Positions 1 to 64,000 of a stretch of DNA of 64,000 bases are shown here, piece after piece. The stretch spans positions 248,317-312,316 of the forward strand of contig CAUYUJ010004291.1 of NCBI GenBank assembly GCA_963575745.1, read 5' to 3'. The notes beneath the pieces were generated by a model. The model made no database searches, was not told the origin of the DNA, and was given only the letters and a program-made list of their open reading frames with translations. The position numbers and the translations under genes were made by a program. The stretch comes from Prorocentrum cordatum (Eukaryota; Sar; Dinophyceae; Prorocentrales; Prorocentraceae). The first letter of the stretch is position 1. The number at the start of each line of letters is the position of its first letter.

Positions 1-365
1 AACATCCAAAAACACACGTCTGGAACCCAAACCCCCCCCCCAACCCGAAATTCGGGTCCTCGGGCTGGGCTGGGGTGGTCCGGCAGGTCGTCAATCCCTG
101 CTGGCCCCAGGGCCCGACCGCGGGCCCCCGGGGCCAACGTCAGAGACACGCGCACGGATTGAAGCAAACACTGTCGGCGGGGACGGCGGCGGCGGCGGCG
201 CGCAGCGGGCCCGAGCGGAGCTCGGGCCGGAGGGGCGGTGGGGGCGGGGGGCGGCGGGTCGGTGGGGCCGCCTCGCTTCGTCGTCTGGCCCGAGGGGTGC
301 CTCTCCAGGCCCCCCTGGGACGTCGCCTGGGGGGGGGGGGAGGAGGAGGGGGAGGAGGAGGAGGA

Positions 366-1502
366 CACGAGAGGCTGCGCGAGCGTTTCTTTGCCGAAGG
401 GCTCGCGCTGGATGCCAGAGATTTCGGAGTCGACCCTGCCTGTGCCTTCCGTCCCGAGGGTGACCAGCAGGATGCCCTGATAGGATCGCCGTCGTACGTC
501 GATGACCTCGCTGTGCTGCAGGCTGCCAGGACGGCGCACGAGGCCATCAGGTTGGCACAAGTCGTGGTAGGGATAGTGGATGACGAGATGAGAGTGAGGG
601 GATTCAGTGTGAATTATGGGGAGGGGAAGTCGACGCTCCTCATATGCCCGACTGGTCATGGCAAGCGCGGCGTTGCTAGGGACCTGGGGGCCATGAAAAG
701 CAAGTTTTGGGTCCCACACAGAAGGCAGCACGTGCACATGGCGCGCGCGTGCAAGCACCTTGGTTCTATGATTCATGATGGGGGGACCATGAATGCTGAG
801 TTGATGCATCGGCACAGGTCTCAGCTTAGCGTCTTGGGTGGCCTTCGGAGGGCCGTCTTCAAGAAAAACAACGATCTGGAACTTGGTCCCAAGTTTAAAT
901 TCGCCGCTGCCTTTTGCCACAGTCGCGTTATGTTCCATGGGGCTGTGTGGGCGCCGTTGTCTGCTAGCAATCAGTCCTTTCTCGAGTCTGCTTACCTGAC
1001 ATCCCTGCGTGCTGCCATGGGGTGTAAGGTGCAGGGGGAGGAGTTGTGCACATGGTCCAAGGACGAAGTATATGTTGTCAGTAAGTTTTTGTCTCCTCTT
1101 ACGGTGCTCAGGCTCAGGCGTTTGAGGTTTCTCCAGAGGCTCGTAGGCGTTGCTTCCAACGGTTTGCTTTTCATGCTTGATTGTATGATCGAAGCGAAAG
1201 GGAGTCGGGCTGAGCTTCTGCAGGAGGATGTGTTGTGGATGTACGATCGCGTCTCGATCCCTGGACCCTGGAATCCCGTGGGAGGTTTTTCTTGGTGGGT
1301 GTCCGTGGCTCGGAGTGATGCGAAACAATGGATCTCTTGGTGCAGGGAGGCTGGGCGCAGTGCACAGGCGGAGGAGCTTGCACTGGCGGAGGTCGGCACA
1401 TGGCGAGCAGAGCTTTTTAAGATCTGCAAGAGGGGCAAGCTCAGGCCCCCAGACATTATGCGACCGCCAGCCTCGGAGGTAGTGTACGCGTGCCGGAGAT
1501 GA
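366..1502 (+). pseudogene. 5'-truncated LINE-type reverse transcriptase
   Basis: The reading frame encodes the C-terminal half of a non-LTR retrotransposon reverse transcriptase, the enzyme that copies element RNA at a nicked chromosomal target. A YVDD catalytic motif lies at about 495-506. It is followed by a GFSVNYGEGKS stretch (expected asparagine/lysine block) and a KHLGSMI...EL block typical of the LINE thumb. The fingers and first palm motifs are missing, so the copy is 5'-truncated, as is usual for LINEs. Upstream of about 366 the open frame is only low-complexity glycine/arginine. The frame stops at 1500-1502, just before a methyltransferase-like segment that probably belonged to the same element. 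No endonuclease domain is visible. Family assignment is firm; an active copy is unlikely. Confidence 0.8.
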
Positions 1503-1995
1503 TCGAACTTCGGACCACCGATGCTAAAGAGGCGCAGGCCTTGAAAGCAAAGGGGAGTGTGCAGCTGGCCGCCGAGTATCCGCCAGAAAGGTTCGTGGGA
1601 CCGACTCTGGGCGGTGACATTCCGAATATTGTTGTGCGAGCCAGCACGCAGGGGATCGAGAAGCCTTGCGATGATGACACGGACTCTGCCCCTGCAGTTG
1701 CCCGCAGTCCAACTGAAACTCGTTTTGTTCTTCATGTTTTTAGTGGACAGCGCCGCGTTGGCGACGTCCAAATGCATTTTGAGGCCTTGCAAAAACAAAC
1801 CAGGTTTCCGGTAGTGATGTTTAAACGTTGCTAATGATAAGGTTGCAGGTGATTTAACTGATCAGACTTCTGTCACCGTTTTCCTGAATATGCTCTGGAC
1901 TAAGCAGGCTGTAGGGGTGATTGGTGGGCCTCCGTGTGAGACGTGGTGCCAAGGCCGCACCAATGCCCCATGCCCCCCCGAATGGGGGGATCCGG
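1503..1995 (+). pseudogene. DNA cytosine methyltransferase-like segment, frameshifted
   Basis: Two overlapping frames together give a domain with an LHVFSGQRR start (about 1724-1755) and a GGPPCETW motif at 1923-1946. The first resembles the SAM-binding start and the second the PPC catalytic loop of C5 cytosine methyltransferases. The reading frame changes between about 1815 and 1830, and the domain dissolves after about 1990, so the copy is broken. It follows the reverse transcriptase on the same strand. Methyltransferase genes captured by retrotransposons are known in dinoflagellates, which makes an RT-methyltransferase element the simplest reading. It could instead be a catalytically dead relative that keeps only the fold. 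Confidence 0.55.
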
Positions 1996-2204
1996 GAGGG
2001 TGTCTGGGCCTGGGCCCCAGGGCCCCTGGTACCCCAGCATTCATATGTGTATATCCGCCGACCCCAGAGGCGTGCGCGATTGGATTTTCTCCTGGAGCCT
2101 CTGGGCATATGATCTTAACACCCTTCCACCACGCTTTTACCACGCCTGACACCACCAGCATCCTCGAGTCTCTGCACATCGGTTCTCAACGCCTGACACC
2201 ACCA

Positions 2205-2495
2205 GCTCTGGGCATGAGTTCTTAGAAGCCACCCACCCTGCAAAAACTGCTACGGGACCCCTCCACCACGCCTGACACCGCGTGCCTTCTGGAACACATA
2301 TGCATCAGTTTATAGAGGCCACTCACCCTGCAAAAACTGCTCCGGGACCCCCCACCACGCCTGCTCCACGACCCCCCACCGCGCCTTTGCCTTTTGGAAC
2401 ACCTACGCATCAGTTCTTAAAGACCACTCACCCTGCAAAAACTTTTCCGGGACCTCCCACCACGCCTGCTCCGGGAATCCCCACCACTGGGGTGA
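2205..2495. repeat. 105-bp satellite, array 1
   Basis: There are about two and a half degraded monomers. Landmarks are CCTGCAAAAACTG, GGGACCCCCCACCACGCC, and TTTTGGAACACC followed by TACGCATCAGTTCTTA. The same monomers recur at 15185-15775 and 28290-29005. Proline-rich open frames inside it come from the repeat. Confidence 0.85.
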
Positions 2496-2519
2496 CCGAG
2501 GGTCGTGCTAAGCAGTTGC

Positions 2520-3060
2520 ATAGGATAGAAGCACATATAATCTAACATATAACCAAGCTATCTTAAGATATAACGTAGTCATCCCGCCCTGAATCCTCCC
2601 TATCCTTGTTGGGCATTCGGCCAAGTACTTGAGTGACTTAAGCTATCTTGGCTTCTTCCACAAGGCAAGTTAGACGTGCTTAGTAAGTAGATAGCACATC
2701 CGCACTATGGTGGATAGGGCTGCGTTTGGCAGTTTAGCTATCTCACTTAGCAAATTGCTAACCTCACTTAGCTAACCTCCCTAACCAAAGATAGACATAC
2801 AAAAACAGCATCGGATGATCATAATTCGGTGACAACAACAACAAATTTCTGGGACCACAACTTCAGATTTCGGCGCCAACGGTGCCAGATTTGGACAACA
2901 TGAACACCAGATTTATGCAACATAACATTGAAAACAGTTCTGGTGTTGGTAGGCTTCAGGTCGTGATGTCTCCATTTCTCCCACGCATGAGCCTGACACA
3001 GGTCGGCAGAATTTCGTTGTCCGTGTCTTATGTTGGGATATACCCATCGCGCGTTGGGGG
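2520..3060. other. Intergenic, AT-richer, AGCTATC-type motifs
   Basis: No gene is seen. Short motifs (CTTAGCTATC, AGTAGATAGCACATC, ACTTAGCAAATTGC) recur in both orientations. Related motifs occur at 15030-15175, again next to the 105-bp satellite, so this may be a flank or end of the same repeat family. Confidence 0.4.
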
Positions 3061-3074
3061 TGGGGGGCTCGACA

Positions 3075-3091
3075 TAGCCGTTGTGGCCCAG
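3075..3091 (+). promoter_or_regulatory. Possible relict spliced leader
   Basis: TAGCCGTTGTGGCCCAG resembles the inner part of the dinoflagellate spliced leader with about four differences. It lies 65 bases before the ATG at 3157. It is weaker than the other leader relics and is accepted mainly because the same arrangement recurs across the window. Confidence 0.4.
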
Positions 3092-3156
3092 ACTCCTTGA
3101 GGCAGTCACGATCCTTGCCAGGTCCTCGGTCTCTTTCACTTTCAGCCAGTCTCGAC

Positions 3157-3672
3157 ATGGAGGCGGCATTGCAGGAGGTGGCGCCATACATCAACGAACT
3201 GACAAATGACAACCCATCGAGTGCCGACGATGCGCAGACGAAGACGAAACTCGCTGCCATTTTGAAGCTTCTCATCGAGAAGGACTTGGCCTACGTCAGC
3301 TTTGTCTTCCCCAAGAAGATGGGCTGCCACATGCGGAACAGGTACGGGACCGGCCTCGACCCGTGCGACGTCCACGACTTGTTGGCGCAGACTCTGTTGG
3401 ACGGCTTTGTGCTTTCGGAAACTAAGAACGCCATCGCGTTCGAGGTGAACCCCCAAGACGACACGCAGTGGTTGTTCAACGATCACCTGGCCAAGAGTTC
3501 CAACGGCATGCTGAGGCCGCTCCTGAAGGAGGACATGTCCTTTGTTTCTGTGTCTTGCTCCCACGCGAATGGGGGCCTCAACGCCATCGACTACAAGTGC
3601 AGCACCACCGTCGAGGCCGCTGCCACGAACGGGAAGCTTGCTATCGAGAAGGTCGCTGGAGGGGCCAACTAA
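3157..3672 (+). CDS. Hypothetical protein, 171 aa, dinoflagellate type
   Basis: I do not recognise this family. The first ATG after a possible leader relic gives a 171-residue, mildly acidic, soluble-looking protein with no signal peptide or membrane segment. It begins with a short helical stretch (MEAALQEVAPYINEL). Its middle has well-mixed hydrophobic and charged residues (FVFPKKMGCHMRNR; DDTQWLFNDHLAK), as expected of a real fold. Codon use is GC-ending like its neighbours. It is followed directly by a C homopolymer. It may be a complete small gene or the first gene of the plus-strand block that runs to 14.4 kb. Coding status is likely; function is unknown. Confidence 0.6.
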   Translation: MEAALQEVAPYINELTNDNPSSADDAQTKTKLAAILKLLIEKDLAYVSFVFPKKMGCHMRNRYGTGLDPCDVHDLLAQTLLDGFVLSETKNAIAFEVNPQDDTQWLFNDHLAKSSNGMLRPLLKEDMSFVSVSCSHANGGLNAIDYKCSTTVEAAATNGKLAIEKVAGGAN

Positions 3673-4094
3673 AACACCCCCCCCCCCCCCTCAAACATTA
3701 AGAACGCACGCGCTACATGTAATACATAGCACACCTGACGTTATAAATAACAACATCAACATACAAAAGACAACAACATAGCATAGCATAGCAAGGGGCG
3801 TAGGCAGAGTTTTGGGGGGCACGATGAGGAGGCACCGAGGAGGGGGATTGATGGGCAGGCGGGGGGGGAGGAAGATGATGATAAAGAAACTGAGGAGCTG
3901 CTGGGAGGATGGGCGAGGGCGGGAAGAAGGATATGGAGGGGGAAGAGGGGGAGGAGGGGGAAAATGAGCTGGGATAGGATGATGATGAGGAGGGAGAGGG
4001 GGGAGAATGAGGATAAGAGGACGAGGAGGAGGAGGAGGAGGAGGAGGAGGAGGAGGAAGAGGACGAAAGACAAGAAACGATGAGAAACTTTTAG
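3673..4094. other. Non-coding: C tract, G-rich and (GAG)n DNA
   Basis: It holds a 14-16 base C homopolymer (about 3677-3690), purine-rich DNA and a (GAG)n run (about 4020-4060). It ends in CTTTTAG at 4088-4094, a plausible splice acceptor for the next coding segment. It is probably an intron or intergenic spacer. Confidence 0.45.
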
Positions 4095-6469
4095 CCTACC
4101 CGAAGGTGAACGCCATCAACCCGCCCTACGCGGCAGCAGTGTCGTCGGGGCTCGAGTGGGCGATCATCCGCTGGCAAGTGGAGCATCATTGCCCTCACCT
4201 GGCCGACTTCATCCAAGCAGCGGCCAACCGAGGGCACAACACTAGGCGGGTCACGACGGACGTCCAGGCGCTGATGCAGATGCATCGGCTCGGCGCTCGC
4301 AACATGCAGGTACAGCACGCGTTCACGTGGGACATGGTCGCGAGACACGTCGAGGGCCAGCATTCACATTTACGTGGCCACGCGCGTGACATGTGCTCGT
4401 TCGTGGAGAAGAGGAGCGGAGGCAGCGACGCGCCGCTCTTGAGGAACCTCGACGAGTGGTGCAAGACGCTGCAGTCACGCCGATGCGTTCCAGGATCGGC
4501 ATTCAAAGTCCTGGCCAACTTGGACCTGATAAGCTGCCCCGAGACGATCTACTCACTCTTGAAAGCTGCGATCAAGTCGCCAGCGAAGTTCGTCACCCCT
4601 GGCACCAACATGAGCAGGCTCATCAACGGTAGCGATTGCAACGCCTTGGCGACTAAGCAGCGCGGCTTGTGCATCCAGCTGTCCACCATGATCAAGGCTG
4701 CTACAGCCTGGTTCGGTGATCATGCTCAGAAGACCGATCCTTCGCTCAAGCGGTCGGTGTTCGTCCAGGAGCTCGGGGCCATGGAGGTCAACGGAGTCAT
4801 GATGATGATGAAGAAAGCCGCTCCTGGCGTGCAGGCTCACACGTCGCTCGAGGCTGTCGGCGCCGACTTCTTGGCCAGAATCTACGAGTTGGCCCCCAAG
4901 ACGAAGGATCTGGAGCCGCCGTTTTCTCCCGAGAAGCCCCAGCCGAAGAAGAAGGGGGGAAGTCCTGACGGCTCCACTGGCTTCACAGAGCTGGCGGACG
5001 GCATCGACGGCGGCCGCCTCAAGCAGCTTGGCCTCATCAAGGGAGCTACCGTTTCGCTGAAGACGCCCCTGGAGAAGGGTGAGGGCGACAAGTACATCAT
5101 CAAGTGCATCGTAGATTCGCAGGTGAGACTTCTGAGCGAGAGCGACGTCGAGAAGGCGGATGGGAAGAAGCCGCCCGTCATGAAGTCCAAGTCCAAGAAG
5201 AGGGGCAAGAGCGGCGATGACGAGGCCGACGAGGACGACATCGAGGACGGCACGGACGGCTCCATCAAGATCTCCACTGGGGACTTGGTGGACCTCTACA
5301 AGGTCAGGCCACGACGACGACGACGACTCGAAAACACACGACCCCCCCTTAACATTTCACCCTACGGAATCCGATCGGGGCCCTGGGGGGCCGAACCGAT
5401 AAGCCGGCCTGGAGGGGCGGGGGGGCCATCCGAGGTGGTGCCGAAAGTGGTGACCCACAACTACGCGGTGGTGGGCTTTGACGGCGCGCTGGACCGCCGC
5501 ATTCCCTTTTCCCTTACTGGACGGAGGAAAGGGAGGAGAGGAGATGCGATAAGTCGCAGCATGAACATAAGTAAGATCATGAGTAGGAGGGCGAGGAGGA
5601 GCAGCAGCAGCAGGCAGCACCAGGGGGAAAGGAGGGGAGGGAGGAGGGAGGGAGGAGGGAGGGAGGAGGGAGGGAGGAGGGAGGGAGGAGGGAGGGAGGA
5701 GAGGGAGGCGGGGAGGGACGAGGGGAGGGAGGAGGGAGGGAGGAAGCGAGGGAGGACGAGAAAGAGGAAGGAGGGAGGAGGGGAAGGGAGGAATGAGCAG
5801 GAGAGGGAGGAGGGAGGGGGGACGGGACGAAGAGAGAGGAGGGGGGGATGGAGTGAGAACGCGTGGTGGCCGCAGGACCACGCCGAGATGTCGCTCATGG
5901 CCACACAGGCCCAGCTGAGGCTGGCCTTGATGCACGCCTACAGGATTGCGAGCAAGTCTGTCAACCTGCAGGTCACTTACGCTGTGGACCCTAAGGTGGA
6001 AGTCCATAAGGTCATCGCCATGAAAAAATATGAGAAGAACCAGTTGTTTTTAATCCCCTTGTCTCTATGGTGTCACGTGGGCCCCACTAATAAAATGCCT
6101 GCGAACGCCGTGGTCGTGAAAGATTTTCCGCATGTTCCCAGTCACGGCAGTGCCTATGTGCCCCCGTGTGTATTCTACCCCGAACAGCGGGCGCTCAAGA
6201 AAGACCCGCTGGTGATTCCATTTTGGAACGTCCCCGCAACCGACTCGAAATCTGATGTAAATATGACGCCGTGCACTATCAGGATCGAGGTGCAGCGGAC
6301 CACGCTGGGTCTTGCGAAGGACGGCGTGTGCAAGATCGAGGTTCCTATCCCCGCTTTGTGGAACGCAAAGCCAATTCAGCAGGGTGCCAAATTGCACCGC
6401 CAGCGCGCCGAGGCTGCGACCACTTCGAAGGAGAGCGCCTCCCCTTCTGGGTCTAGCAGCAAGAAGTAG
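4095..6469 (+). CDS. Hypothetical two-exon protein
   Basis: The family is not recognised. Exon 1 (about 4095-5302) encodes a helical region (AIIRWQVEHHCPHLADF; HAFTWDMVARHVEGQHSHL), then a lysine-rich linker with acidic runs near 5160-5260. A donor AAG|GTCAGG follows at 5302/5303. Exon 2 (5876-6469) begins after GGCCGCAG and encodes DHAEMSLMATQAQ..., ending in a serine/lysine-rich tail. The frame stays open through the intervening 573 bp, but that stretch is repeat-derived and codes only for Arg/Gly/Glu runs, so I treat it as an intron; removing it keeps phase. No catalytic motif is seen. The true 5' start is unknown because the segment begins at a likely acceptor. It lies in the same plus-strand block as the transposase at 12375. 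Confidence 0.55.
5303..5875 (+). repeat. Intron with dispersed element (intron family 2)
   Basis: After the donor comes an (ACG)n run, then TCGAAAACACA, ACATTTCACCCTACGGAA, GATCGGGGCCCTGGGGGGCC and GGCCTGGAGGGGCGG. Nearly the same order opens the intron at 10963, and part of it occurs at 7813-7890. The 3' half is a (GGGAGGGA)n array (about 5630-5830). Confidence 0.6.
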
Positions 6470-7404
6470 TAGCCATGAGCGGCTTCACTACTCAGGCGCT
6501 TTGCACCCCCCCTCTTGCCAGTGGTCGCCATCCCTGGATTCGCCGTGAAATCATAGTTGATGAGGTTCGGGTCCCATTCGAGTTCGCCCTTATCCTTTGC
6601 ACGGTGGCACCTGCTGGAACCTATGCCGTAAGTGAACATCAGCTTTAATGAGTGCGCCCACCCCGCCCCGCACAGACTCGGAGGTGGCCCGTGCGATGGC
6701 CAGAGTTGGGGGTTGCCACGCTTAAGTATATAGGTCAGGGTTGAAGTGTTTGGGAACACGTGAGCCACTCGGCTCGGGATCCTCTAAGTCGCTTCAAGGG
6801 GTGGCGCACTAGTAGGAAGGAATTTTGTTGCCTCAAGCCCCTGGGCTTGCTGTGAATCTGTTGTGGGCCGCAGATCGCACAGTCGGATACGTCGACTGGG
6901 TCAGGCACCTCCGCCCTCGAGAGATGGAGACGTGAAAATACACATCACGTGGGAAGACAGCGGACATGATGGAAGGCGGGGTAGAGCACGAGGATGGAGG
7001 AGGAAGCAGAGAGGAGGAGAAGGAGGAGGAGGAGGAGGAAGACCCCGAAAAGCTTGGACACACAATCACGATGTTCGGATCCATTGGAACGGGAAGGGGG
7101 AATGAGGAGGAGGAGGAGGGGGAGAAGGCTCAGGACGGGGACGAGGAAGAAAAGTAGGAGGAAGAGGAGGGGAGCGAGACACTCGACGCAGTGTTGGCCG
7201 CCCCTCTGTTAGGCCGACGGTGCTGCCGACGGCCGCTGGTCGCTACCCTCGCCCATCGTCCTCGTCATCGCCATCCCATTCCTCATCCTCCTCTTCCTCG
7301 GCCTCGTCCTCCATCGTATCACCCTCTCCCGCCTTATCCTCGTCTTCCTCCCCCCCATTGGCTCCCTCCTTGCCTTTCTTTCCTTTTGCTCATGCGGCCT
7401 CTGC
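6470..7404. other. Intergenic: GAG and TCC runs
   Basis: No gene is recognised. It contains a short motif near 7070-7100 (TTCGGATCCATTGG) that recurs near 12064 and 12150, purine-rich (GAG)n stretches (6985-7170), and a pyrimidine-rich (TCC)n stretch (7255-7390). Confidence 0.4.
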
Positions 7405-7425
7405 CCGACGCACTCTGAGCTCGAG
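7405..7425 (+). promoter_or_regulatory. Weak relict spliced leader candidate
   Basis: A 21-base stretch starts CCGACGCACT and ends GAGCTCGAG. It agrees with the leader at 13 of 21 positions and lies 49 bases before ATG 7475. It would not stand alone; position is the main argument. Confidence 0.3.
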
Positions 7426-7474
7426 AATTTAGTTTCCCTCGGTGCCCGAACGTGAGTGTCGATTCCCGATAGCA

Positions 7475-8419
7475 ATGGTTTCGATCGTTGGGGACTGGGT
7501 GGCCATCACCAAAGACGACAAGCCAGCGTCCACCGCATCCAGCTGGTTTGCTTTGAAGGAGGAGTTCGAAGAGAGACCGTGCATCACGATCGATCGCATC
7601 GATAGCAAGTTCACTAAATACGTTGGCGGTAGCTTCTCGATGCTCGATGCCATCATCAGGGCGCGAACCGAGGAGTGCGATAGGCTCATGAAAGAGGCCA
7701 AGGCCCAGCAGGACGCCGAGGCAGGCGACCAACCCGTCCCCGAGGGCCCCCTCACGAAGCGCCCGAAGAAGGAGATGATCGGCACCATTCCAGGCGCATC
7801 CATGGACCCGAAAATCTTGATCGGGGCCCTGGGGAGCCGAGCCAGGTTCTTTGTTGATGGTTACCGCCCTGGAGGGGCGGGTGGGAGGAGGGAGGGGGAT
7901 GGAGAGCGAGGGCGAGGCAAGAGCGGAGGAGAAGGTGGATAAGGAGGAGCAGAGGAGGAGGTGAGGGATGAGGATGGGCATATGGATGCGGTGCATTGGT
8001 GTCGATCAGCCAAGCCCCGCCATCCCCCCTCCCAAGGGTCATGCGAAGTCCACGTGACGGACTCCGACAATTGCCAGCATTCGCTCACCGTCAGGACTTC
8101 AGCTAATTCCAGGACTAAGCTCCGCATGGAGTTGACCAAAGAGAACCTAGAGGTATTGCTACTTGACGCCAAGAGCCAGCATGGCCCGCAGTGGAAGCCA
8201 GACTTAGAGAACGAAGATATCGATTGGATTCCATACAGGCGGCACCTCTCTATTAAGTACTACAGCAGTGAGAAGTCTAAGTGGGTAGCCAAGTCTATGC
8301 CGATCATGATGGGGACCCCTGAGCAAATGCAGGCATCCGCTGAGAAGATTGCGTGCGTCTTGGCAGAGTATAAGGTCCAGCACCACTCAGAACCCGAAGG
8401 CACTGACACGCCCCGATAG
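7475..8419 (+). CDS. Hypothetical two-exon protein
   Basis: The family is not recognised. Exon 1 starts at ATG 7475 (MVSIVGDWVAITKDDK) and ends somewhere in 7790-7850. Exon 2 starts near 8037 after CCTCCCAAG (acceptor) with GSCEVHVTDSDNC and continues through MELTKENLEVLLLDAK and SIKYYSSEKSKWVAKSMP to a stop at 8417-8419. The intervening DNA is purine-rich and carries part of the intron family 2 element, so exon 1 may run into that element. The protein is soluble, charged and without membrane segments. The alternating hydrophobic pattern in exon 2 suggests a compact alpha/beta domain. Exon borders are approximate; function is unknown. Confidence 0.5.
7790..8036 (+). repeat. Partial copy of intron family 2 element
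   Basis: GATCGGGGCCCTGGGGAGCC and CCGCCCTGGAGGGGCGGGTG match the cores of the elements at 5360-5430 and 11055-11130. The rest is (GGA)n. It probably forms the intron of the flanking gene. Confidence 0.45.
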
Positions 8420-8744
8420 GTCTAGGTAGTTATGCACCAAAGGTGAGCGCAAGCATTTTGCTTCTGATGCATTGCAGGTTGATCTAGAATTCGTTGTATG
8501 GTTAGGTGCGCACACGCTGGGGTCAGATGCTAGGAACCATACATAACTAGTAAAGTGCACCGTGCGTGGCAGTGTAAGCTGACTAGTAGGGGGCGTCGGC
8601 TGTAGTCGCGAAGCGAGTGGTACATGGAAAAACATACTCCTGATACGCTCATGAATGTATGTACGGGCGACCTGGGGTGGCTTGGCCTGAAGGGGCTTGG
8701 CCATGATGTCGCACTGCCCAGACACGACAGCACCGAGATCGAGC

Positions 8745-9065
8745 TCACGGCTTGAACTTCTGAGGGGGAGTTCAAGCCACGTGCTTGAACACCCCCTGGG
8801 GAGTTCAAGCCACGTGCTTGAACTCCCCCTGGGGAGTTCAAGCCACGTGCTTGAACTCCCCCTGGGGAGTTCAAGCCGTCAGCCTCTATGACATAAAAGA
8901 AAACAATAAGAAGTTATGAAGCCGCGGCTTGAACTCCTGAGGGGGAGTTCAAGCACGTGGCTTGAACTCCCCAGGGGGAGTTCAAGCACGTGGCTTGAAC
9001 TCCCCAGGGGGAGTTCAAGCACGTGGCTTGAACTCCCCAGGGGGAGTTCAAGCCGTCAGCCTGAA
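8745..9065. repeat. Two 33-bp tandem arrays in mirrored orientation
   Basis: The left array (8760-8880) repeats a 33-bp unit with TTCAAGCCACGTGCTTGAA and CTCCCCCTGGGG. The right array (8940-9055) repeats the reverse complement, TTCAAGCACGTGGCTTGAA with CCCCAGGGGGAG. Both start with CGGCTTGAACT and end with TTCAAGCCGTCAGCCT. About 50 AT-richer bases separate them. Each unit is itself nearly palindromic around CACGTG, so strong hairpin or cruciform potential is expected. It lies between two same-strand genes. Confidence 0.9.
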
Positions 9066-9181
9066 TTCCACTCTCAGCTGTCATCCGAACTCGGCGCGGC
9101 TCGAAAAAACATCAAAAGTGTCAGGTGTGGGGGGTGATCGGCGGCCTCCAGATCAGACGAAACCGAGCTTCGAGTCACTGT

Positions 9182-9430
9182 GTTACACTATGCTACGCTA
9201 TGCCAGTCATCCCTTACACGCTTTGCTGTGCTATGCTACGCTGCCCTTATACGTTGCGCTATGCTATGCCATGCTCGCTCGGGGGCCCCAGCGATGTGTA
9301 ATGGGGGTGCCCTTTACAACAATGTACACATGGTAATGATATGCTATGCTATGCTGCGGTACGGGTTGATGGCTATGTCCACGGCGTGCTATGGCACTGA
9401 CCGCATATGTTATGCTACGCTATGCTCAGC
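9182..9430. repeat. Degenerate TATGC/GCTACGC microsatellite
   Basis: Clusters of GCTATGCTACG-like pentamer repeats lie at 9182-9270 and 9338-9430. Confidence 0.6.
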
Positions 9431-9476
9431 AATAGACACATGGCAACAGCTCGCAAGTTTGGTCATGGACCACCAC

Positions 9477-9498
9477 CCGTAGCCGTTTTTGGCTCAAG
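9477..9498 (+). promoter_or_regulatory. Relict dinoflagellate spliced leader
   Basis: CCGTAGCCG followed by TTTTTGGCTCAAG is nearly the full 22-nt leader, with one substitution and one extra T. It lies 48 bases before ATG 9547. A leader is added to mRNA by trans-splicing, so a genomic copy joined to a gene marks a retroposed mRNA. Confidence 0.85.
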
Positions 9499-9546
9499 CT
9501 TTTAGCGCTTCTAAGTTCACCTTACGTCTTCCGACGGTCGCGGAGG

Positions 9547-11729
9547 ATGTCGGACCAGACGAACGTGGCACATACCCTCGTGGCCAACTTGAGGCAGCGC
9601 GTGGCCTTCGCCACCGCCCAAGTGAACGCGGGCTTAGACCGCTCCATGATCATGCAGGCGCAAGCGGATGCGTTCTCGCTGGACGTCCAGAATACCAGCG
9701 GCATCACGCTCGAGATCGCCACGGAAGTCTCTGCCGAGGTCTCCGCTTTGCACTCCCCGTGGACACCCGAGCAGCGCGCTACTCTGGCTACAGTCTTGGG
9801 CAACTGCGCCCAGAAGAAGGGCAAGGCCCTAACAGGTTCGGCCAGGCCGAACCAGACGATGCTGACCATGGAGAAGTACTTCACCGAGGCCGACTGGACC
9901 TTCCTCCAGGACCCTACGGCTTCGGTGACCCCGAAGCTTGACTACATGGCCCAGCGTCTCTGGCGCCTAGGGCTCACTTGTCCCAGCATTCCGACGATGA
10001 AGCGTGGAGTTGCAATCGTGCTTCTCGTGGGCCTCCCTCCAGAGATGTCCGATATCTCAGCCGAGACGAAGACGCAGTGGTCCAAGGCCCTCAAGAAGGC
10101 GATCAAGACACTGGACTCGCAGAACGAGTGGCCAGGCACGCACTTGGTAAAGTACCCCGTGCTCCCCTCGGAGCTCCCTCGCTCAATGCTGGACTTCGCC
10201 TACGAGGGCAAGGGGTTGCCTGTGGCGCCGCCGAGCGCCGTCACGCCGATTGCGCTCGACAAGGCAGCGAGTGCTTTCGGGTATAAGAGGTCGCACACCA
10301 CGCTCCAGACCCAGCAACCTACGTCTACGGCCGTTGCGTCGTTCGCCTCGCCAGCTCCGTCGGCTGGGGGCCCTCTCAGCTTGACTGCCCAGAACCTGCA
10401 GAACTTCGGGGCGATGCTCCAGCAGATCGAAGCTCTGAGGAACTTCGGGGCGATGTTCCAGGGTGGCCAGCCTCAGGACGGTTGTGGCTTGGCCAACTTC
10501 AAGGACCTGAGGCCGACGGCGAGTGCCACCAAGGGCCACGGTACGCTGAGCGCCGAGACTTTGCCGATGGCTGCCGCATCGTCCCCTGGGACCGCGTCGC
10601 TGACCCCCGTGGTTGACTCGCAGGGGTCAGGGAGTCAAGGTGCCGATGCAGCACCCAGTGGAGCCGAGGTACCTGGCGCAGCAGCTGCGGATGAGGCCGA
10701 TGCGCTGGAGGAGGCGATGTTGGCCTCCGCGAAGGCTGCAGGGAGTCACTTGGCAGCGAAAGCTGACAAGAAGGACACGGGCGGCAAGGGCAGAGGCAGG
10801 GGGAAGGGCACGACCAAGGGCAAGGGCAAGGGCAGGGGCGCGGGCAAGGGCACCAAGCCCCCGCCCACGGACAAGGGCCAGGTGGTCCAGAGCACCTCGA
10901 AGCAGGCCGTCAAGAACGGGCCCAAGGTGGGTCTCCCCAAGGGGGTTACAGGCCCGCGAAGGGTATGAAGACGACGACGACGACGACGACGACGACGACT
11001 ACGACGACGACGGCTCGAAAACACAAGACCCCCCTTTAACATTTCACCCTGCGGAACCCGATCGGGGCCCTGGGGGGCCGAACCGATAAACCTGCTAACA
11101 ATTTGATTTTTACAGGCCTGGAGGGGCGGGTGGGAGGAGGGGGAGGGGAAGGAGGAGGGTAGGGGTAAGGGCAGGATGGGGAGAGGGAGGGATGGGGAGG
11201 GATAGGGAGGAGGGGTGAGGGCTAAGTGTCCTCAGAGGGGCTTTGTATGGTTTATGGCCCCGAGGGGGGTTAGTGACGCGTTAGGTTTGGGGCCCTCTGG
11301 TGGTTGTGGTCCTGGGGTCCTTTAGGGTTTAAGGGTCCTGTCGGGATTGGGGCCATGTCGGGTTGGGGGCCACGTCGGATTTAGGGTCCTGGAGTGCTTG
11401 GGGCCCTGTTGAGCTCAGGGTAATGTAAGGTTTAATGCCATGTAGGGTCTAAGGTCATGTAGGGTTTAAGGCCATGTAGGGCTTAACAACAGAAGGCTAA
11501 GAGTTCCGCCAGCCCCTCTCCGAGAGGCGTCTTCAAGAAGGGTAAGGCCGTGATCGACATCCGCGAGTGCCTGGGCGACATCGGCGACCGCGATCGGAAC
11601 ACGTTCCAGTCGAAAGCGTATTGCCAGGCGAAGGTCCAGGCGAAGCAGGCCAAGCTTTCGGACTCGGCGATCTCGGAGGCTGCGAAGTGGGCCTACGCTC
11701 AGGCTGGGCGCGTTTGGGACCAGGCCTGA
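9547..11729 (+). CDS. Gag-like / nucleic-acid-binding protein, two exons
   Basis: Exon 1 (9547-10962) starts with MSDQTNVAHTLVANL. It has a helical N-terminal domain, a central block MEKYFTEADWTFLQD, an Ala/Ser/Pro linker and a Lys/Gly/Arg tract (GRGRGKGTTKGKGKGRGAGK) that should bind nucleic acid. Exon 2 (11493-11729) adds a C-terminal domain (FKKGKAVIDIRECLGDIGD...). The AGG|GTATGA donor and CAACAG acceptor keep phase 0. The block resembles LDNYVTEKMWACLQD of the minus-strand gene at 29890-31467, which also ends in a short G/R-I-containing C-terminal domain, so I group them as one family. A relict leader precedes the start by 48 bp, and a transposase-like gene follows on the same strand. 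A capsid- or Gag-type role in a mobile element is inference; no enzymatic motif is seen. Confidence 0.6.
10963..11492 (+). repeat. Intron carrying intron family 2 element
   Basis: A GTATGA donor is followed by (GAC)n, GGCTCGAAAACACAAG, ACATTTCACCCTGCGGAA, GATCGGGGCCCTGGGGGGCC and GGCCTGGAGGGGCGGGTG, the same order as the intron at 5303. The 3' half (about 11220-11480) is a degenerate array of GGGTTTAAGGCCATGTAG-like units. The host gene carries a leader relic, so this intron was probably gained after retroposition. Confidence 0.65.
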
Positions 11730-12334
11730 ATTGTTTGAGTGGTTTTTTGTTTCTCTTGATTGCTCTCACACGCGTGGGTGATGCGTGAATAGCTTGTGTT
11801 CAAGCAACGTGAGAGCCTCCTCTGTTCAAGCGCGTCGGGTCTGCGCTAACAGAGGCAGATCGGCCCAGTGCCTCCTCCCCTCTATAGACCCCCCCTCTCA
11901 CACACACACACACACGCACACACACACACACAACTCCCAACTCCTGCTCCTGTGTGGCCAAGCAGACATCAGAGCGAACTCGTGTCCGAAGGTGCGCCTT
12001 TCCTCCCTTCCCCCTCCCTCCCACCGCCCCTCCAGGCCGAAAAAAAAACAACAAAAATCAAGATTTCGGTTCCACTGGAAAGGGGATGGGGGAGGGGGGA
12101 GGAGAAGGATGACCCCCCTAAGACACACAAAACACAACAAACAACACACGTTCGGTTCCTCTGGGAATGGGAGGGAGAGGAGGAGGATGAGGAGGAGGAG
12201 GAGGAGGTCCTTCGTGAATTCCAAGGGGTCCTTCGTGAATTCCAGGGGGTCCTTCGTGAATTCAAGGGGCTCCTTCAGCATTATTGTTTCAGCTTGATCC
12301 ATGCTCCCGAGGACCCGTGCACCTTCTTCCAGCT
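11730..12334. repeat. Spacer with (CA)n and a 21-bp tandem repeat
   Basis: (CA)n lies at about 11897-11932. Motifs near 12064 and 12150 (TTCGGTTCC...TGG) match one near 7070. Three tandem copies of a unit containing GGTCCTTCGTGAATTC lie at 12208-12270. No gene is supported here. Confidence 0.6.
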
Positions 12335-12356
12335 CGCAGCCTTTTTTTGCGTCAAG
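12335..12356 (+). promoter_or_regulatory. Relict spliced leader
   Basis: CGCAGCCTTTTTTTG followed by CGTCAAG matches the leader body with a lengthened T run. It ends 18 bases before ATG 12375. Confidence 0.55.
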
Positions 12357-12374
12357 TGTTTACGGCATCGGAGT

Positions 12375-14396
12375 ATGCAGCCTGCTAAGAAGCCCCGTTT
12401 GGTATCATACGGCAAGGCCTCTCATGCAACCGCGAGCGCCATTGCGCACTTGATGGAGGAAATAAAACGAGATGGGTTGCCAGAAGCCTTTTCGAGGCCG
12501 ACTCAGGCCCGCCACCGCGAGAAAGTAGCTAGGGGCCAGACCAGCTATGGGCCCCTGTTGCAGTGTATCAAGTTGCCCTCTACTGAGGGCCGTGGTAAGA
12601 CAATGGATGTCTGGTTTCAGCATCCTCTCGGGTGGTTGGAAGCCGCTTGTGAGGCCTCAGCTGAATATAAGAAGATGCTCTTGCAACTGATTGAAAAACA
12701 CAATGGGCACCTCACGATTTTCGCATACTGTGATGAAATAACTCCAGGGAATGTTTTGGATGGGAGGAACGCCAGGAAGGTCCACGCGGCCTACTGGAGT
12801 TTCAAAGAGCTCGAGTGGCCAGCTTTAGGAAACGAGCTGCTGTGGCAGACTATATGTGCAATTCGTTCGAAGCAAGCTGACAAAGTGGTTGGTGGTATAT
12901 CTTGTATCATGAAGCACGCTTTGAAATATTTCTTCAATCGCCCTAACGGGCCAGATCTTAGAAACGGCGTTCGGCTCCTCATAGATGGACAAACATATCT
13001 ACTTCACGGAAAGGTGGGAAGTATGATACAAGACGAGCGCGCGCATAAATTTATATTGTATTGCAAGGGTGCGACAGGAATTAAACCATGTTGTTTGTGC
13101 CAGAATGTGGTTAAGCCGTCTAGCAATTTGCTTCCCGATCCAACGGGATATTGCATCCCATCCACTTGCATGGATTCGAGTAGGTTTCACTTGCGCACGC
13201 ACGAGAGTATCCGTAGCATTCAAAGGCGTCTTAAGTATATTGCTGAGAACGAGCCTGCTCGACTGGATGGCCTGGAGATCCTGCTTGGCTTTTCATTTAA
13301 TGCAGCATCTATATTGCAGGACGAGGATCTCGACCTGCGATTGCCCGAAGTGGTTGCGTGGGATTGGATGCATTGCTACATGGTGGGAGGAACGTTCGAG
13401 CGAGAGGTGAATGCATTTTTGGAGTGCTCAGGGCGCCACAATCTAGGCATTGACAAACTGCAATCGTATGCTGAAAAATGGGTCTGGCCAAGAGGGTATG
13501 CTCATGCCAAAAATGTTTGCCAGGGTCGCACATTGAATGGTAGTGCGTCAGAGTTCGTTTCACTTGCACCAGTTCTCGAAAAGTGGGTTTCCGATGTTGT
13601 GGCTAAGTTTTCGGTTCGGGCGGATGTGTTGAAAGATGAAGTGGCCAGCATATTAGCATTGTGTAAAGTTGTGGGGATGCTGATCAATGCTAACAGCGGT
13701 TTCGTAACACCAGCAATGTTGAAAAGGCAAATGGAGACCCACATGGCATGTCATCAAATTGCGTACGGAATAGAACTCTTCAAGCCTAAAGATCATCTAG
13801 ACCAGCACCTTCCAGCCCAGATGGAAAACCAGGGGTGTCTTCTTTCAACCTTTCTTCATGAAAGGAAACACCGAGTAATTAAAACCATGGCTCAGGGGCG
13901 ACATGGTCTCCAGGGGTATGATAAGGGGATCATGGAAGAAGTCACGGTGCAACATTTGCACGACATAGCTCATCACAAGTTGTTCGGGGTTGATTTGCTC
14001 GGCCCGAAAAGGGCTGGCAAAAAATTAATCAATGCGTTGTGCCATACTTTGCCAATTGATCCCAACGCTGAGGATCTTGTGAGCTCGGCCTCCGCTCACG
14101 TCAACGGCAGGGCAGTTTACCTCGGGGACGTCGTTGCGTTTAGGGATGAGCGAGGCGAGCTTGCTTTCGGTGACGTATACATTTTCATGCAACTAGCAGG
14201 TGCACTCGTGAGTGTGGTTTCAAAATGGGATCTGATAGAGCTGTGCGATTCGCATGCGAAGTGCTTGGTTCGTTCTGCGCCCATGCTCCTCCCACTCCAG
14301 AACATACTGGAGGCGTGCATCTTCTTTGGTGCTCAGGAGGGCTCAGTGTCTCACGTGCTGTTTCCCCAGAGGCTTCAGATCAGCTTGAAAGCCTGA
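12375..14396 (+). CDS. DDE transposase-like protein T1 (673 aa)
   Basis: This long intronless frame starts 18 bp after a leader relic. It shows the spacing of a DDE/D nuclease with a zinc-binding insert: a strand ending AYCDEITPGN (Asp about 120), MIQDERAHK (Asp about 220), PCCLCQNVV (zinc-like Cys about 239-242), WDWMHCYMVGG (Asp about 330), then PKDHLDQHLP and FLHERKHR (Glu about 496). The order D...D...CxxC...D...H-x-H...E is seen again in T2 (35686-37692), and more distantly in T3 (39217-40923). DDE transposases cut and join DNA at element ends. I cannot assign a superfamily with confidence (CMC or KDZ-like groups share a Cys/His insert). The codon pattern is less GC-ending than neighbours such as 9547-11729, suggesting a mobile origin. 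No internal stop is present. Confidence 0.6.
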   Translation: MQPAKKPRLVSYGKASHATASAIAHLMEEIKRDGLPEAFSRPTQARHREKVARGQTSYGPLLQCIKLPSTEGRGKTMDVWFQHPLGWLEAACEASAEYKKMLLQLIEKHNGHLTIFAYCDEITPGNVLDGRNARKVHAAYWSFKELEWPALGNELLWQTICAIRSKQADKVVGGISCIMKHALKYFFNRPNGPDLRNGVRLLIDGQTYLLHGKVGSMIQDERAHKFILYCKGATGIKPCCLCQNVVKPSSNLLPDPTGYCIPSTCMDSSRFHLRTHESIRSIQRRLKYIAENEPARLDGLEILLGFSFNAASILQDEDLDLRLPEVVAWDWMHCYMVGGTFEREVNAFLECSGRHNLGIDKLQSYAEKWVWPRGYAHAKNVCQGRTLNGSASEFVSLAPVLEKWVSDVVAKFSVRADVLKDEVASILALCKVVGMLINANSGFVTPAMLKRQMETHMACHQIAYGIELFKPKDHLDQHLPAQMENQGCLLSTFLHERKHRVIKTMAQGRHGLQGYDKGIMEEVTVQHLHDIAHHKLFGVDLLGPKRAGKKLINALCHTLPIDPNAEDLVSSASAHVNGRAVYLGDVVAFRDERGELAFGDVYIFMQLAGALVSVVSKWDLIELCDSHAKCLVRSAPMLLPLQNILEACIFFGAQEGSVSHVLFPQRLQISLKA

Positions 14397-15184
14397 CTTT
14401 GGGTAGATACAAAGGGGAGGGGGGAACAGAGGGGGAATAGCAAAATGGGTTACACGGGTCGGGGACGGTGCATCTGCCAGTAGATATGCTTGACGTTGGC
14501 TCTTGTTCTGATCATGCCACGGCTGAAAAACACAACAACATAGCACCCATCATCGTTGCATCATAAGCATAAGTACGACCATCAACATCAACATAAATGG
14601 TTAACATCGACATCACCAGCATTAGCATCATCGTCATCACCCTCATCAGCACCATCGTCATCACCACCATCGTCAGCGTCTCCGCCATCACCCACCCGTC
14701 GATACTGATCTGACGATCCCGAGCCGCCGACCCAGAAATCGAGGGGGTCCGACCCTCCTTCCCTTCTCTCTCACACCTTATATCCCTGCTCCGACCCTCT
14801 CCGCCTCCGCCTCCGCCTCCTCATGTTTCCTCCGCCTCATCCCACTTTCTCCGTCCTCATCCTGAATTTCCTGCCTCCTCCACCTCTTCCCCCTCCCCCC
14901 GATACTCAACTTCCACTTCCATTATCATCTCCCCCCCTTCCCTTTTTCCAAAGCTCCTCCGCCTTTTTCATCCTCATCTTCCTTCTTTTTCCAAGCTCCG
15001 CCTCTCTTTTTTGAGAACGGCCCCCCCTGCTAACCAGGTTAGCGCACTTAGCTATCCAAGATAGTATCCTGGTTATAACCTCACGGCTAAGTTGGTTCCC
15101 AAGCTGGTTACTATCTGGTCGGCTAAGTGGGCCATTGCGCTTATAAGCTGATCCTATCCACACTATCTACTAAGCAAAGGGGGT
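14397..15184. other. Intergenic: CATCA-type triplets, pyrimidine tracts
   Basis: A degenerate (CAT/CAC)n stretch lies at 14560-14700 and a CT-rich stretch at 14800-15010. At 15025-15175 are the same AGCTATC-type short motifs as at 2560-2800. No gene is seen. Confidence 0.45.
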
Positions 15185-15775
15185 GAGCACCCCAGCACGC
15201 CTGACACCGCCTGCCTTTTGGAACACCAATTCGTAGAGGCCACTCACCCTGCAAAAACTGCTCCGGGACCCCCCACCACGCCTGAAGCCACCCACCCTGC
15301 AAAAACTGCTCCGGGACCCCTCCACCACGCTTGACACCGCGTGCCTTCTGGAACACCTACGCATCGTTTCTTAGAGGCCACTCGCCCTGCAAAAACTGTT
15401 CCGGGACCCCCCACCACGCCTGCTCCGGGACCCCCCACCGCGCCTCTGCCTTTTGGAACACCTACGCATCAGTTCTTAAAAGCCACTCACCCTGCAAAAA
15501 CTGTTCCGGGACCCCCCACCACGCCTGCTCCGGGACTCCCCACCACGCCTGACACCGCCTGCCTTTTGGAACACCAGTTCTTAGAGGCCACTCACCCTGC
15601 AAAAACTGTTCCGGGACCCCCCACCACGCCTGCTCCGGGACCCCCCACCACGCCTTTGCCTTTTGGAACACCTACGCATCAGTTCTTCGAGGCCACTTAC
15701 CCTGCAAAAACTGTTCCGGGACCCCCCACCACGCCTGCTCCGGGACTCCCCACCACGCCTGACACCGCCTGCCTT
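15185..15775. repeat. 105-bp satellite, array 2
   Basis: There are about six monomers. The GCAAAAACTG landmark occurs near 15251, 15299, 15389, 15494, 15599 and 15704, so the regular period is 105 bp with two shortened units at the start. A 192-aa proline-rich frame across it is a repeat artefact. Confidence 0.9.
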
Positions 15776-16440
15776 GCCCAGAGGATCTACACAGCTGAAA
15801 AAAAAACAATGATATTAAGTTGGCCACATATAAGCATATGCATGGTAGATAAGCGAATAAGTTCGAATGGCTCTCTTGTTGTTTACACAGTTCGGCACAT
15901 CAGAAACACAACGACATAGGATTGGCAGCATGTCGTGAGTTTCCGAAGTGCGCGTGGCATTGCACGGCGTAGCACAGCTATTTTTCACGAGCAACGAGGC
16001 ACCAACAAACGCCGAAAGCCAATTCCTTCTTCTCATCATTTGTCCTCCTTTTCCTCCTCTGCATCCTCCTCCACCTTTTCCTCCTCCTCGCTCTCGCGTG
16101 TTTCACCCTACCCTGTGGTCCAGAATGCTTGTGTTTCAAGGATCATGTATATCATGATTCGTACAGCTTGTTTTTCAAGCATCGGTGTTGTAGTAAACAA
16201 TGCAAATGCTGACGTTGTGTTTGTCTGCGTATAAATCAACGTGATTTCCACAAGATACGCATGCCAACGTGATGCCTACACGGTTTGTTGTACAATCGTA
16301 TGATACGCCCACATGCCCACACGATATGTATGCCAACGTTATGCCCATGATATGTTTTCTTCGATTGCCTTCCACAGTCACTCCAGGAGTTGGTCGATTC
16401 AGAGCTTGAAGCGTCAGCCAATCATACCTTCAAGCTGATC

Positions 16441-16555
16441 GTGATCTGGAGCCTCTGGAGCCTCTGGAGCCCCTGGAGACTCTGGAGCATCTGGAGCATC
16501 TGGAGCCCCTGGAGCTTCTGGAGCCTCTGGAGCCTCTGGAGCTGTTTAGCCGTTT
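16441..16555. repeat. 9-bp minisatellite
   Basis: There are about 12 imperfect copies of TCTGGAGCC (variants CCTGGAGCC, TCTGGAGCA). A few scattered copies continue to about 16615. Confidence 0.85.
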
Positions 16556-16983
16556 AGCCTGTGGAGCCCCTGGGGCTTAATTAGGGCCAGCTGTTTAGGA
16601 GCCTCAGGAGCCTCGGAGTTTAGGGGCCTCGTTGGTGCCTTCGGGTTATACTCAGCAGAGTCTGTGAGTTTTCTTCCTCGGGGTCTTGGATCCCGCAGAT
16701 CCCGCGCCGCCCGCCGCCTCGCTCAGCAACGCACCGCGGCCGCCCGTTGGCCGAACGATGCGGTTGACTCTGATTGCACGCGGGTCGCGCGCGACCGCTG
16801 GCCACTGGCCCAACTGCGCGACGGCGAAGCTACCGAGGCCCACCCTGGGATGAGCGGCGACGCCGCGCGCGCCTTCAGAAGCGGAGGCGCGCTTGCGCAG
16901 CGCACAGGCAAGGGGGCGCAACCCTGCAGAACGGCGCTCGATGGTTGACCAGGGCAGTTACAGCGGGCGCAGCCCCGATCGTG

Positions 16984-16984
16984 G

Positions 16985-17021
<37 letters not shown>
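16984..17021 (+). repeat. Poly(A) tract
   Basis: There is an uninterrupted run of about 37 A. It could be the tail of a retroposed RNA, but no gene is recognised immediately upstream and no flanking duplication was identified. Confidence 0.7.
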
Positions 17022-17023
<2 letters not shown>

Positions 17024-17283
17024 TGAATGTCTGCTGGGGCCATACGCAAGCGGCGGGACGGCGCAGTGAGAAGCCGAGCAAGGCTGCTTTGCCACAGTCA
17101 GACGGGGAAGGGGGGGGGGGGTACTTTGCAAAATCCCGATGCGCGGCGCGTGGGAGTTGGGAGGGGGGGGTGGGCTTTGCAAAATGCCGAACGCTGCCGC
17201 TGCCACCCCCAGATGAGAGTTCCACAGGTCCGGCCACGCTGGGGACTGTTGTTGAATCGAGTAATTTTCTGCCTGGCTACGAT

Positions 17284-17482
17284 TTTGATCGATTGTTGAT
17301 CGATTTTGATCGATTTCGATCGATTTTGATAGATTTTGATCGCCCCCGGAAATGTTTGATCGATTTTGATGGAAAATGATCGAATGTATCGCGTTTCGCC
17401 TCGGCGCGATGTTGATCGATTTTGATCGATTTTGATCGATTCTGATCGATTTTCATCGATTTTGATCGATTTTGATGGACCG
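17284..17482. repeat. (GATCGATTTT)n 10-bp arrays
   Basis: Two arrays of a 10-bp unit lie at 17284-17350 and 17408-17482, separated by about 55 unique bases. They are very rich in GATC and ATCGAT. Confidence 0.85.
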
Positions 17483-17559
17483 CCAAATCCGGACGACCAG
17501 TGGGTGATGGGGGTTTGATGGGTGTGTTGCTCGCGTGGAAATCTCCGCGTGGCCTTTGG

Positions 17560-20230
17560 GCTGAACGGGGCGTTGGGCCATGGATGAGGCAAGGCGATGC
17601 TGGGTGGGCATGTGCAAGCAAGCGCGCGTGCGCGGGTGGGCGTGCTGTGGAAGATTAAAAAATGATTGGGCTGGTGGCACATGGGTTGGGTGGGTTGTGG
17701 GATGGGCCGCGGTGGTGCCGACCGTGCGCTCTCATGCGCGTGCAGTTACGGCTGGCTGCTTGCCAGTAGGGGTTAGGTGAGGCGGACGTCACATCTCCCG
17801 CGGGCGCACGCGTGGCGGGGTGGGATAAGGATGGTTAGGGCAAGGCGCGGGGTGGCGTTGGCGCGCCAACGCTGCATCGGCGCGCGCGGCGGTGTCGAGC
17901 GGGCGCCGCTTGATGTGCTCCATCCAGCGCGGTTGCTGCACTTGGCGCTCGCTCGCCCCTATGGCGGCGAAGAACGAAACGCTGCCATGCCCCCCCCCCC
18001 CCCCCCCCCCCGCTCCCCACCCACCCACCCGAGAGCACGCGCGCGTTAACATCCGCCAGCGCAAGCCGATCCACCTCCACCCGCCAATCCCACGCAACCC
18101 AGCATCGCCTCGCACGTTGCTCGAAGGTTGCAGGCGCGCGCACTTGCACGCCCGCGCGCGACGCCGCGAGTTCAAGCGCGCACGCGCGCGCGAACGCGCG
18201 TACAAACCTTCTACCACCCTCCCGCACTGGCGCAAATCGCCTTGACGCCCCACGTAGTGGACGCCCAGAGGAGGCGCGCTCCTGCCCAAGGTCACACCAT
18301 GGCATTGAATCTGTCGCCCCAGGCGCGGAGAGGACGGACACCCCTGCGCGCGCTTTCCTACGCGGCAGACAGCGCGCACGCGGCGCGCGCGTGGCCACAC
18401 GAGCCTCGGCTGCGCGAGGAAGAGCACGGACTTGGCGACTTGGCCAAGCCCGCCGAGCCCGAACCGCAGCACCTCGCGCTGCGCGGATGCGCGCGGGATA
18501 AATGCCAGCGTGCGCGTCCGGGCATGCGTTCGCGAACGCGTGCGCGCGCTGGAAAGCCACGCGCGCGCGTGGGCGGCGGGGGGGGCTCGGCGCACGCGGC
18601 GGCGGCAGCGGTTGGGCGCGCGCGCGCAGTTGGTGAGCAACGCGGAGCGGCGCGCGCGCGCGAGATAGTTGGCGGGGCCAGGGCGGAGGCTGGCGCTGCG
18701 CGGCGCAATGGGAACTTTGACAAGGGCCCCCTCAAAACTGGCACACAATAAGCGGTCTCGCCGTCGGCACCTGCGCACGCAAGGGCGGTCGCGGCGCCGC
18801 GGGCCGCTGACGCGAGGGGCTGTGCGAGCTCGCCCTTGCGCGACGGCGGCCCGCTCGCGCGCGCGCTGACCGAACGACGCCCAGACGCTCGGGCAGGCGT
18901 TCTGGCACGGTCCGCCAGCGAATGAAACTGGCGCTTATCTTCTCGCGTTCGCCAAGGGCCAAGGGTGGAGTGGGGTGGTGGAGTTGGCGCGCGCGTGTGC
19001 GCGTAGTGGTGATGGCGCGCGCGCGTGATAGCGGCGACGGCGCGCGCGCGCGCGCGCGCGCGGGGGGGGGGGAAGGGGGCGCGCGGAAGGAAGGTCGGGG
19101 GAGGGGGTGTGTGGGGGGGGGAAGGCGGGGGGCAAGAGCGGGGGGGCTCGCGCAGCTTGGCGCGCGAGGGGGCTGGGACGGCCGAGGCCAGGCCCTCGCC
19201 AACCGCGTGCTGCAGCCCCTGGCTGGCGCTATACATGGGAATCACGGCGCCGCGGCGCGCGCGACCCGCGTTGTCGCGTGTTCCTTCGGCGCGGCCGCTC
19301 GATAAGTTTAGGTCGTTGCGCGCGCGGTGGTTGTTTGGAATGCGCGCGCAGCTCGGCGCGAGCCGCGCGCGCTTGAATTGCGACGCGGCCAGCGGCGCGG
19401 AGCGCTCAGACAGCGCGCGCGATGTAGCCGCGCCGGGCTCTCGCGCCCCCACGCCCCCCACAGAACTTCGGGGGGGGGCGATTCCGCTGGGGAGGGAAGT
19501 GTAGAGGCATGGGGCACCTGCGCATAGCGCCGCCCTGCCCAGTGGATGACAGGGAAGATGACGACGAACTCTCATGGGGGCTTGCGGCTTTGCTTGTGGC
19601 GCGAAGCAGTGCAGCGCGCGATGCGCTGCCCAAGGCCGCCCGAGCGACCCCCCATCGCCCCCGCCCCCGCCCGCCCGCCCGCCGACCCACCCGCCCGCCA
19701 CAACCATCGCCCCCTCAACCTCGCCCCGCCAACCCGCCCCCCACACACACGCGCGCGCTGCGCCATCACATCGCCCGCGCCCGCCTTCTGCGGCAACGGC
19801 GCTGCAGACGCAGCGCAAACGCCAAGCAATTCACCAACGTGGCCGCGCAGAACTTACAACAACCAGGGCACAGAGATGACGAATGGAGTGGCGGGGTTGG
19901 TCATGGGCGCTGATTCAAGGTTGAGAAGGCGCGCTGCATTTGGGGCGAATGGGGCGTTCATTAGGGGGGGGCCTGCACTGGGGACTTCGCGCGGGCTGAC
20001 GCGGCCTACATTGAGAGGGGGCGCGGCGCGTGGGGCGGTGGTGGGGGGGGGGGGGGCAGGGTTGAGGAGGGGCGGCGTGGAATTTCGATTTGGACAAGCG
20101 CACAAGAATAATCGACCAACACCCAACTCAGACATCTCAGCCCCCCCGCAATTCGAACAGGGTGGTCTCAGTTGGGGCCTGGTTTGCCCATCAGAACCCA
20201 TCAACCCCCGACCGCCCTGATAGGCTTAGA
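17560..20230. other. GC island, alternating GCGCGC tracts, no gene supported
   Basis: This is extreme GC with a 25-base C run (17989-18012). Alternating purine-pyrimidine runs, the longest at about 19040-19062, could adopt Z-DNA. Long open frames exist on both strands, but all are Arg/Ala/Pro-rich and mutually overlapping, as expected from base composition alone. I see no conserved protein. Confidence 0.5.
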
Positions 20231-20595
20231 TAGAACATCGAAATGTTGATCGGTTTGGCCGATATTTTTCAAAATTGCGATGGCCTGGGCCCCGAACGCG
20301 TTCGATCGGCGTTGGCCGATCTTTACCAGTTCCTGTGGCCTCCTGGCGACGTTTCTATGGTCGTTCGATGGCTTTCTGCCGGGGTGTGATGGCCTGCGCG
20401 CGCTCACGGACATCCCGCGGTAGGGGCGTGATGGGCGCTGCACGTTCGGCGCCGTTCCGCGATGGCGATGGGTTCAAGCTGGGGCGATTGCGGCAGCGGC
20501 CGACGGCGCCCCGCGATTTGCGCTGCGGGCCCCGATCGACCCAACGCGAGCGCCGCGACGAAGCCATGCGCACTAGGATGCCGCAAGGCCACGTC

Positions 20596-21175
20596 GCCGG
20601 TGTTGGGTGGGTGGTGGTGGGCTGGTGGTGGGTGGGTGCTGGGTGGGTCCCGTGGCGGTTGGGTCCCGCGATGGGTCGGTGGGTGGTGGATTGGTGGGTG
20701 TTCGGTGGGCGGTTGGTGGGTGGTGGGTGGGGTGGGGGGGGGTAGTCGGTGGGTGGTGGGGCGGGTGGTGGGCGGGTGGGCGTGGGTGGTGGGGGGGTGG
20801 TGGGTGGGTGATGAGTGGGTGTGGGTGGGTGGGTGGGTAGTCGGTGGGTGGGGTTGTGGGCTGGTGGTGGGTGGGTTGGGTGGCGGGTGGTGGGTGGGTG
20901 GTGGGTTGCGGGGGGGTGTGTGAGTGGGTTGGGTGGGTGGTGTGGGTGGGTGGTGGGATGGTGGTAACTGTGGTGGGGGGGGGCGGGTGGTGGGTGGTGG
21001 TGGTGGCTGGGTGGTGTTTGGTGGGTGGTGGGTGGTTGGCGGGTGTGGTGGGTCGTGGGTGGGTGGGTGGGAGGTGGGTGGGTGGGTGGGTGGTGGATGT
21101 GTGGCGGGCGGGTGGTGGGTGGCTGGGTGGGCGGGTGGTTGTGGACAGGTTGGTGGGTGTGGGGCGGAATGCGCG
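20596..21175. repeat. G-rich GGGTGGTGGGT minisatellite, about 580 bp
   Basis: This is a strand-asymmetric array of GGGTGG, GGTGGT and GGGTGGGT words with almost no C on the plus strand. Dense G-quadruplex potential is expected. The long Thr/Pro/His frames on the minus strand are artefacts of the repeat. Confidence 0.9.
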
Positions 21176-21179
21176 TAGG

Positions 21180-22073
21180 GGGGGGGGGGGGGATTTGCGC
21201 GGTGGACGCATGGGCCGCATGCGGGCGGTGGCAATGGGGCCCTCGACGGGGCCCCCGATGGGGCCACTAAACGTGTGAGGGGTGCGCCGAGATGGGCGCG
21301 TGGGACGCGTGCGCCGACTTCCCACGCGTCTTCAGGCAGTCGACCGCCGACTTCCATAGTGGGAAGGTGGAGCACGCGAAGCGCAGGAATAGCTTACTAC
21401 ATGCAGCACGCTGCCGTCGTAGATGTATGTAGATTTCTATAAATGCGTGACTGGCCGCCGCCCCATCGAAGCCAGTGCGGAACCTCGCAAACTCCTTTCC
21501 TCCAGCTCCTCCTCGCCACTCCTCCTCAATCCTCACCCTCCCTGTCGCCATCCCCCCACATGGCGAGAGCCTTACTCAAGCACCAACACGCGACATCGCA
21601 GGCGCCCCCCATGGCAACGGGGCTGCGGGGGCAACAGGGGGCAGGCGCACGGCGAGCAGCATCGCCCTCTCCCCATCTCTCGCGCCCAAGTCGCCCGATG
21701 CGCCTCAATGTGCGAAGCGTGCGCGGACAAGCGCGCTGCCAGAGTGATTGCTGACTGGGCCCTTGTGGCTCAAACATGTTTGGCGGGCAACTTACACGCG
21801 AATACGAAAGACCTCCTGGTGTAAACGAATATGTTGGCTCGTTTCTACGTTGGCGTTGGCCCTACCTTCCCGCCAGAACCGCAGAGGCCCCGAAACGTCT
21901 ATAACACCTAAGGCCCTAGACGCCCAAGACACCCCCCAAGCTGAACCCCCAAGACGCCCTTAACACCCTAGGCCCTAGGCCCCAGGCGCAGTAGGCACCC
22001 CCGACATCTCAGACGCCCTGGGCACCTCGTCTATTGGGTCCTATGTGGGTCCTATTTGGGTCCCATGTGGGTC
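21180..22073. other. Spacer with short repeats, no gene supported
   Basis: It contains a G run at 21178-21192, CCCTAGGC/CCAAGACGCC-like degenerate repeats (21880-22025), and about four copies of GGGTCCTATGT (22033-22080). No coding signal is seen. Confidence 0.45.
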
Positions 22074-22924
22074 TTATGTGTGCCCCTTTCGTTTCACGGG
22101 GCAACGGGCGGCTCTGCGGGCTCTCCAGGCCGCTGGGCCCGCTCCATCCCCCAAAAAGGCGCGGCCTCTGGCATCGCCTCCGGCGCCGCCCGCGCGGCCC
22201 GGCGCTGCTCGAGGGACGGCCTGAGGAGGTGGACGTGGCCCCGCCCCGACACGTCGGGGCTGTGCCGAGCGCGCGCCAACCACGCGCGCAGAAGGCCAAG
22301 GGGGCGGCCCTGCCCAGCCCTGCTCGGCCTCTCGGAGCCCCATCCACGTCCTCTGGAGGCTGCAACCTGGGCGCCCCCAGCCCCTGCACTCCGCGACGAA
22401 GCGATCGCCATGCATCTTCAGCACGCCGCCAGGGACTCGCAACTCAACGGCGTGTCCGCGAGGACCTTCATGAGGCAGCCGCGGCGGCGGAGGCTCTGGG
22501 GGGCCATCATCGACCATGGGCTCCTGGACCTCATCAGGCAGATCGGGCTCGGCAATCGGCGGATCGCCCCCGCCGCTGTCGCTGGGACCATCGGCTGCGC
22601 CGCCAGGACCGCCGCCCGCATCGCGGCTGCCATCAAGTGGCGCCGCCTGGTCGTCGGAGTCAGAGCTCTCATCGGTCCAACCGAACATGGCCCACTCGTC
22701 GGTCGAGATGGCGCCGTCGGCATCCTCGGGCGGCGGGTTCGAGGAGATGCTCTCGAGCTCGGCGCCCTCCACATCGAAGATGCGATCGTCATCATCGCCG
22801 CTGGTGCCGCCGCCTGCCTCATCGTCGCCCTCCGCGCCCTCGACCGCCAGCGGGGGATCCCCGCGGGGTCGCTTGGCGCGGGGCCCCCGACGGCGAACGC
22901 CTAGCTTCCGAGCCTTCCTGCAAG
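22074..22924 (-). pseudogene. Decayed 3' part of the large minus-strand gene
   Basis: The minus strand continues the gene upstream but changes frame near 22910-22925. One frame carries an acidic Asp/Glu/Ser stretch (DDRIFDVEGAELE; DEWAMFGWTDESSDSDD) and then HGDRFVAECRGWG. Another frame continues with RPLGLLRAWLARAR at about 22300. These look like pieces of one C-terminal region separated by indels. A missed intron could explain one shift but hardly all. Confidence 0.4.
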
Positions 22925-25900
22925 TCTTGGGCGCGGCGGGCAAGTTCCAGATCCACTGGGTCGACCTGGTACTTGGCAATGCGCTGGCGGCGCGGGTCGA
23001 CGTTCAAAACGCCCACGGGGGAAGACGCGAAGTGGTGGAACGTGACATCGACATGGGCCGCCCCGTAGTCAAGTGACTCGAGCACGCCCCAAACGTTGAG
23101 CGCGCATGGCTCGCTGAGCTGCCCAGGCGGGCTGTCGAGGGAAGGCGTCGCTCCCAGACACGGCGGTTCGTCGCCTGGTCTGCCGGGCGCGCTGCCCCGC
23201 GGTATCGGGACATCCCCAAGTGGCCTTTGCAATGGGCCCACGGCCACCTCGCGCTCGAACGCGCTGGAAACGAACAAACCCTGCTGGCACGGCAAACCCA
23301 CGGGCCAACACGACCCCGCCCCCCTGTTCGCGAACTAGCCGCGCTGCGTGGCCACTCAGAGACGCCCGAAACCCCGAGGCACCGCCCCCGACACCCACCC
23401 TGCAACGCAGCACGATTCAGGGCCCGACCACCGCTAGGATCGCGGTCCAGCCTGACAAAACCAGCGGCCCACGGCATGCTCCCGCCGTGGCAGATGTACG
23501 ACAGGTGGAAGCACAGCATGTCAGCATCGTTCGGGGCACCATCGCCATCGACAAGAGCAACTTCAGACCCCGCGCCAGCGCGGGGATCGCACTGGATGCC
23601 CAAGACAACCTTCCCCCTGTCAATGGTCTTCCGCCACGCCTTCTGGGCGTCGGCAAGTATCGACCCAGCATGGGGCAGAGCTCTCCGCAGGCGGCCTTCC
23701 AGATCGTCAAGACGCGACCGAGGCTCGCTGCAGACGCACTGCCCAGCTTCATGGCACCGCCGCCGCACGACAGGCACGTTGCCCAGGGGCCTGCAGCTGT
23801 CGCGCTCGATCACAATGGGGTCGTCAACCCACTTTTTCTCCGATTCCTTCATGTTTACTCTCAAGAATGCCCGCTCTGCGGCGTCGATTGCCAATGACGT
23901 TGGGGGCCGCCAATACACGACGGGCACGTGGTGCGATTGAGCAGTGAGGGAGCTGCTGGATGCACTGCGGGGCGGCGCCCAAGCATTCGCAAGGCCAGAG
24001 GCGCTCTCCTCACGATTCCTGCCCAGCGCTGCATGCACTTCAACTTCCGAGCTGGCATCTGCCACGCGCTGCTGAACTGCCTCTGCGAATGCACGCCCAG
24101 CTGCAACCATGATTGCCGACGCGGAAGCACAATCTGCACCGGGGCCCACTGCGCCGTCAGCCAGTTGCAAGCGGGTCGCTTGGGCAGCCAACCTCCAGAA
24201 GCTGCCGACGCGCCTGCGGTTCTTCGACGCGCGGGGGTCGAACGGATGGCCCCAGCAAGCTCCCCAGAGGTTGGCCGCCAAGCCGCCCATCTCCTGGTAC
24301 CGACGTTTAGACTCTGGGCCTAAAGCATGATATACCTGCGACAGCTCGGCCAAGACCGCAGCGGTGAAAAGCCGCCCGCAGGCGCGCTCGTGGAGGAAGG
24401 CCTCCCAGGTCCACTGGCTCCGCTGCCTGGCGCTGAGGCGCCTCCGCCGAGGCCCGCCTGGCGGACCTGGCGCCGCAGCGGCGGCGCGGCCTGCAGAATC
24501 GCCTCTTCCGCCATAGCAGTGCCCCTGGGAATCCAAAACGCGGCACTGCCTCGAAGAAAACCATGCGGACAAAGATGGTAGGTCGACCGTGTGGGACCAC
24601 ACGCGGAATTGAGCACGCCTCTCGCTCGCACTGCGCAGCCGCTCGGTGGATGCCGCGTCGGCGTCGCTGCACATGATGGCGCACCAAAGTTCGCACTGGG
24701 CTGCTGGGCTCGACGGGCCGCGCAGGCGGTGAGCGTTTCTGAACTTCCACGAATAATCATCCAACTCGCAATCTTTGGCAGCAACGAAAGCAGCGAGGGA
24801 ATCATCGGAACGCAGCGTGTCGAATGTTCTGCGCGGCCAAATTAGGTGGCGAACTCTCACATACACGTGCAACCACGCCCCCAGTCGTGCCCCAGCCAGA
24901 TGCACCAAAAGTTGCATGTCTCCGGCGTGATTGCTGAGAAATGCCCATGCATCGGGCGACAGCGCCATCTCAGATGCAACAGCGAAACCTTCTTTGGTTA
25001 TGTTCCCATCGTAAGACTCCCAAATCGGATACGAACGACCCCCCGACAGCAGCTGTTTGAGTTGTTGCCGCCTCTCCCAAGACACACCCGTCATTGACAA
25101 CTGTTTGAGCACGCGCCTCTCACACGCACCCAAAAACACACGAGTAAGCTTCAGGTCGCCGGGCATGCTCCCACTGGCGGCCCAAGCGTGCGAACCCTTC
25201 TGGGAAACATCCACTTCCTCTCGGTAAACGCTGACATCGACGCGCGACTCGGCAGCAGGGGCTCGGCCGCAGCCATCACCGACCTCGGGCGCGCCCCCTG
25301 GATCGGGCGCCGCACCACCCTCGACGGCGGCGCGGCGGCCAGCTGCGCCCGAGGGTGCCTCGGCAGCCCGGGATGCGGCAGCAGCTGCCACGGGCTGCGG
25401 GAACGCTCCAAGAAACGCAGCAGGTAGCAGACCGTGGACCTGTTTGCAAGCATCGCAATGACCAAGGGCCTAGCCCAACGCAGGTCTCGTGGCGGGCCTG
25501 CGGGGGGGGGGGGGGGGAGCATTCCCATTTTTTCTTTGGGGGAAGGGGGGGGGTCAACGGGGCCAAGGCCGGCCCGGCATGAACCGTGCGGCCCCATGGG
25601 CCTCAAGTGTCCTAGCTTTCAACCTAGGAAGGGCGACACTGGCCCCTTGCTCTGCCATAGCGGCGGGGGGGGGGGGGGGCGTGGTGCTCAAGACACCGCG
25701 TGCCCCCCTGGCTACAAGTACCGACGTCCGCAGTCTTGCGCGTCTTGAAAAAACAATCCGCCCATTGGTGCCCATCCTCCCCCACCCTCAGAACTCCCCC
25801 AGCCCCCCTCCTGCCACTGCCCCTAGCTATCCCCCCGCGCACATACCGCGTCATACCCCTCCCTCCTCTCCCCCCCCTGGGCGGGAGACCTGCGTTGGCA

Positions 25901-27323
25901 GCCCGAGGTCGTCTGCCGCCTGCGCGGCGCCCGTCCAGTTGCTCCGAGCAAGGACCTCGATGTTTTTCGGGGGCAGGGCCATGATTCCAACGGACCTCAT
26001 CAAACCAATGGTCTCCCAGGGGCCCGTGCAACAACCGCGGCAATAACGTTCGTGAACGCCGGGCTTCCTCCGATCCCCGCCCCACAGCTCTGAAATAATA
26101 GTCTTTCGCATTGCATCGTTGGGCGAGTTGACGGGGCAAAACATATCCAAACATCGCTGGCGGTGGCGATCGGCGGCCATCGACGGGGACCCGCCATTAA
26201 TGATGACGACGCTCTCAGAGACAATATTGCGAGCATGATTTCTAAGCTTTTGCATGTTACCACTGCTCAGTGCCATTGCCATTCGAATCATCTTTGCGTC
26301 GAGACCGTCAAAAAAATGTTTGGGGGTGGCCTCGATTTTGTGGGCATCACAAGGGAGCTCCAGAAACCTTGTTCCCTGATTTGTCGACCGTTCGGCTCTC
26401 TCCGCTCGGCGGTTCGCCGTGCGCTCGTCTCTCATGGATTCCTGTGCGATTCTGGGAAACGCATCATCGATGAGCGGATCAACACTCAAACGGGTCTCCA
26501 CCAAACACCGTGTGAGAGTTTCAGCTGTTGCCCTATCAATCACCTTCAATCTAGTCGGCACGCGCGTTTTCATTATTATGTATATGTCTGGGTGGTCGGG
26601 CCGAACCTTTCGCAATGCATATTCGAAGCCCCCCTCAACAACCACAAGCTCGTGTGTTCCAACATTCTCGGTCCCAGCGCCTGCGTCCCAGGTTGCAAGC
26701 TCATCGGGATTCTTCGCATACCTGACTTTCAATCGTGACTGGGCGCCGTCATACTTCCTATGCCTAACAAAAGCAACAGGTTCGATTCTGTCCTGCTCAC
26801 CTCGGGCGGCGCAGGCCGACAAAGCAAGCTGGCACACCTTCCCACATGCTTGTCTGCAGAACTGAAAGGTGGTGGAACTGGCGGCGAGGAGACATTGGCG
26901 AAACTGGTTTTTTTTCAGCCCGAACTGTTTTGCCAAAGACGAATGAAAAGCCAACAATCTAGTCATTCCTTTCTCGCTTTTGACAGTGCCCAACATTTCC
27001 GTCAACATCCTCCTCACCTGAGGCCGCCCCTCCTCGCGACGCTCGTCCATCCGAACATATCGATGCCCCTCGACCAGCAGCGACACCGAGAATGCGATCA
27101 CAGGCTCAACAGGGGCGGCCTCGGCAGCGCATACAAGCGCCAACTCGGGAACATTCAAGTCGTCTGCGTCGAAGTGCACCCGAGGGGCGGCCAACCAGTC
27201 ATCACCATCTGATTCCGAAGCTCGCTCGGGGAAACTATCATTTACAGCAGCAGCCTCGACATCAACATTTCGAGGCTCCAACGCTTTCGAAATCCCAATC
27301 CAATCTTCATCGGAACCGGACAT
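22925..27323 (-). CDS. Large multi-exon hypothetical protein
   Basis: Start ATG at 27323 directly follows a leader relic. Exon 1 (25890-27323) encodes a long soluble region including FFDGLDAKMIRMAMAL, CLDMFCPVNSPNDAM and a Cys-rich HERYCRGCC. Exon 2 (25469 down to about 23400) begins ALGHCDACKQVHGLL and contains a stretch resembling an HMG box (FLHERACGRLFTAAVLAELS...ALGPESKRRYQEM), then ICHGGSMPWAAGFVRLD. Exon 3 (about 23310-22925) gives GLFVSSAFEREVAVGPL and ALNVWGVLESLDYG. The exon 1/2 join (CAG|GTCTCC to GGGCTAG|GCC) is phase 0. The CxxC/CxCC motifs hint at zinc or nucleic-acid binding. I do not recognise the family; a transposon-encoded origin is possible given the neighbours. Borders of exon 3 are approximate. 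Confidence 0.5.
25470..25889 (-). mobile_element. Intron with terminal inverted repeats (MITE-like)
   Basis: The 420-bp intron carries CCAACGCAGGTCTC at 25475-25488, with its exact inverse GAGACCTGCGTTGG at 25885-25898. So the inverted repeats coincide with the splice borders: the minus-strand donor GTCTCC lies inside one repeat. The interior is GC-rich with G runs. Short AGC-type sequence flanks both ends and may be a target duplication. This looks like a DNA element that became an intron, of a family different from those in the Rieske gene. Confidence 0.65.
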
Positions 27324-27343
27324 CTTGCCAACAACCCCTACGG
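27324..27343 (-). promoter_or_regulatory. Relict spliced leader, adjoining start codon
   Basis: On the minus strand, CCGTAGGGGTTGTTGGCAAG immediately precedes ATG 27323. It keeps the CCGTAG start and TTGGC..AAG end of the leader. Confidence 0.5.
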
Positions 27344-27344
27344 A

Positions 27345-28289
27345 CGCCCTCGGGCCAAGACAGCTACGGACGGAGGAAAGTATAACCAGGTGGGCCATAG
27401 CCATGCGCCGCTGGCATGAGCGACGCAACTGCATAGGGCTCTCGCTCAGGGCTCTTTGAGGCCTTGTCGCATCATCGCTGGGCGACTTTAGGGCCACGAA
27501 ACAGCACCGAGCAAACGCGGCGACAGCCAAGCTTACAATTTCATGGCGTTGATGGGTTTTCGCATCTTGCGTTGGCGGGTGGGTGGGTGGGCGCCTCAAG
27601 CCCGCAACGTATTCGGAACACGTTTAAGAAGGCCACGCGGCCGCTAGGGCCGCTAGGGATATGTAATCGATTGCATGTTGACCCATGTTGGGCTGATACG
27701 TTTTATGGAGGCTATGTTGGGCCAACTGGAGCCATCCTGGCGACGTGTGGCGATATCTCTGGGAGCGCCAAACACACCCAGGATCGTGCAAATACACACA
27801 CAGAGCAGCTATCGATTAGGTCCTAGTCGATAGCTGCTCTGTGTTGCCAAATCTGTTGCGCCTGAAGGTCATCGGGGCGGCCCCGCCAGTCTTCGCAGAC
27901 GTGCAGGACATGGGCAGAGGAGTGGCGGGCCACGGAGGAGAAGGGGGAAAGGGGACGAAGGCGGAGGGGGAGGAAGAAGAGGGCTACTAGAAACGCCTCA
28001 CGTGTGTGAAAAAACTACCCCCCTGAAAAGTGGCGAACGGTCGCGGCGCGCCGCGTATCAGCGCAAACAGGCGCGAAAGCGCAAACAGGTTTTTGACCAG
28101 GGATGGCGCCAAACAAAATCATCAAACATTGTTGTCCTGACCTTCGGCGCGCGCTGCCCCCACATCAAACATTGACCTTTCGGCCTTCGGCGCGCGCGCC
28201 GCCTCCATCCAACTGAGTCGTTGTGGCCGCCGACGGAGGGCCATCAAAATCCATCACCCCCAACGAGGCCCCCTCAGGCAGCCCCTGAA
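27345..28289. other. Intergenic, GC-rich, no gene supported
   Basis: Apart from the palindrome, this spacer holds a purine-rich stretch (27915-27985) and GCGCGC-type words (28030-28200). Confidence 0.4.
27798..27844. repeat. 47-bp near-perfect palindrome
   Basis: Arms 27798-27820 and 27822-27844 (ACACAGAGCAGCTATCG...) are inverted with one mismatch and a one-base centre. It lies in gene-free DNA. Confidence 0.9.
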
Positions 28290-29005
28290 CCCTCACTACG
28301 CCTAGCACCTCCGGGACTCCCCACCACGCCTGCTCCAGGACTTCCCACCACGCCTGACGCCACCTGCCTTTTGGAACACCTATGCGTCATTTCTTAGAGG
28401 CCACTCACCTTGCAAAAAAATGCTCCGGGACCCCCCACCACGCCTGCTCCGGGACCGTCCACCACGCATGACACCGCCTGCCTTGTGGAACACCTATCAT
28501 CAGCTCTTAGAGGCCACTCACCTTGCAAAAACTGCTCTGGCCCCCCCCCCCCACGCCTGCTCCGGGACCCCCCACCACGCATGACACCGCCTACCTTTTG
28601 GAACACCTACGCATCAGTTCTTAGAAGCCACTCACCCTGCAAAAACTGTTCCGGGACCCCCCCCACCACGCCTGCCCCGGGACTCCCCACCACGCCTGAC
28701 ACCGCTTGCCTTTTGGAACACCTATGCATCAGCTCTTAGAGGCCACTCACCTTGCAAAAAACTACTCCGGGACCCCCCACCACGCCTTCTCCGGGACCCC
28801 CCACCACGCATGACACCGCCTGCTTTTTGGAACACCTACGCATCAGTTCTTAGACGCCACTCACCCTGCAAAAAACTGTTCCGGGACCCCCCACCACGCC
28901 TGCTCCGGGACCCCACCACGCCTGACACCGCCTGCCTTGTGGAACACCTTTGCATCAGCTCTTAGAGACCCCTCACCCTGCAAAAACTGCTCCGGGACCC
29001 CCCCC
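28290..29005. repeat. 105-115-bp satellite, array 3
   Basis: There are six to seven monomers; the TGCAAAAA landmark recurs every 112-115 bp from 28412 to 28980. The monomer is the one of arrays 1 and 2, with slight length growth from longer C runs. Confidence 0.9.
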
Positions 29006-29024
29006 ACACTACCATGATTTGTGG

Positions 29025-29820
29025 TTTGTCCGATGGTTGCAATTCAAATGTAGCAAGCTGTAACCATGTTGTATCACAGTTGCAACACTGTTGTAACCAC
29101 GTTGCAACCACCAACATGGTTTTATCCGACGCCTAAACCCATCTCGTGTTACATAATTGCGGAACGACTCATAACTGGAAGCTGTTGTTGACGCGCGGCC
29201 ATGCTTAAACTAATACGGCCACGCTATCAAAGTTTAAGTTGGAAACGTGGGAATTAACTCACTTTAACATGAATTAACATAAAATAGCACAAATTAACAT
29301 ACCACAACAAGGTGGAGGAGGGAGGAGGAAGGGGACGAGGAGGAGGAGGAGGAGGAGGAGGAGGCACGAGGGCCGCTAGGAGGAGGAGGAGGAGGAGGAG
29401 GAAGGGAGGAGGAGGAGGAAGGGAGGAGGAGGAGGAGGCGGAGGAGGAGGAGGAGGGAGGTCCACCAGGGGGCCCAGCGTCGACGCCCCATTCGCTCCCG
29501 CAACCCATTTTGGCACAACCCTCACACGGTTCGTGGCCCCCCAGGGACCCCCACCCAAAGTACCAGCGGTGACGATGTTTGGCGTTCATGGTGATGATCA
29601 TGATGACGATGAAGATAATGACGATAGTGATGTTGTTGTTGATGATGATGGTGATGATGACGATGGTCGTCTGGATGATGATGATAATGATGCTGCTGGC
29701 GGTGATGATGATGATGATGGTGGTGATGATGCTGATGATGACGATGATGACGATGATGACGACGATGATGATGATGATGATGATGATGTGTTTCACGTTT
29801 GGCCCGCGCGCGCTCGGCAA
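29025..29820. repeat. TTGCAAC motifs, (GAG)n and (GAT)n arrays
   Basis: Repeated GTTGCAAC/TGTAACCA motifs lie at 29030-29115, a (GAG)n array at 29308-29462 and a (GAT)n array at 29586-29790. Open frames across the arrays are poly-Asp or poly-Ile/Met and not credible. Confidence 0.75.
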
Positions 29821-29822
29821 AC

Positions 29823-29844
29823 CCGCGCCGAGTTCTGGCTCAAG
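29823..29844 (+). promoter_or_regulatory. Relict spliced leader in antisense position
   Basis: CCGCGCCGAG followed by TTCTGGCTCAAG resembles a leader. It points into the 3' end of the minus-strand gene at 29890. A short ATG frame follows and soon stops, so it may mark a truncated retrocopy. Confidence 0.4.
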
Positions 29845-29889
29845 CCTCGCATGGCTAACCGCAGCTCAGCAGGGCTGTAGCCTCTGCTC

Positions 29890-31467
29890 TCAACGGCGGT
29901 AGTCGTCGATCGCCTCGAGCGCCTTCTTCCAGGCTGCCTTGTTCGGCTTGTCTGCCCCCCACGGGATGCGAATCTCCGTCGCGTAGTCGGGCACGGCGCG
30001 AATCACCCTGAAGCCCCTCCTCGGAGTGCTGGTGTAGATGCGGCCCTCCTTGTAGTTGACTGCGGCCGATCCCTCGCGCGGGCAAGGGGGCCCCCTCTCC
30101 CAAAGAACCTTGGGAGCAGCTGCTGGCCTCCGCATCTTCGCCTTCTTCGCCTTCTTGCCGCCTGCAGGTGTTGCAGCAGGCCTCTTCCCACTCGGGGCGG
30201 GCGCGTCGCCGTCGTCGGTCGGGCCATCGGCCTCTTCGCCAGCGGCTTCAGCCTTGGCATCCGACTTGGCAGCGAGCAATCTCTGCCTGATCCGATCGGT
30301 GGCCTCCGCCAGGGTCGGCACGACGGCGGCCCCAGTCGTTCCCGCGACCACCGTTGTCGGCGGCGGCCACGCTGGCAGGCCTTCGGCACCAGACGCAGGC
30401 TGCGGCCGCGTCGGCGCCGCAGGCTGCTCCGCGGGCGGGGTCGGCGTCTCAGGCTGAGCCGCGGGCGGGGGCATCGTCGATGCCGCAGGCTGCACTGGGC
30501 GCTCTGGGCCTGGCGGCGGCGGCAGCGCCAATAGCGCCTGAGCAGGAGAAGCCAACGCCCTCGGCGCCGCGGGCGGCTCACAGGTAAAGTTCGGGATCGC
30601 AGCCAACTTGTTACCTGGGGCCTTGGGCATTGGAGGGCACAGCCGAAACCCAGGCAATGGGCCGCAGCTGCGAGAGGCCGACGCACTGACCGAGGAAGCT
30701 GCATACTGGATCATCGCCTTGTCCACGCCTGTCTTGGTGTCTCTGCACGGTGTCATCCTTTTCACCATGGCACGATAATCAGTTGGCCACATAGATGGGG
30801 CAGGCTGATCATCAGGGTACGCTTGGGCGTATACTTCAGGATGCAACTCCTGGAGCTTCGCGGCGGTCTCGGGGTAGGTGTCAGGCCCAAGCAGGAGGCA
30901 TGGGTTCTCGTCGATGATCGCCTTGAAGCACATCTTGAACATGCGGAGGTCCATCAACGGCGTGTTCACCTCGAGCCCGTGAGCATGCGTCGCGAGAGCG
31001 CAGCCCAGCGCGCGCGTCTTCTCGTTGGGGAATCGCATCCCCAGCGCCACGAAGAGCTTGACGACGGCCATCATCTTGTTCTCCTTCGCCACAGACTGGT
31101 CCTGTAGACAGGCCCACATCTTCTCCGTCACGTAGTTGTCCAGGAAGAAGTGCGTCTGCTTCGGGGGGCTGGCACCCAGGCCCGACGAGGTGCCGCTGCT
31201 GAGGTCGACCTTCGCGTCCAGCTGCTGCATGATCGCATCCGCGGACTCTGGCGAGAGGAGCGCTTTGTCGTCCAGCAGCTGTCTGACATACATCGCCTCG
31301 TCCAGCGCGAAGTGCCTGTGCATCCTGATCATCTGCATGATGCCAGCCACGCCGTCCGACAGCAGCTGCTCCCACCTGGCGGTGCCAGGGCTGACACCGC
31401 TGGCCTGCATGAGTTCGATGCACTGCATGCGCTTGGCAACGAACTCACTCAGCGAGGCTCGGACCAT
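29890..31467 (-). CDS. Gag-like protein with C-terminal basic domain (525 aa)
   Basis: This intronless minus-strand frame starts at ATG 31467 (MVRASLSEFVAKRMQCIELM), 68 bases after a leader relic. The N-terminal two-fifths is helical and includes FFLDNYVTEKMWACLQD. That block matches MEKYFTEADWTFLQD of the gene at 9547 in position and pattern. The centre is a low-complexity Ala/Pro/Thr linker, then a Lys/Arg patch (GGKKAKKAKMRRPAAAPK). A compact C-terminal domain follows (YKEGRIYTSTPRRGFRVIRA...AWKKALEAIDDYRR). The order helical domain, linker, basic patch, small domain suggests a structural nucleic-acid-binding protein, possibly Gag-like; this is inference. It heads the 3' end of the four-gene minus-strand block that starts with transposase T2. 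Confidence 0.6.
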   Translation of the reverse strand: MVRASLSEFVAKRMQCIELMQASGVSPGTARWEQLLSDGVAGIMQMIRMHRHFALDEAMYVRQLLDDKALLSPESADAIMQQLDAKVDLSSGTSSGLGASPPKQTHFFLDNYVTEKMWACLQDQSVAKENKMMAVVKLFVALGMRFPNEKTRALGCALATHAHGLEVNTPLMDLRMFKMCFKAIIDENPCLLLGPDTYPETAAKLQELHPEVYAQAYPDDQPAPSMWPTDYRAMVKRMTPCRDTKTGVDKAMIQYAASSVSASASRSCGPLPGFRLCPPMPKAPGNKLAAIPNFTCEPPAAPRALASPAQALLALPPPPGPERPVQPAASTMPPPAAQPETPTPPAEQPAAPTRPQPASGAEGLPAWPPPTTVVAGTTGAAVVPTLAEATDRIRQRLLAAKSDAKAEAAGEEADGPTDDGDAPAPSGKRPAATPAGGKKAKKAKMRRPAAAPKVLWERGPPCPREGSAAVNYKEGRIYTSTPRRGFRVIRAVPDYATEIRIPWGADKPNKAAWKKALEAIDDYRR

Positions 31468-31523
31468 CGAGGCAACCTAAAAAAGATGCGAATGATATGC
31501 AGGGCTTTAGCCTCGCGATGGCG

Positions 31524-31552
31524 CTCGGGCCACGTTGGGCCAAAACTGCTGC
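31524..31552 (-). promoter_or_regulatory. Relict spliced leader, possibly two in tandem
   Basis: On the minus strand, GCAGCAGTTTTGGCCCAA is followed by CGTGGCCCGAG. The first matches the leader with about three changes, and the second resembles another leader 3' end. Tandem relics are expected when a gene is retroposed more than once. Confidence 0.45.
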
Positions 31553-31559
31553 AGTCGCC

Positions 31560-32130
31560 TGGCAGAGCAGGAGGAGGGGGGCAGCAGCAGAAGGAGGAGG
31601 AGGAGCAGGAGGAGGAGGAGGAGGAGGGGAATGAGGATGTGGAGGAGGAGGAGGAGGAGGAGGAGGAGGTGGAGGACTAGGAGGAGGAGCAGCAGGAGGA
31701 GGAGGAAGATGGCCTGGGGCCTGGGAAGTGCAGCATATTGGGGAATCCACTCGTGCAGACACGCGTTTCCTTCAAAGGCTCGCGAAGGCCCTCGCACTCC
31801 TCCACCACCCCGCCTCACCCCTCTTCCCTACCCCTTTCGCCGCCTCCTTCCTCCATCCTCACTCCTCCTCCGGCCTTCTCCAAGCTCTGCCTAACTCATA
31901 CCTCCTCCGCTCTCCCTCCTGCCTCCATTCCTTTCACTACCTCCGTCCTCCCCCCTCTTTATCCAGACGCTGATTTCTTACTGCGGAGCTCTGCCCCTGG
32001 TCTCCCCTCAATACTAACAGAGCAAGAGACGTCCAGGGTCGCCGATGTTGCGCACGATCACGCTGCAGGACTCGAGAATAATCAGGGGGCTGGACTCAAA
32101 CCTCGACCCACAGCGTTGTGGCACTCACGG
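31560..32130. other. Spacer: (GAG)n then pyrimidine-rich DNA
   Basis: A (GGA)n array lies at 31568-31712 and CT-rich DNA at 31795-31960. No gene is seen. Confidence 0.5.
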
Positions 32131-32135
32131 ACCCA

Positions 32136-33269
32136 CTAACGGCTCCACTCAGCGGCGGCCTGAGCCTCGCTCATCTGCACGTCCAACACGCGCTTCGTCT
32201 CCCTGATCTCGGACGCGATGTCCTTGCGCCCCTTCGCGATCGTCTGGAAGCTCGGGCAAGAGCCACTCTCGGAGATCGACTCGAGAACAAGCAAGTGCGC
32301 CTCGAGCTTGGTGGTCGCAGCCTCGGACCTCGGCAAGACGTAGCCTGGCATGTACTTCACCCAGTCGGCGGAGTCGGCATCCTTGCACTTGTTGACCTTC
32401 TCAGCGAGCTCCTCATTTTCTTTCTTGGCCGCCGCAATCATTTTCGTGATCCTCGTACTCTGAGCCCCAGTGAGCGGCGTCTGTTCACTGCTCTCCTTCT
32501 CCTTCTTCGCTGGCTTCTCCTTCTCCACCTTGACTTTCTTAACTTTCTGCTCCCCCGATGCCGCGCAGGTTTCCTTGTGCGAGCGCTTCTGCATCAGAGA
32601 CTTCCTGCTCTTGTACGTCATGTCCTCGATGTACTCCGTCTCCGCAATGTCGCAATAGTAGCGATTCGCATTCTTGAGGATGGCTGCGAGTCGTTTGGGT
32701 TTGTTCTTGTACTTCTCCGTCATGTCCTCCTCGTCCAAGAAGTCGCCAGTGCCGACCATCTCGAGCGTGCACTCGTCGGTGAACGTCTCCTCAATGCGAA
32801 ACTCCATCATCTTGGCGATCTCCTTCGGGAGCTTGCCCGAGGCAAGCTTCTTGAACTCCTCGCCGTCGATGCCGCCAGTGTTGATGGCATCCCTCCAGCG
32901 CTCAGCCATGTCACCTCCAAGAGACTTCAATGCACGGCTCATTCTGGTAGCGTCGCTTTGGCAGTCATGGCAGCGCTTTGCGCCAGGAGTTTTCGCCTTT
33001 CCACACTTGCACGTGCCTTGGTCCGCTGGGGCCTCTGGAGAGACCTGACCATCTGGCAGCGCTGGGCGGTCCTGATCAGCTGCCAGCTTCTCTTCCACCA
33101 TGGCACGGCACTCCTCGTGACTCAGACCATGCGCATCTGCGAGCGACTTCTTGACGCCAATCTTACGTCGTTCTCCACGGCGAGTCTGAGCCCCTCCAAG
33201 GCACTCGGGCAACGGTGGAACTTGACCAATCGCCTCGGCGCACACAGCACCTGCCGCAGGGGCTGCCAT
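32136..33269 (-). CDS. Zinc-motif hypothetical protein (377 aa)
   Basis: Start ATG 33269 (MAAPAAGAVCAEAIGQV) lies 86 bases after a leader relic. A four-cysteine cluster (CKCGKAKTPGAKRCHDC, around residue 90) has the C-x-C...C-x2-C layout of a small zinc ribbon. A helical region follows (EEFKKLASGKLPKEIAKMM; LAAILKNANRYYCDIAET), then a Lys/Glu-rich segment (KVKKVKVEKEKPAKKEKE) and a coiled-coil-like C terminus. It ends at 32136. The next upstream neighbours on this strand are the KH/CX5R gene and transposase T2. The plus-strand gene at 41840 occupies the same relative place in the other block and has similar composition, but I could not show homology. Nuclear nucleic-acid binding is plausible; function is unknown. 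Confidence 0.6.
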   Translation of the reverse strand: MAAPAAGAVCAEAIGQVPPLPECLGGAQTRRGERRKIGVKKSLADAHGLSHEECRAMVEEKLAADQDRPALPDGQVSPEAPADQGTCKCGKAKTPGAKRCHDCQSDATRMSRALKSLGGDMAERWRDAINTGGIDGEEFKKLASGKLPKEIAKMMEFRIEETFTDECTLEMVGTGDFLDEEDMTEKYKNKPKRLAAILKNANRYYCDIAETEYIEDMTYKSRKSLMQKRSHKETCAASGEQKVKKVKVEKEKPAKKEKESSEQTPLTGAQSTRITKMIAAAKKENEELAEKVNKCKDADSADWVKYMPGYVLPRSEAATTKLEAHLLVLESISESGSCPSFQTIAKGRKDIASEIRETKRVLDVQMSEAQAAAEWSR

Positions 33270-33355
33270 CGCGAGCACCGAATGGAGTTGACTAAGCTGA
33301 TGTCGCAAGCTGGGCTGCAGCCGCACGGCGCAACGATGGGCTGAAGCCTCCAAAC

Positions 33356-33377
33356 CTCGAGCCAACACTGGCTACGG
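33356..33377 (-). promoter_or_regulatory. Relict spliced leader
   Basis: On the minus strand, CCGTAGCCAG is followed by TGTTGGCTCGAG. It keeps the complete 5' part and most of the 3' part of the leader, upstream of ATG 33269. Confidence 0.75.
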
Positions 33378-33388
33378 TAGGACGCAGT

Positions 33389-33527
33389 GGTGTTACAAGG
33401 TGTTACACTGGTGTTACAGCGACGGCCTCGGTGTAACACCACTGACGCTGCAGCCGCAGCGGTGTTACAGGTCGTCAGCGCTAGCGGTGTTACAAGGTGT
33501 TACAGGGTGTTACAGCGGTGTTACACC
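33389..33527. repeat. GTGTTACA iteron-like cluster
   Basis: There are about nine GGTGTTACA copies, most in one direction, with one inverted TGTAACACC. They lie just upstream of the leader relic and gene at 33269. Spacing is irregular. Confidence 0.75.
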
Positions 33528-33529
33528 CT

Positions 33530-34304
33530 TTCTCTGAGCGAAGGGTTTGCAGAGGCAACTTGTGATCACGGGGGGCGGGGTAAATCTGGGAGCGCAGTCC
33601 GGTGCAGGTCCACCGGGATGCGCATGTAACATAACTCTGACACGATGTTGGCAGCCACGACGGCGGGGGGGGCGCAACCCTGGTTTGGGTGTTCCCGTAG
33701 TGGCCCACGGAGATACTTCGGGTACCTGCTTAACATATCTCTTCCCAGGGACGCAGTTGTAGGTCTACGCGCTGTTCGGTCAGATTTGCTCGGTATTGTA
33801 TTTTGCGACAATCAAACTTTTGCCGCTGCCTCACTACCAAGTCACTCCTCATCCCCCCTCCTCATGCGTGGACACTGCATACGAAAAAAAAAAAAAGCCT
33901 TCGGATGGAAAATATGAGATCCATTGAAATCCCCACCTCTATACTTATAAGGTTCCTTAGGGGGGGCGCGGGGGAGGGGTGCCAGAACGCATTTCGGGGG
34001 GCCACCCCGGAATTACATTCTATACTGGCTGATGATTTTGTTTTTTTCTCAAGCGCCTCCTCACTCAATCTCCTCCCTCTCCTCCTCCTCCCGCTCCTCC
34101 TCCTCCCTCTCCTCCTCCTCCTCCTCCTCCTCCTCCTCCTCCTCCTCCTCCTCCTCCTCCTCCTCCCCCTCCTCCTCCTCCTCCTCCTCCTCCTCCTCCC
34201 CCTCCCCGCTACGATTTGTCTGTGCGCTGCCACCCAGCAGGGTCCCGACTCACAGCAACCAACGAAGCGCGACGTGCGTTCGCACGTCGGGAGCTCGAGC
34301 TGCA
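33530..34304. other. Spacer with A tract and (CTC)n array
   Basis: It has an A run at 33882-33895 and a (TCC)n array at 34066-34205. No gene is supported. Confidence 0.5.
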
Positions 34305-35179
34305 CTACCCGAAGCTGCGCCACACGTTGGCAGCCTGAGCAAACACTTCGTCGCGCCCTTCACAGTACGCACCGCACTCCCAACAGTCATGCGCGCAGAA
34401 CTTGTTACGGAACGAGCGGAACTGAGTGCACCAAATCGGCTCTTCCACATCATACCCTAGTATCTTGAAAATCTCTGCAAGGATCCGACAGCACCCTACG
34501 CTCCTGTGGATACCTTGCCTGCAGTACGTCGCAATGACGTGAGAGTCAGTAGACGAACGATTGACGAACTCCGTCTTCACCGCAGACAGCCAACCCTGAA
34601 ACGAGTTGTGATTCACAACGTTCTCCAAGAACCGAATGTGCTCGCCTATGTGTGGCCACGTCACTTTCGGGTAATGGAAGCATCTGGTGTCGACGACCTG
34701 GTCGATGTGATCGATCCCGTAATTGCGGCCCGATATTTGACGTAACTGCTGGATGAGCTCGTTGCCGTGGTCCATCCTCGGGTCCATACCGATCTGCTGG
34801 AGGCCGATGACGTAGAACTTGATGGAGGGCTTCGCTTCTCCATCCCACACCCACGGGCTGTACTCGAACGAATGTGACCAAGGGCTAACTGGCTACGCAG
34901 AATGATCTCGTCCGCCATCTCCTTGGCCTCGTCGATGCGCACCGCAGGGCCGCTGAGGGTGAGCATCCTTGCGCTCCAGCCAGGCCGCTTTCTGATTGCA
35001 ATGCTCACGCCAGTAGCGTTGAACACCTGATCACGGTCGCGATACGTCATGGCGCCGCACCCCGTGCCTGGCAAAGGAAATGGGCCCGCGCGCACATGAG
35101 TGGACGGTGTTGCTTGCGGCCTGGCGGCTTGAACCTGCCAGTCCTCGCGGCGCGGGGCTGTAGCCACCCACGGCCGCAT
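34305..35179 (-). CDS. KH-like plus CX5R (RapZ-C/phosphatase-like) protein
   Basis: ATG 35179 lies 19 bases after a leader relic. The N-terminal part has a stretch patterned like a KH RNA-binding domain (FNATGVSIAIRKRPGW...LTLSGPAVRIDEAKEM). The C-terminal part has VVDTRCFHYPKVTW and IATYCRQGIHRSVGCCRI. The CRQGIHR segment fits C-x5-R, shared by cysteine phosphatases and resembling the GxHRSV loop of the RapZ C-terminal domain. The two parts are in different frames: the switch lies near 34880, where ALGH would continue as SFEYSPWVWDGEAKP. Either a small intron or an indel is present. If intact, it would join an RNA-binding module to a phosphate-binding module; role unknown. Confidence 0.55.
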
Positions 35180-35198
35180 TGCTATCGCCACGAAAACA

Positions 35199-35218
35199 CT
35201 CGAGCCAAAAGAATACGC
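35199..35218 (-). promoter_or_regulatory. Relict spliced leader
   Basis: On the minus strand, GCGTATTCTTTTGGCTCGAG keeps the TTTTGGCTC.AG end and lies 19 bases before ATG 35179. Confidence 0.6.
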
Positions 35219-35219
35219 A

Positions 35220-35685
35220 TGGTGATTTCATCAACGTCGCGATGATCTCTGAATGGATGGCTGCATGATGTTCTGACGCTTATGCGTGGCCCCATGGGCC
35301 GCGAGAGACCCCCCATTTGGGCCTCATGGAGCGGCGCAGGGCCGTCTTGGGCGCATCTTGGGCCGCGCTAGTTGCCTTCTAGGGGCCGCGTTGTCGCGGG
35401 GGTGTTTTTTCCCCCTTGGAAGGGCGGGGCGGGGTAGCAACGAAATCCAACGATGTGTTTACGCAGAGAGTGAACGAGGGGGAGATACACGCGTACAGGA
35501 TATATCGAATAAGCTAGGACACCAACGCAATCATGTATATCATGTGTATAGACATATACACATATGCGTATGGGTGGGTCAATACACATATACACGTATA
35601 CACATATATACATATATACATTTACACATACATACATGCGTACACACCTATACATATACATTTTTTGTCGCTGGTGCACGTCAGT
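35220..35685. other. Spacer with ACATATAC microsatellite
   Basis: A degenerate (ACATAT)n stretch lies at about 35535-35665. No gene is seen. Confidence 0.5.
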
Positions 35686-37692
35686 CTAACTGGACGGAGA
35701 CGCGTGCAACATCACGGCTATGTTTCCGCCTGCTGTAGGTACCCATGGCAGACTCCCAATGAGGGCAGAAGCCATCACGACCGCCACGCGCTCGGACACG
35801 CGCCACACTGACGTAGAGATCATAGTGCAACATTGCACGACTGCATGAAACCGCTCAACCTCGGAAGACCCCGCGCTGCCGAAACCAAGGGCGACTGACA
35901 CGCACAATGAGCCACCGCACGTGTATTGCACCACGTCGCCTTTTGATAGCATGCCCGCTTCCGTGTTCAAACTGCCCGACCATTCGTTAATAATGACAGG
36001 CCTGCTACAGCCTGGCCAGGGGAGTGAAAAATTGCACGGCCGACGTTTGCCGCAGAGGTGCATGGCCATGAATAGTTCTTCCTTGCGGAGTTCACCTATC
36101 CACGCGCGAACGTCGTGCGCGAGGGAGCTTCGCTCGAATTTGTTAAAACTGCACGAGCACACCCTCTTGAATAACTTGTGGTGGCGCTCAGGGCCGAAGC
36201 AGCTTAGCAGAGGGCCCCAATATTCCCAATTCTCAGGGATGTGCGCCTGTCCGTGTACCTTTGCGATGCAATGGTAAAGCTGAGCATACGCCTCGTGATG
36301 GGATTGCATGGCGCTGCGGAGCGTTGGCAACTCACGCCTATCGCCCCGTTGGAAAATACAAATGATAACACGAAGCAAATCGAAACTGTTCAAGTATGGC
36401 TGCAACTCTTCATGGGCGAGCACGGCACGATGGTAGTCTATAAAAAATCCGAGAACAAGAACTACTGTCATAGCTTCCGACGCAAACGCTTTGATGTGTC
36501 CGTTCGTATTTGGTTTGACACGGTCAACGAAAAACGTGTTGCTCAACTTTGTATGATTATGAGGAAGTCGCACTGTGTTTCTCCAAGCGTCAATGTCAGC
36601 CAATGAGATACCGAATGCATTTAGTTTCAGCACCAACCCATTGATTTCGCATTGTGCCAGCCCACCGCTGGCAAGGAAATGATGCATCCAGTCCGTGTAT
36701 GCCCGTAAGGGTGGCCTCAGCCTCCCTCGGACCTCGTCGTCCCATGGCACCTCGTCGGCAGAGTACTTCAACCCAGATGTCATCTCTGCCATTTTAAGCT
36801 CACCAGGGCTGTTCTCCGCAATGTGTTTGATGCGACGGGCAAGCTCTGCAAACGATTCTGGAGTGTGCTTGTCGAACCTGTGGTACTCGGGACTGTGGAT
36901 GCGCACTAGATAGGGATCGCGAAATGGCCTGCATCGCCCCACCACGTTTTTGCAAACACCGCATGGCACGATACCACAAGGACCCTTGAGAGAAAACGTT
37001 TTAACGTGCTGTTCCCAATCTGCCAACATGAGCTGGCGATTTGCACGAATTACAACAATGTCACCATCAACCCCACGAACGCCAAAACCTCTGGAAAATG
37101 ACAGCTCGGCCATTGAAGAGTCGAACGTGTTCACAATGAATCTCACCAGCATCCCGTCTGTCATCGCTGCGTTGTCCAAGCTCTTCACTGTCACGTATGC
37201 AAAGGGTATCCAACCGTTGCGCCTTGAGCGAAACCAGGAGGGGAATTGTATAATCGTCCAATACAAGCATTGTGTTGATCGAGCTGTATCGGTCCTCGCA
37301 TAATGGCCTGGTTTGGCCTTGTCTAAATAGCAGCACACGTCTATCCCGCCATCGGGGGCATCCGAAACAATCTTTTTCAAAAGCCTGAAGAACAAATCTG
37401 AGCTCTCTGCAGCATGTGAAAGCAAAACGAACGGACTGGCGTAGTAGATTTTCAAGGCGCCGTCCTTGCCAAGGGCTTCAGCCTCTTGGCAAACGGTGCC
37501 ATATGGCGTGTAACAGTTAGCCGTTTTGTACAACTCTTCTTTCGCAAGTTTTCGTCGCCACGACGTAGAGTATTGCACCGCGGGCGTCAGCTCGCGCAGC
37601 TCGGAAACTAATGTGCTCACGGAAACTACAGAATTTACGATCGCAGAGGTTTCGATAGCTTGCTGTGGTGTCTGGGCCCGACGCCGTGACAT
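35686..37692 (-). CDS. DDE transposase-like protein T2 (668 aa)
   Basis: Start ATG 37692 (MSRRRAQTPQQAIET) is chosen because a leader relic ends two bases upstream. The protein repeats the T1 layout: VCCYLDKAKPGH (Asp about 124), MLADWEQHVKTFSLKG (Asp about 225), VPCGVCKNVV (Cys about 244 and 247), YTDWMHHFL (Asp about 334), AKVHGQAHIP and LLSCFGPERHHK (Glu about 502). So every candidate metal and zinc ligand is kept. It is intronless and transcribed away from T3, with about 1.5 kb between the two starts. Identity to T1 is low outside the motifs, so these are old, separate lineages. The superfamily is not assigned; a domesticated, non-transposing role cannot be excluded. Confidence 0.6.
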   Translation of the reverse strand: MSRRRAQTPQQAIETSAIVNSVVSVSTLVSELRELTPAVQYSTSWRRKLAKEELYKTANCYTPYGTVCQEAEALGKDGALKIYYASPFVLLSHAAESSDLFFRLLKKIVSDAPDGGIDVCCYLDKAKPGHYARTDTARSTQCLYWTIIQFPSWFRSRRNGWIPFAYVTVKSLDNAAMTDGMLVRFIVNTFDSSMAELSFSRGFGVRGVDGDIVVIRANRQLMLADWEQHVKTFSLKGPCGIVPCGVCKNVVGRCRPFRDPYLVRIHSPEYHRFDKHTPESFAELARRIKHIAENSPGELKMAEMTSGLKYSADEVPWDDEVRGRLRPPLRAYTDWMHHFLASGGLAQCEINGLVLKLNAFGISLADIDAWRNTVRLPHNHTKLSNTFFVDRVKPNTNGHIKAFASEAMTVVLVLGFFIDYHRAVLAHEELQPYLNSFDLLRVIICIFQRGDRRELPTLRSAMQSHHEAYAQLYHCIAKVHGQAHIPENWEYWGPLLSCFGPERHHKLFKRVCSCSFNKFERSSLAHDVRAWIGELRKEELFMAMHLCGKRRPCNFSLPWPGCSRPVIINEWSGSLNTEAGMLSKGDVVQYTCGGSLCVSVALGFGSAGSSEVERFHAVVQCCTMISTSVWRVSERVAVVMASALIGSLPWVPTAGGNIAVMLHASPSS

Positions 37693-37694
37693 GG

Positions 37695-37717
37695 CTCGAG
37701 CACAAATCCAGCTACGG
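37695..37717 (-). promoter_or_regulatory. Relict spliced leader
   Basis: On the minus strand, CCGTAGCTGG is followed by ATTTGTGCTCGAG, two bases before ATG 37692. The leader 5' end is intact and the 3' end is slightly changed. Confidence 0.65.
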
Positions 37718-37974
37718 ATTGGGATTCCTCCACAAAACCCAGGGTTGTATACCATGTCAATGCATCCCGCATGATGATCCGCGAACGTACAACTTCCTAA
37801 TGGTTTAGCTTTTTTTTGTGTGAAAAAAATACATAAGTTAACACGAGGTAAGACCTGGGTTACCAGGATTTGCAATGCAGTTGCAACACAATTGCGGCAC
37901 GCACGTTGCTAACTCTATGCTAACTGATGTATAACCTAGTCCTAAACATTTGTAACGTCGACCCAACGCAAAAA

Positions 37975-38497
37975 TCATGGTAGTTCGGCGCGATCGGAAC
38001 TGCCCGGGCGTCCGGCCCGGGAGCCGGGCCGGGTGCCGGCCGGGCCGGGTGCCGGCCCGAGCTCCGGAATCGGCCCGGACGGCCTCCCGGGCGCCGGAAG
38101 CAGAAATTCAGCATTTTCGAAAGAAAAATGTGTATTGGAATGGCTTTTTTTCGGCGCCGCCTCGGATCTCGATTTTCCGGCGCTCGGGCGCCGGCTCGGG
38201 CGCCCCGACACCGGCGCTGTTCCGGCCTGGGAAGCCCGGCCGAGGAGCGGGGGGTTTGCCGGGCCGGAATCCCTAGGGAATCGGCCCGCGTCGCCAGCCT
38301 TCTCCGGGGCGCCGGAGGCGGCAGATAAATCAAGCATTTTCGAAAGAAAAACTGTTGTATTGGATTGTCCTTTTTTCCGGGGCGCCCGCCCTCGGAAACT
38401 CGATTTTCCGGCGGCCCGGGCGCCGGTCGGGCGCCGTATCCGGGCGTTCCGGCCCGGCCCGCGAGCCGTGGTGCCGGCCCGTAGTCTCCCAGAATCG
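37975..38497. repeat. GC-rich dispersed repeat, left block
   Basis: Two units each contain GCATTTTCGAAAGAAAAA, CTCGATTTTCCGGCG and GGGCGCCGG palindromes. The same units occur in the same orientation at 46926-47735. Confidence 0.8.
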
Positions 38498-38577
38498 CCA
38501 GACTCTCATTTTCTCTTTTTTTTTTTAAAAAAACATGTCTAAAAATTAGAGATGGCGCTAAAATTAAGAGGTGCGTT
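38498..38577. mobile_element. Left inverted repeat bracketing the T3 block
   Basis: CCAGACTCTCATTTTCTC, a T/A run, then ACATGTCTAAAAATTAGAG and ATGG. The reverse complement lies at 46875-46926, and a weaker match continues inward (CTAAAATTAAGAGGTGCGTT against the inverse of 46834-46862). The pair encloses 8.3 kb with transposase T3 and three other genes. Confidence 0.7.
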
Positions 38578-38599
38578 AGCTATAGCGTTCCGTTGTGAA

Positions 38600-38940
38600 C
38601 TTGCCATGGCACACACACACACATGTCACAAGAATCCTGATCGACCAGTGCGCAATGTTTTATGCTTATGTGGGGGATACTACGAATGTGTGGCATTTTA
38701 GGCACGTATGCGTATGTGTATCTGTCTGTGTATGTGTACGTATACGTGTACGTGTATGTATATGTGCATGCGTATACGTAAATGGGTATGTGTACGCATA
38801 TGTACAAGCGCATGTGTGTAAGCCTATGTATGTATATATGGATATATATATATATAAATGTAAGTGTCTATATATGTGTATATATATATATATATATGAA
38901 CAGATTTGGTTTTGTGTATATATATATATAATCTGACTTC
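38600..38940. repeat. TGTATATG/(TA)n microsatellite region
   Basis: A degenerate GTATACGTGTATGTAT-type stretch ends in (TA)n runs (38840-38930). It lies in the divergent intergenic region between T2 and T3. Confidence 0.7.
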
Positions 38941-39160
38941 TATGCAAGCAGTCTGGTCAGCACCCCAGCTGAACTAGACGTGCGGCTTGGTCGGTTCTCT
39001 GGCTGACAAACGTGTTTGATTGATTGGTTGGTTGCGGTCTGGCCGACTCACCAGACCAGACTTCATAGTGTATTGTTACATTCTTGGTTTGGGCTCGCCC
39101 GACGTACGTTTTAAAGTGCTCTCGTTCCACATATTCACCTGCCTGCTCCACGCGTACACT

Positions 39161-39180
39161 CGCAGCCATTTTGGCACAGG
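39161..39180 (+). promoter_or_regulatory. Relict spliced leader
   Basis: CGCAGCCATTTTGGCACAGG differs from the leader body at three positions and lies 36 bases before ATG 39217. Confidence 0.7.
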
Positions 39181-39216
39181 CTTCAATGTAGTTTCCATGT
39201 AACATGGCATGTCTAC

Positions 39217-40923
39217 ATGCCTGGGTTACTGCAGCGACTTGCTGCGAGATCTCGCTCGCGAGAGCGGGCTGTTGATCGTGGGCCATTAGGTTTTTGTCCA
39301 GAGGTAACAGATTGGCTTGGTGATTGGGCTTGGGGCGAAATTACAGCAGCAACTGTAGCGCGCAAGGCTATATCCAGGTCCAGAGCTCAGACAGATGCCC
39401 CGAACGACATCATCAAGCGACTTGCTAGTTTGAACGGCAATTTGGCCAACGCTGAACGAATGGTTGAGGCGATCACGCCTCGGGATCGCTTTCCGCCTTT
39501 CCAAAGGTTCGAAGGCAAAATTCGGGATGTTGTGCTTCCATATGACGGTTTCCATTGGTTGCTGGGCTTAAATGATGTGAAATTCGGAATACATTTCGGG
39601 GCGAGAGAAGGCGTTGCGAAATGGTGGAGGCAATTTCGGAGCAGCGACGAGGGGAAGAGAATGTGGGAATTGCACCCATGGCTGAAGGACAGGCGACCGC
39701 AAGATTTGGGTAGACATTTGCCTTTGATGATGTTTGACGACGCAGGCGTAACTGGAAAATCTCAGTCAGCATTTGTTCGAGTGTTCTATTCGCTGCTCGG
39801 GAAAGGCAGCGACCGCGAGACCAGAATAATCATGGGGACTGCACACAAGCTATCCGAACAGTTGCCAGATCGCTCGTGGGGCCAAATTATGGATTCGTTC
39901 GAGCGGCTCGCATCGCCTGTGCCAGCTGATGGGTGGGGCGGAATTTTGCTTTTTTTGGGTAGCGATTTGGAATACATGTGCAACGAAGTAGGCATGGCCC
40001 ATTACAACTCGAATGAAATCTGTGGCTATTGCTTGGCAGGTGATGGCGCTTGCCCGCACACCGACAACTCTGCAGGGGCCCTGTGGCGCGGCAGCGTAGT
40101 AGACAATGTGCAATTCAAGGCGCGATTTCGACAACCTCACCACCCGTTAGTTGACCACGCGTGGTTTTCAATTTACAGTTACAGAGTAGATCTTATGCAC
40201 ATGGCAGACCACCATGGAATTGCAAATAGTGTGCTCGGCAACGTCTTTGAGACCCATCTCTGCAACAGGGATGGGCCACTCCCTGGGCCAAATAAGCAAG
40301 AGAGGTTGGGTTTTCTGAATGACGACATCAGGGGGTATTATTCAATAGAGGGTGTAGGGAATCGTTTACCCCCGCTGAAGCAGGAGAATATTTGCAGTGG
40401 TGGTGATAATTTTCCAGACTTGAAGGGGCCCCTTGTGAAAGCTGCGAACACGAGGTCTTGCGTCAAGTATTGTCTGGATCTACAGGAGCGAGCAGTGCGG
40501 CTGAACCCGACGCCTCAGAACAAACATATGTTGAAAGTCGTTGCTTCGTTGGATGCTATTTATGAGGTTTGTTATGGAGCAGGCTTCTTTCACGGTATAG
40601 AAGAGATCAGGAGGCTAGAGACAAGCTGCTTCAACCTTGGGATTCATTATCAGTGGCTGGCAGTCGAGGCGCTGCGAAACGGCGAGCACTATAGATGGCA
40701 ACAAAGGCCGAAATTGCATTACATGATCGCCCATCTCGTTTGGCAAGCTCGGCTGATCAACCCAGCACGGGTTCAAGGCTACGTTAACGAGAGTATGGTG
40801 GGCACATTTGCAAACATATATAAATGTTCCATGTCGGGCCCCCATCATGAAGTGAGCGGGAGAACAGTTCTTAAGAAGTATTGCACAGGAATGGTTTTGG
40901 ATTGGGTCCCAGGCGCGCGCTAG
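39217..40923 (+). CDS. DDE transposase-like protein T3 (568 aa)
   Basis: ATG 39217 follows a leader relic by 36 bases. The layout is the clearest of the three: PLMMFDDAGVTG (Asp about 174), FLGSDLEYMCNEVGMAHYN (Asp about 250), EICGYCLAG (Cys 269 and 272), YRVDLMHMADHHG (Asp about 325), then RPKLHYMIAHL (His 501) and GYVNESMVGTFANIY (Glu about 525). The D-D-CxxC-D-H-E order is that of a DDE nuclease with a zinc-binding insert. It differs from T1/T2 in the first and second Asp blocks, so it is another subfamily. There is no stop or intron. It is the first gene of a four-gene plus-strand block that is bracketed by inverted repeats at 38.5 and 46.9 kb and could supply its transposase. Activity is untested. 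Confidence 0.65.
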   Translation: MPGLLQRLAARSRSRERAVDRGPLGFCPEVTDWLGDWAWGEITAATVARKAISRSRAQTDAPNDIIKRLASLNGNLANAERMVEAITPRDRFPPFQRFEGKIRDVVLPYDGFHWLLGLNDVKFGIHFGAREGVAKWWRQFRSSDEGKRMWELHPWLKDRRPQDLGRHLPLMMFDDAGVTGKSQSAFVRVFYSLLGKGSDRETRIIMGTAHKLSEQLPDRSWGQIMDSFERLASPVPADGWGGILLFLGSDLEYMCNEVGMAHYNSNEICGYCLAGDGACPHTDNSAGALWRGSVVDNVQFKARFRQPHHPLVDHAWFSIYSYRVDLMHMADHHGIANSVLGNVFETHLCNRDGPLPGPNKQERLGFLNDDIRGYYSIEGVGNRLPPLKQENICSGGDNFPDLKGPLVKAANTRSCVKYCLDLQERAVRLNPTPQNKHMLKVVASLDAIYEVCYGAGFFHGIEEIRRLETSCFNLGIHYQWLAVEALRNGEHYRWQQRPKLHYMIAHLVWQARLINPARVQGYVNESMVGTFANIYKCSMSGPHHEVSGRTVLKKYCTGMVLDWVPGAR

Positions 40924-41060
40924 CAGACGACTGCTACTTCCTGCGACATCGGAGATGTTGCTCCCAGCCCTCAGCGCCGTTGGAAAAAACAAATCGGTCT
41001 GGTCGGCCATACAGCTGACTAGAGGTGACCTAAACGTTCCAGGTGGCTTGATCCCAATTT

Positions 41061-41155
41061 GCTTGAGCCAAAATATTGCGTAGCCACGCGGCGCGAGGCA
41101 AAACCTTGAGCCAACGTGGTTTGAGCACAGATTGATTCAGCCAAAATTGCTCTGG
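41061..41155 (-). promoter_or_regulatory. Three tandem relict leaders, antisense to T3 3' end
   Basis: Read on the minus strand: CCAGAGCAATTTTGGCTGAA (41136-41155), CCACGTTGGCTCAAGG (41104-41119) and CGCAATATTTTGGCTCAAGC (41061-41080). Each keeps TTGGCT with 5'-leader-like sequence, spaced 39-40 bp. They point into the 3' end of T3, where no minus-strand gene is convincing. Confidence 0.5.
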
Positions 41156-41179
41156 TGTGCATATTCGTGTACGTGAACA

Positions 41180-41700
41180 GGAACATACATATATATATAT
41201 ATATACACATATGTTTTATATAGCAAACATAATGGTCTCAAAATGGTCCCTCCAACGTGGCTGCTGCAAACAGTGGTGCGGACAACGGTCCACATGCATG
41301 CACATTCATGTTGTACTTTAGTGCACGTGTATATATATATATATGTGCGTACAAATATAATTACACATAAACATGAGCATGTGTCCGCATGCATAGAACA
41401 TATGATCAATGTAGCTTGTACATTATGTGATGGGCTCGCATGTTCTCGTGCACGTGTGTATATTTGCACTCTTAGATACGCACAGATTGGTAGAGATCGT
41501 TACGCATGTGGGCTATGCCATGTAGGTACATTTGTGTTGCAAGTGTTGTGCAAGCTAGAACTGTTTTTGTTTTCCTGCGCATAAACACGCACGTATGCGC
41601 GAACACATGTTGCACACATGCATCTTATTTACATACAACAGCACACTTACGAATACGCATACACACATACAAGTACACATACACAGTGAACTTAACCAGC
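41180..41700. repeat. Microsatellite spacer
   Basis: (TA)n and (ACATAC)n-like runs are followed by a CCAGACCAACCAGACCAA-type array (41695-41785) next to the following leader relic. No gene is seen. Confidence 0.6.
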
Positions 41701-41784
41701 CAAGCAAACCAGACCAACCAGACCAAGCAGACACACCACACTAAACAGACCAACCAGGCCAGCCAGACCAGCCAGTCGAACAAA

Positions 41785-41803
41785 TAGCCCATTTTGGCTC
41801 AAA
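41785..41803 (+). promoter_or_regulatory. Relict spliced leader
   Basis: TAGCCCATTTTGGCTCAAA has the leader 3' half intact with one extra C. It lies 36 bases before ATG 41840. Confidence 0.8.
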
Positions 41804-41839
41804 CCTTTGTGGGGGCACAGGCCAGTTTGTGTTCGGGCC

Positions 41840-43195
41840 ATGGTGCAAAAGAAGGTTGCCGCCGCCAAAGTGAAGGTCGAGGGGTCGAAGTGCTTGGCTT
41901 CGCGAGTCGAGGGGGAGGAGAATAAGGCAAAAGTGATGAACGACTTCAACTACAGAATCAAGAGTGCACCGTCCGCAGCTCGCCAGTTCTACAATAAACA
42001 TCTCAAATTCTCGAAAATGAACAATCCCGAGAAGAGGAAATTCGTAGAGGAAGTGATTGCAGGCAACTTCGAGTCCGAATACTTTCGCAGGTTCGAGAAG
42101 GTGGCCAAGGTCGACACCAACAGCGAGACGGGAACGTGGATGAGCTGGAAGCAGATCACTGACCTCGACGGCGAAGCGTTGGTGAATGTGCAGATCCAGC
42201 AGAAGACGGTCATCACGAGGCCGCACAGCAAGCTCGATGCGGAGGCTGAGAGCACCAAGTCCCTTCCAGAGCACGAGAGGCTGGAATACAAGAAAGTTTC
42301 GGAGGTGGAGTCTACGCTGACGTCTATAGAGACAGGCGCGACGCGCTCTACCGACGCTGTTCCGCCAGAGGAGGACGACGACGATCCAGAGAGGGACGAA
42401 CATAACAAGAAGTCGATGTCGGTCATCCGCAAGACCCACAACGCCCACCAGAACGCCTCAATCGGCATCAAGATGCGGCTGGGCAAGTACAAGGACAACA
42501 GGTACCTTTGGACCCAATGTGATGAAAGTACATCCGATGGAAGGGTTCCAAGTGGGGCCATGCAGAGAAATTGTGGAACCATCGGTGGTGGTGGAAATTA
42601 TGGAACCATCGGAAGACACAACAGCAAACAAAGAATATATTTTCAAAGAGTGTCAGAGATGTTCAGAGATTTTCAAAGATGTTCAAAGATTTTCAAAGAT
42701 TGTCAACATGATTTATGATGACAAAATCTTTGAAAATCTTTGAAAATCTTTGAAAATCTTTGAACATCTTTGAACATCTTTGAAAATCTTTGAAAATCTT
42801 TGAAAGTTTTGAAAATCTTGAAAACTCTTTGAAATGTCTTGATCATCATTGACGTTATATCTTTCTTTTTATTTTGCACTGTTTCTTTGGCATGCCCGCA
42901 ACATGTGTCTTTGTTCACCTCCCTCAGGTACGTCGCGGAGCTCTACAGCGAATCGTTGGCCATGTGGAAGAAGATGCAGGCGCACGACAAGAAGTTGACG
43001 AAGTTCTTGGAGTCAGCAATGGCCTCAGATGAGCCGATCGCGCAGGCTGACCTTTCTAATTGCGAGTCCATTGCGAGGGAGCTCGACGATGTGAAGAAAA
43101 ATCTCAACAAGAAGTTGAACGTCATGGCGTCGGTCGAGAAGCAGATGGCCCCCAAGACCGCTGACGCCGAGGCCAGCAAGACGGCCGACAGCTGA
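41840..43195 (+). CDS. Two-exon hypothetical protein, helical/charged
   Basis: Exon 1 (41840-42501) starts MVQKKVAAAKVKVEG and encodes a charged helical protein (RQFYNKHLKFSKMN; EEVIAGNFESEYFRRF; TGTWMSWKQITDLDG) with an acidic patch (PPEEDDDDPERDE). Exon 2 (42928-43195) gives YVAELYSESLAMWKKMQAH and a coiled-coil-like stretch ending KTADS. The AG|GTACC donor and CCCTCAG acceptor rejoin an Arg codon in frame. I do not recognise the family; TGTWMSWKQ is a conspicuous aromatic motif. It sits second in the T3 block, behind a clear leader relic. Because a leader relic implies passage through mRNA, the intron must postdate retroposition. Function is unknown. Confidence 0.6.
42502..42927 (+). repeat. 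Intron with large TTTGAAAATC hairpin
   Basis: The left arm (about 42641-42701) repeats TTTTCAAAGA, and the right arm (about 42724-42835) repeats ATCTTTGAAA in the opposite sense. The centre is TCAACATGATTTATGATG. The intron RNA would fold into a long hairpin. The splice borders are GT-AG. Confidence 0.75.
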
Positions 43196-43624
43196 GTCCA
43201 TCGGGGAGGACGTCAGTATTCCATTTGTTTGCGCGTAGGGTGGCAAACAACGATATCCCAAGATGGCCGTCGCACGCAGGCTGGACGTTTGCCTAATCCG
43301 TTTGTCTTCGGGCTCCCAACCCCCAGGGAATTTTGTTCCTTATTTCATTATCTCCCCCCCCCCTGGAGAGGGCGACGACCAGACCAAGTATCGGCCTTCT
43401 GGTCGGCCTCCGGGCTGACTAGAATGGTCTTCGCATTCTGGTCGGCCTTCGGGCTGACTAGATAAGCGTGACCAATAAACACGAACGCAATAAAACGAAA
43501 AAAGAACATACAAATGACAATACAAACGAAACATATAAAGAAAAGCAAGACAATCAATAAAGAAAACACCATTTTACACCACATACAGATGAAAAGCAAC
43601 GCCTATAAACTTTGCTGTTGCCGA
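43196..43624. other. Spacer with short duplication
   Basis: Two tandem copies of a unit with CATTCTGGTCGGCC and GGGCTGACTAG lie at about 43398-43465, followed by AC-rich DNA. No gene is seen. Confidence 0.45.
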
Positions 43625-43647
43625 CCGTAGCCATCTCGGCTGTGGAG
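43625..43647 (+). promoter_or_regulatory. Relict spliced leader
   Basis: CCGTAGCCAT is followed by CTCGGCTGTGGAG. The 5' ten bases are intact. It lies 30 bases before ATG 43678. Confidence 0.65.
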
Positions 43648-43677
43648 CGATGGTTCTGATCTGTTGAGTTCGCGCTT

Positions 43678-44811
43678 ATGGTAGGTCGCCAAGAGGGCTC
43701 TACGTGTGACCGCTTTGACCCAGATGTACTTGTGGCAGCCCTGGCACCTGTGGCTAGACTGAAGAAGCCGCCTTGCGACTTCGACTTCTTGCACTATGGG
43801 AAACGAAAGCGGAGTCAGGCAGCTGATCGAGATGCCCTCGAGGAGTATTATCCCATACTCAAGCCAGTGTTGGGCGTCGCCCCCAAAGGGTTGCCAATAA
43901 AACAAGCGGTCAGGTTGACTTGGTCACGGTTGCAGGACGAGCATGGGATCATGACGGAGCACAGCAAGAACGAGTACAGAGGAAGAGTGGATCTCTGGCT
44001 CGACGCCGTCAGCAACCGCGTGTGCACAGTATGTAGGCACGTTCGCGACCTCAGCAAAAGCACGACCCAGTACGTGAAGCCTAAGGTCAAGGAGCTCATG
44101 GACATGATCGATCACATTCCCTCTGGATCGGGAGGACCGCGGCCCCAGTCGGCACCAGTTAGGGCGCCACAGGTCCAGCAACAGCAAGATGATCAGATGC
44201 AGAGGCCATTGGTCGAGAGGCCAAGCGATACGTCATCGTCGAGTGTGCAGGTTTGCTCAGTCACCTGTCGATGCCCTGCTTGCTACGTGCCGACAGTGGT
44301 GAACGCGGACTCTCCCGACGACGAGGATAGCGACACGGCCGCAGCGGCGAAGCAGTTGAAGGAGTTCGTCCCTGCGCAGAGAGGCGCGGTGAAGCAGGCG
44401 CTGAAACAGTCCAAAGCTGAAAAAGAACAAGAGAAAGAGAAGGCCAAGGCCCACCGTCAGCAGAACAGCGGAGCAACCAGTAGCAGAAAACGACTCAAGA
44501 CCAAGAGCCCCGCAGAGGCAGCGCCGCAGGCGCCAGCCGCAGAGGCGGCACCCCCTCCAGCCGCAGAGGTGCCAGCCGCAGAGCCGAACAAGGAGATGAA
44601 GATCCACAAGGTAACGAGGTCGAAGCCGATCGAGAAGCGAGAAGCTTACCTCATGATGAACGGAAAATACCTCATAGGCTGCAGGGCAAGCCGCTCGGAG
44701 AAGTTCGACGAATTCATGCGCATCATCAAGGACGAGATTGAGGCCAAGACGCTGCCAGCGACGAAGGACGCAGCACTAGAACGCCTGGTGGCATTGTGCT
44801 CAGCAGGCTAG
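43678..44811 (+). CDS. Hypothetical protein with Cys pairs (377 aa)
   Basis: This is an intronless frame from ATG 43678 (MVGRQEGSTCDRFDPDV). The N-terminal region includes KKPPCDFDFLHYGKRKRS and a helical LPIKQAVRLTWSRLQDEHG. Two cysteine pairs follow (VCTVCRHV and CRCPACYVP), possibly metal binding. The middle is Gln/Ser/Pro-rich, then a Lys/Glu/Ala-rich tract, then a small C-terminal domain (YLMMNGKYLIGCRASRSEKF...MRIIKDEI). That last domain has the same place and a similar strand-strand-helix look as the C termini of the Gag-like genes, but homology is unproved. It is third in the T3 block, behind a leader relic. Nuclear localisation is plausible from the basic tract (SSRKRLKTKS). Function is unknown. 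Confidence 0.6.
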   Translation: MVGRQEGSTCDRFDPDVLVAALAPVARLKKPPCDFDFLHYGKRKRSQAADRDALEEYYPILKPVLGVAPKGLPIKQAVRLTWSRLQDEHGIMTEHSKNEYRGRVDLWLDAVSNRVCTVCRHVRDLSKSTTQYVKPKVKELMDMIDHIPSGSGGPRPQSAPVRAPQVQQQQDDQMQRPLVERPSDTSSSSVQVCSVTCRCPACYVPTVVNADSPDDEDSDTAAAAKQLKEFVPAQRGAVKQALKQSKAEKEQEKEKAKAHRQQNSGATSSRKRLKTKSPAEAAPQAPAAEAAPPPAAEVPAAEPNKEMKIHKVTRSKPIEKREAYLMMNGKYLIGCRASRSEKFDEFMRIIKDEIEAKTLPATKDAALERLVALCSAG

Positions 44812-45431
44812 CGCGCTCGAACTCCAGAGCCACTCCCAGACCCGCGGGCCGAACAACAAAAACATATAACACTAACGCCCAGAGAGTTTGGTCGGTGGGG
44901 GGAAGGAGGATGGAGAGGCGAGATACCCCCAAAAATAAGCCCCAGAAGGGTCCCCAGATTTTTCTGGATTTTTCTGGGGACCGATTTTGGGCCCCTTTTT
45001 GGGTTCCTGGACCCCCGACCCATCTTCCCCTGCTGCTGGTCTGACGCTTTGGGATTTGGTGGCTTTAAATATATATATATATATATATATATATAACAAT
45101 AACGCACATACACATATCAGGGCTTCCCGCCTTCTGGTCCCCCGTCAATTTCGCAACACTTTTCTGGGCCCCTCTTGGAGCCTAGCCAGGGAGCCCCCAG
45201 CAGGATGGTGCGCAGCACGACTGTGAAGCACATCTACACTATGAGTTCTTATCAATCGTATGTTATATCATCTTGACCCATCTTGGCGTGACTTTATCGC
45301 ATCTTTGTGATATTATCTTATATGATCCTATCATACCGTATATCATTTTAATGTAACTTGTTGTATCTGGTCTATCTTATCTTATTCCCCACACGCACAT
45401 GTATAAATGCATGCACGTATTTGCCTGGCTT
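44812..45431. other. Spacer with (TA)n and small hairpin
   Basis: GTCCCCAGA...TCTGGGGAC forms a short hairpin (44960-44991), followed by (TA)n at 45068-45094 and AT-rich DNA. No gene is seen. Confidence 0.45.
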
Positions 45432-45452
45432 CCGTAACCATTAAGGCTCGAG
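45432..45452 (+). promoter_or_regulatory. Relict spliced leader
   Basis: CCGTAACCAT followed by TAAGGCTCGAG matches the leader at 17 of 21 positions without gaps. It ends 13 bases before ATG 45466. Confidence 0.75.
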
Positions 45453-45465
45453 CTTCAGTGTAGTC

Positions 45466-45945
45466 ATGCTTTCTCCCATAGAGGTCCGCCACAAATTTCT
45501 CAAGACAAATGATGTAGCTTCAAAGCGCGAGATGATCCAACGCATGGCGAGGAAAGCTCAAGTATCATTGTTGCTTGAACAAGGTAATCGGATATTGAGG
45601 CAAGGCAGGGAGCTCATGAATACTTCTAGCAGCAGCGCGCAGCACATCCTGCACGTCGAACAGAAGTCCAGCGGCAACGCGCAGCACATCGAGCACGTCG
45701 ACCACAACTCCAACGGCAGCGCGCAGCACATCGAGCACGACGACCACAAGCCCAGCAGCAGCGCAGTGCAGCAGACAAAAAAGAAAAAGAGCGGCGGCAA
45801 GCGCAAGGCAGAGCGCATCAAGAAGCTGAAAGAGTCGACCGACCCAGAAGACGTCGAGCAGGTCGCTTATGATCGTTGGCTTCGCGCTGGTGGGAGGGAC
45901 AAGCGCATGCTGCGCCGCAGGCTCAAGATGGACGTCGAGATCTAG
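45466..45945 (+). CDS. Small basic protein with 16-aa repeats (159 aa)
   Basis: This is an intronless frame from ATG 45466 (MLSPIEVRHKFLKTND). After a helical start come three tandem units of about 16 residues around AQHIxHVxH (SSAQHILHVEQKSS, NAQHIEHVDHNSN, SAQHIEHDDHKPS). The DNA units are near-identical, so this is a recent internal expansion. Histidines line up and could bind metal. A basic stretch (KKKKSGGKRKAERIKK) and a charged C-terminal helix follow. It is the last gene of the T3 block. The family is not recognised. It could be a DNA- or RNA-binding accessory protein, but nothing beyond composition supports that. Confidence 0.6.
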   Translation: MLSPIEVRHKFLKTNDVASKREMIQRMARKAQVSLLLEQGNRILRQGRELMNTSSSSAQHILHVEQKSSGNAQHIEHVDHNSNGSAQHIEHDDHKPSSSAVQQTKKKKSGGKRKAERIKKLKESTDPEDVEQVAYDRWLRAGGRDKRMLRRRLKMDVEI

Positions 45946-46024
45946 CGCGGAGGGCGGTCGCTTGAATACGGCGTTCGGCTTGGGAGCGCGCGAGAAAAAA
46001 AACAAAGAGTCCCAAGACGGGCCC

Positions 46025-46212
46025 AAGAGGGGCTCAAGAGGGGAACCGAGAACTGAAAAATCGAGCCCTCCGCCCCAGAAGGCGCCCAGGAGGCCCCAAA
46101 AAGGCCCCAAGAGGCCCCCAAGAGGCCCCCAAGACGCCCCAAGAGGCGCCCAAGAGGCCCCAAAGAGGCCCCACGAGGCCCCAAAACGGCCCCCAAGAGG
46201 CCCCAAAACTCG
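46025..46212. repeat. AAGAGGCCCC minisatellite
   Basis: There are about 15 imperfect copies of a 10-12-bp unit (AAGAGGCCCC with A and C run changes). Confidence 0.8.
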
Positions 46213-46259
46213 GCTAACCCACAACGGTGCGACAATATGGGCCGGCGGAATGAGCGAAG

Positions 46260-46874
46260 CGATTAAATAAGATTCGATAAGAAAGATATAATGCATAAGA
46301 CCAGATTAGAAAAATTGATGAGATAACATGGTATACGATAAGCTTATATATAGAATAAGGCAGGATAGTGTATATCATATAAGGTAAATAAGAAACGATG
46401 ATATGGGATCAAATAATGCAAGATAGAGTCGATCATACGTATAATATAATATTCGATTCTGTAAGATGAAATAAGATGCGAAGTAAGAAGATACGATATG
46501 TTCCATAACATAAACAATAAAATGAGATATGATAAGATCTAATAATATACATAAGATAAAGAAAAGAACACATGACACATATATATATAGTCATATGGTA
46601 AGACAAGATGCATATTTTTTGATAGGCTAGGTAAGATATGGTACGTTTAGAATATTCTACCAAATCATATGTGTATGCATATACATAGATGTGCCTATAC
46701 ACGCTTGACACATTCACGCGCGTATTTAAATGCGTAGACGCGCAACACGTTGGATATGATATTGCCATTGAGCGAAAACAAACATGAGCAAACCTTATTC
46801 CTTATCTGAGCGAAAACAAACATGATCAAACCTGAACAACCTCCCAATTTTAGAGATCTCTAAATTTTAGAGAC
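46260..46874. other. AT-rich spacer, no gene seen
   Basis: It has GATA-rich DNA and two copies of GAGCGAAAACAAACATGA (near 46771 and 46809). A short hairpin around AGAGATCTCT lies just inside the right inverted repeat. Confidence 0.5.
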
Positions 46875-46926
46875 CCATCTCTAATTTTTAGACATGTTTA
46901 AAAAAGAAGAGAAAATGAGAGTCTGG
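46875..46926. mobile_element. Right inverted repeat bracketing the T3 block
   Basis: CCATCTCTAATTTTTAGACA, TGTTTAAAAAAGAAG, then AGAAAATGAGAGTCTGG. This is the reverse complement of 38498-38555, except for the length of the central T/A run. Confidence 0.7.
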
Positions 46927-47735
46927 GATCGGCACGGACGGCCTCTCGGGCGCCGGAAGCAGAAATTCAGCATTTTCGACAGAAAAATGTGTATTGGAAT
47001 GGCCTTTTTTCGGCGCCGCCTCGGAACTCGATTTTCCGGCGCCCGGGCGCCGGCTCGGGCGCCGACCCGGGCGCCCGGCCCGGGAGCCGCTCTCGGCGGC
47101 GAGCAAGAGCACCGATCCCGAGTAAAAAAAGAGGAAGTCTCGAGCCGGAGCGTTGTTGTTGTTGATCGGAATAATCGGATCCGATTACTCCGATCATTCA
47201 ATGATCGGAATAATCGGATCCGATTACTCCGATCATTGGATGATCGGAATAATCGGATCCGATTACTCCGATGATCGGCCGGGTGCCGGCCCGAGCTCCG
47301 GAATCGGCCCGGACGGCCTCCCGGGCGCCAGAAGCAGAAATGTAGCATTTTCAAACGAAAAATGTGTATTGGAATGGCCTTTTTTCGGCGCCGCCTCGGA
47401 ACTCGATTTTCCGGCGCCCGGGCGCCGGCTCGGGCGCCGACCCGGGCGTCCGGCCCGGGAGCCGGGCCGGGCGCGGCCCGAGCTCCGGAATCGGCCCGGA
47501 CGGCCTCCCTCCCGGGCGCCAGAAGCAGAAATTCAGCATTTTCGAAAGAAAAATGTGTTTTGGAATGGCCTTTTTTCGGCGCCGCCTCGGAACTCGATTT
47601 TCCGGCGCGCGGGCGCCGGTTCGGGCGCCGACCCGGGCGTCCAGCCCGGGAGCCGCTCTCGGCGGCGAGCAAGAGCACCGAGCCCGAGTAAAAAAGGAGG
47701 AAGTCTCGAGCCGGAGCGTTGTTGTTGTTGGGGGG
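46926..47735. repeat. GC-rich repeat block with GGATCC palindromes
   Basis: There are three copies of the unit found at 37975-38497 (GCATTTTCGA, CTCGATTTTCCGGCG). Between the first and second (47160-47276) lie three tandem 34-40-bp near-palindromes centred on AATCGGATCCGATT. Confidence 0.85.
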
Positions 47736-47824
47736 CCGGTTTTGGCGGAACCCCAAAACGCCTGAGCGTGAGCCTCAATTTCGGAGGAAATGCGGCCGGC
47801 GCCTCGGCGAGAACGGCAGGGCGA

Positions 47825-47868
47825 ATATACGGGGTCCAACAATAATAATTGTTTAGTAATTAAGGTTC

Positions 47869-47901
<33 letters not shown>

Positions 47902-49191
47902 CATTTTACCCGAACGCTCAGTGTTCTCACCAGTGCCAGGGTTTTCATGCGACGCGAGACAATACCCCCACTTCGTGGGGGGGCAGTTCAAGCTCTACCA
48001 AATATCCAAACGACTCTTCGCGACCACCCAACCCCAGCTTCCCGCCCTATGACGTTGGGACACTTCACTTCGTGGCGTGCGGACGACCGTGGCTACTACA
48101 CTGGCGTGGGGTACACACCCACAGAACTTGGTCACTTATTCGGGGCGCGCGTGTGCCCAGCATCCTGCAATTGTGACATACAAACATGACACAGACAGAC
48201 AGAGAGAGAGACAGAGAGCAGACAGAGAGAGAGACAGAGAGAGCGGAGTTGGTCACATTTTTGGGCAAGTTCCTGAGATCGTCGTGTTTTTTGTTGGTCT
48301 TGCGCGCGCGAATGTCCACTTTACTTTTTTTTGCAAGGGATGTTGAAATTTGATTATGTAAGAACAAGAAAAAGTAGCTCGCGCGAGCTTATGTAACATA
48401 AATGTTGAAAAACCATTGGTTTTGTGGGAGTCGGACAGCGCGCGCGGGATGAAATTTGGACATATTTTTTTGAAAAACCATTGGCTTTTTGATGTTTTTT
48501 ATCTTTCTTTTACACGTCCGTCTCCTTGTTGAAAATCCGTACGAACACCTAAGGTTCGGAAGGATTTCGTCTTGCGGCGCGAGAATGTCCACTTTACCTT
48601 TTTAAAATTTTTTGCAAGGGATTAATATATATCAAATCAAAATATATAATAATTGAATTATAATATATATATAAATATAATAATAATAAAATTATAAAAA
48701 TATTATAATTGAAATTGAATGATAATTATTGAAAATTGATTATGTTAGAACAAGAAAAAGTAGCTCGCGCGAGCTCATGTAACATAAATGTTGAAAAACC
48801 ATTGGTTTTGTAGGATTCGGACAGCGCGCGCGGAAGGACATTTTGACATTTTTTTCTTAAAAAACCATTGGGTTTTTGATGTTTTTATGTTAAAATCGTT
48901 ACGAAACCTAAGGTTTTGGAAGGATTTCGTCTTGCGCGCCCGAATGTCCACTTTACCTTATTTTTTGCAAGGGATTCTTGCAATTTGATCAAGTAAGAAC
49001 AAGAATTTTCATTTTATAGTGTTTTTTGCAAGGGAAAACGGATTACAACAAAACAACCGGATCCGGTACCAATCGTTTTGCCTGAGACTTCCTCACGAAA
49101 ATGATGAAAATGAGGCTGCGGCCTAGGCGCGGCGGGGGGGTCGCGCACCAGGGGTCCCAACAATAATTATTCTTTAGAAGTAATAATGTTC

Positions 49192-49236
<45 letters not shown>

Positions 49237-50035
49237 CATTAAAGACTGGGGACACTCCGTTCTCACCAGTGCCAGGGTTTTCATAGGAGGCGGGCAATAC
49301 CCCACTTTGTGGGGGGGCCGGTTCAAGCTCTACCAAATTTCCATACGACTCTTCGCCACCACCCACACCCAGCTTCCCGCCCTATGACGTTCGGACACTT
49401 CACTTCGTGGCATGCGGACGACCGTGGCTACTATTCAGGGCCCCGCGGCCGACGACGACGGCGTGCGCGCGCGAAGAAAAAACGAATGTGTCGAATATGG
49501 TATTATTTGACAGGGATGATGGCCCTGGCGTGCGCGCAACCGTTGTTGCAGAAGTTCGAAGCACGTGAAAAAGTTGCTCGCAAGAGCCCGTTTGACAGAA
49601 ATGTTGAAAAAATATTGGGTTTCCTCAGAAATCCGCAAGAGCGCGCAAGATGATGTTTTGAAACTTTTGTTTTGAAAAACCATTGGGTTTTTCATGTTTT
49701 TATGTTAAAATCGCTACGAAAACTAAGGTTTTGGAAGGATTTCATCTTGCGCGCGCGAGTGTGCACTTCGTGTCATTTGTTGCACAGGATTCTTGAAGTT
49801 TGGTTATGTTAGAACAAGACATGTCATTTTATAGTGTTTTTTGACAGGGAAAGCGGGCGTCAACAAAACAACCGCATCTGGATGACATCGTTTTACCTGA
49901 GACTTCCTCACGAAAATTATGAAAATGTGGCTGCGGCCTAGGCGCGGGGGGGGGGGCGTGCACCAGGGGGCCCAACAATAATTATTCTTTAGAATTAATA
50001 ATGTTCAACAACAACAACAACAGCAAACACATGAT
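47825..50035. repeat. Long AT-rich tandem repeat with (CAA)n
   Basis: Three units start near 47825, 49150 and 49970 with CCAACAATAAT followed by GTTCAACAACAACAAC runs. Shared internal landmarks are CTCACCAGTGCCAGGG, TCCCGCCCTATGACGTT, AACCATTGGGTTTTT and CTGAGACTTCCTCACG. The second unit is partly duplicated. No protein is conserved across units. Confidence 0.8.
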
Positions 50036-50287
50036 AAACAAACAACACAAAAAAACAAGCAAACAAGCAAAATAAACAAAAACAACAAACAGCGAACATT
50101 AAGAGGGGCACCGGTGGGGATCGCCCGCGGGCTCGCCCTCGTAGCGCACGCGCGCCCCACTGCAGGCGGCCGCGCACGGCGCCCGGAGCACGCCCCTGGG
50201 ATCCAGGCGCGCCACACGCCGATGCAGCGCGCAGCGTCGCATGGCAAGGTGCTCCGCCCTGCGCCCGAGAATTACCAGCCTCGAACT
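50036..50287. other. Spacer, no gene supported
   Basis: AC-rich DNA is followed by GC-rich sequence; no conserved frame is seen. Confidence 0.35.
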
Positions 50288-50408
50288 TATTCCTGTCCCT
50301 AAGATTGACACGCCAAACGGCGGTGGCAATCTTAGGGATGCGCCCTCAAAAAATAAGGGAGTCCCTAAGATTGGCATTGTGATGAGGCGATGCCCAGCTT
50401 AGGGATAG
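50288..50408. mobile_element. Small inverted-repeat (MITE-like) element
   Basis: TCCCTAAGATTG and CAATCTTAGGGA occur as paired inverted copies (50296-50338), then CCCTAAGATTGGCA and TGCCCAGCTTAGGGA (50363-50405). The ends are CCTGTCCCTAAG and CTTAGGGATAGGG. Confidence 0.6.
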
Positions 50409-51094
50409 GGATAGTTATGCTCCAGGCTGGTAAGAGAAACGCCCGCGCGAGCGCCCTCCTGCAAGCGCGCCCGCAGCCCGGCTCGTGAGCGCGCCTCTGC
50501 GCGCGCCCTCAAAGGTAATAACCCTTTTGAGTGTGCCGGTGGCTGGCTTCGGCGTTTCGCTCGAGGCGTTTACTGCAGACTCGACCCTGCGACCGCAAGA
50601 TTCGTGGCGGGGTGCGAGGGGGGCAAAAACGACGGGTGGGGAGGTGGGGGGGGGCGGAGGGAGGGCGGGGAAAGGGGAGGGTTGACGCAGTGGGCACGGG
50701 CGCGGCCTGCATCCGCAGCAGGCGGGGCGGGCGGGGCGCCTCGGCCCAATGCGCGCCCTCCGTCGCAGACGCAGAGGTCGCCCCCGAGGCAAGGGGGGGG
50801 GGGGTGGGAAGAGGGTGGAGGGATCAAGGCGGGGACCACCGCTACAGCTCGCCTGGCGCCTCCGGCGCGCCCGGCTGCCTTCCGCAAGCCTTCGGGCCCC
50901 CGGGTCCCCGATCCCCCCGATCCGTCCGATCCCTCCGAAGCATCTCGGAGGGGGGCCGGCTGCACGGCGAGGGCGGCCCGCGGTCGCAGGCCGGACGCGT
51001 CCTCCTGCGCGCACACGTCGGCAGCGCCCGGGTCGAGGGGCGCCAGCTCGAAGCAGCCCACCTCCACGTAGCTCGGCATCACCTCGGGGGAGGA
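50409..51094. other. GC-rich DNA, no gene supported
   Basis: Open frames on several strands are Ala/Arg/Pro-rich and overlap one another. I see no conserved motif. Confidence 0.4.
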
Positions 51095-51141
51095 GGGCCG
51101 GCGAGCGCGACGACGAGGACGCGGACCGCGACGACGACGAG

Positions 51142-51186
<45 letters not shown>

Positions 51187-51226
51187 GAAGACGACGACGA
51201 GGACGAGGACGAGGACGAGGACGAAC

Positions 51227-51269
<43 letters not shown>

Positions 51270-51311
51270 CAACGGCGACGACGACGGCAACGGCGACGGC
51301 GACGGCGACGT

Positions 51312-51346
<35 letters not shown>

Positions 51347-51571
51347 ACCACGACCATGAAGATGACCATGACCACGACCATGACCATGACCATGACGACT
51401 ATGACGGCGACCACTACGACGACGACGAGGACGAGGACGACGAGGACGACGGCGCCGCCGACGAAGGCGACTAGAACGAGGTCGAGCACGAGGACGAGCA
51501 CGACGACGAGGGCGACGACGCGGACCGCGACGACGACGACGACGAGGACGACGACGACGACTACCACCACC

Positions 51572-51602
<31 letters not shown>

Positions 51603-51665
51603 TCACGACCACGACGACGACGGAAACGGTGGCGAGGGTAAGGACGACGAGGACGACGATTAGAA
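51095..51665. repeat. (GAC)n array, about 570 bp
   Basis: This is an imperfect GAC/GGC/CAC triplet array. Frames read as poly-Asp, poly-Thr, poly-Arg or poly-Val depending on strand, so no protein is called. Confidence 0.9.
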
Positions 51666-51774
51666 GACGGCAGATGGAGATCTGTCGGCCAGCAGTGGGC
51701 CTGGTAAGGCTTTAGGCTGCGCACAGACGGACCCGACGGCCCTCAACAGGCCCCCAGAGCAGTCCCAGCTGACC

Positions 51775-51950
51775 GCCTCCCCCTCCTCCTCCTCCTCCTC
51801 CTCCTCCTCCTCCTCCTCCTCCTCCTCCTCCTCCTCCTCTTCCTCCTCCTCCTTCTTGTACCCCTCCTCCTCCCCCTCCTCCTCCTCCTCCTCCTCCTCG
51901 TACCCCTCCTCCTCCCCCTCCTCCTCCTCCTTCTCCTCCTCCTCCCAGGC
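51775..51950. repeat. (CTC)n array
   Basis: It is nearly pure CCT triplets with a few interruptions (TTCTTGTACCC, CTCGTACCC). Confidence 0.9.
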
Positions 51951-52600
51951 CCCCGGGAGCAGCCCCAGCTGACCTCAACAGGCCCCACGGGCAGTGCCGG
52001 GGCGGTCTCAACACCTCAAGCCCCTGAGGCGCGGAGCGCCCCCGGGGGCGCCGCCAGAGGCGGCCCAGGGGTGCCGATAGGGAAACCAAGAGGTACCGAT
52101 ACCGCTACTCCCCGGACCTCTTCGGGGGTGCGTTCTGAATTGCGAGGCGAGCCCAGCGGCGGCGGCGAGGGCCTCCCAGGAAGCCCAGAAAACCGGCGGT
52201 GGACAAACCTCCCTTTAGTAAAGCTCCCCTTAGTGAAAACGGCTTGGGACTGAAACCGACGAACCCAGACCCGTAAAAATGACGGCCGCGACGCCCTCTC
52301 GCGAACCGAAAACGGCCAAGTCCTTAATCGACGTGTCAGGGTAGGAGGTCGATCCACCTCCGAGAAAAGGGGAAGACGGAAGAAGCGTACCGTTGCTCCC
52401 CAGAGCTGGGGCTGCTCGGGGGGGCTCTTGAGGCCAGCCAGGACTGCCAACCGGCGGGGGGGCGCCCGTCGGCGCGCAGCCCGAGGCCTTCCCAGGTGGG
52501 CTCGCGCTCGCGCTGTGGGGTCTCTCCGGCGGCGCCGAGGCCGCGTCTCCAGGAAGAACTGCATCAGGGCAGCCCTAGCGCTGTGTGTGCCAGGGCAGGC
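51951..52600. other. Spacer with inverted-repeat partner
   Basis: ATTGCGAGGCGAGCCCAGCG at 52139-52158 has an inverse near 53017-53036. No gene is recognised. Confidence 0.4.
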
Positions 52601-52604
52601 TCTA

Positions 52605-52891
52605 GTGGAACAAGAAAAACAGCATCAACATAAACTTGTGGCGCTCCGCGCGGATTTCTTGGATCTGCGCTGGACCCCCTTCCTTAGACGAGCGCGTTCC
52701 ACAACTCGCAAGGTTCCTACTTGGAAATGCAAATGGCCTGGATCCGCCGCGGGGGATATACGATGTTTTACGTCGATGCGACCGTGAGGTTTCCGAACGT
52801 TTGCGAGGCGCAGCCAGGGGGGCCAGCGCGGATCCAAGAAATCCGCGCGGAGAGCCAAAAGTTTATGTCTATGGCGTTTTTACTTCTTCGA
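52605..52891. mobile_element. Hairpin element outside the Rieske CDS, TCTA duplication
   Basis: The ends match the introners of the Rieske gene (ACATAAACTTGTGGCGCTCC...; ...AGCCAAAAGTTTATGTC with CTTCTTCGA). The element is flanked by an exact TCTA at 52601-52604 and 52892-52895. An extra approximately 110 bp occupies the loop. Confidence 0.75.
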
Positions 52892-53059
52892 TCTAATCGC
52901 ATTCGGATTCATGCGTAGGGGAACAAACAATTCGGGGAGGAGGAGAAGGTACCCATACCGCCAGCCTGCCCTCGTCTTCACCTTTTGGGGCCTCCTGATA
53001 GGCCCCCGTCGCCACCGCTGGGCTCGCCTCGCAATTCTGGTCAGGGCCCAGGAGAGGTA

Positions 53060-53212
53060 CAGAGGGGGTAGCGGTGTCGGTGACTTTTTGGGTTCCGCGC
53101 GGATTTCGGGGCGGCGTCGGAGGCGCCGCCAGTGAGCCCCAGCGTCGAAACGAGGAGTCCGCGCGGACCTCCGAGTTTTATGTCTATGTCATTGCTTGTT
53201 CCCCGGATTCTG
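53060..53212. mobile_element. Degenerate short hairpin element
   Basis: TGGGTTCCGCGCGGATTTCG and GTCCGCGCGGACCTCCGAG with TTTTATGTCTATGTC match the introner arms, but the ends are decayed. Confidence 0.5.
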
Positions 53213-53487
53213 GAGTGCACGTGGGAGAATGGAAAAAGCCACCGATACCGCCACTACACGGCTCTCTCCTGCGCTGCGTTCTGTCCAGGATCTCGAGGCG
53301 AACGCAGCCATGGCGCCGAGGATGGGGAAAATAGCGGCGTCGGCTCCTTGTCCTCCACTGAGCAAAGATGTCTCGCTGTGGCGGCCTCGAGCCGAATCTG
53401 CTGACGAACATCAGCAGGCCACGCAAAGATCTGGGAACGAAAAGCGGGGAGGGAGAGGCGCGCCCCATGACGAGCGCTGCCTCGGCG

Positions 53488-56400
53488 TCAGGCCGTGCCG
53501 GCCTGCATCTGGAGGGTAAACGTGCTGCTGTACTCTGGCATGCTAGATGAAGAAAAGTAGCATACGCATAAACTTTTGGCGCTCCGCGCAAATCTCTTGG
53601 ATCTGCTCTGGGCCCCCCTCCCTGGCGCGCGGAGCGCGCCAGGGGCGGCCCCGGAGGCGCAGCCGGGGGGGCCCAGCGCGGATCCAAGAAATCCGCGCGG
53701 AGCGCCAAAAGTGTATGCTTATGGCGTGCTTTCTTTTTCGAATGTTGCGCTCGTTCAGCTGGTCTCCGCGCAGCCCAGAGAGGACCATGCTAGGGGAAGA
53801 AAAAGACGCATGAATCTATACTTTCGGAGCTCCGCGCGGGTGTCTGAGGCCAGCGTGGCGGACCTCCCTCCCCGGCGCGCAGAGCGCACCAGGGGCGGCG
53901 CTGGAGGAGCCGCTGCTGGAGGGGCCCAGCGCCGGTCCACTCCGCGCGGGGCTCCGAACATATATGCTTGCGCGAGGCTTTCTTCCTCGACATGTTTTGG
54001 AAGCGGTGGACGGGCCAGTCGAACTCGGGGAGGAACTCCCCCAGCACGTCTGCCCGCCCCGCCTGGACCAGCCCGCGCTGGAGGTTCTCGATGGCCCCGA
54101 TGTCCTCCTCGTTCACGTGGCGGACAAACCTCCAGAGGTCCTCGCACTTCTGCGCGTACTGGTCTGGCGTTGGAGGCGACAAGGGAGTCTGAACTGGTTG
54201 GGACCCCAGGAAAATCGGTCAGGCGGCTGGGGGGGATGAAGCCGAATCCGCTCCGAATAGATCCCTGGACCCCTCCAAGGGCCCATCTGGTCCAGCTTCC
54301 ACACCGGATCCGTCTTCACGGCCCCAGGGCCCGAAAACGACCCGTGGAGGCCGAAAAGGCAAACAACTTCCCCCCGAACCCAGAACCCCGTCCCTGCCCA
54401 CCCTCCCTCCCTCCCTCCTCCCTCCCTCCTCCTCCTGCTCCTCCTCCTCCTCCTGCTCCTCCTCCTCCTCCTCCTCCTCCTCCTCCTCCTCCTGCTCCTC
54501 CTCCTCCTCCTACTCCTCCTACTCCTCCTCCTCCTCAGCCAGTGCTGGGCCACCTCAGACGCCCAGCCAGCTCCAAGTCTGGCGTGTCCTCCTCCTTCCT
54601 GGCGTTGGGCGCCATGAGGAGGGTCAGCTGCTCCTTCGTCTCTCCGGCCACCGCGCCAGGGAAGCAGATCAGGCTGAAGACGGAGTGCGGGTAGATGACC
54701 AAGCTGATGTTGGGAAACACCTGAAAGAACACCGAAGAACAAACAGCCACACGCACATGCACTTGCGGAGCTCCCCGCGGCAGTCTTCGATCGGCCCTGG
54801 GGCCCCCCCCTGGTGGCGCCCCCGGCGCCGCCCCTGGCGCGCCAGGCCCAGCGCCGATCCAGGGAATCCGCGCGGAGCTCCGGAAGTGCACGCCATGGTT
54901 GCTTTCTGCTCTCCGAGAAGAGGCCCGCGGAGGACTCCGCCTTCCGCAGGCGGGGGAAGTGGTTGAACAGGTGCGAGTCTCCAGGGCCACCGCAGTCCGT
55001 CAGGGGCGCCGTGCAGAGGCCGACGTACTGGCCTCTGCCCTGGTAGCTCATGTGGTCCTCCACCCTGGAGAAGTTCGCCAGCGCCGGGTGCACGGCGTCG
55101 ATGTTAGAGGAAGACAACATGGCATAAGCATAAACTTTTGGCGCTCCGCGCGGATTTCTTGGATACGCGCTGGGACACCCCTGGCGGCGCCTCCGGCGCC
55201 GCCCCTGGCGCGCTCCGTGCGCCAGGGAGGGGGTCCCAGCGCGGATCCAAGAAATCCGCGCGGGGCGCCAAAAGTTTATGTGTACGCCGTGTTCTCTACT
55301 TCGAGATGTGGTAGAAGTCGACGAAGTTCTCGGCGATGAGCTTCCAATTGCCCTTGATGTCGTAATCAATGGCCCGGTGGAGGCCCATGTCGCCGAGGTC
55401 GTAATTGCTCAGCTTCTCTGGCAGGTCGCCCAGCGTGTCCAGAAGCGGGGGAGGGTTTGGCGCCTGGTTCAGGAAGACGACGCCGGCGAAGACCCCGACG
55501 CCGGGAACGGGCAGGAGCCCCAGGTTCTCCTTGCGCTCTTTTGGGGTGTGAGCAGGGGGCGTTGCCTTCAGCGTGCCGTCGAGACGGTACGCCCACCAGT
55601 GATAGGGACACACGAGCTGCTTGCACTTCTTCTGGCTGGACGAACAGACCCGAGCGCCCCGGTGGCGGCACGTGTTGTAGAGCGCGTGGATCTTGTTTGT
55701 CTTTCGAGGAAAGACCATCGGCATCTGCACAAACTGTCGGAGGTGCGCGCGGACTTCTCTGACCTGCGCTGGACCCCCCTAGCGGCGCCTCTTCCGCAGC
55801 CGCCGGCGCGCTCCACGCGCAGAGGAAGGGCGTCCAGCACCGATCCGAGAAATCCGCGCGGACCACCGAACGTTCTGCTTCTGTCGATGTCTCTTCTTCG
55901 AGTCTTGTCGCACGTGAGTATCCACCACCGTGCCGCGAGGCGCGAGTTGGAGTGTCCTGAGGACCCTTGAGCCCTCCGTTCAGTCCTGCAGGTTGGATGT
56001 GAAAGAGTCCAGGCCCCAAACTGCCAGATTTCTTGGGACGTGTCCCGCGATGTCCCGATGTCCCCAAAACGGGCTCTCAGAGGCTTCCGAGAGGCAGTAG
56101 AGCAAATAAGAGAACTGCATAAGCATAAACCTTCGACGGATCCATGCGGTTTTTGTTGACCTGCGCTGGACCATCCGCCGTGGCGCGCGGAGCGCGCCAG
56201 GGGCGGCGCCAGAGGCGCCGCCAGGGGGGCCAGGCGCGGATCCAAGAAGTCCGCGCGGACCGTCCAAGTTGACGTGTATGCCATACTCTGGGTTCTTGGT
56301 AAGCGTGGGGGGGTACCCCCCGACGGGTCAACATCGCCTCGTCGTCGCGCCGCGACGGGGGTTGGAGCGCCTTCGGCGCGCGCTGGCTGCCCGCGACGGG

Positions 56401-57706
56401 GGTCGATGTGGGGCTGTCGGCGGGGGTGACGCCCTCCCGACGCTCATGAAGAAACTCGGGGTATTCTCTTCTTCCCAGTCATGCGACGTCCTGATGTTTT
56501 TTCAGTCCAGCGCCCCCGGAAGTCCCGACCCTTTCCCCGGGGCCAGTTTTTCATCCTGAATCGTTTTTTTGAAGCTCCCGGGGCCCGGCGAGGGCCCCCA
56601 GGGGCCGAAGATAGCGAGATACCGCCCGTCCTGATCTCTGTTACGCCGCGAGCACGCTCTGGGTCCGAGGCTCCCTGCAGGCGGATTCCGGAAGGAGACT
56701 TTTACGACGCGGTCAACAAGTCTTCAACAATGGTCAAAGTCGAACATAGTCACAACATCGTCCCCAGACTTTTTTAACAACATGTTGTTTGACTGACTCC
56801 TCCTGTAGAGGGGCAAGCATGCCCGACTCGAGCCTCGTTCTGGAAGCGAACGCGATCGGATCTCAACTATGGGGGAAGCACAACCTACCCCCACCCCCAG
56901 CCAGGACCCTCGCTCCCGACCCGGTGGACCAGGGGGTCCCGGCTCAGGATGGGAGTGGTGTGGGGGAGCTCCTGGGGGTCAAGATCGGGGGTTGCTGAAG
57001 GTGCCCCTGGCCCAAGGTGCCCCCAGCTTTTCGCCCAATTTTGGAGCCCCTGGGGCCCTCTTGGCCTCGTGAGGGGTGCTCTGGAGGCCGTGGGGGCCTC
57101 CTTGGAAATCCTGGGGGCACCTTGGGCCAGGGGCACTTCTAGCAACACCCGACAAGAAGCCACCCTCGCCCCCAGCCAAGACCCCCTGGATCACCAGGTC
57201 GGGAGTAGGGGTTCTGGCTGGTGGTGGTGGTGGTGGTGGTGGTGGTGGTGGTGGGTTTCGGTGGCGAGCGAGGGAGGGACATGAGAGGGAGAACGCCTTC
57301 TCAGAAGGCGGCGGGCCTTCTCCGAAGCCCTCGCGCCTCCTGAGAAGTTTTTGTCTTCGAAGAAGGCTCAGAAAACTTCTCAGAAGGCCAGGGGACAGCC
57401 GAGCCTTCTGAGAAGGCCTTCTCCTTCTCACTTCCCCCCCTCGCTCGCCGCCGAGGGTTGTGCTGTCCTCACACTGGCAGAAGGAAGCGGGCTGGGCCGA
57501 AGGCCACTAGATAATGGAGGTTTCCCCGAACTCCACGAGCTTCACGTCCCCGGGGCTCGACAGCTCCTGGACGTGGGCCGCCGCGAACCACTGCGTGCCG
57601 AAGATGCGCTCCCGCTCCGCGGCGGCGTACGCCTCGTCGGTGTAGAACGCGGGGTGCAGGCACTTGGCGTCCTCGATGCGGCTCGCCGTGTGACAGGCGA
57701 GGGCTT
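53488..57706 (-). CDS. Rieske non-heme iron oxygenase, multi-exon
   Basis: The exons assemble into a choline/carnitine monooxygenase-like Rieske protein, which uses a [2Fe-2S] cluster and mononuclear iron to hydroxylate a small substrate. Exon a (57510-57706): FYTDEAYAAAERERIFGTQW. Next exon (55308-55703): TNKIHALYNTCRHRG...CPYHWW, the C-x-H...C-x2-H cluster site with 17 residues between, then GNWKLIAENFVDFYHI. Then 54917-55103 (DAVHPALANFSRVEDHM), 54554-54729 (FQVFPNISLVIYPHS), 53992-~54195 (NEEDIGAIENLQRGL, probable iron Asp), 53742-53789 and 53488-53542, stop at 53490-53488. Joining across the element at 55104-55304 gives YHIDAVH, the family's H-x4-H iron motif. The true N terminus and the junctions between 55907 and 57510 are unclear. 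Substrate is not inferable. Confidence 0.8.
53543..53741 (-). mobile_element. Introner A in Rieske gene
   Basis: A 199-bp hairpin with arms around CGCTCCGCGCGGATTTCTTG. ATG is repeated at both borders (53540-53542 and 53742-53744). The minus-strand 5' border is TCGAAAAAG, with no GT; the 3' border is CTAG. Confidence 0.8.
53790..53990 (-). mobile_element. Introner B in Rieske gene
   Basis: A 201-bp hairpin. CATG flanks both sides (53786-53789, 53991-53994). Minus-strand ends TCGAGGAAGAAAGC and TTTTTCTTCCCCTAG form the terminal inverted repeat. A GT-AG reading is possible here and also keeps frame (adds one codon). Confidence 0.8.
54196..54553 (-). other. Conventional-looking intron with (CTC)n
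   Basis: It lies between the LVIYPHS and NEEDIGAI exons. A donor AG|GTGGCC fits at 54554/54553. The interior carries a (CCT)n array (54405-54540). It does not resemble the hairpin elements. Confidence 0.5.
54730..54916 (-). mobile_element. Introner D in Rieske gene
   Basis: A 187-bp hairpin with a GAA duplication at the borders. Removing the element and one GAA copy reads SAGLFFQVFPNIS, a normal Rieske sequence. There is no GT at the 5' border. Confidence 0.75.
55104..55304 (-). mobile_element. Introner C in Rieske gene
   Basis: A 201-bp hairpin. GATG flanks exactly (55100-55103, 55305-55308). Removing the element plus one copy restores YHIDAVH. GT-AG alternatives run into a stop. Confidence 0.85.
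55704..55901 (-). mobile_element. Introner E in Rieske gene
   Basis: A 198-bp hairpin with an exact GTCTT duplication (55699-55703, 55902-55906). Exact excision joins WILTCDK to TNKIHALYNTC in frame. Confidence 0.8.
56095..56300 (-). mobile_element. Introner F, in the long intron of the Rieske gene
   Basis: Arms CATAAGCATAAACCTTCGAC and GTCCGCGCGGACCGTCCAAG with the usual loop (GGCGCGCGGAGCGCGCC). Ends are less clear; no duplication was identified. Confidence 0.6.
56516..56610. repeat. Dispersed repeat X (six copies, 56.5-61.8 kb)
   Basis: Core words are CCTTTCCCCGGGGCCAG, TTTTTCATCCTGAATCG and GGGGCCCGGCGAGGGCCCCC. Plus-sense copies lie near 56516, 59291 and 60127; reverse copies near 58388, 61379 and 61733. 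Length is 90-100 bp. Confidence 0.75.
56711..56829. repeat. Dispersed repeat Y (three copies)
   Basis: GTCAACAA..., then ACATCGTCCCCAGACT, then CTCCTGTAGAGGGGCAAGC and ATGCCCGACT. Other copies lie at 59164-59286 and 62848-62950, all in the same orientation. Confidence 0.75.
57296..57430. repeat. Cluster of CTTCTCAGAAGG palindromes
   Basis: At least five CCTTCTGAGAAGG-like short palindromes lie in 135 bp, preceded by (GGT)n at 57221-57253. They lie inside the long intron of the Rieske gene. Confidence 0.7.
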
Positions 57707-57854
57707 CTATGGCACGAACGAGAAAAAAAACAGCACGAAGGTGCACTTTTCGCCTGCAGGTTCCGTCTGCAAGTTCGGCCATTCATCCTTCAGACGAGCA
57801 CTCCGAGCTGCTCAATCGTCGTGGAGAGGGGGATGGCGTGGGGGCCCCGCCCCC

Positions 57855-58152
57855 CCCGAGGAGAAGGAGGAGGAGGAGGAGGGGGAGGAGGAGGAGGAGG
57901 AGGCAACGGAAAAGGAGGAGGAGGAGGAGGAGGAGGAGGGGGAGGTGGTGGTGGTGGTGGAGGAGGAGGAGGGGGAGGTGGAGGATGAGGTGGAAGTGGA
58001 GGTGGTGGTGGAGGAGGAAGAGGAGGTGGAGGAGGAGGTGGAGGTGGAGGTGGAGGTGGTGGAGGAGAAGGGGGAGGAGGAGGAGGAGGAGGAGGAGGAG
58101 GAGGAGGAGGAGGAGGAGGAGGAGGAGGAGGAGGAGGAGGAGGAGGAGGAGG
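57855..58152. repeat. (GGA)n array
   Basis: About 300 bp of GGA/GGT triplets. Frames are poly-Glu, poly-Arg or poly-Pro and are not called as proteins. Confidence 0.9.
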
Positions 58153-58561
58153 GGCAGAATGGGCCTGCCTGGCGCTGGGCGCGGGAGGGCTGCATCGCGG
58201 GAGGTGGCGGGCTCGGCGAGCGTGGGGGGTAGCTGCCACGGGCCGCCGGGCGGAGTGGCCCGGGGAAGCTGTTTTTTTATGGGCTAGTCTGGGGTACTTA
58301 CGCTCCCGCCTTTGCAGCGCCTGCTGTTCCCAGACAGCACCGCGTCGTGAAAAAATCTGGACGGCCGGCTTTCGGCCGTTTTCGGCCTCGTAGGGCCCTC
58401 GCCGGGCTCCGGGACCGCCAAAAAACGACTCAGGATGAACAACTGGCCCCGGGGAAGGGGTCGGGACTTCAGGGACGCCGTCCTGAAAAAATCAGGACGA
58501 CGACCATCTGGGTTGGCTCCCGACTCACAAACTCGCTCGGCATGTGCCGTCTGCTTCTGCT

Positions 58562-58775
58562 CCCTAATCCCTAATGTGCCACGCCGTGGAGGCCCCCGCG
58601 GCTCTTTCCTGCGTCGGTGCTGGACGCCCCTTCCCCTGGCACGCGGAGCGCGCCAGGGGGCAGCGCCGAGGCTCCGCCTGGGGGGGAGGGGGCACCACAG
58701 ATCCGATGAATCCGCGCGGGCCTTCGAAAGTGCACGCTTGCGCTGCCTTGTCTCCTTCGGTACGTACTCGGAGGA
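58562..58775 (-). mobile_element. Introner H, upstream of the Rieske exons
   Basis: The typical loop (GGCACGCGGAGCGCGCC) and one arm (GAATCCGCGCGGGCCTTCG, AAAGTGCACGCTTGCG) are present; the other arm is decayed. A further upstream Rieske exon may lie beside it, but none is recognised. Confidence 0.55.
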
Positions 58776-59799
58776 AAGCCAGGCGGCCAGTTGAGGCAAC
58801 AACGGCGGCTCTCCCACGGAGCCCAAATCCGCTCAGAATCGGTCCCCGGACCCCGTCTCGGGTCTGCCCTGACCCGTACTCCGAAGCGGACCCAGCCGGC
58901 AGCTGAACAGAGGTCCGATGGTCGGAGATCTGGGAATCCACCGCGGGATCGCGCCCCGGTAAAAAATTCAGACCGCGACGGCGTGGCCAGCGCCGCGGCG
59001 ACGACGGGCCAGGGCGGCCAGGAGCCTGCCCAGACCCCCGAGGCCATGATCTGTTTCACAGCCTGGCTGGGCTTGGGTCGGGCATGTACTCCTACAGGTG
59101 CATTTTTGGAGGAAAGAGCCCACCAGCCCTCTGGGCGTGGGCTGGTAATTAGGGATGCACGAAGCGTCAACAATAAAAAATAGTCAACTAAATTCTTGAA
59201 AATATTCTCCGATGGTAGAAAAATCGTCCCCAGACTATTCTTTGACTATTTTCGAATATTCCTCCTGTAAAGGAACATGCCCGACTTAAACCTGGACCCC
59301 CAAATGTCTCGACCCACTCCCAAAGACCCGTTTTGCATCTTGAGTCATTTCCTTAACAGCCCCGAGGCTCGGGAAGGGCCCCCAGAGGTCGAAGGTAAAG
59401 AAAAGCCCCACGCCATGATTCTTGCTCATGACTCGAGGGGGTCTGGGTAGAAACAAAACCCACGTCATGATTTTTGCCATGACTCGAGGGGTCTGGGTCC
59501 AGGAAGGCCCCACAGAAAGGACGAGCAGCTCCAGGGAGGGCCCCTCCGTCCTCTGGACCTGGCCCCCCTCCGCGGCATGGCCTGGGGTACCTCCGGCAGC
59601 TCGCGGCGCGCCCCTGCGAGGAGGGACCCGGAGATGCTGGGGCAGTGCTCGGGGGGGTCCCACCGGGGGGGTCGCCACAGCCTCGAAGGAGCGCCACTTC
59701 CTCCAGGAAGTGGGAGCCTTGGCCTTTCCAGGAGAGCTGGTGACCCCCTCCCCCTGGAGACCCCCGACTCGAGTACTGCGGGGACCTGGGCAAGGACAT

Positions 59800-60920
59800 C
59801 TCTTCCTCCTCCACCTCCTCCTCCACCTCCTCCTCCTCCTCCTTCTCGTCCTCCCTCCTCCTCTTCCTCCTCCTCCCCCTCCTCCTCCTCCTCCTCCTCC
59901 TCGGCCCTCGGCTTGGTGAGGACCCCCAGGGTCCGAAAATGTGGAAAAGACCTTCCGTCGGTGTTTTCACGGCTCGAGCCAGCCTTCTAAACTCTGAGGG
60001 CCCATATAGGGTCCGGACATGTCCCCCAAACCCTCCACCGATGCTTCCACGACTCGAGCCCGTCTTCTGGGCTGTGAAGGCCCCCATAGGCCCAGACCCC
60101 CGACTCTTTTTTCGCAAAATCGACCCCCAGAGTTCTGGACCCCTTCCCCGGGACCGGTTTTTCATCTTGAATCGTTTTGTGACGCTCCCGGGGCCCGGTG
60201 AGGGCCCCCAGGGAGGGAAAAGAGTGAAAAACATCCCGTTGTGACTCTCACAACGCGTGAGGGGGCCTGGGGGGTCCGCAAACGTCCCAAAAGCCTTCCG
60301 CCGATGTGTCCACGGCTTGAGCTGGTCTTCCGGGCAGTGCTGCTCCTCCAGTCAATCCTCCACCACCTCCTCCTCCTCCACCCCCACCACCACCTCCACC
60401 ACCACCTCCTTCTTTTCCTCCTCCTCCTCCACCTCCTCCTCCTCCTCCTCCTCCTCGTCCTCCTCCTCCTCCTCCTCCTCCTCCTCCTTCTCGTCCTCCC
60501 TCCTCCTCTTCCTCCTCCTCCTCGTCCTCCTCCTCCTCCTCGGCCCTCGGCTTGGTGAGGACCCCCAGGTTCCGAAAATGTGGAAAAGACCTTCCGTCGG
60601 TGTTTTTTTCACGGCTCGAGCCAGTCTTCTAAACTCTGAGGGCCCATATAGGGTCCGGACATGTGTCCACGGCTTGAGCTGGTCTTCCGGACAGTGCTGC
60701 TCCTCCAGTCAATCCTCCACCACCTCCTCCTCCTCCACCCCCACCACCACCTCCACCACCACCTCCTTCTTTTCCTCCTCCTCCTCCACCTCCTCCTCCT
60801 CCTCCTCCTCCTCCTTCCTTCCCTTCTCTCCTCCACCTCCTCTCCTTTCCTCCCCTCCTCCTCCTCCCCTCCTCTCCCTCCTCCTCCTCCTCCTCCTCCT
60901 CCTCCTCTCTCCTCCTCCTC
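59800..60920. repeat. (CTC)n arrays with a segmental duplication
   Basis: A segment at 60306-60440 (TCCACGGCTTGAGCTGGTC...) recurs at 60664-60800, offset 358 bp. A segment at 59900-60020 (GGTGAGGACCCCCAGG...) recurs at 60541-60662. The remainder is CCT triplets. Confidence 0.8.
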
Positions 60921-61900
60921 TCCTCCTCCTGTTTTCTGGGCTATGCGGCGAAACCCCCCTCGGCACTGCCCGAGATGCCGCGCGCGCCGCAAGCCGCGGG
61001 CGCCGCCGCCGCGGCAGCCCCGGGCGCTCTGCACAGGCCCGAGGCTCCCCTGCGGAGAGCCCCAGCGGCGAGGCCGAGCCCCAGCCGCCGCCCGGCCAGC
61101 CGGCCCCGCCCGGCGAGCATGGAGTGGTGGGCTTGTTTCCCACCGCATCCACCTCCCCCTCTTCCTCCTCCTCCTCCTCCTCCTCCTCCTCCTCCTCCTC
61201 CTCCTCCTCCTCCTCCTCCTCCTCCTCCTACTCCTCCTCCACCTCCTTCCCACCTCCAACTTATGGCGGTGGTGGCGGAAGACAGGCCCATCATGGAGTG
61301 GATGGCGGAGAAGGGACTTGGACCCAGACCCCCTCGCGCTGCGAAAAAAAATCACGACGGGAAGTTCGTCACTATTTTCGGCCCCTGGCCAACCGGGCTC
61401 CGGGAACATCAAAAACGACTCGGGATGCAAGCCGGTCGCCCGGTCCCGCGGAAGGGGTCCAGACCTCTGGGGGTCGACGTGGTGGGAAACAACCAGAAAA
61501 GACACGACGTCGGGGGTCTGGGAATGATCCCTGAGATCCTGGTGGCTCAATTTTTTCAAGCCGAACGTTGTCGCCCGGTTCGCCCGGCTTCGGGCCACAG
61601 GACACTCGCAGATCGATCCGGCTCGAAAAGTGGTGCAGAAAGATGGGGTCAAGGGCTCTGATCGCGAGATCCAAGCCCAGACGTGACCGCGCGTCGGGGA
61701 GAAATATCAAGATGTTTTACTATTTTTCGCTCCTGGTGGCCCTCGCCGGGCCCAAGGGACTGTCAAAAAGCTACGCAGGGCGAAAAACCGGCCCCAGGGA
61801 AAGGGTCGGGACTGTTGGGGACCGAACATTGCAAACATCAAGACGTCGCATGTCTGGATCTTAAGGGTCCAAAGTGTAGAGGCCTGCTAGATGGGGTCGG
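60921..61900. other. No gene supported
   Basis: GC-rich DNA, another (CTC)n array (61150-61240) and two reverse copies of repeat X. No conserved frame is seen. Confidence 0.45.
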
Positions 61901-61904
61901 CGTA

Positions 61905-62085
61905 GATGGGGTCGGAGGATCGCGCCGCATCGGCGATGCATCGGCGATGCATCGGCAACGTCAGCGATGCATCGGCGACACCGGCGTGGAGAGAATCGGG
62001 CTCCACATCGATCCGCATCGTCGATGCAGCGGCAATGCGGAGCGATCCTCCGACGCCATCTACTCCGATCCCATCTACAATGGGG
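61905..62085. repeat. GATGCATCGGC repeats, copy 1
   Basis: About five GATGCATCGGC-like units lie within a longer segment (GGCGTGGAGAGAATCGGG...). The longer segment recurs at about 62705-62815. Confidence 0.7.
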
Positions 62086-62950
62086 GCTCGGCCACAAGAA
62101 ACCTCCGCAAGAAACCCAACCCTGAAATACGCGATTTGTTCAGTGAAAATCCAAATGTGTCGATCGAACATCGTCAAGACCTGCTTGGGAGCCCATCCAA
62201 ATCCAAGAGACCCAGGGCACCCTGGCAGAACCCAACTGGCTTCTGGGTACGCGCCCCCCCTGCAGGAGGCCTAGAGACTGGCACCCCGCACCCGACGGCG
62301 GCACCCGCGGTCCTCCCTGCCGGGCGGGGTGCCAGGACGCAGGGCTTGGGGGTGCGATCTATGAAGGGGCCCTGGGGCACACAAATAAATACACACAAAT
62401 AAAAGGATTCCCCATATTTTCCCATAGTTTCTGGGTTTTCGTCTTCCCCCCCACTTCCCATGGTTTCCCATCTTTTCCTGGGAGTCGACGATTAATATTG
62501 TGTCTGTGTGTGTTGTTTTTCCCTCCTGAGTAAGGCGTTCTCCCCAGAAGCCCACCCCCCGTCGCGGCGAGACTGCTCCGCCCCCGCTGCGGCCGGGGCG
62601 GGGGAAGCCCTTCTCGGGCCGTGAAGTCTGCCCCCGGACGTGCCGCGCCGCGAGGCACATCAGGACGGAGGCTTTCCTCCCGGCTTCGGGGGCGTTCGGG
62701 CGCATCGGCGCAGCCGGCGTGGGGAGAAAATCGGGGTCCGCATCGCCGATGCATCGGCGATGCAACGCAATCTTCCGACCCCATTTGCTCGGACCCCAGC
62801 TGATCAGGTCGGGCATGCCCTCCTGCAGGCGGACTTCGGAAGAAGATGAAAAATTGTCAAACAACATCAAAAACAGTCAAACATAGCCGAAACATCGTCC
62901 CCATAGTATGATTTGATTATGTGTGCATCTTCCTGCTGAAGAAGGACATG

Positions 62951-64000
62951 CTTTTTGGCGTTCCAACCTACTTTAGCCTAGATCACCAGAAAGAATTTCG
63001 AGCACCAAGAAAACACCGAAACTGGAGTGTCTTCAGGTGTTTGCCCTTGGGAGGCGATACTCGTTCGACACCGTTTCGATACTTTTCTGGGTGCTCAAAG
63101 TATGTCTGGGATGTGGTCTTGTAAATACGATGGGAACAACGTAGACCTCGACTTGAAAAATGCACATGTCCGAGCGACGCCAAGGAAACGGCTCCCGGAA
63201 CGAGCCTCGACCCTCGACCCTGGCGGGGGGTCCCCTCTCTGCCTGGGGGGTCCCCTCCGCGGGAGGGACGCCCGCGGAGGGCCCTCCACAGGAGCAGGGG
63301 GAGGATCGAGCGAGGAAGAGGGTCGAGGACCGAGCGAGGAGGGTCGGAGGTCGATGCGGCGGGAGAAGCGTCGGGGCTGCGTGAACGGCCGAGGCTTAGG
63401 CTTCTCCAGATGCCCCCGTTCACTGTGCCCCCGTCCACTGCGCGATCGGGGGGGGGGGGGCGATCCCTGGGGAGGGGGGGGGGGATAGTGCCCGTCTCAG
63501 GACTGGAAGGCCCCCTGTTGCAAGGTCCCTCCGAGGCCCTCCTGGCTCGCGCTCCCCCCCCCCCCGTCCCTCGCGCCCACCTCCAGCCGCACGCACCGGC
63601 AAATTTGAAGACGGTCGACGTGCAGCCGCTCCCGCAGAACGGCGAGTCTAGGCTGGCACTGCTCTTTTGTTGTTGCCCTACGCGCTCCGGCGCATGGCAC
63701 CTCGTTCGCTCAGGGGCCCCATTTCTGCGACCCTCGCTGCCCCCCCCCCCTGCATTCCCCTACTCCACCCCTTCCCTCCCCCCTCCCCCTCCCCTCTCTC
63801 CCCCGCCCATCCGCCCCCCCCCCCCCCCTCCACTCCCTCCCCCTGCCCCCCCGCCGTCGCAGGGAGGAGCCCAAAGCTGAATGGCAAGCACTTCTCCTAC
63901 TTCGGGGGAGGGCGAGGGCGGTGGCCTGGCCAGAAAAGAAAACAAACACAAAACACGAACAACCGCAAACAAAACACGCGCTTCAGACAAGCGCATTCTC
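62951..64000. other. No gene supported; C and G runs
   Basis: Homopolymer-rich DNA (G runs at 63440-63485, C runs at 63555-63570 and 63735-63855). No leader relic or conserved protein is seen. Confidence 0.45.

Follow-up and report, generated by a model that had tools for sequence, protein, structure and literature searches.

Probable Hairpin Transposon-Like Introns with Non-GT-AG Borders in a Rieske Oxygenase Gene of Prorocentrum cordatum

Five hairpin elements of 185–200 bp interrupt a Rieske oxygenase gene on the minus strand of the 64-kb stretch of Prorocentrum cordatum DNA which was analysed as a whole (the window), and the first-pass annotation, which had reported the elements at the same places, is confirmed in this observation. 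Their reading as DNA transposons with terminal inverted repeats (TIRs), whose intron borders are set by the target duplication and do not follow GT-AG, is supported. According to the proposed explanation the elements would be nonautonomous, MITE-like introners, each of which landed in a Rieske gene exon, where 5 bp of target were duplicated; in the transcript the two arms would pair as one long hairpin, bringing both target copies together, and the RNA would be cut and rejoined within these copies with the loss of the element and of one copy. Because the cut and the rejoining would fall within the target copies, the coding sequence would come back whatever the border letters. This proposal as a whole is considered quite likely.

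The Interrupted Gene

Prorocentrum cordatum is a photosynthetic red-tide dinoflagellate. The assembly comprises 4.13 Gb, and the window corresponds to positions 248317–312316 of contig C4291. In a profile search the exon pieces of the interrupted gene matched the Rieske (PF00355) and Ring_hydroxyl_A (PF00848) families, and the top NCBIfam match was glycine betaine monooxygenase GbcA with a score far under the curated cut-off. The gene is composed as follows, in the direction of its reading frame.

57513..57690, minus strand: most upstream exon identified, ending in GETSII; start provisional
55922–57512, minus strand: 1,591-nt (1.6-kb) intron, coordinates given for the AT-GG register
55704–55901, minus strand: element E, 198-bp hairpin; intact 5-bp GTCTT at 55699–55703 and 55902–55906
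55105–55304, minus strand: element C, 200-bp hairpin; intact 5-bp GATGT at 55100–55104 and 55305–55309
54732–54916, minus strand: element D, hairpin of 185 bp with one mismatch in five between its target copies
54171–54585, minus strand: 415-nt intron, bordered by a 9-bp direct repeat, ACGCCAGAC (minus strand)
53791–53990, minus strand: element B, hairpin of 200 bp with one mismatch in five between its target copies
53544–53741, minus strand: element A, 198-bp hairpin, ends read by eye
53486..53542, minus strand: final coding piece, PEYSSTFTLQMQAGTA followed by the stop; approximate coordinates

Removal of each element together with one copy of its duplication restores the reading frame, as had been claimed, and the resulting junction peptides are kept, with ordinary substitutions, in 40 aligned homologue rows, the exceptions being the mis-spliced P0003 and the partial model P0004, which deviate at several sites of the alignment. 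With the inferred protein of the window gene as a query, 355 of 8,000 scored candidates were homologues, the best 120 of the 355 being listed; this query wrongly included nine residues of the 415-nt intron (LELAGRLRD), which are absent from the homologue rows.

P0003 is the public NCBI model of the window gene (NCBI name Prorocentrum cordatum). Its protein retains element sequence (AGLFSESRKQPW, FQNMSRKKASR), and its Ring_hydroxyl_A match is split into two stretches, the best of which spans only positions 3–32 of 208. According to the genome paper, the annotation code for P. cordatum was altered to allow GC and GA donors besides GT (PMC10666404).

The Element Family and Its Target Duplication

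The genome was searched with two queries. At first look the search gave 3,187 and 3,563 candidate places over the whole genome, which are candidates and not counted copies; 40 candidates were scored per query, and 40/40 matched in both searches. From 78 loci 91 near-full-length copies were then taken, and their termini were set without using the flanks. Both termini were recognised in 90 of the 91 copies, which agrees with the suggested DNA transposons carrying TIRs and a target duplication. The one copy without recognisable termini was left out of the duplication count, as was L026, which is the same as L025 where compared.

Exact 5-mers flank 13 of the 90 copies, C and E among them, which is above the shuffled expectation (mean 0.24, maximum 2 in 500 shuffles). 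Exact flanking repeats of other lengths are represented by no 4-mer (0/90), one 6-mer (1/90), and five 3-mers (5/90; shuffled mean 1.4). The target duplication of the family is 5 bp. Thus the duplication described earlier around each window element stands, being exact in C and E, while the length of 3–5 bp given for it is replaced by 5 bp with decayed copies in A, B, and D; in A the copy CATGC (53539–53543) is opposed to ATGT on the other side, with one base lost. The 77/90 copies without an exact 5-mer at the set ends are accounted for by decay or misplaced ends.

The family termini are close to TCGAAGAAGA and TCTTCTTCTA, and a related subgroup, which includes a copy on contig C17467, has TAGGGGAACGAA-like ends. 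The candidate signature of an autonomous partner of the family is a 5-bp duplication with TCGAAGAAG ends. Further copies or fragments lie at 52607–52686, 52805–52895, 53109–53209, 56101–56289 (within the 1,591-nt intron), and 58605–58762, so that every family match in the window sits at 52.6–58.8 kb, in or around the Rieske gene. Another repeat group, around CGTCCTGAAAAAATCAGGACG, occurs at 58343–58363 and 58479–58499, with a similar stretch in the other orientation at 56510–56640.

Folded as RNA, element C with its flanks reaches −162.6 kcal/mol (z −16), and the C17467 element forms a comparable hairpin (z −15). The 415-nt intron, which contains a long GGA-rich tract, is not a hairpin (z +0.73) and its inverted ends are weak: in the TIR test 10/300 shuffles were as good, which does not set it above two ordinary introns (16/300 and 14/300). 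With its longer duplication it looks like another transposon-type insertion. The 1,591-nt intron has no clear inverted ends. Neither of these two introns was among the five elements of the first-pass annotation. The window elements themselves have three of the features by which introners are recognised, namely, many dispersed similar copies, TIRs, and a target duplication of fixed length.

Border Registers in the Window Gene and in Controls

For each junction every register giving the required protein was listed and inspected for GT-AG, GC-AG, and GA-AG. Such U2-type ends (GT, GC, or GA with AG) are in register in 0/7 introns of the window gene, whereas they are in register in 10/10 control junctions from three other loci (Fisher p 5e-5, with the reservation that introns of one gene are not independent). 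The controls included six junctions of the paralogue on contig C19166, based on a transcript-like protein, and two junctions each of C15149 and of the TauE-like gene L013, based on homologues; the control set leaves out the C15149 junctions from residue 231 to residue 373 and, in C19166, the first exon. The controls offer 4–16 registers per junction and the window introns 4–10, and the chance of a canonical pair is about 11% at ten registers; since the controls have up to 16 registers, luck helps some of them a little.

The possible borders of element A are CA-AG, AT-GC, TT-CA, and TC-AT, with NERNMPEYSS as the restored product, and those of B in register are CA-AG, AT-GC, TG-CA, GT-AT, and TC-TG. 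Element C, located inside YHIDAVH (the H-x4-H motif), has six registers, E has seven, the 415-nt intron ten, and the 1,591-nt intron four, and GT/GC/GA-AG is found in none of them, nor in any register of D. U12-type splicing was rejected, as AT-AC is in register only for C and there in one of six registers. A single fixed register with common end letters was also rejected, because none fits all cases when the registers of the window and of C17467 are compared by eye.

Thus the earlier statement that GT-AG splicing does not fit A, C, D, and E holds and extends to GC-AG and GA-AG, which are equally unusable unless conserved residues change. Element B had been named as the exception, and GT-AG is indeed possible there, yet only with one extra codon, giving FQNIMVLSG, a form absent from all 40 homologue rows shown, one of which is P0003. 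When changed proteins were allowed, D fits GA-AG at the net cost of one residue in GLFFQVFPN, in E a GA-AG junction is possible if one residue is gained and others are altered, A needs larger changes, and C has no in-frame GT/GC/GA-AG candidate in the range searched.

Ordinary introners with displaced GT/GC/GA-AG sites, each altering the protein by one or a few residues, could make use of these fits of B, D, and E and of a GC-AG that was noticed by eye in another exonic copy (L013a) and would add one codon; codon-adding introners are indeed described in PMC9860276. The lack of any candidate in C is against this explanation, and so is the absence of such length changes from the homologue rows; moreover, a protein matching the C17467 gene (P0241, described below) is joined in the duplication register, whereas with the alternatives GC-AG or GA-AG residues would be lost. 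Displaced sites are accordingly regarded as quite improbable.

Other exonic copies agree with the window elements only in part. In L013a the conserved spacing GVLLNGLLP is restored with no GT/GC/GA-AG in register, and none of the 39 homologue rows covering the site changes in length. In the GH47-like L057 an in-register GC-AG is available, and L005b offers an in-register GT-AG, the latter copy being only putatively coding since it has no family match. Canonical in-register sites are thus available in 1/8 protein-supported exonic copies (A–E, L013a, L063, and L057) or, when L005b is added, in 2/9, against a chance expectation of 8.5% of 5-bp targets, which indicates that the exonic position of a copy does not depend on canonical sites. 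L002, open by reading frame but with no protein family found, was rejected as an exonic copy and excluded from these counts.

Uninterrupted Paralogue and Selection

The paralogue on C19166 encodes P0001 and P0004. P0001, derived from a 1,551-nt JGI contig, fits the C19166 exons with zero mismatches at the junctions tested. C19166 is uninterrupted at six of the seven intron sites of the window gene (A, C, D, E, 415-nt, and 1.6-kb); for example, TPDQYTQKC, lying in one exon, represents the uninterrupted site of the 415-nt intron. Element B is uninformative in this respect because at this codon boundary C19166 is itself interrupted by a GT-AG intron of its own. As the paralogue is uninterrupted at six of seven candidate young introns, the intron gains can be read base by base.

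Over 366 codons the window gene and C19166 differ with dN 0.056 and dS 0.340 (dN/dS 0.16), a pairwise value that is also compatible with recent loss on the window branch. Such a loss is the core of another explanation, in which the window gene is a decaying duplicate that collects unspliced exonic transposons and only the C19166 paralogue is functional. In its favour, the paralogue has a transcript-like protein, while for the window gene none near 100% identity is present among the homologues listed, the best being the paralogue at 86%. Nevertheless, the compared pieces contain no stop and no indel despite dS 0.34 and the decayed target copies of B and D, and the C17467 gene shows a related element removed. 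The window gene as a decaying duplicate is therefore unlikely; rather, it would be transcribed and handled like the C17467 gene.

Probable Removal of a Related Element in the C17467 Gene

On C17467 an exonic related element (L063) lies between the target copies CACAT and CGCAT. Its flanks were joined in the duplication register and the predicted protein was used as a search query. The best match, P0241 (388 aa, from a 1,975-nt JGI contig), is identical across the whole predicted query, and 388/388 of its residues map to C17467 in three blocks, i.e., with two introns. The element intron is 204 nt long with four registers (CA-CG, AT-GC, TC-CA, and CA-AT), and since the junction histidine requires the left target copy, the 3' junction falls 2–5 nt past CCCCTA, which was taken as the element end. 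The second intron of 2,634 nt (L103, 323–2958) has the registers TC-CG, CT-GT, and TG-TC, none of them canonical, so GT/GC/GA-AG is in register in 0/2 introns of this gene. Its inverted ends are better than those of 300/300 shuffles and it does not belong to the 200-bp family; it is possibly a larger relative of the transposon-type introns with noncanonical borders.

Because the coding span on C17467 is 4.0 kb, the 1,975-nt contig must lack the large intron. Judging by this length, the contig, whose nature as RNA or DNA is unlabelled, is best read as a spliced cDNA, and the removal of the related element at a noncanonical, duplication-register border is strongly indicated. On this reading the related element of another gene would pass the cDNA check proposed in the first-pass annotation.

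It might be supposed that P0241 comes from an allele or strain which never carried the element or the 2.6-kb intron and is silent on splicing, since the JGI contig is environmental and a protein sequence alone is the same for an uninterrupted allele and for precise excision; furthermore, none of the 120 rows listed in the P0241 search is named P. cordatum. However, both inserts would have to be missing together, and the 388/388 residues are identical, whereas the element has diverged by 6.2% from its subfamily consensus and the C17467 target copies differ at one base of five. A split before the insertion predicts 3–9 residue changes, with the reservation that the 6.2% may include pre-insertion differences. 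This origin of P0241 is very unlikely. A retrocopy as its source was rejected as well: the listing of a search with P0242, a 90% relative, contains a single near-identical locus, C17467 (91 and 88%), followed by fragments on C17043 at 79–82% and the rest at ≤64%, and the fragmentary paralogue on C17043 is an exact match to none of P0241–P0248.

Ciliate-type DNA elimination also takes out TIR elements precisely, together with one target copy, so that programmed removal from DNA instead of RNA could be imagined. The elements are present in the assembled DNA, and dinoflagellates are not known to have a separate somatic nucleus; removal at the DNA level is scarcely credible here.

Possible Machinery of Excision

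With RNA removal within the target copies as the preferred reading, two kinds of machinery can be considered. The foot of the stem is the duplicated target, which suggests that pairing joins the copies and that the cut occurs within them, and pairing would thus guide the cut. Hairpin-guided cleavage and ligation outside the ordinary spliceosome are slightly favoured. The hairpin was nevertheless rejected as the rule for every noncanonical intron, and pairing is not the whole story, because the 415-nt and 1.6-kb introns share noncanonical borders without a strong hairpin or TIR.

The same main claim could also be served by the ordinary spliceosome with relaxed ends, the pyrimidine-rich TIR acting as acceptor and the hairpin holding the ends, which comes somewhat short of an even chance. 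The elements are pyrimidine-rich at the 3' side, where the TIR gives TTCTTCTTC, the two hairpin-less introns have noncanonical borders too, and U1 genes are present: 35 matches were found in the genome, 14 of them over the gathering score, and the usual ACTTACCTGG end was read by eye in two U1 loci. In tunicates about 95% non-GT/AG introns have been linked to changed U2AF and snRNAs (PMC13326754). Against relaxed ends, no end dinucleotide is common to all cases whatever the register, and the 5' ends of the elements are unlike the U1 complement.

RtcB-family genes are represented by eight matches in the genome, two loci being in several pieces. At C15625:1270–2400 a full-length RtcB-family match is contained in one open frame with no introns, and it could be a retrocopy or contamination. 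Neither the presence of U1 nor the RtcB-family loci decide between the machineries. A second excision route beside the spliceosome, reading the hairpin and the duplication instead of splice-site letters, can be put forward for P. cordatum only tentatively and is rather doubtful.

Relation to Known Systems and Meaning

Borders set by the duplication had been presented by the first-pass annotation as the unusual part; the borders in register are indeed noncanonical, yet noncanonical introner borders are not new in dinoflagellates. In Amoebophrya A25 and A120 more than 60% of introns are noncanonical, of which 11% and 30% carry inverted and direct repeats, and the noncanonical borders of the introners are backed by RNA-seq (Farhat et al. 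2021, PMC7789003). Like the P. cordatum elements, these introns have hairpin inverted repeats with short direct repeats (3–5 nt in Amoebophrya) over the borders, are not GT-AG, and spread like nonautonomous DNA transposons (PMC7789003). Amoebophrya, however, is a parasite with undetectable U1 and mostly noncanonical introns, whereas P. cordatum has retained U1 genes along with ordinary introns, and the element family there differs by recognisable ends and by a duplication of constant length, 5 bp.

Introners with GT/GC/GA-AG have been described in many algae (Gozashti et al. 2022, PMC9860276), and those of P. cordatum were treated by Dougan et al. 2023 (PMC10666404), Roy et al. 2023 being also cited for introners. 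They too are TIR DNA transposons with a target duplication and give rise to new introns in algae, among them dinoflagellates, but they splice at GY-AG or GA-AG recruited from the element or the duplication, and most exonic copies examined in this work offer none.

The nonconventional introns of euglenids and hemistasiid diplonemids (PMC4770533, PMC6221363, PMC12621601) are alike in their structure-paired ends, the lack of GT-AG, direct repeats at the borders, and a proposed MITE origin, and in some species they coexist with ordinary introns as in P. cordatum; the lineage itself is unrelated. In euglenid introns pairing is reported to be conserved at positions +4 to +6 and −8 to −6. Pairing of the ends without GT-AG is found in the hairpins of C and of the C17467 element and is not found in the 415-nt intron. 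In SOS splicing of animals DNA transposons are cut from mRNA and the exons are rejoined free of the spliceosome (Zhao et al. 2026, as described in the review PMC13247085); there the ligation is performed by RTCB, while P. cordatum is known here only to have RtcB-family loci.

In the open-licence PMC literature searched, no report of such borders in P. cordatum was found. As far as these searches show, the new part is the presence of duplication-set noncanonical borders in a photosynthetic dinoflagellate which keeps U1 and ordinary introns. The case thus extends a known oddity to such an alga, and one confirmation at the sequence level comes from outside the window.

The origin of new introns, and the way in which a fresh exonic insertion avoids harm, is a long-standing question. 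If core dinoflagellates generally remove transposon introns in the duplication register, such introns would spread without splice-site letters, and gene models based on GT/GC/GA-AG would misrepresent the genes concerned, just as the public model misrepresents the window gene. An alga with U1 and ordinary introns would then be a good system in which to look for the machinery still sought after the work on Amoebophrya and euglenids. If the tentative second route is true, a transposon could enter almost any exon and be silent at once, and many such introns, some of them hairpin-less, would be missing or mangled in the same models.

Intron positions in the Rieske paralogues on C4291, C19166, and C15149 are hardly ever shared, only B and one C19166 intron coinciding, which points to rapid intron turnover. 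In L013 the GTAC at the start of a 774-nt GT-AG intron (about 1005–1778) stands directly ahead of a family terminus, TCGAAGAAGAC; here an introner may have become an ordinary intron.
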